From contig NC_091673.1 of assembly GCF_042453785.1 (NCBI RefSeq), positions 379,501 through 443,500 of the forward strand: a stretch of 64,000 nt of DNA. Direction: 5' to 3'. This DNA is from Malus domestica. Taxonomy: Eukaryota > Streptophyta > Magnoliopsida > Rosales > Rosaceae. This document shows, piece after piece, positions 1 through 64,000 of the stretch (its first letter is position 1; the number at the start of each line of letters is the position of its first letter). The notes beneath the pieces were generated by a model. It was not told where the DNA came from and made no database searches. It worked only from the letters and a program-made list of their open reading frames with translations. Both the position numbers and the translations under genes were made by a program.

Positions 1-660
1 AGTAGCAGCACAGTCCAGACAAGCGATATATATCAAACTATATATAGGTATGTTTGTATTGCAGATGCGCAACAGTAATACGCTTCAACAGATTCAGATT
101 CAAGCTTCATTTACTGGGAGATAAAGTGAAAAAAATTCGAGTTATTAAAAATACATTTGTAGCTCAAAGGGTAAAACCGCTTTCAATTGCCTTATGTAGT
201 TACTTTTAATCATGACGGAAAGTATTCAGCATAAATAAAAAATTTGTATTTTTCACAAAAAAAGTGTGTTGCCATCACCATTTCTAGGCTATTTTGCAAA
301 TGAGAACAAATATCGTCGTCAAATCTATTTGCTTACACCTCCACTGCAAGTTCGCAACGTGAAATTTGAAAATTATGAAAGGCTTTTTGTTATTATTCAT
401 GTAGATGGAGTCTCTTCAGGAAATGTTTTCGGCCTCACTACAATTTTTGTCCATTTATTTTTAAATTTTCGGCTTAAATAATAAATTTAAAATACATTTG
501 TAGTTTAATAATTGGTAAACAAGCTTTCATTTTGCCTTATAAAGTTACTCTTAATCGTGATAGAAAATATTTCGCAAAAATGAAAAAATTGCATTTTTCT
601 TAAAAAAAAAACGTGGGCTAACCATCACAATTTCTAACCATAATGAGTGAAATATGAATA
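1..660. repeat. Satellite-like repeat, block 1 (about two monomers)
   Basis: Two diverged monomers about 340 bp apart are marked by the shared phrase aaatacatttgtag near 150 and 488, each followed about 65-80 bp later by a variant of agttactcttaatcgtgac and then by a phrase like gtgggctaaccatcac. The same monomer recurs in 6180-7860. No coding capacity is supported; the short open frame at 266-481 lies wholly inside repeat sequence. Confidence 0.7.
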
Positions 661-1330
661 ATATTTCCCACTGCTTCGATGCTTCTTTGAAAAGTACTTA
701 TACTCATGAATGCTTCTGTTAGAAGTGCTTTTATTCTAAACGTGTTGAAATTTGCTTAAAGAATCCTAAGATGCTTCTTCAAAAAAAGTTCCTATGTACC
801 ATGAAGGCTTTGTGAGCTTTTTGTGTGCCAAAAGAAGTTAGAAAAGATATTAGCCCTTACAAAAGGAATCCCAAAGACAACAATTCACCATTTGGTGCTA
901 TGATTGAATTGGATTTGATTGGATACACGAGAAATAATTGGTGAAGATAAAAGACGAAACATTACAAAAAATGCCAAGTTTTTTTATTTTTTATTTTTTA
1001 TTTTTTGTTGTCAAATGATTGATTTTATTAGATTAAATGTTAAATTAGCTATCAACAAAGTTTAAACCCATGTCATCATGCTAAAACTTAACCCCTTTCC
1101 ACTAATTTAGTAAAGAGCCACTTGCAATTTGTGAAAAGCTTTCGCATCTCCTTTCGTTTTTAAATTTCTTTTCTCACGGGCGCTTTCCACCAAAAAAGAA
1201 TTTCACACGTATGGTTTCCTCTCCAAAAATTTATATTGAAGCTCCTTTTTCCCTCCATAGAAACCCTAGAAGGGACAGAAGCTCTCTGCTCCTTCCTCTC
1301 GGGGGCTAACCCAAATACTCACACACAGAG
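661..1330. other. AT-rich upstream region of POT1
   Basis: No gene is visible. The stretch has ordinary AT-rich intergenic composition and runs into the likely 5' UTR of POT1. A pyrimidine-rich segment at about 1230-1315 immediately precedes the ATG at 1331. I could not place a convincing TATA box or transcription start. Confidence 0.4.
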
Positions 1331-4255
1331 ATGCCACGTGGTGGTGGTAACTACTACAACTTCACGAAGATCAGGGACGCCATTGATTCCGTCGGCGCCA
1401 AGGTCAACGTAATCGGCGTCGTCCTCGAGTGCGGCTTCCCTCGCCAAACCAGAGGCACCGGTAAATCTTCTTCCTTCAATCAAATTCATCACATTTATGT
1501 AATGTGCTTGCACTATATATGTATATGTATTTATGTATGTGTGCATGTGTGTGTAAATGTGTCTATCTGTGGTGGCGATGATGAAACAAAGGCCGGACTT
1601 ACGGCTGCTTCCGGCAAGGTCGGTAGTAGATTGATGAGACTCTTAACGAAAAGGTGTTTGCTGAGCCGCGTGTTACTTTTGTTCCATTTCTCTGGGTCTT
1701 TATAATATTTTGTGTTTTTCTGTTAAATTAATTATTTTTAGCTCTGCTTTTGGATGCAGTTTTTCTTCTTTCTGTTTGTTATATACGTATTGGTGTGAAT
1801 CTTTTGCAGATTGGTTCGTTTCGGTGCGTATAATCGATGAGACGCATCAGGATCCCGGGTTGTCAGTTAATATATTTACAGATAGGAATGAATGTCCTCG
1901 CATTTTATCTGTTGGAGACATAATTCAGTTCCAACGCGTCACGGTATATCTTGGGCTTAACTTCATTTAATTTTCTTTCCAGGATTCTTCAATTGCTGAT
2001 TTCTCAAGCAAAATGTTCAATCTGTAACTAGTGTGGTATATTTTCATTTTTGCTAAAGATATTTTGATCAAATAAATTGCTTGTTGCCCTTCTTTTTCCC
2101 TACTAATCATGTTTTCTTCGTTATCAAAATGTTCCGTGTTATCTGTTATAAAAATAGATAATGTTATGTACTATCATTTACCCCATTTTATTAAAGGCAT
2201 GAAACGTTCTGTACAAATCATGATCGTAGTTGACTTGGGCGTAACTTGTGCAGATTAATCATCATGTAGGTAAAGTAAATGCTGTTTTTTGCAAGAAGTT
2301 CTCTACCTTTGCTATTTATTACAGAAGTGACAATACAAATTTAAGTCCTTATCATGCTTGCAAAACATTTCGCGAGAGAGACCATGACAAGAACTTTGTG
2401 ATAGACTTGAGAAGTTGGTTGAAGAATTTCCATTTTCACGAAGGTATACTTAAAAAGTATTTTGTTTCACATAGCAACACAACGGCATTAAATTATGTAT
2501 AAGTCTAACTCGTTCACAGTAGATATTACAATGTTGTGGTTATTTTTGGAAGACTATGGATATGATTCTGGTGTGCTGGATGGATTATGGTTGTGAAAAA
2601 GGTAGTCGATGATAGTCCCACATGGATTAGGCTTTTGTAAAGATAGCTTGCTCACAAGACAAAAGGGTTAGATTTACCTTTCTAGAATGTTGGAATTGTT
2701 TTTTGTTACATTCCATAAGATTATTATGTAGTCATGTACATTTTCGGCACAGGGAGTGATGTTATTCAACTTGTCTTTCTCTAGACAACCATAACTAGGT
2801 TGGTCTAGATTTACCTTTCTAGAATGTTGGAATTGTTTTTTGTTACATTCTATAAGATTATTATGTAGTCATGTACATTTTCGGCACAGGGAGTGATGTT
2901 ATTCAACTTGTCTTTCTCTAGACAACCATAACTAGGTTGGTGTTAGAGGTGCTATTTTTATGATAAGTCAGTGCTAGTTGTGAATGATCTAATTAGGAAT
3001 CTCTTTTTCAAAGGAATACGGTTGATACCTGGGTTTATAGGGAGTAAGTTTTCGTGAAATGGCATTGTGTGATGTTATTCAACTTGTCTTTCTCTAGACA
3101 ACTATAACTAGGTTGGTGATAGAGGTGCTCCTTTTATGATATAAGTCAGTGCTAGTTGTGAATGATCTAATATGGAATCTCTTTCTCCAAGGAATACGGT
3201 TGATAACTGGATTTATAGGGAGTAAGTTTTCATGAAATGGCATCATCATTTGAGCAAAGGTGTTTATGTTTTTGCTCTGATTTTTTAGGCAAAAGTATAC
3301 AGTGATTCTAAATCCTTTTCACAAATCCACTTTAATGGTTCGTGAAGAGGAAGCACCATACGGTTATGATTCTATAAATGCTGCCAAATACTTTGTCCAA
3401 ATTAGAGGCACTCTGGATGGTAGATTTGTAGTAACTTTCTGACCTAATTGTATATATGAGAAAAGATAGGAGCTTTATTTTGCTTGGTAGATAGAGGCAT
3501 AGCATAAGCCTGCCTTATATATCTTTTCATCTTGTCTTACTAGAAATGTATATGGTTTGTAGGTGCAAATTATTTCTCATTTGTCAGAGAAATGAAAGGA
3601 GGTGAAGATTTTAATTTGGTTTGTAAAGTAAGTCAACCGTTTTTGTTAAATATGTGTGCACTAGTTAAATGAATACTGCAGATATATTTCTCTTTTAAAT
3701 GGGGAACAAAGCAGGATATTTGAATTATTTCTAAATTACTCAAATATGATTAAAGATCTAAGTCAGTTCTTTTTGTTCTGTAATTATTCCATGTACCGAG
3801 TACAACATAATAATTTTCTTTATTTTCTACCTCAAGATAATCCATATCCATGAGGGTGCTGGAAATGAATGGATGGCCTTTGTTTGGGATGGAACCGATG
3901 CTCCACCAGCAGATATTCTTCAAAAGTGAGTTGATAGCGGTTAATGTTTATTTTTTCTTATATAACATCATAAAATTATGGGGTACTTTGCAATTGCTCC
4001 CTGTCTCGTCAGAAAATTTCAAAACGAGTCCTTTCCTTTTTCTTCAAAAATAAGACGGGGGTTATTTTCCTTTCATATAATTAGTGTTGAAGTTAAAGAA
4101 AGTGACTGATCTTTTCAACATACTTCCCACTGATATTCTGTTATCAATTTTTTGTTGGATTTTTTTTTCCGTGCAATTCTCCTCGGAAGTGAACTTACCA
4201 AATTGCAACCTATGTAATGGTTTATGACATTAGCGCATCACCTTACTGGACCAAG

Positions 4256-4304
<49 letters not shown>

Positions 4305-5682
4305 GTTTGTTAGTTATGAAAGCTAATTTAGTTTTATCTATATGGTTACTATTTGTATATTTTATCTGAGTAAGATATTAAATGTTGCTAAATCTGAACC
4401 ACAGGCTAGAAGATGAAATGAAGCACCCACTTCCCCTACATCTGGAACCATTTCCTTTGCCAAGTGATACCTTATGCAGCAGCTTTCCTGCTGTTGGAAC
4501 TGTCTTAAGAGTGATATCTCAGGACCTTGAGAATGACAACCTTCGCCTGCTAAAAACTGGGGAGTGGGTGAAGCTTGTAAATTTGCTATGTGAAGTGCAT
4601 GCAGGAATATGGCGTTGTGTTCTGACACCCTTTACAAAGCTTCGATATACACCAAAAGAGGACCGTCTCAAACTCGAGCGGAAAAGGTTGTAACTTTCGG
4701 AAACCATTTAATTATCATTCATTGCATCATTATGTTGCATAACTTGCTAAAACTCTAATGCACATATCCCTTTGCATATTTTTTATGGATTAGGTTATTT
4801 AACGAACAATTAGCCCAAAGTCCAGAAAGTTTAATGCAGATGCCATTTGGGGGCTTTCCCTCGCCTCAAGTCACAGGTACTGCATTTTTTTTTCTTGTGC
4901 TGAATTAATCTTCGATTTCTCATTCATTCGCTTCTCTCTTTCAATTCCTGGAAATCGTTTCATCTCTTTGAAATTCTCTTATGATTGTTTATTTCCCTCA
5001 GAGGTTGATGATAGTGACGACGACCATGCAATATTTCTTACCTTAATGGATGTTGTTGCAAGTTCAGAGGTATCCTACCTCTTTCACGCAGCTCTTTAGT
5101 TTATGCATGTGGTTTCTTGCTCAGAAGCCTATTTATGCTTCTTTTTTCATAGTGTTGAACAGATGTTTATTAACTGTATGTATTCCATATCGTGTAGGTC
5201 CCAGCTAGTTTCAAGTGTGTAGTCCCAGCTAGTTTCAAGTGTGTAGTTCGAGTCATAGCAGCTTTCCCATGGCAGGCTGCGGACTTCCTCTTTCCTGCTG
5301 GGATTGACAGAATTAGGCTGACTCTGGAGGACTCGACCGCTAGAATTCATGCTTTTTTGTATGCAGAAGATGGGGTAAGAATTCGAATTCGTCACTAACT
5401 TATAGTCGGACAGACTATGATCCATCTTTTTGCCATGATATTTTCTTCTACTAATCTTCATTTTCATTTATGATATAGGTGAAATTTTTCGGTGGCCAGT
5501 CCTCTGTCGAGGCACTGGAGATCAAACGCAATGCCTTGTTAGGAGTGAGAGTAAATACTGATGGGGCGCAAGACGACACTCGTAGAAATCCTCCTTGGGT
5601 ACAAGTTCGGCTAAAATCTGAAACTAACCAGCAAGGAAATCTGCACTACCGGGTTTTCGGCACCAAAGTGGTGGCGGCCTGA
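1331..5682 (+). CDS. POT1: POT1-like telomere single-strand DNA-binding protein
   Basis: Binds the G-rich single-stranded telomeric overhang through OB folds; in plants POT1 proteins also work with telomerase. Ten exons join in frame: 1331-1460, 1810-1943, 2254-2443, 3563-3627, 3837-3925, 4405-4686, 4794-4876, 5002-5069, 5198-5374, 5479-5682, giving 473 aa, close to the 467 aa I recall for Arabidopsis POT1a. The N-terminal OB fold (about residues 5-150) shows IIDETHQDPGLSVNIF and ILSVGDIIQFQRV; a second OB-like part carries EWMAFVWDGTDAP. The C-terminal part has FPWQAADF and RIRLTLEDSTARIHAF. The start is the first ATG and gives the family N-terminus with INVIGVV-like spacing. Oddities are an in-frame 24-bp duplication at the start of exon 9 and a 1.1-kb repeat-filled third intron. 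Plants often have two POT1 paralogues; which one this is cannot be told here. Confidence 0.93.
2668..3244. repeat. Compound tandem duplications in POT1 intron 3
   Basis: One unit of about 137 bp starting at gatttacctttctag is present at 2671 and 2808 with almost no differences. A second overlapping unit of about 175 bp, starting gtgatgttattcaacttg, is present at 2894 and 3069. Both lie in the intron between exons 3 and 4 of POT1 and leave the coding frame untouched. Confidence 0.85.
3281..3442 (+). other. Unidentified open segment inside POT1 intron 3
   Basis: Fifty-four open codons ending in TGA, without an ATG at the start, follow a pyrimidine tract and AG like a splice acceptor. The peptide includes KYTVILNPFHKSTL and EEEAPYGYDSINAAKYF, which reads like real protein rather than translated intron. 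It is out of phase with the preceding POT1 exon, so inclusion would stop the reading frame at once. I do not recognise the family. It may be a retroposed piece of another gene or chance. Confidence 0.35.
4258..4301. repeat. (TA)22 microsatellite in POT1 intron 5
   Basis: An uninterrupted run of TA dinucleotides about 44 bp long within the intron between POT1 exons 5 and 6. Confidence 0.97.
5198..5245 (+). repeat. 24-bp in-frame tandem duplication in POT1 exon 9
   Basis: Two identical 24-bp copies starting at 5198 and 5222 begin exon 9 directly after the acceptor AG. Each encodes VPASFKCV, so residues 348-355 and 356-363 of the protein are the same octapeptide. The duplicated start also repeats the tail of the acceptor (gtgtag), though the second AG would shift the frame by one base. 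Confidence 0.95.
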
Positions 5683-5987
5683 ATCATTAAACCGCTGGAG
5701 ATCTATTTTGCAAGTTGTCTGCTGAGCTAAATATTCCCTACCAACTCAACTTTGGGAACTTTTGTATATTCTGTCAAAAAGCTTTTGTATATGATGCAGC
5801 TCGGATTATGTTTTCGTGTAAATAATTTGTAGGGCTTGATTGTAGTAACGCTTTGCAAGATGAAGATCCGAAGGCAGCCCGCAAGGTTGAACGCGGTCTC
5901 TGCCGGCTGCCCTAAGATGGGAAGAATGAAAAACAAAATAGTGCGAAGCTGGAGTGACAAAACATGTTTCTGCATGAGCTACCTGGC

Positions 5988-6163
5988 CATAGGTAAGTGT
6001 TCGTGCACCCTGCTCAGATGCCTTTCTGCATCAGTGCGCAAACCGGATTCTCGGTCGCCATATTTGTCAAGAATCCACGCAGCGTTACTCCGCGTATCCT
6101 CATACCCTAACTCGGCCATCCTTGAATACAAGGAAAATGCCTGCCCTGTCCATGCCCCCTTGT
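5988..6163 (-). pseudogene. Fragment of a SEL1-repeat gene (HRD3A/SEL1L-like)
   Basis: Read on the minus strand from about 6163, the DNA encodes [14 protein letters not shown], then [16 protein letters not shown] and RTDAERH, before a stop near 5988. This matches the SEL1-repeat region of plant HRD3A/SEL1L (ER-associated degradation, partner of the HRD1 ubiquitin ligase) as I know it. A few residues expected between KYG and ESG are missing, there is no start codon, and similarity fades after the stop. It sits downstream of POT1 beside satellite sequence, so it is best read as a captured or decayed exon fragment. Confidence 0.7.
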
Positions 6164-6179
6164 AACTATGATTCTATTA

Positions 6180-7860
6180 AAAGTACATTCGTGGCTCAAT
6201 AAATGATAAAATCGTTTTCAGTTGTCTTATTAAGTTATTCTTAATCGTGATAGAAAATAGTTTACAAAATAAAAATTTGCATCTTTATAAAAAATACGTG
6301 GGCTAATCATCATGGTTTCTAAGCTATTTACCAATTTTATAGAAAAATTTGCCTTCACCTAAATTGTATTGTAAGGTTTTGAAAATTCATGTATGACTTT
6401 TTGTTAATGTTTTTGTCAATGAAGTTACGTTTCGGCAATGTTTTGGGCCCACTACAATTTATGTTCATTTATCTTTATTGTTTTGATTAAATACTTTATC
6501 AAAAATACATTTGTTGCTTATTAAATGTTAAACTGCTTTCAATTGTCTTATAAAGTTACTCTTAATCGCGACAGAAAACATTTTGCAAAAATAAAAAATA
6601 TGCATTTTTATCGGGAAAAAAAAGTATGGGCTAACCATCATGGTTTCTAGGTTATTTTCCAAATTTGTACAAAAATCATTGTAAACTCTATTTGCTTTCA
6701 CCTTAACTGCACAGTGAGGTTTTGAAAATTTATATAAGACTTTTTTTTTCTTTTCTTGTATGTAGTCCTGTTTTGGCAATGATTTGGGCCTACTACAAAT
6801 TTTGCCCATTTATTTTTATTTTTTTGGTTAAAATATTTTATTAAAAATACATTTGTGGCTCAATAAGTTGTAAAACCACTTTTAATTACTTTATAATGTT
6901 ATTCTTAATCGTGACGAAAAATATTCTGCACAAATAAAAAAATTTGTGTTTTTGTCAAAAAAAATGTGGACTCCATCACCGTTTCCAGGATATTGTGCAA
7001 ATTCGTACTAAAATTTATTTGCTTTAATCTTCACCACACAAGGAGGTTTTAAAAATTCTTGTAAAACTTTTTGTTGATATTCTTGTAGATGAAGTCCTGT
7101 TTTTGCAATGTTTGAGACCCGCTTCAATTTTTTTCCATTTATTTTTAAGTTTTTAGCTTCAATATTTTTTTTTTTTTTCAACTTTACTTGCTTTCAACTT
7201 TACTTGCTTTCAACTTAACCCACCGTGAAGTTTGAAAATCCATGTAAACTTTTGTCAATTTATTTCAACTTAGATATTCTGTTAAAAACACATTTGTAGC
7301 TTAATAAATAATAAAATTGCATTCAATTGCCTTATAAAGTTACTCTTAATCATGACAGAAAAATATTTTGCATAAATAAAAAATTTGAATATATCTAAAA
7401 AATACGTGGGCTAACAGTCACAGTTTTTAGCTTCAATATTTTTTTTTTTGTAAACTTTACTTGCTTTCAACTTAACCCACCGTGAAGTTTGAAAATCCAC
7501 GTAAAACTTTTGTCAATTTATTTCAACTTAGATATTCTATTAAAAACACATTTGTAGCTTAATAAATAATAAAACTGCATTCAATTGCCTTATAAAGTTA
7601 CTCTTAATCATGACAGAAAAATATTTTTGCATAAATAACAAATTTGAATATATCTTAAAAATACGTGGGCTAATAGTCACAGTTTTTAGGCTATTTTTCA
7701 AATTAGTATGAAAATCGTCGTAAAATCTATTTTCTTTCATCTTCACCACACTGTCAAGTTTTGAAAATTCATGTATGACTTTTTGTTGATATTCTTGTTG
7801 ATGTAATCCCGTTTTGGCAATGTTTGGGGCCCCACTACAAATTTTGTCCATTTATTTTTT
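6180..7860. repeat. Satellite-like repeat, block 2 (five monomers)
   Basis: The phrase aaaaatacatttgtggct or a close variant recurs at about 6180, 6500, 6843, 7282 and 7545, giving monomers of about 320-340 bp plus one shorter unit. A recent tandem duplication of about 265 bp occupies roughly 7155-7690, with the two copies nearly identical (start gtagcttaataaataataaaa at 7288 and 7553). Small open frames on the minus strand here are by-products. The monomer matches block 1 and is distantly like block 3. Confidence 0.85.
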
Positions 7861-8558
7861 AAGGATTTTAATAGACTTATAAATCCATGATTTTGATGGA
7901 GTTTAATTGATTTGTAAAGATTCCATGTAAAGTTTTGATTCAATTCCCTCTAAATCTTAGGGGAGACGTGAGATTTGTGAATACTTAAAATACACTATGA
8001 TATCTCTCCAATTTCATCAAATTCTTCAACTTTTAAAAATACTTTAAATACATTCTTAATTAAATATACCTAAACTATTGTAAACTTCTTTAGAATATTA
8101 ATTGAATTCATCCAAATTTCTAAAGATACATGTTGAATTTCGGAGAAACGTTTAAAATTCTGATTGAATACTTCTACGTTTATTAAAGAAATTTAAAAAA
8201 TTCTTTAAAATTCCAGTTGAATTCAACACCATATAGACTAAAATTTTATTAATTTGAATACCTTGATGGAAGGATAAAATATTGAATTTAAGTTAAGCAA
8301 ATTAATAATTCAGTCTAAAGTCATGAAAATAGTCATACCATATAGGAATTTTCCCCTCAAATGTGAGTTGTGCTACATAAATAAAATGGTACGAAATCCA
8401 TATAAAATTAGTATAATAAAGTTTATAGATATATTAATAAAGAGAAAATCTAATGCGGTGATGAAGCAAAATTAATTTAGATGTCTAATACGGTGAATTT
8501 AGCGGATATAATTATATATCCATAAATGAATACTCGTTCTTATCTTTTCTTTTCTGGG
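7861..8558. other. AT-rich region upstream of the endoglucanase
   Basis: No gene seen. Composition is strongly AT-rich with many near-repeats of aaatttctt-like motifs at 7980-8260. The last 200 bp are the likely promoter of the GH9 gene. Confidence 0.4.
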
Positions 8559-8568
8559 TATATATATG
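8559..8568 (+). promoter_or_regulatory. Possible TATA box of the GH9 gene
   Basis: The sequence tatatatatg lies about 150 bp upstream of the ATG at 8717 and about 45 bp before a GA-rich leader, a reasonable spacing for a plant TATA box. No start-site data support it. Confidence 0.4.
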
Positions 8569-8569
8569 A

Positions 8570-10850
<2,281 letters not shown>

Positions 10851-10879
10851 TTTACAACTATTTATAATGTAACACATTG

Positions 10880-13800
10880 TGCATAATCTTATAGGAAAGG
10901 GCTAAAATGATCAAAAATCAAAATGCAATTGCTAAACTAGTCTAAATTATTAATGTCGTATTCAAAAATTGATCATTTCAGCCGTTGAAAATTGTAAAAC
11001 GAATCATTGTTACCAATTTCCATATATGATATATGCCTAAACCATTCAATAAAGTGAGGTTTTTAATCTTTTTTGGCCGTTTTCTTTCTTTTCACCTCTG
11101 CTTTATGCTCCAAACATAGTGAGCAGTACAAATTCAAAGGTGTTGCAACATTTTCGTTAACTCCTACGAAAAATATTTCCCAAAACTAAAAATTTCAATT
11201 TTTTTCACAAAAATTGTAAGTTATATTTTACAATCAATTTTGAAGATTATTACAATATTTATTATAAGCCAAAATTTGAGTCATTCTAGTCGTATCACAT
11301 GTTTCCTAAAATTAATTTAGGACATTCCGAAGATTTTTGGACCTACAAATTTCTTTGGGGGCTCCGCTAGTAGTTTATAATATTTTTTCTATTTTTCAAC
11401 TTTTAAAATTAATAAAAAAATAGTTTCAGGACTTAATAAATGTTAGGATCACATCCAAAGGTCTTGTAACATATTCCTTAGCTCCCATGCAAAATATTTC
11501 CTAAACAAAAAATTATCTTTTTTTTTCACAAAAACTGTGAGTTAACCCACGTTATCCAATCAACATGAGAATTTATACAAAATTCGAGTCATTCTCATCG
11601 TATCACATTCGTCCTCAAATTAATGTTAGGACATTCCCAACATTTTTGACACTTACAAATATATTTGGGGAGCCCTCTATTAGTTTACATATTTTCTCTT
11701 TTTTACATGAAAAATCAATAAAAATTAATTTCGGGGCCCAATAAATTGTAGGATCATATTCAAAGGTCTTAACACATTTTTTTTTAACTCCCATGCAAAG
11801 TATTTCCTAAAACTAAAAATTCAATTTTTTTTTAAACTGTGATATGACCCATGTTTTCCAATTGATTTCGAGATTTTTTACAAGACTCATTATAAGTCAA
11901 AATTCAAGTAATTCTCGTGGTACCCCATGTTTCGTAAAATTAATTTTAGGACATTCCAAACATTTTCAACACATAAAAATATATTTGTGGGACTATTCAT
12001 TAGTTTATGTTTGATTTGAATTTTTTAACTTTAAATAATCAATAAAAAATAATTCCGGGAACAAATAAATGACTGAATCACATCAACAGGTCTTACAACA
12101 TTTTCCTTAACTCCCACTCAAAATATTTCCTAACACTAAAAATTTCAATTTTATTAATAAAACCTCCAAGTTATAACCATGTTTTCCAATCAATTTGAGA
12201 AATTTGTACAACATTCATTATAAGCCAAAAGTTGAGTCATTCTCATCATACCGCATGTTTCCTAAAATTAATTTTAGGACATTCTGAAGATTTTCAGCAC
12301 CTACAAATTATTTTGGATCCCCACTATTAGTTTATATTATTTTTTCTATTTTTCAATTTTAAAAATCAATAAAAATTAGTTGTGGGACCTAATAAATGGT
12401 AGGATCTCATCAAAAGATCTCGCAACATGTTTCTTAACTATCACGCAAAATATTTTCTAAAAAAAAAATTTCCATTTTTTTTTCACAAAATTGTGAGTTA
12501 TCACCCACACTTTTCAATCACTTTTGAGAATTTTACAAGAATCATTATAAGCCAAAATTTGAATCATTCTCGTCGCATCACATGTTTTCTAAAATTAATT
12601 TTGGGATATTCTAAAGATTTCCGACGCCTACAATCTCTTTGGGTCCCCATTATAAGTTTATATTATTTTCAAATTTTTTAACTTTAAAAATCAATAAAAA
12701 CTAGTTTCGAGACCTAATAAATGGTAGGATTATATCCAAAGGTTTTGCAATATTATCCATAACAACCACGCACAATATTTCCTCAAACAAAAAATTTCAA
12801 TTTCTTTCACAAATGAGTTATAACCTACACTTTTCTATCAATTTTGGGAATTTTAGTATTTTACAAGAATCATTATAAGCCAAAATTCAAATCATTCTCG
12901 TCGCATCACATGTTTTCTAAAATTAATTTTGGGACATTCTAAAGATTACCGACACCTACAATCTCTTTGGGTCCCCATTATACATTTATATTATTTTCAT
13001 AAAAATCAATAAAAACTAGTTTCTAGACCTAATAAATGGTAGGACCACGTCCAAAGGTCTTGCAATATTTTTCTTAACTCGCACGCAAAATATTTCTTAA
13101 AACTAAAAATTTCAATTTTTTCCCAAAAACTGTGAGTTATAACCCATATTTTCCAATCAATCTTGGAAATTTTTACAAGAATCATTATAAGCCAAAAGTC
13201 GAGTCATTCTCGTCATACCGCATGTTCCTTAAATTAATTTTATGACATTGCATAGATTTTTGACACCTACAAGTCTCTTTGGGTCCTCACTATTATTTAT
13301 ATTATTTTTTCTATTTTTCAACTTGAAAATCAATAAAAAATAGTTTCGGGACCTAATAAATGTTAGGATCTCATTTAAAGGTCTTGCAACATTTTCCTTA
13401 ACTACCACACATAATATTTCCTGACACTAAAAATTCCAATTTTTTTTTACAAAACTATGAGTTATAACCCACACTTTTGAATCGATTTTGGGAATTTTAC
13501 AAGAATCATTATACGCCAAATTCGAATCATTCTCGTCGTATCACATGTTTCCTAAAATTAATTTTAGGACATTTTGAAAATTTTCAACACTTACAAATCT
13601 CTTTATGTCCCCGCCATTAGTTTATATTATTTTTTCCATCCACGCAAAATATTTCCTATAACTAAAAATTTCAATTTTTTTCTCAAAAACTGTGAGTTAT
13701 AAGTTATAACCAACCTTCTCCCATCGATCTTGGGAATTTTTACAAGAATCATTATAAGCCAAAAGTCGAGTCATTCTCGTCATAGCACATGTTTCCTAAA

Positions 13801-16800
13801 ATTAAATTTAGGACATTGGGAAGATCTTTGACACCTACAAGCCTCTTTGGGTTCCCACTATTAGTTTGTATTATTTTATTATTTTTCAACTTTAAAAATC
13901 AATAAAAAAAATAGTATCGAGGCCTAATAAATGTTAGGATCTCATCCAAAGGTCTTGCAACATTTTCATTAACTACCATGCAAAATATTTCCTGAAACTA
14001 AAAGTTCCAATTTTTTTCACAAAACTATGAGTTATAACCCACACTTTTCAATCGATTTTGGGAATTTTACAAGAATCATTATATGCCAAATTCGAATCAT
14101 TCTCGTCGTATCACATGTTTCCTAAAATTATTTTTAGGACATTCTGAATATTTTCGACACTTACAAATCTCTTTGTGTCCCCACTATTAGTTTATATTAT
14201 TTTTTCCATCTTTCAACTTTAAAAATCAAGAAAACATAGTTTCAGGACCTAATAAATGGTAGGACCACGTCCAAAGGTCTTGCAATATTTTTCTTAACTC
14301 CAACTCAAAATATTTCCTAGAACTAAAAATTTCAAATTTTTTTCCAAAAACTAGGAGTTAACCCACATTCTCCAATTGATATTGGGAATTTTTACACGAA
14401 TCATTATAAGCCAAAAGTCGAATCATTCTTGTCACAACACATGTTTCCTAAAATTAGTTTTAGGATATTGCGAAGATTTTCGACACATACAAGTCTCTTT
14501 GGGTCCCCACTATTATTTTGTATTTTTTTTTCTATTTTTCAACTTATAAAAATCAATAAAAAATAGTTTCGGGACCTAATAAATGTTAGGATCTCATCCA
14601 AAAGTCTTGCAACATTTTCCTTAACTACCACGCATAATATTTCCTGAAACTAAAAATTCCAATTTTTTTTCACAAAACTGTGAGTTATAACCCCACACTT
14701 TTCAATCGATTTTGGGGATTTTACAAGAATCATTATACACCAAAATTCGAATCATTCTCGTTGCATCACATGTTTTCTAAAATTAATTTTAGGACATTTT
14801 AAAGATTTTCGACACTTACAAATATCTTTGTTTCCCCGCTATTAGTTTATATTATTTTTTTCCATCTTTCAACTTTAAAAATAAAGAAAACATAGTTTTG
14901 GGACCTAATAAATGATAAGACCACATCCAAAGGTCTTGCAATATTTTTCTTAACTCCCGCGCAAAATATTTCCTAAAACTAAAAATTTCAATTTTTTCCC
15001 AAAAACTGTGAGTTATAACCCACATTCTCCAATCGATCTTGGGAATTTTTACAAGAATCATTATAAGCCAAAAGTGGAGTCATTCTCATCATAGCGCATG
15101 TTTCCTAAAATTAATTTTAGGACACTGTGAAGATTTTCAACACCTACAAGTCTTTTTGGGTCCCCAATATTAGTTTGTATTATTTTTATTGTTTTTCAAC
15201 TTTAAAAATCAATAAAAAAATAGTATCGGGACCTAATAAATGTTAGGATCTCATCCAAAGGTGTTGCAACATTTTCCTTAACTACCACACAAAATATTTC
15301 CTGAAACTAAAAATTTCAATTTTTTTCACAAAACTGTGAGTTATAACCCACACTTTTCAATCGATTTTGGGAATTTTACAAGAATCATTATACGCAAAAA
15401 TTCGAATCATTCTCATCGCATCACATGTTTTTTAAAATTAATTTTAGGACATTGCGAAGATTTTTAACACCTACAAGTCTCTTTGGGTCCCCACTATTAG
15501 TTTGTATTATTTTTTCTATTTTTCAACTTTAAAAATCAATAAAAAATAGTTTCGGGACCTAATAAATGTTAAGATCTCATCCAAGGGTCTTGCAACATTT
15601 TCCTTAACTACCACGCAAAATATTTCCTAAAACTAAAAATTCCAATTTTTTTCACAAAACTGTGGGTTATATATATAACACACACTTTTCAATTGATTTT
15701 GGGAATTTTATAAGAATTATTATACGCCAAAATTCAAATCATTATCGCCGCATCACATGTTTCCTAAAATTAATTTTAGGACATTCTAAAGATTTTCGAC
15801 ACTTACAAATCTCTTTGTGTCCCCGCTATTAGTTTATATTATTTTTTTCATCTTTCAACTTTAAAAATCAAGAAAACATAGTTTCAGACCTAATAAATGG
15901 TAGGACCACGTCCAAAGGTCTTGCAATTTTTTTCTTAACTCCCACGCAAAATATTTCCTAAAACTAAAAATTTCAATTTTTTTTCCAAAAACTGTGAGTT
16001 ACAACCCACATTCTCCAATCGATCTTGGGAATTTTTACAATAATCATTATAAGCCAAAAGTCGAGTCATTTTTGTCATAGCGCACGTTTCCTAAAATTAA
16101 TTTTTGGACATTGCGAAGATTTTCGACACCTACAAGTCTCTTTGGGTCCCCACTATTAATTTGTATTATTTTTTATATTTTTCAACTTTCAAAATCAATA
16201 AAAAATAGTTTCGGGACCTAATAAATGTTAGGATCTCATCCAAATGTCTTGCAATATTTTCCTTAACTACCAGCATAATATTTCCTGAAACTAAAAATTC
16301 CAATTTTTTTTCTTCAGAAAACTGTGAGTTATATACCCACACTTTTCAATTGATTTTGGGAATTTTACAAGAATCATTATATGCTAAGATTTGAATCATT
16401 CTCGTCGCATCACATGTTTCCTAAAATTAATTTTAGGACTTTATGAAGATTGTCTACAAATCTCTTTGGGTCCGCGCTATAAGTTTATATTATTTTTAGA
16501 TTTTTTAATATTAATAATCGATAAAAAATAATTTCGAAACCTAATAAATTATAGGATAAGGTCTTGCAATATTTTCCCTAGGGTAATGCTAGTGAGACCA
16601 AAATTTTAAACCTAATTTGCAAACCAATTGATGTGTCACCAATAAGAAATTAGCACGTTAATCATTAATATTTTGGTCTCCCTAACATTACCTTTTTCCT
16701 TAACTACCACAGAAAATATTTCTTAAATTAAAAAATAATTATTTTTCACAAAAATTGTGAGTTATAACCCACACTTTCAATCAATTTTGAGAATTTCGCA

Positions 16801-16880
16801 AAGATCATTATAAGCCAAAATTCGAATCATTTCGTGACATCTCACATATTTTCTAAAATTAATTTTTAGACATTAAAGAT
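10880..16880. repeat. Tandem satellite array, block 3 (about 18 monomers of ~326 bp)
   Basis: The anchor cctaataaatg recurs at about 11431, 11738, 12065, 12389, 12713, 13029, 13350, 13925, 14249, 14576, 14907, 15231, 15559, 15888, 16219 and 16540, mostly 316-331 bp apart; one monomer near 13640 is shortened. From about 13041 two monomer types alternate: type A has aggaccacgtcc, ctccaatcgatcttgg and aagtcgagtc; type B has aggatctcatcc, cttttcaatcgattttgg and attcgaatc. Monomers before 13000 are more diverged, as expected at an array edge. There is no gene here; open frames at 12427-12681 and 14852-15061 are by-products. Confidence 0.93.
16582..16692. mobile_element. 111-bp MITE inserted in the satellite
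   Basis: The left end GGTAATGCTAGTGAGACC and the right end, read in reverse, GGTAATGTTAGGGAGACC are terminal inverted repeats that continue as AAAAT. It interrupts a satellite monomer between attttcc and ttccttaactacc, which accounts for the one over-long interval in the array. A flanking tttcc on both sides may be the target duplication but is ambiguous in this T-rich context. No coding capacity; moved in trans if at all. Confidence 0.85.
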
Positions 16881-16890
16881 TTTCGACGCC

Positions 16891-17079
16891 CTACTGTCGT
16901 CGCCGCAAGATTGAAAGATGTGGCGTGCGAGCATTATCAAACACAAAGTAGGCATTATTGCGTCTCCTTAAACACTCTGTAGGGATCCCAAAAGACCCTT
17001 TCTCAGGCGTTGTCACAGCCTCTGATGGGACCAGGAATCCTGCTCCGTCAAATGATGTGGGGATGTTCCAATTAAGCAC
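16891..17079 (-). other. Unidentified open frame next to the satellite
   Basis: On the minus strand an open stretch of 62 codons from a GTG (no ATG) to TAG encodes NWNIPTSFDGAGFLVPSEA, later GSFGIPTECLRRRNNAYF. GC content is well above the flanking satellite and the peptide is rich in the residue mix of folded proteins. An in-frame stop lies a few codons upstream. I cannot assign a family. It looks like a gene fragment carried to the array edge, or an exon of an unmodelled gene. Confidence 0.35.
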
Positions 17080-17474
17080 TAGTTGTTAGTTGTTACTAAG
17101 CGTCTTACTTACGGAGAAAATTATATTTGGTTCCATATGCAGGGGGGGGCAACAAGAGTAGCCACAACAGGGAAACTCGGTTGCCGGAGATCCAAAATAA
17201 TTTAAGTATTTTTTTTTTTTGGTCAATCAAAATAATTTAAGTAATAAAACACTATATGAACGCTCAAAATTAATTAAGGACATAAATCCAAAAATTCCAT
17301 AGTAGGTTCACTCACTCTTGCGTTCAAGTTCATGTCCAAGTAAAGGTCAAAACCAGACATGCCTCTCAAAATTAAAATAATAAAATATGATAAAATTAAA
17401 AACAGCTAAACATAAGTCTCCAACAATTTCCCTCGGCCGCCGACCGACCGCTCACAAGTCTAGTCTAGTCTAGT
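17080..17474. other. 3' region of nucleolin
   Basis: No gene seen. It contains a G8 run at about 17144 and, just beyond the nucleolin stop, four copies of tagtc in a row. It presumably holds the nucleolin 3' UTR and terminator signals, which I could not pinpoint. Confidence 0.4.
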
Positions 17475-20400
17475 CTACTCGTCGTCGAAGGTGGTTTTCT
17501 TCCCTGCACCATTCAGTACAAGATGGGAATTTGTTAAGAATTACCGACAGCATCACAACATAACCTAAACACTTGGATTCAAAAACAGAATAATATACCG
17601 ACAGCATCACAACCTAACCTAAACACTTGGATTCAAAAACAGAATAATATAAATGCCTACCTGTTCCAGGAGCAGCTAGGTTTGGTTTGTTTCCACGTCC
17701 TCTGCCACGTCCACCATCCCTGAAACCACGTCCACCACCATCCCTACCCCCCCTGCTGCTGCTGCTAAAACGTCCTCCACCACGATTATTGGAATAACCC
17801 CCCCTGTCATTACTCCTGGGAGTACCAAAATCACCTTTTGGTTTTGCCTCTTCCACCTGCAAGTAACCGTCTCCAAATTCATGTCCATTAAATTCTAGAG
17901 CTTTGTTGAAGCTGGTGGCATCCGAGAAGTCCATGTAAGCCATCCTGCATTTTATCAACAGTTTATCAAACAAGGCACATAATGTGTAGAACCACCACCA
18001 CCACCAATCGAAAAAGAAAAACAGAGAGATACAATTGCACATGTAGCAAGCTGGAAATATATATAAAAAAAAAAATCAGCACAAGACATTGTACAAACCC
18101 TTTAGAGGCGCCAGTCTCATAATCTTTGGGGATGGACACCCTTGTTATCTCACCACAAGAACTAAAGGCTTCTTGTAAGGAGCTCCTGATCTGTAAAATA
18201 AAACTAGTTAACACTTGAAAAAGAATCTCAACATTAATTAGACAACAGAGCTCAAATTCCTCGAGCGGTATATACCTCATCCTCCCCAAGGGATCTGTCA
18301 AAACCTCGAACAAATATTGTTTTGGACGCACTGCGTGGTCCCTTCTGATATGAGTTGCTCTCCCTTCTGAAATTATTATCAATAAAAGTAAGAAAATAAA
18401 TTGTTGATAACACCGAAACAAAACAACAAATGAAGCAGTTAGAAGGTGCAATGTACCCGGTGGGAGTATAAGCACCCCTTTCACCCCTTTCACGAGCCAG
18501 ATCAAGTCTGATATCACGACCAAGCAAATCTAAACCATTAAGTTCAAGAGCCTGCAATAACAAAAGCTTAATAGTTTAGCAACAGAAACGAAAAAACATA
18601 AAAAAAAAGATTAACAGCAATACTACAGATTCCAAAAAGAAAGCGTAAATGTCAAAGAAAAAAAACGAATCAAAAGTCATACCTTCCTTGCTGCTTCAGC
18701 TGTGGCAAACTCAACATGCCCAAAGCCCTTAAACTTCCCTTCTGGATCTGAGGCAAAACGGATATCAACAACTTCGCCAGCATCTTTGAAGAAATTCCTC
18801 CTGCATAAAATGGTACTATTAGTTGAAAGAACCTAAAACATAACACAAGCTTAAGTCAACGTATACACGTACAAATCGTGTTCCTCAATACGGAAGTTCA
18901 GATTTCCAGCGAACAGCGTCTTAGAAGTCGATACGTCAGGAGTAGCTGGGGTTTTGGGCTGCAAAAACATTATTATAAAATCAGAACATTTATGATAGGC
19001 AAGCTGAAAGTACAATTGACAAAAGGGAGGAAGGGTCAATTACAGCTTTCTTCTCAGACTCGGCATCTACCATTTTCACATCAGTGTCCTGTTCACAAAA
19101 ATAATATAGTATAACATTAGTCACACTGGTCGGGTACATAAATCTAATATTACTTTGTTCAGTAGTAATGTAAAAGCATTCTGCTCTACAAAAATGTGCA
19201 GATAGGAACAGATAATAATATAACTAAAGATAATGCAGATACTGGAGTTGGAAAATTCATGTACCCCTAAGAGCATCCTATTAAGCCACAAGTCCTAATG
19301 AATAAGAGATCAGACAAGCATCACCTGAAACAAACTAATATCACGCTAGCTCAGTAAAATTACCTTTTTCTTGGGAGTCTTTGCAGGTTCATCTTCCTCT
19401 TCTTCGTCGGAACTGGATTCCTCCTCTGACTCACTGCTATCTTGCTTTGAAACTTGAGAAGGCTGCAAGAATCCAAAGAGGCATGACTACAAGTCCCAAA
19501 AACTTTACAATCTAATGCTGAATGTAAACCCAAAAACTATCACCTTTACTTTCTCTGTCTTTGGAGGTTCCTCCTCTGAACTATCAGAGTCCATATCCTC
19601 ATCAGAGTCACTTGAATCCTCATCCTTTTTGGATGGCTTTACACTCTTAGCAGCAGGGGCAACAGTTTTTGTGGTACCCTGCAACAAAATAAATTACTTA
19701 ATACCATCATCAAACCGCTTTAAACACTTAAAAAAAAATACAAGAACCAATATTTATCCTGTCCACCAAAATGAGAAACATTAAAAGGGCTTCTGCCTTC
19801 ACATGTGACACTAAACAAAAGCTAGAGCATCAAACATTGCAGGGATAACTAGTTTACTAGCTGCAACACATTCCAATAGGAATTTAAAAAGAAACAAACC
19901 TTCACTTCCTCTGAACTATCATCAGAATCCTCCTCTGAACTATCATCAGAGGAGCTTGAAACATCCTGTCCTTTAGGGATAACAGCAGATACTTTTTTCA
20001 CAACTTCCTAAACATGTTCAGAAAGATTAACATTCAAACTATTTACTAAAAACCTAAATTAAAATGGCTCAACCTATAGAGTAATTCCTTCAGATGATAC
20101 AAATATTTAAGCTTGAGCACAAACCTCATCTTCAGATTCAGAGCTCTCTTCAGACTCGGAGCTGCTAGTATCTGCTTTCTTAACAGGAACTGATGGGCCT
20201 TTCTTAGCAGCTGCAGCCGGCTTTTGGGCAGTAACCTTTGCAGGGGTTTTCTATTAACACAAAAGTTGAGGATCACTATCAACCAAAAGGTACCTTTCCC
20301 AATCTAACAAAGGACAAAATACACACAGTACAGCATCCCAATATACAGTTATCACTGACTCAATCTTCACGAGCATGTCCCATACAATGACCCCTATGAC

Positions 20401-22105
20401 AAAAAAAATTACAGCACCAAGTTTGGAAAACCAGATCCCGCACTATAGTGTGATTCCTTCAGATGATATAAATATTCAAGCTTGAGCACACACCTCATCT
20501 TCAGATTCAGAGCTCTCTTCAGACTCAGAGCTGCTAGTGTCTGCCTTCTTAACAGGCACTGATGGGCCTTTCTTAGCTGCTGCAGCTGGCTTTTGGGCAG
20601 TAACCTTTGCAGGGGTTTTCTACAAACACAAAAGTTGAGGATCACCATCAACCAAAAGGTACCTTTCCCGATCTAACAAAGAATAAAATACACAAAGTAC
20701 AGTACCCCAAATATACAGTTACCACTAAGGCAAAAAAAAATTACAGCACCAAGTTTGGAAAACAAAAAACTCACATCATCATCTTCCGAATCATCGCTAC
20801 TCTCATCTGAGCTTTCAGTTGAGACATCTTTCTTCTTTATAGCAGCAGTTGGGCCATTCTTAGCAGCTACCTTAGATTTAGGGGCCTAAAATCAAGCAGT
20901 AACACACGCTTAAAAACAGACACTCTATTTTCAAAATCAGGAATAAAACACAATAAATAAACAAATCAGTAGTTTTATTTGTAAAAAAAAATACTCACTT
21001 CCTCCTCATCAGATTCCTCATCCGAAGAATCATCACTGCTAGATGACGCAGCTTTTTTAGCAGGAACTGACTTTTTTAAGGGAGCGGAAGGCTTGGCAGC
21101 AGGTTCCTATATCATACAACACAAATAAGTCTCATAATAAATTGGACAACTCTATCAGCCACACTGACATTAAAATAAAATGAATACTCACTTCATCAGA
21201 GTCAGAATCATCTGATTCAGAACTGCTAGATGGCTTACTTTTACCATTTTTAGCAGCCTTGGGAGCAGGTTTCTGAGCAAAAATAACACAATAAATGTTT
21301 TTCCCATGTAGTAAGAAAAGCGCAAGTAAACATCCAAACCAATTACTCATCAACATGAAGTTTTAGGGTCATCGTCGAACCAAATAGAATGTGAACTCCA
21401 AAACCAAAATGATGAAATCTACTTTCTCAAAATTCAAAATTCTGGGACATTAAAGGTGCATAATATTATTTTAAGTGCACATGTTAAGAATAAATACACA
21501 AAGAACAACCCATATAAACAAACATATAAACAAAAAAACAAGTGTGTAGCGTAATAAACCTTCACGTCAGAGTCAGAAGACACATCAGACTCCTCCTCGG
21601 AACTACTAGTTTCCACTTTCTTCTTCTGGGTCTTTGTTTCAACTTTCTTCTTCTGAATGGCCTGCGCTACACCCTCGTCAATCTTCTGCTTCTTTGCGCT
21701 CACAACCTTCTCTATTTCGTTCTCGGCATCTCTCTTACCTTCTCAACACAACCACAACCAAAACAAATTCAATAACCAACATCCGAAACAAAAATATCTC
21801 AAAACAAACCAAATATGCAAAATTTAAACTTCAAACTACACTATCAACGGATAAAAACACCACATAGCACAACGAATAAATAAAATAAAATCAAAACAAA
21901 AATTTGCCAAAACTTCGAAAAGAATCAAAACCTTTCTTTCCAGACTTGGGAGCTGGAACAACTACAGCCGGAGCCTCAACCTGTAAGGAAAATCAAAACC
22001 CAATTAGTAAACGAAATCATCGAAACAAAATCGAAGACTTGACGAAGCGAAAGCAGTTCAAAAGAAGCATACTTTGGTGGCGGATTTCTTGCTTGATTTG
22101 CCCAT
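17475..22105 (-). CDS. NUC-L1: Nucleolin-like protein with two RRMs and GAR tail
   Basis: Nucleolar RNA-binding protein acting in rDNA chromatin and pre-rRNA processing. Nineteen exons (minus): 22073-22105, 21932-21980, 21560-21738, 21192-21272, 20999-21106, 20775-20885, 20494-20619, 20125-20250, 19900-20007, 19544-19678, 19364-19462, 19044-19088, 18873-18958, 18683-18800, 18457-18551, 18276-18366, 18099-18190, 17661-17944, 17475-17503; 664 aa. Residues 1-400 are lysine-rich blocks alternating with Ser/Asp/Glu tracts, roughly one block per exon. RRM1 has LFAGNL and KGFGHVEF; RRM2 has IFVRGF and KGMAYMDF. The tail is a GAR domain (RGGGR, GGRGRGRG) ending GKKTTFDDE. Exons 7 and 8 are near-identical copies. 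Plants have two nucleolins; L1 is my preference but is not proven. Confidence 0.93.
17542..17649. repeat. 54-bp tandem duplication in the last nucleolin intron
   Basis: The unit beginning taccgacagcatcacaac at 17542 is repeated at 17596 with one clear base difference. It lies inside the intron before the final 29-nt coding exon. Confidence 0.92.
20074..20764. repeat. Tandem exon-plus-intron duplication in nucleolin
   Basis: Two copies offset by 369 bp: 20074-20432 and 20443-20764 (the second lacks about 40 bp of intron). Each contains one complete 126-nt coding exon (20125-20250 and 20494-20619) with its splice sites, starting KTPAKVTAQKPAAAAKKGPS. The copies differ at only a handful of bases, including a GTTTG versus GTGTG donor. 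The duplication adds 42 residues in frame to the acidic/basic N-terminal region. Confidence 0.95.
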
Positions 22106-22185
22106 TTGGAAGATTACGCTAGGGTTTCGATATGAAATATGGGAAAAACAAAGAACAGAGGGGCGGAGGCTGGCTGCTCTGAAAA

Positions 22186-22203
22186 ACCCTAGGGTTTAGG
22201 GTT
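22186..22203. promoter_or_regulatory. Telobox-like motifs upstream of nucleolin
   Basis: aaaaaccctagggtttaggg contains back-to-back AAACCCTA-type telo-box motifs about 85 bp upstream of the nucleolin ATG, and a further ggttagggttttt lies near 22290. Telo-boxes are established promoter elements of plant ribosomal-protein and nucleolin genes; function here is inferred from position. Confidence 0.6.
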
Positions 22204-22519
22204 GTAGGGATTTTGGGAGCGGTGGGAGTGAGCGTAGAATAATTATCGATGCTGCTCTCTATTTATACAATTTGGGAATCTGCGTGAGGGGGTTAGGGTT
22301 TTTGACAGGCACGCATGTAAGCGTCTGCATTATGCTGTGCGTTTTGATTTCTTTGAACCTGAACCGTACGATAAACAAAGGCGTTTTTCACTCCTTGGGC
22401 CTAAAATTGTCGAGAAGTTAGTTTGGGCTTTTGCCTCTTACACCCACATACGGAAATAACAAGGAGTTCATTAGTGTGAAGAAGAATTTGTAAGTGACTC
22501 TTCAACACAGTATTAAGAA

Positions 22520-22600
22520 TGAGTTGAGTCATTTCATGTTCACGATGGGTATGGGTTCAAACTCTGTCAATGAATAATCTAACATTTAATTTAACAAAAT
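22520..22600. repeat. Dispersed repeat copy, family with 33870
   Basis: Read in reverse this stretch contains atgttagatt, then gacagagtttgaacccata and ctcaactcatt, in the same order as the copy at 33870-33950. It is a short dispersed element, probably a MITE or SINE relic; ends not defined. Confidence 0.55.
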
Positions 22601-23478
22601 CTACCGTTTAAAGAAAGATAAAATGTGTGAAGAAGAATTTACTTTTTTGAACAAAAACATAAAAAATTAAATAATATGCAGTATTGAATAATAATAGAAA
22701 TAAATGGTTGGGATTTGACAATAGAAGATTTATAACAGTTGTTAAAATCAAATCTAACGGTTAAAACACTCTTATAAGAAATCCTACTCGGACTAGCTTA
22801 CACCTGTCCATTTGGCTTCAAAACTTTATGTCTAGGCTCATAAAAAAGTTTGAAATTATCGGGATCTCACCCTAAAGACTAATCAAAGTTTTCTTTGAAA
22901 ATCAAACAAAGGATTAGCAAGCATGGTTAGAGCAGTGTATTTCTCTCTTCACATTCAAGTTTGAATTCATCTTTCTGTAATTTACATTAATTCAACATAG
23001 ACTATCGTCCAAAAAGAAATTTGAAATGATATGAGATCTCCCCGGAAGGCTGATCAAGATTTTCTGAAAACATCCGAGCCATGAAAATTTGTGGAAAAAA
23101 AAAAGAAAATTAATTTAATCTGAAAAATCTAAAATTACTAAAACAATGCTATTATTTTACAAGGCATGAAAAATTGGGAAAATTTTGTATATAAAGATAC
23201 AAAGATGGTAAATTATTTTGTTGGGGGCTTTTCTCTTCTCTCATCCGCTCAAAAAGGGGTGGGAAAAAGGAGGGTTTTGCCTCCTACTGTTTCCCAAAGC
23301 CTCCAAATTTGGGCCTCTCTTATCTCCTTTCTTTCTTCTCCAAGCATGCATAATGAGTAACGAAAAGCGTCTGCGTTTCGGCTTTTCAGCTTCTTCTCCC
23401 TCAACGAATGGAAGCCTTTAAAGCAGGGCGTTTCCTTTCGCTACGAAGACCACGTTAAAGAACACAGCAAGATCAGTT

Positions 23479-31718
<8,240 letters not shown>

Positions 31719-32620
31719 CACTTCTTTTTTCCAAATTTTACTCTGCAAAGTATGCTTCAATCAGTTTACAGTAGTAATTTAAATTTGTGAGTGAATCAAA
31801 ATTCAAATGTGCAGCATAAGAACCAAATATTGCATGAATTTTCTAGGATATTCACACACTGTGGCATGCTATAAAGTATTCTCTCTAAAATCGTTTTCCT
31901 GGAAAAGCAAGATTATATCATGCCTGAGAATATAATATTGACATGGAGACAATAATCTGCAAATTTATCCAACCACACGGGTCGCCAAATACACATTCTT
32001 CCCAATCATATCCAACCACACGGGTCGCCTAATACACATTCTTCCCAATCAATGTTTTAATGCATTATTTGCTTTTTCAATTTACTATATAGATGATTTG
32101 TATGACAATGCCGCCGTATTACAGACAAGTTTTATAGCTATCTAATATTCTCTAAGGCTCTAAATATGAATAACATGAAGCAAACTTTTCAATTTTAATT
32201 CCAGGCACCGCCGGTGTAGAAATAAATAGCATGAATTTCAGAAGACTTGGACTGTTGCAAGCTCTTTTGTTCAACTTTTGTGGCATTCTAACTCAAACTT
32301 TGCTTCCAACTTCCCAGAAAACAAAAACAAAAACAAAAGGAAAGCATCTCCGTAAGTTTTACAGCTTCCTTCGGGAAGCAGATTTCATGTTAACTGATAA
32401 GTAACTAAACAAACCAATCTTAGCAACCAAGGAGAAGTGAGCTTCCATTTTTTATCATTCAATGCCTAACCCAACACAAACAAACAAACAGGAAAATAAA
32501 GGCATAAATTACAGGCAATGAGAGAGAGAAGTACCTTAAGGTAAGAGGTTGGTTCAAACTTTAAACCCTAGGTTGTTCGGTGGCCATAAAGGGGAGAGAG
32601 AGAGAGAGTCAGAGGGAGGC
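31719..32620 (-). other. 5' leader and leader intron of the AAA gene
   Basis: The first coding exon has an acceptor at about 31743 (ctttgcag on the minus strand) upstream of the ATG, and a fitting donor (cttaag/gtactt) at about 32532, so the leader is probably split by a 790-bp intron. A 43-bp unit with ccaaccacacgggtcgcc is duplicated in tandem at 31966-32050 inside it. GA-rich DNA at 32596-32625 would be in the leader or promoter. Confidence 0.5.
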
Positions 32621-32802
32621 GGTAAAACCGTAGGGGAAGCGAAGAGAAACAGAGGCTGTGAGATAAGATCTCTCTCTAGTCTCTACCTTCTTCTCACTTT
32701 TTTTTTTTTCCTGGGCTACCAAAATGGAACAAGGTTTATGAATCAAATCTTTCAGTTTGTCTCTCTTTTTATTTATTTATTTTTCTGTTTGGTTTTTTTT
32801 TT

Positions 32803-32910
32803 TTTAAGTTTTAACGAAACATTCCATACTATTTACTTTTAATGAAAAATCATATTTTTACATTTGTCTGATACTATTCGGTATACATTTATTTGTTATT
32901 TTTCATTAAA
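32803..32910. repeat. Dispersed repeat copy, family with 45094
   Basis: ttttaacgaaac, then tttacttttaatgaaaaatc and atatttttacatt occur in the same order as in the reverse complement of 45094-45170. A short dispersed element; class unknown. Confidence 0.6.
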
Positions 32911-33869
32911 ATTAAAAAAAAATTGAACTTTTTGTTTTTTTGTTTTTTTTGTTGGGTAAGTGAGTGTAGGTTTGGATTTTTGTCTGGTGAAATTGGAAAG
33001 GTTTTCGTAGTTATGGTTATGGGCCGCACTTATATGGGTTAGGGTTTCTTCAGAAAAACTGCATGACCCAACTTTTGGTTTATATTACCAATAATTTTCT
33101 GGCCCAAACCAAAATTCGAAATTGGAACCGAGTAAACACTCGCCCAAGTTCAAATTCTCCACCACTACCGGTCATTGCAGACTTGCAGTAAGAGATGCAA
33201 CTTCTTTTTTATCTTCTACCTATCTATGATTCCATTTATAAAGTGAGAAGCCAAAAAGAGTGAAGCTTTCTAACAAGAGGGAGTAGTTATTGACGATTTT
33301 TATTTTTTTTTACACATGTAAATTCAGTTTTTCAAATAATAAAATAAAATATGAAAGAGCAAATTGCAACATGCGTAAGCGTGTGACAAGAGGCTAGTTA
33401 ACCATAAGGATCACGGGCCTTTACTATGCTTCATTTAAATTTTAAGGAGCCATGTGAAGCTATATGTGCTCAACAAATCATCAACTTTTATATATCCATT
33501 AACGAATCATACTGCTTTGTCATAGCTAGAGAGCTGAAAGGTTGGATATGTTTGATCCTAGGCCAATTCTTTCACCTAAAACCAAAGGATTTCGTGTGTT
33601 CAAGCTATCCTATCTATGTTCTGTATATTTTTGTAATTGTCGAAGGGAATGACTTGTTTTATACTTACATAACTGACGTTGCATCGATATGTCAATCTAT
33701 TTTCAAAGTTTTTCATTAACTACATTTGTCGTATTTTCATATGATATCCTCCTGAACTTTGTTGAATGAACTGAACCAATCGCCCATCAGCAAAAAAAGT
33801 TGCGTCTGGACAATTAGCATATTTCTAAGCTACCGATTTTTTTTTTCAAACCATAGTTTTTTTATATTA

Positions 33870-33950
33870 GATGTTAGATTTGTCACTGACGGAGTTCGAA
33901 CCCATATCGTCATACAATACCTCAACTCATTTCCTCCACTGTGGTAGCTA
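33870..33950. repeat. Dispersed repeat copy, family with 22520
   Basis: tagatgttagattt, gacggagttcgaacccata and ctcaactcatt occur in order, matching the reverse complement of 22520-22600. The phrase gttcgaaccc resembles a tRNA TpsiC arm, so a tRNA-derived SINE is one possibility, but no full A and B box set was found. Confidence 0.5.
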
Positions 33951-34263
33951 CCAAATAGATTAAATATCATCACATGATTTAATTTATAAACACCGGCATT
34001 TTATTCGTCTTATATTTGAGTTGAAGTTGAAACAAAAAAGGAGGGAAAAAAATTCTAACTAAATTACCCTTTTTATTACAGCTTCTTAGACAGCATTAAA
34101 CACGTAATTAGAAACATCAACAATTACACAATCATTAGAACATAAACCAATCAACAGAAAGCAGCAAATGTTCATGCCAAACCGCATGTAGGCAACCAGA
34201 GAGAGAGATTCATAGAGTTATTTGCAATTGATAGGGCTCATTTCCTCCGAATAAGATTCAATC

Positions 34264-37200
34264 TCACTTTAAGAGAATAGTGGTTTCGGCGATCATTGAA
34301 GTCACGACATACGGATCCATGTTCGACGCTGGCCTTCTGTCCTCGAAATAGCCTGACATTTGTGAAGAAATATGACATGTTCAGATATCAGCTTGAGAGC
34401 TAACTTGTATCGCAAGCATTACGACAATGATCTATTTGAAATGACACAAAAACATTCACATTCTACGATGCATATGCGAATGCGAATGCATTCATACCTT
34501 TGCCAGCTTGCTCAGTTTCGCGACCAACCCGAATGGAAGCCCCTCGGTTTGCCACGCCCTGTGATTGAGAATGCAAAGTTCAACTAATACTTGTTTTCGC
34601 AGGTTTACTAAACATGATTTCAACAAAAACAAGAAACGTGGATTTGTATTAGCGATTATACCACGGCAGTATAAGCTTACCCAAGAGAAAGTATGGATGT
34701 CAGCCGTCTCATGCAGACCTGTCAATCTCCTCTCGTTGCCTTTTCCGTAGGAAGCAATGTGTTCCTTGTGGCGCAGACTCAGTTTCTCGATTGCCTTCTT
34801 GATCACGTCAATTCCGCCATCGTTTCTCATCGACTTGGTACTGCAAGGCATAGAAAGAGTTCATCACACACACGCTAGAGGGTTGGTTGCATCTAACATG
34901 ATTGCAAAATTGCATTATTCCAATTTCATTTCAAGACTTAGTTAATGAGTACCTGTAGTTAGTGTGAGCACCCGAACCATTCCAATCACCCTGGTATAAA
35001 TTGATCAAAATACATAAAAAGTACTTAAGTAAACAATACAGAGAGAATAACTATACGAAAATGAAGCGCTTGCGGTTAAACAGACCTGGATTGGTTTTGG
35101 GTCCAAAGAAAGGACAACTCCTGCTATTTCTGTAATTCGCTGTTTTGTCAAGCAAATAATCATATTAACACGAGACCTTCGAAAAATTAATGTACTATAG
35201 AGAAGAGAGTGAAGATACTCAAATTATACGTTTTCTAGTTATATCGTATGAGAGCTTACCTCAAGGATGTATCTAGCAGCCCATAACTGATCACCAGCAG
35301 CAATACCAGCAGTAGGACCGACTTGAAACTCCCACTGCTCCGCATCACCAAACAGACCAAATTACAACGTGGTTTAATAATGTAAAAATTCACGATAATT
35401 AAATCACACGTCAACTTTCATTCCCTCAATTTTCTTTCTTAGCAACCAAATTAAGTACGTAAAATGGTAAAAGCGAGCGTATATATATACCTGCCCGGGC
35501 ATAACTTCAGCATTTATGCCGCTGATATTTATTCCGGCATAGAGGCAAGCCTTGTAATGTGAGTCCACAATGTCGCGACCGAAGGCCTTGTCTGCTCCGG
35601 CGCCACAGTAGTAGGGACCCTATATATACATATAGATAGATACAAGAAACAGAACGTAACAGTTAATAATTATTATTCTTCTAAATGTTGTGGTTCGTGC
35701 TATAACAAGTGATTAGGCATGTTTAGGGAACTTCGAAGCATACGAAAATTGATCTTGATAACATTGATCATAGCAAATTATGTAAGTACCTGTGGACCGG
35801 GGAATCCACCAATTGGCCATGCAAGCGGCCAATTGATATCCTTCTGTAGAAGAGTGTACTCTTGCTCGATGCCGTACCTAATCAATAAGAAATGTCATCA
35901 GTAAGAGGCAATAATTGTTGGATGTGCAATGAAGAATTCTAAAAATATTTAACATGTAATCAAAATATGTGTTTGTACGTGTTAAAAATGGACGAGGTTA
36001 AAAATGAGTCAAAATTTGAATAAATAATCGAGCGACACATCATTTGGTGAATAAAACTTGATTAATTGTTCTCTAATGCTTCTGCAATTTCTTGATCCAG
36101 GTTAATCCTTCCAACAACTATAGGTTGGACGGGTCGATCTAACCCAAGTGATTAGGAGGATAAGCAAAAAACAAAAAAACAAAACTAATCCAACAATTAA
36201 GCTGTCCCAACCTACATTTCATAATTACAATTGGCATGAAACAAAACATAAAAATAAATAATACAGTTTGTTAAAGATAATGCTTTGTTAACCTCGTCAA
36301 TGGTGATAAAAGTGTTGGCAAGAACAAAGTCTATACGTCAGCAGTTGACAGTTAGGTCCATAAAAAACAAAGATGTTGATACGATTTTGGAGTATATAAC
36401 ACTTAACCAGTACTAATATAGAACATAGAATTAATATTTTAGAGATAATGGATGGATTACCAAGGATCCTCGGCGACAACGTCAGGGTGACTGAATATCT
36501 TGGCAGCGTTGAATCTGTTGTTGGTGGGGATCGGCTCGCCGGCCGGTGTGTACGTATCACATATCACCTATTTTCATTGGAAAAAAAAAACGATATTTCA
36601 TACACCCTCAACTTTTTAAGATACAAACTGATTAATCGGATAAAGCAACAATTAAAAAGAAAACGAAAACATAGACGTGGATTTCGTTTGATGTTTACCA
36701 GGATGTTTTTCCCTCTTCGGAATGGATCCCTAAAAATGGCCTGGGGGCTAAAGCAGCAAAAGTCCAAGTGTCAGTTTCAAAACAAACAAACAGAAATGAA
36801 AAATGAAGGGATTAGATTAAAGATTGCAGATACGTACTGCAGGATGACTTCACTGTCATCCCCTGGGGCTTGGCCTGTGCTTGAGCCGTCGTAGTTCCAC
36901 TTCGGCAGTTCTGATGGGTCCGTTACTACTCCGGGCAGTGTCTGTTTTTTCACGTCCATAAAACAATAATTAAATTAAATTTTAACCTAATTCCATGTTA
37001 GCTTGTAAACATGAAAATTAGCTACCCTATATCTGAGGTCCTAAGTTCGATTTTTCCGGCTAAACAACGAGGAAGGCCTACCTTAGCTTTGCTTCTCAAG
37101 TCCAAACCAGATCCTCCAATCCTATAAGAAGAGAAGAGAAAGAAAAACAAAGACAGAGAACGTTAACGATCGATAATATTACGTAAAATAAATCAGAGGA

Positions 37201-37291
37201 GGTGGGCATGCATATACCAAATGTATTCAGCGATGGTCTTCTCGGTGGATTCGGAGAGATTGAGGTTGATGATATCAGAGAGGAGAGACAT
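34264..37291 (-). CDS. GLN1: Cytosolic glutamine synthetase (GS1)
   Basis: Makes glutamine from glutamate, ammonium and ATP (EC 6.3.1.2); GS1 assimilates and recycles ammonium in the cytosol. Thirteen exons: 37218-37291, 37082-37121, 36838-36941, 36699-36747, 36461-36567, 35790-35877, 35491-35619, 35260-35334, 35086-35139, 34953-34990, 34681-34840, 34498-34558, 34264-34352; 355 aa, against 356 for most plant GS1. It starts [12 protein letters not shown] with no plastid transit peptide and ends TTILLK, lacking the C-terminal extension of plastid GS2. Substrate and active-site segments are present: [62 protein letters not shown] and [19 protein letters not shown] 23-bp GA tract lies in the leader. 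Plants have several GS1 genes; the isoform is not assignable. Confidence 0.97.
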
Positions 37292-37366
37292 GGTCACGAA
37301 CGAACAGGAGGATGATTCTCCAGACAGAGTGAGGCTGAGAGAGAGAACGGCAAAACAGAGGGGGAG

Positions 37367-37397
<31 letters not shown>

Positions 37398-38783
37398 ACA
37401 ATGGGGGGTTTGGTTTTAAGTAGAGAAGGTGACAGAGTCTAACACCTAAATTATTAATTTAATTTCGAATAGAATAGGGAGCAAAAATACGTGAATTTCA
37501 TTGGGGAGAAGCTTCCGAGGATGTACATTGTTACCATATATGAAGGGAATTGCGGAATCCACAAGATACTTTGGAATCTTTTAATATTATGGCTACGATG
37601 TTGCCATCTATAATCTTTTTACGGTTTTAATTTCTAAATTATCTTCATATGGGAAAACTCATGCGGAAATCTTGTGGATCATTTGACGGTTGGAAATCCT
37701 GGATATAATTTTTGTTGAGAGAGACTAAATTCATTGATTTTTTTTATCTTGCACACAACTCATTTTAACTCTCAATGTTAATTTTTGTTCATTAATCTTT
37801 TTCAATTTATTTGATCCGACGAATGCAAATTAAGAGAAATGTGTGATAAGTAAATATGAGTGTGTAGATAGCATCACTCATTTTTATTTCCTGCCGTCCG
37901 CCTATTCCCCTTCCTTTTTTTCTCTGTTAGCTTTCAATTCCATGGGTCTTCTTCTCCCCGCTGGCATCGCCTCTTTACCCATCGTGTTTTTAATATTTTC
38001 TTTATCCCTTTCTGCCGTCCCCCACCCCTTTCTTTTTGTTTGAAGCCAACCCACCACCTAAGATGAGGTTCTGGGTCTTGGGTTCAAGAAATCTGAGTGA
38101 ATAAAACAGGATAGAGAGTTGAGTCGATGGCGAGTTAAATTGTCGTCGTCGGCGGCGGGGAGATTAGCAGCACCGTAGAGGAGCTCGGATTGGGATCTAA
38201 AGGGCAGCACAAGCAGTCAATGCATTTTCAACTAATGTTGTAATATCCATTTCCTAGGTGGCAATTTTGTTGTAACATCATTGTTTTTTGTACACGAGGA
38301 TATGATTTTCTAGTTAAATATTGATTTGTTTCCCATGTGAGTTCTGCGGAGATTATTTATTCTGGCAGCTGCGAATCATATAAATTGTACTCTAAATTTT
38401 GTACGTGAAACTGAAAAGGAATTAACTTTTGAAAATCTCAATTGTTCACATGCATTGCTTACTTGCAGTCCAAGAATAGAAACTAAACAGAATAATAGAT
38501 CTAAATTTAAAGGAAATTATGCAAATTATGGAAACTGTCACGCTTGAAAGCCTCTTGTCCATTCAAATTCCTTCCTTAATCTAAAAAAAAATTAATTAAT
38601 TAAATTTTAATCTGTGTTTACTGAATCAAACCTACCTAGTAGGTACTTGTACCCGATTCCGGATGCTGTTTTTCCGGGTCCCAAATCCCACTCCAAATCC
38701 TAGCTGGCTCAGATTTTCCACTCTCACACATAGGCCTCCTCCACGCTCTCAGACACAAAAAATCGAACGAATCGAATCGAATC
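37292..38783. other. Divergent intergenic region between GS1 and YSL
   Basis: About 1.5 kb separating two divergently transcribed genes, so it must hold both promoters. A (GA)n run at 37367-37389 lies in the GS1 leader. No supported gene; an open frame at 37843-38043 is low-complexity. No confident TATA box. Confidence 0.45.
37367..37389. repeat. (GA) microsatellite in GS1 leader
   Basis: About 23 bp of uninterrupted alternating AG within a longer purine-rich stretch about 75 bp upstream of the GS1 ATG. Confidence 0.9.
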
Positions 38784-41605
38784 ATGGAGAGAAGCCTTAG
38801 CAAAGGCAGTGATACCCAGAGTGACAACTCGGATGCCAAACAGAAGGGCACTGCCGGAAATACCCAAAAGAAGGTGAATGTGGAGGAGGCGTTCAAGTAC
38901 ACGGCGGTGCCGCCCTGGACCAAGCAGATTACGGTGAGGTCGATGGTCACCAGCTTCATCCTCAGCATTGTCTTCAACTTCATCGTCTGCAAGTTGAACC
39001 TCACCACCGGCGTCATTCCCTCGCTCAACGTTGCCGCGGGACTGCTCGGTTTCGCGGTGGTGAAAGGCTACACCGCCATGATCGACAAGTGCGGTTTCTT
39101 GAAGCAGCCTTTCACTCGCCAGGAAAACACCGTCATCCAGACTTGCGTCGTCGCCTCTTCCGGGATCGCCTTTAGCAGTATGTTCATTAATCTCTTTTCT
39201 AATCAAATTCATCGCCATTAATAACTGTTTCTCATCGATCATTCAGTTCTGATCATGTCGATGATATTGATTATATATAGATCTTCCAAATCCGATATAG
39301 AGTAGAGAATTGTGTTATGAATCTCTAATTTGGTTTGCATGCAAGAAAATAATATAATATTTGTAAATCACTGTATTAGTTTACATTAATCATCTAATAA
39401 TTATAATTTGTGTCATGATTAAATAGGTGGAACTGCAAGTTATTTACTGGGAATGAGTGCAAAGATTGCTGCGCAAGGAGATGAAGGCAACACCCCAATC
39501 AACATAAAGAAACTTGATGTTGGATGGATGATTGGGTTTCTCTTCGCTGTCAGCTTCGTCGGGTTGTTTTCGATCATGCCCCTCAGAAAGGTAATTGGAA
39601 ATTACTGCTTAATCCACACTCACAAATATATACATGAAGATTTGTTTTTCGTTTAATTTGGTTTTGGTCTAATTGTTTTTAATTTCCAACAGATGATGAT
39701 CATGAAGTACAAGTTAACGTACCCGAGTGGAACTGCAACTGCATACCTCATCAACAGCTTTCACACACCCAAAGGGGCTAAGCTGGCAAAGTAAGAACCG
39801 CTTTGCCTCGACTTGTAGATGTTCATTGTCTAATTAAACCTAATCAGTCTGCTAATTGTATATATTCTTCTTACCAATGAATGTAGGAAACAAGTTGCTG
39901 TGCTCTTCAAAACCTTCTGCTTCACCTTTGTGTTTGCCTTTTTCCAGTGGTTTTTCGCTGCTGCTGATGGCTGCGGATTTTCCAGCTTCCCAACATTTGG
40001 TCTCAAAGCCTATGCGCACAAGTATATGCACAATTCTTTCTTAACCATATATTAATTCCCTTGTTTTCATATCATTATGCTGTCCACATGAATGCCTTGA
40101 TTTCACTAATAACTCGGATCACAAAACTTGCAGGTTTTACTTTGATTTCTCATCGACATATGTTGGTGTAGGCATGATTTGCCCTATCATGGTCAATGTA
40201 TCTTTGCTTGTTGGAGCCATTATTTCATGGGGAATCATGTGGCCCCTGATTGAGACAAAGAAAGGTATCTGGTACAACGCTAATCTATCCGCCAGCAGTC
40301 TCCATGGCATCCAAGGATACAGGGTCGTAACTAAAACTTCCTCTGCCGCCATCTATAGCTTGTTGAATTTCAAATATCTTCATAAATGTGTTTGAAAGTT
40401 GCAATTTGAATAATGTTGCTAATTGAAATTCTCTCTAATAATATTTGGATGTTCTTATATTACTGCAGGTTTTTATTGCTATAGCCATGATGCTTGGTGA
40501 TGGTTTATTCCATGTAATCTACATGCTCTTCATGACCACGAAAAGTCTCATGGCACACAGATCAGAGAAGAAACTAGAGACATCATCACCATCCGTAAAC
40601 CATGACAGTGTTGAAGCGGGAGGGTCCTCAGAAGTTGTGTCTGCAGACTATGGTGAAGAACGAAGAATCGAGTACTTCTTGAAAGACCAAATCCCTAGCT
40701 GGGTTGCTTTCTCTGGCTACATTGTGCTGGCAGCCATATCCATCGGTGTAGTACCCTTGATCTTCCCCCAGCTGAAATGGTACCATGTGCTGGTTGCTTA
40801 TCTGATTGCCCCAGTCTTGGCCTTCTGCAATGCCTACGGCTGTGGCCTCACCGATTGGTCTCTTGCCTCCAACTATGGCAAATTCGCCATCATAATCTTC
40901 AGCTCTTGGGTTGGCCTTGACCGTGGTGGTGTCATTGCCGGCCTTGCTTCTTGCGGTGTGACGATGAGCATTGTCTCGACCGCTTCTGATCTCATGCAAG
41001 ACTTCAAGACAGGATACCTCACGCTCTCTTCTCCTCGCTCTATGTTCTTCAGCCAAGTCTTTGGCACAGCAATGGGATGCGTCATGTCTCCATTAATATT
41101 CTGGTTTTTCTACAAAGCTTACTCAATTGGCAATCCAGACGGCCCTTATCCTGCACCCTACGGCCTAATGTACCGCGGCATTGCACTCCTTGGAGTTGAG
41201 GGTGTCGGTTCCCTCCCCAAAAACTGCGTGACGCTTGCAGTCTCGTTTTTTGCAGCTGCAGTCGCGATGAACATAATCAGTGAGCTATTGCAGCGTTACG
41301 AAACAAAGTACAGGATCCATAGGTTCATTCCGAACCCAATGTGCATGGCCATCCCATTCTACCTGGGTTCCTACTTTGCCATTGACATGTGCGTGGGAAG
41401 CTTGATCCTCTACTTGTGGCGGAGCAAGAACAGGCAAAAGGCCAATGACTATGGGCCAGCTGTGGCGTCGGGTCTCATCTGCGGTGAATCTTTGTGGGGC
41501 GTTCCGGCTGCTATACTGTCCCTTGCGTCTGTCAAACCTCCTATCTGCATGAAGTTCCTCTCTGCTTCTGTCAACAAGAAAGTTGATTCCCTATTACGTA
41601 GCTAG
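38784..41605 (+). CDS. YSL: Yellow-stripe-like (YSL) metal-nicotianamine transporter, OPT family
   Basis: Membrane transporter of the oligopeptide transporter family; YSL proteins move metal-nicotianamine complexes. Six exons: 38784-39177, 39427-39590, 39693-39790, 39887-40021, 40134-40323, 40469-41605, total 705 aa, in the family range. Hydrophobic segments recur along the whole chain (for example [42 protein letters not shown]). Family signatures include [12 protein letters not shown] near the N-terminus, [51 protein letters not shown] and the late [16 protein letters not shown] hydrophilic loop of about 60 residues (SEKKLETSS to DYGEER) divides the halves. The N-terminus and this loop suggest the YSL5/7/8 branch; the exact orthologue and substrate are uncertain. 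Confidence 0.93.
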
Positions 41606-42175
41606 CTTAATTTTCGTGTTTAGATTTTTCACATGTCAACTTAACAAATTGTGCTTGTATCAATTTGTTACGAAAGCAAGTATGTTCTAGCAAATTCGAC
41701 AATATATTTTGTTGTCATCTTTGTTTAATGTGTTAGTGCCTTGTAATTTAGTTAAGTCATATTTTCTTGCATCTAGAACCGTAAGTTTGAACTAGCCTTT
41801 ATTATATTTTTGGTCCGAATAGTTTTGTCCACGTAGAAAATTTTGTCAGTGCACAAGATCCGTTAAATTAAATATCATAATAAAATTGGTTGATTTTTTT
41901 TCAAATTTCCAAACAACTGTATTATGATACCTACCAGCTCTCTTTTGGGCACATCAAAAAATCTCTCGTGCAGCATTAAAATTGTAAATTTAAAATATTT
42001 ACTTGAAAAGTAACCTAATAATTGGGTCTAGAGTTTATAAAAACCCTCGACGCCTTCCGTCACTCGCTCCACTGACTCGCGTGAATCGTTATCCAGAGAA
42101 ACAAGGGCAGCCAAACAAACCCTAAACACAACTACGCACCTGCTCGATAGTCGTCGTCGTCGGAACACCAGAGCC
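41606..42175. other. Intergenic between YSL and eIF4A-III
   Basis: 570 bp in tandem gene orientation. AT-rich first half contains the YSL 3' UTR; the GC-richer last 130 bp form the eIF4A-III leader. Nothing else recognised. Confidence 0.4.
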
Positions 42176-44559
<2,384 letters not shown>

Positions 44560-45492
44560 GGGTTGCTTGCCATCCTGTGCAAATGATGTGGATTGGTTTT
44601 TCTGTTGTCGATTGACTAATTTGTGCAGTTCTCGTGGCTTTATTTTGCGACGGATTGTACACTATCAGAAGTTAAAATGGTATTTTGTTTACTTATGCTG
44701 TAACGTTAAACGTTTTAACTTAGGCTGGTGTGACAGAGGTTTAAAGCACAATGTTTGAAGACCGAGCACGGTCATGAGTTGTATTGTGTTTGGTTTTATC
44801 ATATTTGGTAGCGAATTCAGGTTTTATGCTTCCTAACATTGTACAAGAACCGTGATGACTATTAACAGGTCATGGCGGACGGGACAACTACTTTTCGCTT
44901 CATTGGTTTGATTCACTGTGACAGCTTGAACCACCGGGAAGGATGCCCTAATTGTATACCGAAATTCCGAAAAAAAATCTCGGGATGAGCTGCAATTTGC
45001 TCATATTCTAAAAGGAAAATTAATGAAAAGGACTTGAAAACTTAAAATTGTAATTATAAAGACAAAATAAAAGATAAAGTGAATATTATCATGATTGATA
45101 TTTTAATGTAAAAATATGATTTTTCGTTAAAATAAACGGTATCAAAAGCTTTTCATTAAAATTTTCTATTCTAAATTGACCAAATTTTAATGCATCCATA
45201 GGCGAATATCGGTAATCAAATTGTCACTATTCAGGTGATCAAAATACCTCTGAATTGTTTGTACAAACCACAAACCAAGGGGTTGAGAGAAAAGGAAAAC
45301 AAAACATGGACAACTTTTATATGTAAACCAAATAAACAACGCCAATCAAAGCAGCTCAATGGCCACCGTCCCTCACCAAACACAATAAGATGAAACTAAA
45401 ACTTCGGAACAAAAAAAAACCCATAAATACACTTTCCCAAAAGAATCCAATCTACAATGTCAAAAAAGAAATAGAGCGGAGCCGGGCTGAAT
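44560..45492. other. Convergent intergenic region, eIF4A-III and MAP3K-epsilon
   Basis: Holds both 3' UTRs. No gene. AT-rich middle part includes a dispersed repeat copy at 45094-45170. Confidence 0.45.
45094..45170. repeat. Dispersed repeat copy, family with 32803
   Basis: atgtaaaaatatgatttttc followed by gttaaaataaacggta and tttcattaaaatt is the reverse of the motif order at 32803-32910. I recall this type of short repeat as common in apple-tribe DNA, but could not check. Confidence 0.6.
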
Positions 45493-48400
45493 CTACAGGA
45501 CGGTGTTAATATGTAGTGCCTTAAGCAGCGAAGTAGCCATTTGTTTTACCAACACTTGGCCACCCAATCTTTGCCCATCTCTGCGTTCTTCTATTAGATT
45601 TTGAAGCTTCTGAGGCAGATCATTCTCCACAATCAATTGCTTTGGCCGCGGGTGGTGCTCATAAACAGCCTGCCAGTCAGATTTATAATAACATTAACAA
45701 TCGGAAGCAAATTAATAGCTTCTGGAATAGTAAATGATTCCCAAACCTTTATCAGTTTAAGAAGATTTAGACGGGCAATAGCATCCTGATGGTCGAGTCT
45801 TGTGATAAGCAGCGGTGTCAAACCATTAACAGCTAACGTTGTATTAATTCGAGATGATTTCCTGCAAAAGAAGAGAAGCAGTCGTTATGTCCACAAAGGA
45901 AAAAGGGGAGTTTTGTAAACCTAAAGATAATGAAATCTTCCAGACAGACACATGAAAAAGGGTTGAAATTTCAACTGCCAATTATAATCAATCAATAAGT
46001 TTATATGCAGAAGGTTAAAAAGACAGTAATCAATTTTAAGTAAATAGAGTAGATATGTAATCGCATACGTGATAATTTTCAAAAAAGGCTCCAATATGTG
46101 CACGAAATACTGTTCTGGACAGCACTGGAAGAATTTCACCAATTTCTGAACTGCATCCTTTTTCAATAATGCTTGTTCCACCTTCCGGTTGTCATTGTCA
46201 TGAGCCAAGCACACAGCAATCGAATCCAATGCAGTCACAGACCAAAGTTCATCCTCAAGAAGGCTTAGGTAAACATCCAACCCACCATGAGCCCTTAGTT
46301 GCTCCCTCGAATTACGTGATGCATGAGCCATATCACACAGTAAAGGCAACGCATATTGTTTCAAAGGAGAATTAGACTCAATAAAGTGCATTAAGTGTGG
46401 AATTATTCCAATCTCAGCTGCTTGTTCCTGTCTTCTCTTGTTAATCTTACACAGATTGAACAGGGCATTGAGTACCTAGAAAAAATATGAGAACAACGCA
46501 GTTAAAACTCAAGTCATTTTATGTTAAGAAGTTTCCTTTCTTATCATCAACATTCTATGTAGAGTTAATATCCGCACAGACTAAAATACTCCACATTTAA
46601 GGACAGAAGGGGGTCACACATATTTCGTTTCAATCAACGACAACAGTAAGATGCACAGCTTACTAGCCAACAATCTATTGTTAACGTTACAAAATAGGAA
46701 AGATTGCCCACCTCATGATGTATTTGAGATACAAGAGCTCCTTCTTTAAGTTCCAGATTTGGAATCAAATATTTAATTGCTTCTGCCCGCTGAAGATTCT
46801 CTAAGCAGTTTGGATCAGTTGACAAATGGTTTACACACTTCAGTATCTGTACAATGACAGAGCACCAACATTATCAAGGTTACAATAACATAAATCAATG
46901 ATGAGTTGGATTAATGGAACTTTTTGAAAGTACCTTCAAAAGAATAGGGGGCTCCACCCTATTGAACATCTTGAAGAGACGGCTGAGCAAACTTTGGCTA
47001 CACATGTATGACTTTACAGTAGTATCTGCCTGTGCAAACTCAAGCAGAAGATCAGCCACCTTTTCTAGGTATTCCCTCGCAACATCTGCATTCAATGTTG
47101 AAACCATGTGGGAAAGTAAACCTGATGATGTTGCACTGCCTGGTCTAGCATTTAGAACTCCAGAACCAGAAAGTACTCCAGATGCTGTCTGAGATGCTAT
47201 GCCAGAGGTGGAAGCAGCTCCTTTGATAGATGCTAGTGTTCCCATCTCTTTATTTATCGTTTTATGAGAAATTCTAGCAGTGGAATCAACATTCCCATTT
47301 TCTCTACCACGTTGAGAGACGTCTGCAAAATAATGAAGAAATCAATTATACATGGGAACAGATGAAATAGGCCCACCTAATTTCCAGGGCTATAAGTAAG
47401 TAAAAAACATTATGGAAAAAGAAAGCAACTAAAATTGATTTTTGGTACAATTGTGTTCAATAGGAGTGGGAGAAAAACTTGTATTTGATTCATTAGGTCC
47501 TAACACGAATAGAGCCGGTCACTATATAGTTCACAGAATATAAAACTTGAAGATTCCTAATGACAGACTTGTTTACAGGTTATAAAGTTAACGACTAATT
47601 AGATAAAGACTGTTACCAGCAAATTCGGCCATCAGGAAATCTAATTCTCCATTTGTCTTCTTTTCATTAGAAGCATGTAAAAGGGGCCATATACTTTCAT
47701 GTCTCTCCAAACCTGGCAGGTGGCGTACATACTCGAGCTGACCAGAAAAGCGTCTGGAAGGAGGCTCTTTATCTAACAAGCTAAGAAGGGGACGAACTTG
47801 CTCCTGTTGAGTAGTTACTGTTGTTGAAAACCCATTTGATGTACCTTCCATCATTTTTGGAGGTCTATCTGTGGATGCCCTACTAGAAGAATTGGCAGGT
47901 CGCTGCTGCCTGAGGTCTAGATCTCGAGAGCTAGTTGAAGGTTCCTTGGTTGTAATATTTACTACTTTGTCTACTGATGATGAGTCTGTCAATTTAGAAG
48001 GAACTGAAGCTTCCACTACCACATTGCTAGATTGAGCTCTATCAGTATCTAGATGAAGATATCTTGGATCTGATTGATCGGCATCTGATCTTTGAGAGTT
48101 TGAAGTTGAAGCCCATGCAGGTTCTGCTGTTCCAGTTGACAAATGAAAATCAATCATTCCATGTCTAACCTTGGAGGGATCATGTTGATCAGTTGTAGGA
48201 AGCGGTGTGTCACTCTGAGAAAAAATCGGATGACCAGAATCTAATGAACCAGACCGTGGGCGCTGAGCTGAACCTTCTAGTGGAAATCCACCCCCGGCAG
48301 ATATGGAAGCTAGGCGGGTTGCCTCATTCAAGCTATGAAGGGTGTTAATGAGCCTCAGGAGTATTCCATTCTTTGCGGCTATGCGACAAAAATCATTTCT

Positions 48401-51400
48401 AGGAGTTGACCGCTGAAGCTTAAAGACTTGCCACATACCATCAATTGCTAGATGAACCATTTCCCTGGATAGAAAGAAGTCTAATAAAAATTTGACAGAA
48501 GTATTCTTAACTATCCATAATAAGATTGAAAACAGAATACATTTGTTATTCAGTCACAAGCAATCCTCACAGCCAAATGGTCTGATTACTTCAAAACAGG
48601 AGTTCAGGTTTCAAACAATTAAAAATGTCCTCTGGCATTACTTCCATGAGAATAACCACCCCACCCCACTTGAAGAGAGGGAGGCCACAGAAAGTTAGCT
48701 AATTTTTTATTAGGTTACTTCAAAGTACTTGTGTCATTGTTTGTAAACTATCGAAATTGACCTAACAAATTAACAGCAACAAACAGGGAAACCTACTAAG
48801 TACCAACCTGAATTTTGCATAGTCAGCCTCTAAAAAGCCCACCAAAACAGGTATTCCACGGCAAGCTATGAACATTTGCAATGTCAAGGCGCTGCACAAA
48901 AAATCCTCGATGTCAACCTCAAGCTCGATTTTCTGGTGAATAATTATGGAAGAAAACTATGACTAACTACAGAAGGGAGCACAACCTTGACTGACAAAGT
49001 TGCTGTAAGAAATAAGCTGCTTCCATACGAATTTCCCGGGAATGATTAGGAACCGCAAAGCTCATTATCACTGGGATCTGTCATATAAGTTAGCAATAAG
49101 AATTAAAGCTGCATAACTAATACCTAACACGAATGTCTAGACCATACAACTCTCAGATAGAGATAAAAGACCAAGATAGAGGGAATAAACAAACAAGATG
49201 TGTGTGCTTGTGTAATTGGAAAGTCAACTGAGCAAATTGAAGCAGACATTAGGCGTCCAAAATATTTTAGTCCAAGTGAGGCAGTTGAATATGGCATCAT
49301 TGACAAGTATATTCTTCAGTAATAAGAGCTTTTGATCATGAAGAGATAAGGCAAGATGAGCTACAGACACTTGTCCAGGGATTTTAAAGTTGAGCACAAG
49401 GTTTTCATTTTAGAGATCGAAGAGAAGTCTTTTGGCGAGAGGATTAGGGTAACAGAGAGAACGAGAGCCAGAGGATATCAGATATCTTTTGACTTGGGTT
49501 GTGCAGCATGGATCACTGATCAGTTAAAGGCGGCCATTGACACGGGCGGACTGAACTTCTTCAGAAAATACAAGGGTCACAACTATCAGTTTTGGGTTGA
49601 AGGATTTCAGAACAGAAACGGGGAGGTCCTTGTTCTTTCCAAAACTGAAAAGGATGGTTTTGTCAGAAATATCTTCGTTCCGAAAGGTTTTAAAGGCATT
49701 GGATGGAGGAATCTGGAAGAGCTGATGTCTGAGATCCTGCGAGGGGGAAAGAAGACGGGGGCTACAATGAGGAAGGTGAATCGGGTTGGAACTAAGCCTA
49801 GGAGAAATCTTTTGGGCGGCGGCTTTCAGGGCTCATACAGGGATGCAGTCATTGGAGGCAAGTCGACGTCAACTGAGGAATCCACACGGAGTGCCAGAGA
49901 GGATTTTTGGAAAGAATACACTTGGAATCAGAGGACTTGCTCTAAAGAATCTTTCAGTTGGGGAAGTGTTGTAGTCTGTGAAAGAAAGGTGGTGCATCAA
50001 TCCTGGAGGGAGGTGGAGACCTCACTTCGAAATCTTCTGGGAACGGACATCAGACTCTCGCCATTTCAATGCAACAAAGCACTGTTTGTTTGCCAGAACG
50101 AGGAGGAAGCAAAAAAAATTGCACTACTTGGAGCTATAGCCATGAAGGAGTATCCCGAGGTGGAACTGGCGGGGTGGTGGGAGAGTTTGAATTCAAATAA
50201 AAGACTGGCGGTCAGTTATGGAGGTTGGGTTGCATTGGAAGGTTTACCACCGCATCTTTGGACCAAAAAATTCTTCAAGGATATTGGTGAGGCTTGCGGA
50301 GGTCTGGCGGACATTGACCAAGCAACCACTAGTTTCGGTTTTCTGCTTGAAGCAAAGATAAAACTAAAAATCAACTTCACTGGTTTCATCCCTGAGGTAG
50401 TAGAAGTGGCTGACGGAGACCTAGTCTTCAGGGTAAGGATCCGGCAATTAACGCCAGCAAAAAGACCTATGCTTTCGGCTGAAGATCGGGGTAAATCGGA
50501 ATCTTTAGTTGGGTCTCTGAAAAAGGATCAGCAATTACAAAGGATTTCTGGAATACATCATCCGGCGACGGCTGAGCTTGGAAAGGCAGCTCACGCGACG
50601 GGGACTTGCGCTAGCTTCCGAATCGGCGTCTTCGACTGCCCAGTCACCATCGGATGTGACAGAAAGCATGATCACAACAGGTCTGTGACTGTGGGCGCGA
50701 GTTACGAGGAGCATGCAAACCCACTCTATGACCTTACTTTTCCTGAAAGTGAGCGTGGGACGCCATCTCAAGAACAGGACGGGACAGCTACGGCGAGTCA
50801 ATCAATAGAAGCGGCGGTAAATGAGTTTTTAATGATTTCGAATTTGGAAGGAAGCTCCAGTATCATGATTTCTCCGGGTAAAAGCAAAAGCTTGGAATTA
50901 GATGGGAAAGAGGATGGCGGTGGCTCTAGTATAGAGGAGGCACATATTTCAACAGGAGGGGAGTATTTTAATGGAACAAGAGTGGAGATATTCACTAGAA
51001 ATAGTGTAGATCCATGTGACGGGAGCAGGCCCAATAAAAACAACTTTTTTCCAATTAAACTTGATGGAGTGGCGGGCCTTGATCCACAAAGCCCAAATAT
51101 TGGAGATAACATTGTGGTGAGCGGGCCTATGGCTGCCAAACATTTATTTACAATTATAAATGGTAATTCGGTGGGCTTCGACCTACATTGGAATGGGTCT
51201 GGCGGTGGCCCAATCACCCTAACTACTCACGGGCTGAGATCTCATCATCAATCCGAAATGGTCTTTCTGTGTAAGTCTTTAACGTTTTCGAACCCGCTTG
51301 CGGATCTAAGGCTGCCAACTATAAGGAATACTGCGCCACAGTATATGGCTTTGGGCGATCCCCAGCAACTTCGGGCCATGGAGTTCTACGCAGCAGGCGC

Positions 51401-54400
51401 TCCAATCAGACCTTCCTGGAGCATAAGTTCGAGTTTCTTTGGGAGATTTGGACAACACGACAGGGGCGGAAAGCGGCTAAAGCTTCTTCTACCACATGAT
51501 TTTGGCTCTTGTCAGAATCATCTAGAATGGCCTAGTCCGATGGAAGCCTTGTCTTCTAACCTCACATTCAACGATTCAGCTAGTGAATCAGAGGAAGACC
51601 TGGAGTGTGAGGCCGATGATAACATTGTCCGATCACCGGGCGGGTCGAGTGAGAAGAATTCAGCAAATCAATGGTGGAGAAGGTTGGAGGATTTTGGCAT
51701 GGATTCGGTTCAATTGTTAGACAGTGACGACGAAGATTTCTTCGCTCAATCTTCTGTCGCTGATGGGGAGGAGGATGCTTACTCTCAAGAGGAAAAAGAA
51801 AGATCTGACGATTTTGAATTATCCTGTGAGGACCTCCACAACCTCTTCATTGATTCAAATTTGGAAGCAGTGACAAAGTTGGAGGAGGCAACCAATCACG
51901 AGGAGCAGTCTGTTACTGAGGAAATAGGAAAAAACAAGAAATTATTAAAGTACAGTAGAAGGAAAAAATTGGCAGGAGCATCAGCCAATCGTGAGGCCAA
52001 ACATCTAAGTTCCAAATTTTTGTCTAAAATGAAGGTTTCCTTGTTTCCGTTGAAAAGGTCTCTATTCCAAGAAACGAAGAATGGGAAAGTCAGAAGAGGC
52101 AAAGGAGAGGGTGGTTGTAAGGGAGAAAACAAACTTCACAGGGGCACTAGTAGTGTTAATGAAGATAATTAGTTGGAATGTTAGAGGATTGGGAAGTACA
52201 CGGAAGAGGCTAACATTGAAAAAACAATTCCAACGGTTACAGCTGGACATCATCATACTACAAGAAACTAAGAAATCAGTGATTGATAGAAGTCTTGTGG
52301 CTAGCGTGTGGGGAAGCAGATATAAAGAGTGGATTTTTGTCCCTGCTCAAGGAAGCTCAGGGGGCATAGCTGTAATTTGGAACACAAAACACATTTCTGT
52401 AACCGAATCTTTGGTCGGTGTTTTCTCTGCATCAATAAAAATTAAGGCTCCCAATGGGATGGAGTGGTGGCTATCCGGAGTCTATGGTCCATGTAAAAAT
52501 AGAGAGCGGAGGGAGTTTTGGGAAGAATTGGCGGGACTTTATGGTATGTGTGGAACAAGATGGTGTATAGGAGGAGATTTTAACGTGGTTAGATTTATAA
52601 ATGAGAAATCAAACGGGGGGAGGCTAACCAAAAGCATGAGGAATTTTAATGATTTCATTCGAGAGACAGAACTCAAGGATTTGGATCTACTCAATGCACA
52701 GTTCACTTGGTCAAATCTCAGAGAAGAACCTGTGTGTCGAAGATTAGACAGATTTTTATGCTCTACAGGTTGCGAAGATATCTTTCCTGAGGCTAGACAA
52801 ACGGCATTGGCTGGGATATTTTGAAGGAAGATATAATGAAGATCATGGAGGAATTCTTTGAGAAAGGGATAATAAATGCAGTGACGAACGAAACATTCAT
52901 TTGCCTAATCCCAAAGAAGTCAGATTCTTTGAAGGTGACGGACTATAGGCCCATCAGCTTAGTAACTGGATTGTATAAAATCATAGCGAAAACACTGGCT
53001 TCAAGATTGAAGGAGGTTTTGGTTACCACTGTCTCCCCACATCAGGGGGCGTTTGTTAAGGATCGACAAATTTTGGATGCAGTCCTCATTGCAAATGAAG
53101 TGGTAGAAGAGATAAGGCAGAAAAAAGAGAAGGGATTGGTGCTCAAGATCGACTTTGAAAAAGCGTATGATCATGTTGAATGGAGATTTCTGGAAGAAGT
53201 ACTACAAAGAAAAGGTTTTGGCAATAGATGGAGGAAATGGATGCAAGGATGTTTATGCTCTGCAAATTTTTCTGTTTTGATCAATGGGAGGCCTAGGGGA
53301 AAATTTCAAGCTTCAAGAGGACTAAGACAAGGTGACCCACTATCACCCTTTCTCTTCACCTTAGTAGTCGATGTTTTGAGCAGGTTAATGGAGAAGGCTC
53401 AAGAAAATGATCTCATCAAAGGTTTGTGTATCGGGCAAGAAAAGGTGGAGATCTCTCATCTTCAATTTGCAGACGACACCATATTCTTTTTGACGGAAGA
53501 TGAGGAAGTTTGGAACAACCTATTACAAGTGCTCAACTTATTCTGTTCAGTCTCAGGACTGAAAATCAACAAAGCGAAGTGCTTTTTGGCAGGAATAAAT
53601 TCAGAAAGTGAGAAATTAAATAGGATGGCAGATTCTTGGGGTTGCGAGGTAGGATGTTGGCCTATAAAGTATCTGGGATTTCACCTTGGGGGAAGGCCAA
53701 AAGCTATAAGGTTTTGGGATCCAGTGGTAGAAACAATGGAAAGAAGACTTCAAAGTTGGAAGAAGGCTTTCCTATCCAGAGGAGGTAGATTAACTCTAAT
53801 TCAATCAGTCTTGGGAAGCTTGCCGATTTACTATATGTCATTGTTCAAAATTCCCTGTGGGGTAAGAAGACGTCTAGAAAAATTAATGAAAGGGTTTCTC
53901 TGGGAAGGCGTGGAGGAAGGTAAGAAAACCCATTGGGTCAAATGGGAGTTAGTTACTAAAAACAAGGAGGAAGGAGGTCTAGGGGTGGGGAATTTGAGGA
54001 ATCAGAACGAAGCACTATTGGCTAAGTGGTTGTGGAGATTCCCAAGGGAGTCTCATTCCTTATGGCACAAGGTGATAAAAAACAAGTATGGGCTACAAGT
54101 TAATGGATGGAATGTACTTCCTCCAAGGAGGGTTTCAAGTCGTAGCCCATGGAAAGACATTTCGAGTGGTGCTCATCAGTTTCTTAGTTGTTGCAAGTTT
54201 GAGGTGGGCAATGGAGAGAGGGTTAGGTTTTGGGAGGATGGGTGGTTAGTAGGGGGACCGCTGAAGGAGCAATTCCCCAGATTATTCTTATTATCGAGGA
54301 AGCATAATCATAACATATCTAGCTTTGTGGAAGCTTTGTCAAGTTCCTTGAGTTGGAACTTTGATTTTAGGAGAAATCTGAATGAGATGGAGATAGAAGA

Positions 54401-57400
54401 GGCGGCCAGCTTATTACAGAAAGTGGAAGTGGTTCGCTTGTCTCCATCAAAAATGGATAACAGAAGGTGGAACCTAGAAACTTCAGGTTTGTTCACATGC
54501 AAATCCTATCGGTCATTACTGAGCAACAATGGGATTGTGCACTATTATCCACCCTACTCTCAGATTTGGAAATCAAAAGTTCCTCCGAAGGTTAAAATAC
54601 TTGTATGGCTTGTGGCCAATGGGAGTCTCAACACTTGCGACAAAATTCAAAGGAGAAACCCTATGATGTGTTTATCCCCACATTGGTGTAGTTTATGTAA
54701 AGCTAAGGAGGAGAGTGTAAATCACATCTTTCTTCATTGCTCCTACTCGATACAACTGTGGTGGAAACTGTTTCAGGAGGTTAAAGTAAGTTGGGTCATT
54801 CCTAAAGGGTGTTTTGAGCTACTAAGCACCAATTTCAAGGCACTTGGAAAAGGGAAAAAATCCAAAGCTTTGTGGGGTTGCCTGGTATCGGCAATTTTCT
54901 GGAATATATGGCTGGAACGCAACAAAAGGATTTTTGAAGACTATACTGGAGTGGGGGCAGAAGTACTTTGGGGGAGAGTTAAATATTGGGCATCTTTTTG
55001 GGCTTCGGTTACTAAAGAGTTTAATAATTGCTCTCTATCTCAAATACTGTGGGATTTGTTAGCAGCAGTTAAGTGAGCTTGGTCTAGAATTGGCTACTGT
55101 AGCCAATTCCTATTAGGATTTTCCTTTCTAATTTGTTGGTGGACTTCTTATCCACTTCTGTGTTTTTCTCTATTCTTTAATAAAATTGTTTCTTCTCAAA
55201 AAAAAAAAGATGTGTGTGCTTGTAAAGAAAACTGATTCACTTTTCAGTGCTGCCAATATCAGTCCTACTGCCATGGTCAGAGACAAGCAAGATGCAACTG
55301 CAGAATAACAAAACATTAAAACTCACCAAACCCACGAGACAAGCATTTTCTTGGAAATCAGTATTATCTTTGATTATCTGATTTATAATTTGAAGCACAG
55401 AACATATAACCTGCAAAAGTGGGAAACAACAATCACATACAGCTATCATAAAGCTAATTGAAAAGTGGGCATCCATCTTTTGTATTTCTCATTAACATGA
55501 CCAGAGAGGTAAAAAAAGGATCCACATACTCGAGTTTTAGGTACTTCAAGCAATTCCACTAGAGGGATCAAACCATGCTGGGTAACAAAAACAATTTTCT
55601 GCTCTGGGCGCTGATGGAAGATAGCAATGAGTTTCTGACAGGCAGAGACAATAACATCTTCTGTTTCATCTGGTCTCAATGACCCAACCAACCGGCTGAA
55701 CTCAACAGCCTACCAAACAAGAAATAGCAGAAATTATTTCCACGTCAACAAAAGGCAGACAAATACATATAGGATTGGTGTGATGCTTCTGCTTTACAAT
55801 TTGTGCAGCAGATACTTTACGGCACAACACTGCACCAATGTCACTCATTTGAGAGTGATAATAAAGTTACTGTATCTTTCATACATTCCTGTTTCTTATC
55901 CCAAAAAAAATGAGACTCAAAACATCTGCAATTGTTAACCTCAGAGGTGCAGATTTATAGTCATAAATTCTTCAGAGACTTGTAGATAGTTAGAATTTAA
56001 TGCACTCCATATAAGAAAAAGGAAAATTATCACAGATCCTTAAATCTGCGGGAGAAAACCACAAAAGAAATGTGAATACCTGTAGGGGAAATAGGTTTTC
56101 TCCAGGCATCTTTTCGTCGAAAACCTAATACACAGAAACATATATAGTAAAAGGTGTCAGAGATGATGAGTCAACAAATTAAAAAAAGGACTCAACATTT
56201 GAAACATACCAAACCACCAATATCAATCACATCATCTTTGAGAACACCCATCATAAGCTGTAACAGGTTGCCACCACTGCCATTAGCCTGACCCATTTCA
56301 CTCTCCATTTGTTTTTGAGCAATTGTAGCTCTCAACTTTGTAGCCAGGTCGCCTTTCCCAGCATCATTCCCAGGTGTATTCCCTTGGTTTGAATGTGACA
56401 TAGATGCAGATGTCGAAGCCTCAGTTGCCCTATCCTCTGGATGCTTATCCAATGGATGAAACAGATCATCCAAGGAAGCATCTCCCGGAGTATCACTAAA
56501 TTTACTGAGTTCATTACCTCCCAAAGAAACTGGCATCTTGGCAGCCTTCAAAATGACAGACACAAATCTAGGATTAAGAGATATGAGAGATTGAAGGTAA
56601 AGTAGGAACAATCTCTACACAGGACTTCAAAATGTGACAACAATAAATATTACCCAAAATAGATACCACCAAACCAACACCACGCATAATATGACCAGCA
56701 AGTAGTTTGACAAAAATCAACATCAACTACTGCAATCTCACCTTTTGAAAACTACTATCCTGATTTCTTGTTCCGAAACCGAATGCTCTATAACCAACAC
56801 CTTTTCCTCCTTGTTTGGCACTTATATTTTTAGTCATTAATTCAGGAGATCTGACCTCACCATTCACCAGCACTGCATCATGGTTGCTAGTATGTGGTGG
56901 CTCGTCAAGCTCAGTTGGCTCAGAGGCAGCCAATTCCTTAAAAGATATTATGCCAGAACCATTTTGCAAAGATGACTTTTCATGGATAGCTAATGTGGGA
57001 ACTTGATCTGTCAGATCATCTTCTAAATTATCCGTCTTCTCCTCAACAGATTTTACATCTGAAGCAGTGTCATCATCAGATTTTCCCATATCAGAAACCT
57101 CAGTTGATAATAATTCTTTCCTAGAGTCCTGAAGTTCAAAAAGATCCAAGTCACTGGTAATACAAGAAAACTCAAAAGCTTAAATTAAAGAACTCTACCG
57201 AAAAATTAAGCCTGTAGTTTGTGAAAAGGCAAGGACTCTCACTGCTTTAATGGTCGAAGCAGCTGCTTCAACTTTCTCTGCAGAAGGACGTCCACTAGAG
57301 CCCTGATTATCTCCATTGGAAATTTCTGCATCTATTGAAGCATCTTTTCTGCAAAACAACTGGGTTTTTTTAAAATGAATTACCAAACAACAATCCGAAT

Positions 57401-60400
57401 AAGCTAAAAGCTCTAATAAGAGAACATCTAGTGAAAAATACTACAAAAGAAGCCAAGACAGCCCAGAAAAAAAAAACTGTGTAGATGAACTTCATACACC
57501 AACCTTAGAGTTCCACTATGACGAATTGAAGATTGCAATGCTCGCCGGCAGTTTTGTATCCAAGGGTGAGAAAGCAATGTCTTTGCATCTGGCCGATGCC
57601 TAGCATCCTAGATAGGAAACAAAAACGCTATAGATGAATATAATTAAGTTACAAATAACCCACTTTGAGTAGTTCACGAAAGATTCCATCAAGGCTAAGA
57701 CTTAGGGCAACAAGTTAACCCAAAATAATCTCCCTGTGAAACACCTAATAAATTTCTTATCCTTTTTTTATATGTAATGCAAGGCTGGACAAGGATATAA
57801 GTTTGTTTATACCTGAAATCACCTCATTATTTTTTATGATCCAAATAATGCGTAATACAAGACAGAGGACAATGATAACAAGGTAAGAAATTCTAAATCT
57901 AAATTCCATGAAACTTGACCATCTATCTGTGGACTTAAAATACTTACGAAGCTCAGAAAAGAACAATGGAGTAGTAAGCAAGAATATCTCTGCCTCACCT
58001 TCTTAAAGCACTGACCCAGAAAATCAGTAATGTCCAGAGATAGGCTGTCAGGTATGGGAGGACGCTCATCCTGAAAGAATTGAGGCAAAGGGAAACAAGA
58101 AAAGAACAAAACTGTCAACGCTGCCACTCAATGTTAAGAAAATGAGCATTATTGGGAATTGTTTACATATGACAAGAATAAAGGCAGGGGGCAAGAAAAA
58201 GCTTCAAACTGCAAGCTGACACAATTTTGAGGGGTACCAGATATGAATGATCACTTCAAAATCAGCAGTAATGCACCTTTGCTCCTCCTCAAAAGAGAGT
58301 ATGCCAAACAAATGGAGCAAATTAGGGAATAAATGAAAGTTAAACACACCTGAACAATACGAAACAGTGCTGGCATAGGCTGTAGATCATAGTAAGGAGG
58401 TACGCATGTAAGAAGTTCAATAACAGTGCACCCAACACTCCAAATGTCTGAAGCAGCACAAACCCCCGACATTTCAATCACCTAAAAGACAGTTCAATTC
58501 CATCAAATTAAGGCCTCTCATTCGCATCTTCATTACTGGATCAAAATCATTATTTTTTTCCAGCACACAGTCTGCGTGTCATGCAAAAAACAATTTCATT
58601 TGCCTGCTTGCATTCGTGCCCTGGCATGCATGATCATGCTAGTTTTAACAAAACAAATACTGAGTTCCTCTTGCTCCCATATCCTAAAGGCAGGCCTTCT
58701 TCCTTGATTATTATTTTGATTAATTAGTATAATAATTAGCAACTATGAAATGCCTCCAGTTGCGATGGTAATGAGTTGGCTCTGTTTCAACCAAAAAGTT
58801 ATTACAGGGAATAATGGTAAGATTGGTGGTTGTTTGGAGTGTATGGGCCTAACAGAGCTAGAGAAAAGGGTGCACTTTATGTGGTTCCAGGAGGTGCACA
58901 AATGTGGAAATTCCATATGGCAGGAGGAATTGCCTGTACAAGTATCTTTCTTCTCAACATCAAAAAAGAAGGAGAAAAAAAAGGAAAAGAAAAAAAATAA
59001 TACCTCTGGGGCCATCCAATATGGTGTTCCAACAACTGAATGTGTATTAGCATCCGCCTCAGTCAGTTTTGTCGCAACACCGAAATCAGCTAGTTTCACA
59101 AGTCCCTGAAAAGGATGCCTCATACAGATCAAGAAATACAATAAGTTATTACTAAAAAGGAAAAGGTACACAAGCAACAGATGGTAGATCAATATCTTTG
59201 CACCCTTGATATCCTGATGGAACAAATACTTTACAAGAACATGATGGTAACCATCTATGAAAACTCGTCTAAAAAAAATGAGAAATACACATGTAAGTCA
59301 CCTCTTTAGTTGTCAATATATTTGCACCCTTGATATCCCGATGGATTACGCCCTGTTCATGTAAATATACTAACCCCTCCAGAACCTGTATCATAACGAA
59401 TTTCAAGTCCAAATATCTAACTTGCATGCGCCTACACATACAAATAACAAACTGCAAGGATATTACAGAACCTGAGCAATGTACACAGCTACCAATGATT
59501 CTGGGAAAGGTCCAAATTTGTTTGGCTTGATAATGTTTGCAAGTGAGCCATTCTCCACATATCTACAAGTATAGCAATCAAACATCACACAGTTTTCTCA
59601 ATAGAGTTTCCACATGAAATATTGGAGAAAAATTACGAGCTCACTTACTCTAGGATTATGTGAAGATGAGTCTTTGTCTTTAAGGATCCAAGGTACTTCA
59701 CAATGTTTTTGTGATTTAAATTCTGCAAAAGTGAATTTAATTCCCTAAGCATTGCACTCAGCATGCATCTCATTCCAAAGGCATTCAGAATGTCTGGTGT
59801 TAGCAGGTTAGCAAAGGGAAACTCAGCAACAGCATTTCAGAAGAAATGCATCAAACCACTGTATACAGTGGAACGTGTTGACAGGGGCCAAAATTTCAAT
59901 CAGCTTTCACAAAAACTTTAATCAACAAGAAGAAAACCTGCCAAAAACTAGAATTGACTACTATTGTTTTACAGGATTCTGACAGAAGGATAAATTTGTA
60001 AAATAAGAGGGACGGCTATAGGCTAGAGTCACAAGTACATAGAATTCTCAGAAAGTAGATCTGCAACAGGTGCTGACATGCAATAATGGGACACGAGTTA
60101 TAGTAAAAAAAGAGTTCAGCTTAAGGTAAATAACTGACATCAGAAAAGCAAAGACGACAAAAAAGAAAGAAAATGTACCTTGAGTAAATCAATCTCTTGC
60201 TAAAAAGTCACCGCATTGTACGACCAGAGAAGCAATCAAAAGAAAAAACAGCACCCAGTGAGCCAAATTAAAGTAGTGTAAACTGGAAACAACATATGCG
60301 GGAGATATGGTATGCTTGAGTAACACAAAGAAATCATAATTTTGATTTTTATGAATTTGCAAAATAATAAAAATTTAAATCCTCTCAAATGGCCTTCAAG

Positions 60401-61261
60401 ATGAGCCATATCTACATAAACAAACATATACACATATATACAATTAATTGACATAGAACTACCCCAAAAAAATGTGATATTTCATTTCTATTTCCTCCAT
60501 AGTTATTTGTAAGAACATGTAACAACTACCACACAAGGGAAAGCTGTCCAACCATTATAACGTTGAGATCCTCCTGGGCAATATTCTCCAAAGAAACTTG
60601 TTTAATAGCGACAAAGTCCCCATTCTCCAAATCCAAACCCTTGTAAACTCGACCGTATGCTCCCTTTCCAATCTCATCTCCAAGCATCTACACCAAAAAT
60701 ATTCACAAAATTCAAAACACGAATAACATGAAAAGATTTGCCGGATATCCTAACACCTTATCTAGACGTTGATGGATTTATCTTTTTTTTTTTCGAAAGA
60801 GAACTTGTTGGACATGTTTTCTGCCAATGCCAGACTAAGAATTAGAGCAATAAAGCATTCCAGTTTCTCGGAAGCCAAATGGAGGGGAGTGTCAGTGAAA
60901 ACCAACAAACCATGAAGCTGAAAACCACAACATTTGTAACCTCTAAACAGTTCGACTCGAAACGCTCAGTTAGGAAAATGCAGGGAACGAAATACAGACA
61001 CTATTGATAAACAAAAACCCTAACCCTCAATTTATTTACCAATTACTGCGGAGAAAGAACAAAACCGACATACATACATATGCACATTCTAATCCCAATA
61101 TCTTCATTCAGTCACATTTCTAAGCAGCCAAACACAAATTACACATTGCCTACGGAAGAAACTGTGAATTGGAAAATTGATCTATCTATGAATTTTCTTA
61201 CGTATTTGTTATCGAGCGTCTTGGATTTGTGGAAGTGAGGCGACGCCGCTTGCCGAGACAT
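45493..61261 (-). CDS. MAP3Ke: MAP3K-epsilon type protein kinase (Cdc7/Sid1-related)
   Basis: Ser/Thr kinase related to fission-yeast Cdc7; Arabidopsis MAP3Ke proteins act in plasma-membrane integrity, cell division and pollen. Exons: 61202-61261, 60553-60687, 60179-60199, 59649-59722, 59472-59562, 59302-59385, 59004-59105, 58350-58481, 57999-58070, 57504-57607, 57243-57348, 56742-57128, 56210-56545, 56080-56124, 55530-55709, 55327-55410, 48986-49077, 48808-48891, 47617-48464, 46934-47322, 46712-46846, 46069-46475, 45747-45861, 45493-45669; 1419 aa (Arabidopsis MAP3Ke1 is 1368). Kinase elements: GKGAYGRV (26-33), [14 protein letters not shown] (142-151), DFG (162-164), GTPYWMAPE. The C-terminal half is helical, armadillo-like ([20 protein letters not shown]). 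A LINE fills the 6.2-kb intron between exons 16 and 17 on the opposite strand; all splice sites look intact. Confidence 0.96.
49212..49322 (+). pseudogene. Captured fragment of a plastid ClpR/ClpP-family gene
   Basis: Starting at the base after the 5' target duplication, the DNA is open for 36 codons to TAA and encodes [17 protein letters not shown], then [13 protein letters not shown]. This is the C-terminal region of ClpP-type protease subunits (pattern R-x-[YF]-[FM]-S-x-x-EA-x-x-YG-[IL]-[IV]-D), closest to what I know of nuclear-encoded plastid ClpR subunits. No intron interrupts it. After DK the similarity ends and LINE leader begins. It cannot make a protease; it is a fossil joined to the LINE 5' end. 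Confidence 0.8.
49356..52172 (+). CDS. LINE ORF1 protein (RNA-binding, DUF4283-like)
   Basis: One uninterrupted frame of 938 codons from ATG 49356. ORF1 proteins of plant L1 elements bind their own RNA. Residues about 41-130 form an uncharacterised N-terminal domain ([36 protein letters not shown]). Residues about 200-375 look like the DUF4283-type RNA-binding part, with [14 protein letters not shown] and the characteristic [12 protein letters not shown] (291-302). The remainder is low-complexity and acidic ([21 protein letters not shown]) with a basic tail. I found no CX2CX4HX4C zinc knuckle, which many plant L1 ORF1 proteins carry. It overlaps ORF2 by 14 nt. Confidence 0.85.
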   Translation: MSYRHLSRDFKVEHKVFILEIEEKSFGERIRVTERTRARGYQISFDLGCAAWITDQLKAAIDTGGLNFFRKYKGHNYQFWVEGFQNRNGEVLVLSKTEKDGFVRNIFVPKGFKGIGWRNLEELMSEILRGGKKTGATMRKVNRVGTKPRRNLLGGGFQGSYRDAVIGGKSTSTEESTRSAREDFWKEYTWNQRTCSKESFSWGSVVVCERKVVHQSWREVETSLRNLLGTDIRLSPFQCNKALFVCQNEEEAKKIALLGAIAMKEYPEVELAGWWESLNSNKRLAVSYGGWVALEGLPPHLWTKKFFKDIGEACGGLADIDQATTSFGFLLEAKIKLKINFTGFIPEVVEVADGDLVFRVRIRQLTPAKRPMLSAEDRGKSESLVGSLKKDQQLQRISGIHHPATAELGKAAHATGTCASFRIGVFDCPVTIGCDRKHDHNRSVTVGASYEEHANPLYDLTFPESERGTPSQEQDGTATASQSIEAAVNEFLMISNLEGSSSIMISPGKSKSLELDGKEDGGGSSIEEAHISTGGEYFNGTRVEIFTRNSVDPCDGSRPNKNNFFPIKLDGVAGLDPQSPNIGDNIVVSGPMAAKHLFTIINGNSVGFDLHWNGSGGGPITLTTHGLRSHHQSEMVFLCKSLTFSNPLADLRLPTIRNTAPQYMALGDPQQLRAMEFYAAGAPIRPSWSISSSFFGRFGQHDRGGKRLKLLLPHDFGSCQNHLEWPSPMEALSSNLTFNDSASESEEDLECEADDNIVRSPGGSSEKNSANQWWRRLEDFGMDSVQLLDSDDEDFFAQSSVADGEEDAYSQEEKERSDDFELSCEDLHNLFIDSNLEAVTKLEEATNHEEQSVTEEIGKNKKLLKYSRRKKLAGASANREAKHLSSKFLSKMKVSLFPLKRSLFQETKNGKVRRGKGEGGCKGENKLHRGTSSVNEDN
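52159..55076 (+). pseudogene. LINE ORF2 (endonuclease and reverse transcriptase), internally deleted
   Basis: ORF2 starts at ATG 52159 ([12 protein letters not shown]), overlapping the ORF1 end. The AP-endonuclease part keeps QET, GVYGP and GGDFN but runs into a stop at 52824 before the final SDH motif. Reverse transcriptase resumes at about 52809 in a different frame with WDILKEDIM, so the EN end, the linker and the RT start (including the PGPDG element) are missing; compared with the family roughly 250-300 codons are gone. The rest is open to 55076: [35 protein letters not shown] catalytic motif, and a C-terminal zf-RVT domain with [18 protein letters not shown]. Autonomous movement is not expected from this copy. 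Confidence 0.88.
59190..59226 (-). pseudogene. Partial duplicate of MAP3K-epsilon exon 6 within the next intron
   Basis: About 36 nt match exon 6 (59302-59385) and read [11 protein letters not shown], against the true [10 protein letters not shown] catalytic loop. Flanking bases differ from the exon and there is no good donor after it. It looks like a decayed partial exon duplication that is not spliced. Confidence 0.7.
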
Positions 61262-61417
61262 CTCTGCGGAAACGGCTTACCGATGAGAAACCCTAGAGAA
61301 GATGATGGTTCATCAGAACAAGTAAAGCTACAGCGAGGGACAGAATTGGAATTGGAATCATTAATGGATAGACTGCCGGAATTCTAGGAGGGAGGGGAGG
61401 GAGCAAGGCTCCGACAC

Positions 61418-61419
<2 letters not shown>

Positions 61420-61452
<33 letters not shown>
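61420..61452. repeat. (GA)16 microsatellite upstream of MAP3K-epsilon
   Basis: An uninterrupted GA run of about 33 bp, 160-190 bp upstream of the MAP3K-epsilon ATG, probably in its leader or promoter. Confidence 0.95.
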
Positions 61453-61455
<3 letters not shown>

Positions 61456-61814
61456 TACGGAGGGAGTGAGGGTGTTAGCATGACATAATCATTAGGAATT
61501 AGGATTAAGGTGGTGGTAACATGACATGATCATCATGTCATCTTCAACAGAAGGAGGGTCAAAAGGCTCCCCTTAAACTTACCTAGCTCTGCAATAAATT
61601 ATATTTTAATGAAGAATGTTAGGCTATATTTTATATCATCTTCAACTAATGGGGACAAAGGGCCATAGGACAAACATAGCCTTTTGACAAAAAAAATAGT
61701 TTCCAACCGAGAGGCCAATGGATCATAGGCCAAACATAATTTATTATTTTAATTAAATTAAACTATTATATTAAAATAATATTTTCGAATATATTTTGAG
61801 TATCATTTGCCGCC

Positions 61815-62465
61815 AAATTAATAAGCATCCAAATTTATTATCTTTATATAATCTCAATAATTTTTTGGATATGATTTCGAATGACACATGTTGCTAACGT
61901 GAGTAACTCTCCACATTTCTTATCTTTATGTAATCTTAATAATTTTTCAGATAGGATTTCGAGTGACACGCAAGGACGGAGCTATAAATGTTTTTGACTG
62001 GGGGAGTCCTAAAACAACCAAGTAAAATAATGGGTGTTAAGTTGTTGAGGGTCAGGTACAATGAAAAATCTCTAAATTAAAAAGTTAAATTTTAAATTGT
62101 ACTGCCACAAACGAATGGATGAAGTAAATTCATATAAAATACTTTGCAGAGTAAAATTTTTATATCAAGTTATGATACTTCATCGATTGAATCCAATCTA
62201 TTTATGAAACCCCCAGTTCAATTGAGTTTGATTTAGGTTAGAAAACGTGGAATATTCGGAACCAAAATCAAAAATTTAATTGTTGTTTTAATTGTCATGA
62301 CAATTTTTTTCATCGCCCAAAAATATGAGTGGGGGCGGATGCCCCATCTGGACCTTAGGTAGCTCCGCCCTTGGTGACACGTGTTGCTAAAGTGAGTAAT
62401 TCTCCAGATTTCTTATCTTTATGTAATCTTAATAATTGTTTGGATAGGATTTCGCGTGTCACTTG
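61815..62465. repeat. ~88-bp tandem repeat interrupted by the hAT-like MITE
   Basis: The phrase ttatctttatgtaatcttaa recurs at about 61840 (variant), 61920 and 62413, each followed by aatttttt.ggataggatttcg and a g.gacac. ending. The MITE at 61971-62373 splits the second junction; removing it restores regular spacing. Confidence 0.85.
61971..62373. mobile_element. hAT-like MITE, 403 bp, with 8-bp target duplication
   Basis: Terminal inverted repeats CAAGGACGGAGCTA (left) and CAAGGGCGGAGCTA (right, reversed). It is flanked by identical 8-bp copies of GTGACACG at 61963-61970 and 62374-62381, the target length of hAT transposons. No coding capacity. Confidence 0.9.
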
Positions 62466-62699
62466 TCGAGATGTAATTGGTTGTGCAAATTTTAGATAGG
62501 ATTCTTATTTACGTGACACTTCTTATCTTCAGCTTTTAATGTTGTAGGAATGGTGTAGGTATTTATAGGAAAAAAAATATTTTTTTTTAAATTCGTCCAA
62601 AAATAATAATTCTAACAGTAACTTGACGGCAGCATGACATTAGCTAGCTGTTGCTAGATGGCGTCATGATGACGCCAAGTAGACGTTGGCATTCAAATG

Positions 62700-62850
62700 G
62701 GATGAGCTGAAGGGCTGACAAAATGTCAGTTTGACATTTTGGAGCTAGAGGGCTTGACATTTTGCAGCTGGAAGGGTTGACAAATGTCAAGCTTGACATT
62801 CTGGAGATGGATGGCTAGCAAAATGTTAAGCTTGACATTCTGGCACTGGA
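62700..62850. repeat. Cluster of TTGACATT / AATGTCAA direct and inverted repeats
   Basis: Within 150 bp ttgacatt occurs five times (about 62731, 62753, 62792, 62832 and variants) and its complement aatgtca or aaatgtcaa at least twice, each followed by tggag/tggaagggtt-like text with spacing near 20-40 bp. Such subterminal repeat clusters are where hAT and CACTA transposases bind; here that is inference. A minus open frame at 62726-62908 is a by-product. Confidence 0.7.
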
Positions 62851-63009
62851 GGGTTGGGCTGGAAATGGCCAACCCGCTGGCCTGATTTGGGTTCGATAGG
62901 GCCCACAAACTCTTTGGCCTAACCCTCGGTTAGAGACGGTTTTCGTGTCATTCTTAGTTATTTTTAACCCTGTGACCCTTTGACCGGGTCGGATGGAGAT
63001 AGCCTAACA

Positions 63010-64000
63010 ACCAATATCTATTTGAAATAAAAAATTAAAATAAAATAAATGGTAATCAACTGAGTATGAGCACTCCTGCGGGCCTGCCTCCTGGAGCTCC
63101 AACTCGCGAATGATGAGATGGGCAAAAGTGGACACCAGAGGGGACACTTCTGTCAATTAACGACTTAAAAAGAGAGGGGAATGCTCTTTTATTTTGTTAC
63201 AACCAAAATTCTAACTTTTCTAGAAACCACCTCCTCATAGTTTCACTTAAGTTTGATTCTCGTAAAAGATAAATTTTGAATTAAATTATTACTAGTTCAT
63301 TGTAAGACTAAGACTATCATCTTTTCCTTAGTATATATAATATAATATGTTAAAAAAAAAAAAAAACCCACCTTGTAATATAAATATTGAGAAATGGTAG
63401 GAAATCTAACTCTACGTCACTTGACAATTTAACATTACTTTTCAAAAGTAAGAATCTTCATGCACTCTCAGCGCGGAGACTCGGAGAGTCCATAGAGAGT
63501 CACTTTTGATAGATTCCCATTAACATTCTATTCAAAAGTCCTTATATTAAAGGAAGATGATTCTATCCCCTCCTAATCTTTTCTCTTCTTTCTCCTCCTA
63601 CTTGAACGGTTACGATTACGCCACGTCAATATCTTATATTGATTTTTTAATATAAACAATAAGACGAAAAAACAAAGCGTGAGAGGAGAGAAAAAAAGAG
63701 GATGAGAATAAGAGGAGAGAGACTTGTCTCCCCTCCTATATTAAAATCGCCAACTATGATTATTTTCTCTATTACGTGGAATGCGCAAATACCAAAAAGC
63801 ATTCCATCAACTTTTTCAACCAAAAGAACGAAATCCTTACATGGAGGAAATCTCATATCTCATTAATGTGGTTTAATGATGGGAGAGATGGACATATAAA
63901 CAATGTCCACACGAGAGACTTAAGTGCCACAAGTAGACTTGCATTTTGAACCGACCCGTTAACCCGACTCAACCCGATCCATTAATATTAGTATTTGAGT
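63010..64000. other. Intergenic end of the window
   Basis: No gene seen. An A14-type run at about 63352-63365, CT-rich stretches at 63560-63600 and 63730, and at the very end (63950-63985) the phrase cccgttaacccgactcaacccg typical of retroelement-associated sequence. Identity of any element cut by the edge cannot be judged. Confidence 0.35.

Follow-up and report, generated by a model that had tools for sequence, protein, structure and literature searches.

An apple LINE insertion whose leader joins exon ends of two unrelated host genes, and related copies with differing 5' sequences

A LINE inserted in the genome of apple (Malus domestica) begins with the ends of exons from two different host loci. 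The window, the whole stretch of 64,000 nt that was analysed (C13:379501-443500 of a 651-Mb assembly with 19 contigs), contains, in this order, a target site duplication (TSD), the bases GTA, the end of a Clp-protease gene exon (piece A), the end of an exon from an NB-LRR locus (piece B), and the LINE. A single TSD pair encloses the whole insertion (Table 1), so that foreign RNA pieces and LINE lie together as in a chimeric LINE insertion. That this leader derives from host RNA and arrived in the same insertion is close to certain. As to how it was assembled, the sequences incline us towards a chimeric RNA that would have pre-dated reverse transcription and would have been made mainly by splicing, in cis or in trans. 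Our best reading of the lineage as a whole is that almost leaderless LINEs have repeatedly acquired leaders from host RNA, probably largely by splicing.

Table 1. Positions of the parts of the insertion within the window
Feature	Position	Strand	Remarks
5' TSD, 17 bp	49195..49211	+	exact repeat
GTA, 3 bases	49212..49214	+	accounted for by neither target nor Clp donor
Piece A, last 93 nt of Clp-protease gene exon	49215..49307	+	0/93 differences; Pfam CLP_protease
Piece B, last 38 nt of 96-nt exon, C11 array	49308..49345	+	1/38 differs from L023
LINE body and short poly(A)	49346..55206	+	poly(A) end ambiguous with first TSD bases
ORF1, 938 aa	49356..52172	+	DUF4283
ORF2, endonuclease part	52081..52824	+	Exo_endo_phos
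Internal-deletion join	52805..52811	+	ORF2 frame change
ORF2, reverse-transcriptase part	52821..55076	+	RVT_1, zf-RVT
3' TSD, 17 bp	55207..55223	+

The TSD sequence, AAGATGTGTGTGCTTGT, occurs only at its two listed places when the whole window is searched on both strands. A first-pass annotation had reported this duplication, with an open Clp-type segment directly after it, and both are confirmed: the repeat is exact, and the segment matches Pfam CLP_protease (E 1.8e-6). The annotation had then continued from the Clp segment into the LINE leader and ORF1; ORF1 does follow, but most of the stretch in between comes from a second host locus. Plant L1-type LINEs carry an ORF1 with DUF4283, endonuclease, reverse transcriptase and zf-RVT domains, a poly(A) and a TSD. 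The window element has ORF1 and an ORF2 with endonuclease, reverse transcriptase and zf-RVT domains, together with a TSD and a 3' poly(A), and is putatively of the plant L1 type. It starts at about 49346, 10 nt 5' of the ORF1 ATG, and its boundary with piece B could be shifted by up to 2 nt (AG). Relative to the sister copy L036, 743 bp are absent at the internal join, and since this deletion breaks ORF2, the window LINE is a broken copy. Splicing was considered as the origin of the ORF2 gap and rejected, the join showing short microhomology and no GT..AG. A comparison of the reverse transcriptase with viral contigs gave eight pattern matches, none of them a relative. The gene around the insertion lies on the minus strand and has, by our reading, kinase motifs in its frames; presumably it is MAP3K-epsilon, as the first-pass annotation named it.

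All exon limits were read from the sequence itself (GT..AG), without annotation. Translated in frame, 49212-49319 matches CLP_protease with 28.4 bits (cut-off 20.2) over profile positions 148-178 of 182, and against the PDB it matches Clp proteolytic subunits, best 7eko_K (E 1e-5), which bears out the proposed ClpR/ClpP relationship. A genome search with 49195-49330 gave three matches, namely, the window, C6, and C4, and no other LINE copy was found in it to carry the Clp piece. The C6 match (C6:6402212-6402304) is identical at 93/93 bases, from 49215 onward, while that on C4 (C4:6099448-6099537), in a paralogue of the C6 gene, is 99% identical over 90 bases. We assume that the donor gene resembles Arabidopsis ClpR4. 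Within the C6 gene, the match begins 21 nt into an exon and ends at the exon end, GACAAG/gtatttc (the slash marks the splice donor), beyond which come an 81-nt intron and then the apparent last coding exon. The Clp piece apparently comes from the penultimate exon, not from a first exon with a long following intron as in the human type of chimera. The Clp segment had been drawn more widely beforehand; the match stands, but it covers only 49215-49307, and neither GTA nor 49308-49345 is Clp. The residues YILQ and the two stops after them are piece B, because 49308-49345 derives from a different host locus. The window does not bear out the description of the fragment as spliced, since piece A lies within a single exon and thus does not itself demonstrate intron removal; a removed intron is seen in another copy, L012.

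Piece B was traced with a genome search using 49308-49900. This yielded at least 27 matches, a minimum where repeats are concerned. They comprise the window, 18 LINE copies (L005-L022), L030 as a weak match, and, on C11 at 2.51-2.61 Mb, seven places where just the first 42-45 bases of the query match. None of the other LINE copies in this search carried the NB-LRR piece. The exon end on C11 is identical to 49308-49345 at 37/38 positions in L023 and at 36/38 in L026 and L029. It is preceded directly by ctctattcAG within the donor and ends at the splice donor GAAGAG/gtaatg. Upstream of this exon stands a large LRR open frame, with matches to disease-resistance LRRs and a winged helix, so the exon probably belongs to the 3'UTR of NB-LRR genes. 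The seven C11 places (L023-L029, C11:2512222-2605825) form an array of copies of the piece B exon beside an NB-LRR open frame, and some of these copies are ~32 kb apart and alike in the stretch compared.

The two pieces thus come from unrelated donor loci, and both are sense to the LINE by our reading. As in the human type of chimera, the donor exon end falls at the splice donor, exactly for piece A and within 2 nt for piece B. Template switching of the U6/L1 or MINE type starts copying the donor RNA at its natural 3' end, whereas both pieces here stop at the ends of internal exons and not where a mature mRNA would end. The initial proposal had been that a template switch, made when cDNA synthesis reached its end, attached one Clp mRNA to the 5' side of a plant LINE. 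A host Clp piece was indeed inserted with the LINE, but there are two donor loci rather than one, and a spliced chimeric RNA fits no less well than a simple switch, since the Clp piece ends at a splice donor and the next piece follows an AG in its donor.

We then compared the 5' ends of sister copies. In nine near and middle relatives, the common sequence starts just 1-17 nt 5' of the ORF1 start, unlike in known plant L1-type LINEs, and is copy-specific further upstream. We looked for a TSD in 17 copies (the window, L005-L010, L012-L014, L016-L019, L021, L022, and L030), leaving out L011, L015, and L020, which match only from within ORF1. It was found in eight, and all eight have extra, differing sequence of 20-763 nt between TSD and LINE, although the copies whose TSD can be found may not be representative. 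The extra sequence measures 134 nt in the window (TSD of 17 bp), 92 in L005 (16), 20 in L006 (16), 45 in L007 (14), 225 in L012 (19), 263 in L013 (20), 763 in L016 (16), and 418 in L019 (16); the window length follows from the coordinates, and those of L016 and L019 were measured to ATGCATCG, the apparent start of their group's common sequence. Among the copies without a TSD, none was found for L010 and L021 with their LINE 3' ends in hand; L008 and L009 have a 3' piece without LINE match, the match of L014 breaks off, the 3' piece of L018 and L022 has no poly(A), and the poly(A) of L017 and L030 is not recognisably a LINE end. Paired with L081, L021 shows a 14-nt TSD candidate at -2451, left uncounted, which would imply a leader of >2 kb.

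Two of these copies, L016 and L019, are from a group that has diverged further (72% over the match). By our reading, ORF1 in the group of L016, L019, and L021 apparently starts ~35 codons earlier, at ATGCATCGAAAGG, and sequence directly before that ATG is again copy-specific. The 763-nt leader of L016 (L016:2012-2774, minus strand) reads as seemingly unspliced intron-exon sequence, and the 418-nt leader of L019 (L019:977-1394) includes an antisense protein-kinase C-terminus (PF00069 Pkinase, E 1.9e-5, under the cut-off).

Leaders of six copies (the window, L005, L008, L010, L012, and L013) were searched for donors, and each matched elsewhere in the genome; five of them, all except L008, have two or more unrelated donors each. 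Piece A of L012 spans two successive exons of a single gene, joined exactly across the missing intron; its piece B, of 56 nt, comes from intronic sequence of an IBR-domain gene, and about 10 and 26 nt have no donor. Piece A of L005 is the exon end GGACAG/gtgagg of a cysteine-synthase-like gene (PALP, E 1.5e-4 over 36 residues, under the cut-off), and its piece B is 36 nt from a C3 gene; on the LINE side, an AG precedes ATAAGG, and LINE starts vary between copies. L013 joins a coding exon (97-98%; Ints3-like in its donor frame, E 3.9e-5, not reaching the Pfam cut-off) to an exon ending at GAGCAG/gtaata, with 7 nt at the inner join that have no explanation. Piece B of L013 also stands between two copies of ATTAAGGA (L013:1454-1502), the second at the LINE start; these repeats may reflect a switch back to the LINE RNA or a small duplication. 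L010 has exon ends from two genes, TACAA/gtacgt (p1) and GAAGTG/gttagt (p2); as L010 has no TSD, joint arrival of its pieces with the LINE is putative. Its LINE-proximal 54 nt matched only themselves in the genome search and do not occur in the ~2.3 kb that follow the p2 donor exon. L008, also without a TSD and in no junction count, has a stretch (q79-170, 92 nt) identical at 100% to C5:36989111-36989202, and its q1-48 is a repeat.

Ten pieces for which donor and context were read could be scored at their junctions: A and B of the window, L005, L012, and L013, and p1 and p2 of L010. By coding frame or splice-site orientation, as we read them, all ten are sense to the LINE. In the donor, GT directly follows 6/10 pieces (window A and B, L005 A, L010 p1 and p2, and L013 B; L005 B, L012 A, L012 B, and L013 A do not end at GT), with a binomial tail of 8.6e-6 against a background GT frequency of 0.061 in the ten donor loci. 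AG precedes four of the six pieces that have a host piece upstream (1.9e-4), and both GT and AG are present at 3/6 host-host joins, those of the window, L005, and L010 p1/p2 (1.0e-6). The upstream host piece for L010 p1 is an 89% piece (C6:27429064) that was kept out of the ten because its identity and orientation are ambiguous; with it, the GT count is 6/11 (1.8e-5). Leaving out L010 altogether gives 4/8 for GT (7.8e-4), 2/4 for AG (0.02), and 2/4 for both (8e-5). L013 B may also follow an AG, and was scored as a miss since its start is ambiguous. These figures assume independent breakpoints, which we placed after seeing the sequences, and the counts are few. All four of these AGs fall within the donor exon, at 13, 14, 20, and 58 nt beyond what looks like its genuine acceptor. 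At the window and L005 joins, AG (2 nt) is common to both sides; at the L010 p1/p2 join, the adjoining base differs, and 3/4 preceding bases match (ACA), an imperfect homology.

Because pieces end at splice donors and the right-hand piece follows an AG, splicing joins appear to be the better-supported mechanism, with serial template switching as a serious rival. Splicing is also favored by the precise removal of an intron in L012 A and by the presence of extra, differing 5' sequence in every copy with a resolved TSD. A LINE copy would be transcribed from upstream host sequence, and the splice donor of a host exon would be joined to an AG in the existing leader of the copy or at the LINE start; the spliced product would be reverse transcribed and then inserted. 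The position of the AGs, 13-58 nt past the apparent acceptor and within the donor exon, fits an acceptor in the intron-free leader of an earlier copy, so that layers may have been added generation by generation, each placing a new host exon onto the remnant of an older leader. For the window, this would make piece B the older layer and piece A the later addition. It is conceivable, though we put this forward with some reserve, that the lineage has no leader of its own and lives by such a relay, the splice donor of a host exon being joined in every generation to an AG at the front. That each copy would thereby layer a fresh host exon on the remnants, shuffling unrelated host exons, is an equally tentative proposal.

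Several observations speak against splicing. L012, L013, and L005 B have non-splice joins, L012 B is intronic, L019 contains antisense kinase sequence, and no source LINE was found in 32 donor-side loci (mostly 1.5 kb per side, with 15 kb around the Clp gene and 30 kb of the C11 array). All of these fit better with serial template switching, in which the acceptors would often be free 5' exons (splicing intermediates) or nuclear RNA fragments, a process that could well have contributed but that we doubt as the main explanation. The five copies with two or more unrelated donors are likewise in its favor, as are the two of four AG cases (window and L005) that are also explained by the AG on both sides. 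Double switches have been described for LINEs (PMC2104539). Template switching nevertheless requires that free 5' exons be favored acceptors and, taken alone, does not account for the AG that precedes the right-hand piece in the L010 joins. A mixture of splicing and template switching is possible. If splicing acted in cis, the lack of a LINE in the donor-side loci implies that the cis sources have disappeared, lie at a greater distance, or are missing from this haplotype.

Splicing could alternatively have acted in trans, with host 5' exons spliced onto LINE transcripts. This is a form of the splicing model, within whose share of probability it falls, and by itself we consider it rather unlikely. 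It would account for splice-donor ends in the absence of a LINE from the donor loci examined, and the same argument has been made for 15/17 human loci (PMC13174262). However, the window would require two successive trans-splices, the AGs used are those within exons and not the apparent true acceptors, and the Clp intron is very short compared with the long introns of the human cases; its 81 nt also count against splicing in general.

Very improbable, in our estimate, is DNA filler, that is, short patches templated by genomic DNA and added during repair of the LINE 5' junction. The patches measure a few tens to about 200 nt and come from scattered loci, and L012, L016, and L019 contain intronic, apparently unspliced, or antisense pieces, all of which would suit such an origin; against it are the removed intron in L012, the splice-donor ends, and the uniformly sense orientation of the ten mapped pieces. 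As the sole cause, filler is rejected by the removed intron, while single pieces may still be filler. We give practically no credence to a fixed, inherited 5' region captured once from the Clp gene, the alternative offered by the first-pass annotation, for which nothing was found in favor and which is contradicted within this assembly, as far as our searches reach: the Clp piece has no matches beyond the window itself, the gene on C6, and the paralogue on C4, with 100% identity to the donor, neither it nor the NB-LRR piece occurs in another LINE copy searched, and the sister copies that were read carry other leaders.

A lineage with host-derived leaders would bear on the transcription of plant LINEs that have no obvious leader. 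If every copy with a resolvable border carries a different host leader, frequently ending at splice sites, LINE mobility would be tied to host splicing, leaving a natural record of chimeric RNAs and providing a steady route by which exons of unrelated genes are joined.

The closest known case is that of human L1 insertions with mRNA or lncRNA at their 5' ends, for which Law and Burns (2026) proposed cis- or trans-splicing (PMC13174262). They comprise 17 insertions in the human reference, mostly with the start of a transcript, before long introns; 6/17 end precisely at splice donors, and 15/17 donor loci have no intronic LINE (PMC13174262). The apple insertion is like them in having a sense host exon 5' of a near full-length LINE within one TSD pair, and it differs in its two donor loci per insertion and in its use of an internal exon before an 81-nt intron; a further difference is that here all eight copies with a resolved TSD have extra 5' sequence. 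The MINE and tripartite LINE chimeras of Magnaporthe, for which a double template switch was proposed, likewise fuse several RNAs in one LINE-made insertion with a TSD; such double switching with TSDs has been described for a fungus and for mouse (PMC2104539). They combine recurrent RNAs (WEIRD and Mg-SINE) with 5'-truncated LINEs, with one tripartite fungal case (PMC2104539), whereas the apple copies have differing host-gene pieces, often cut at splice sites, before a retained ORF1 start. Human SpIREs are also retrotransposed from spliced LINE RNA, but they are spliced within L1 (PMC5860796), while here host exons precede ORF1. A search of open-licence PMC papers with a few wordings found no plant report of such leaders. 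Chimeric LINE insertions are therefore known in kind, and it is the multi-gene, many-copy form in a plant that looks new.
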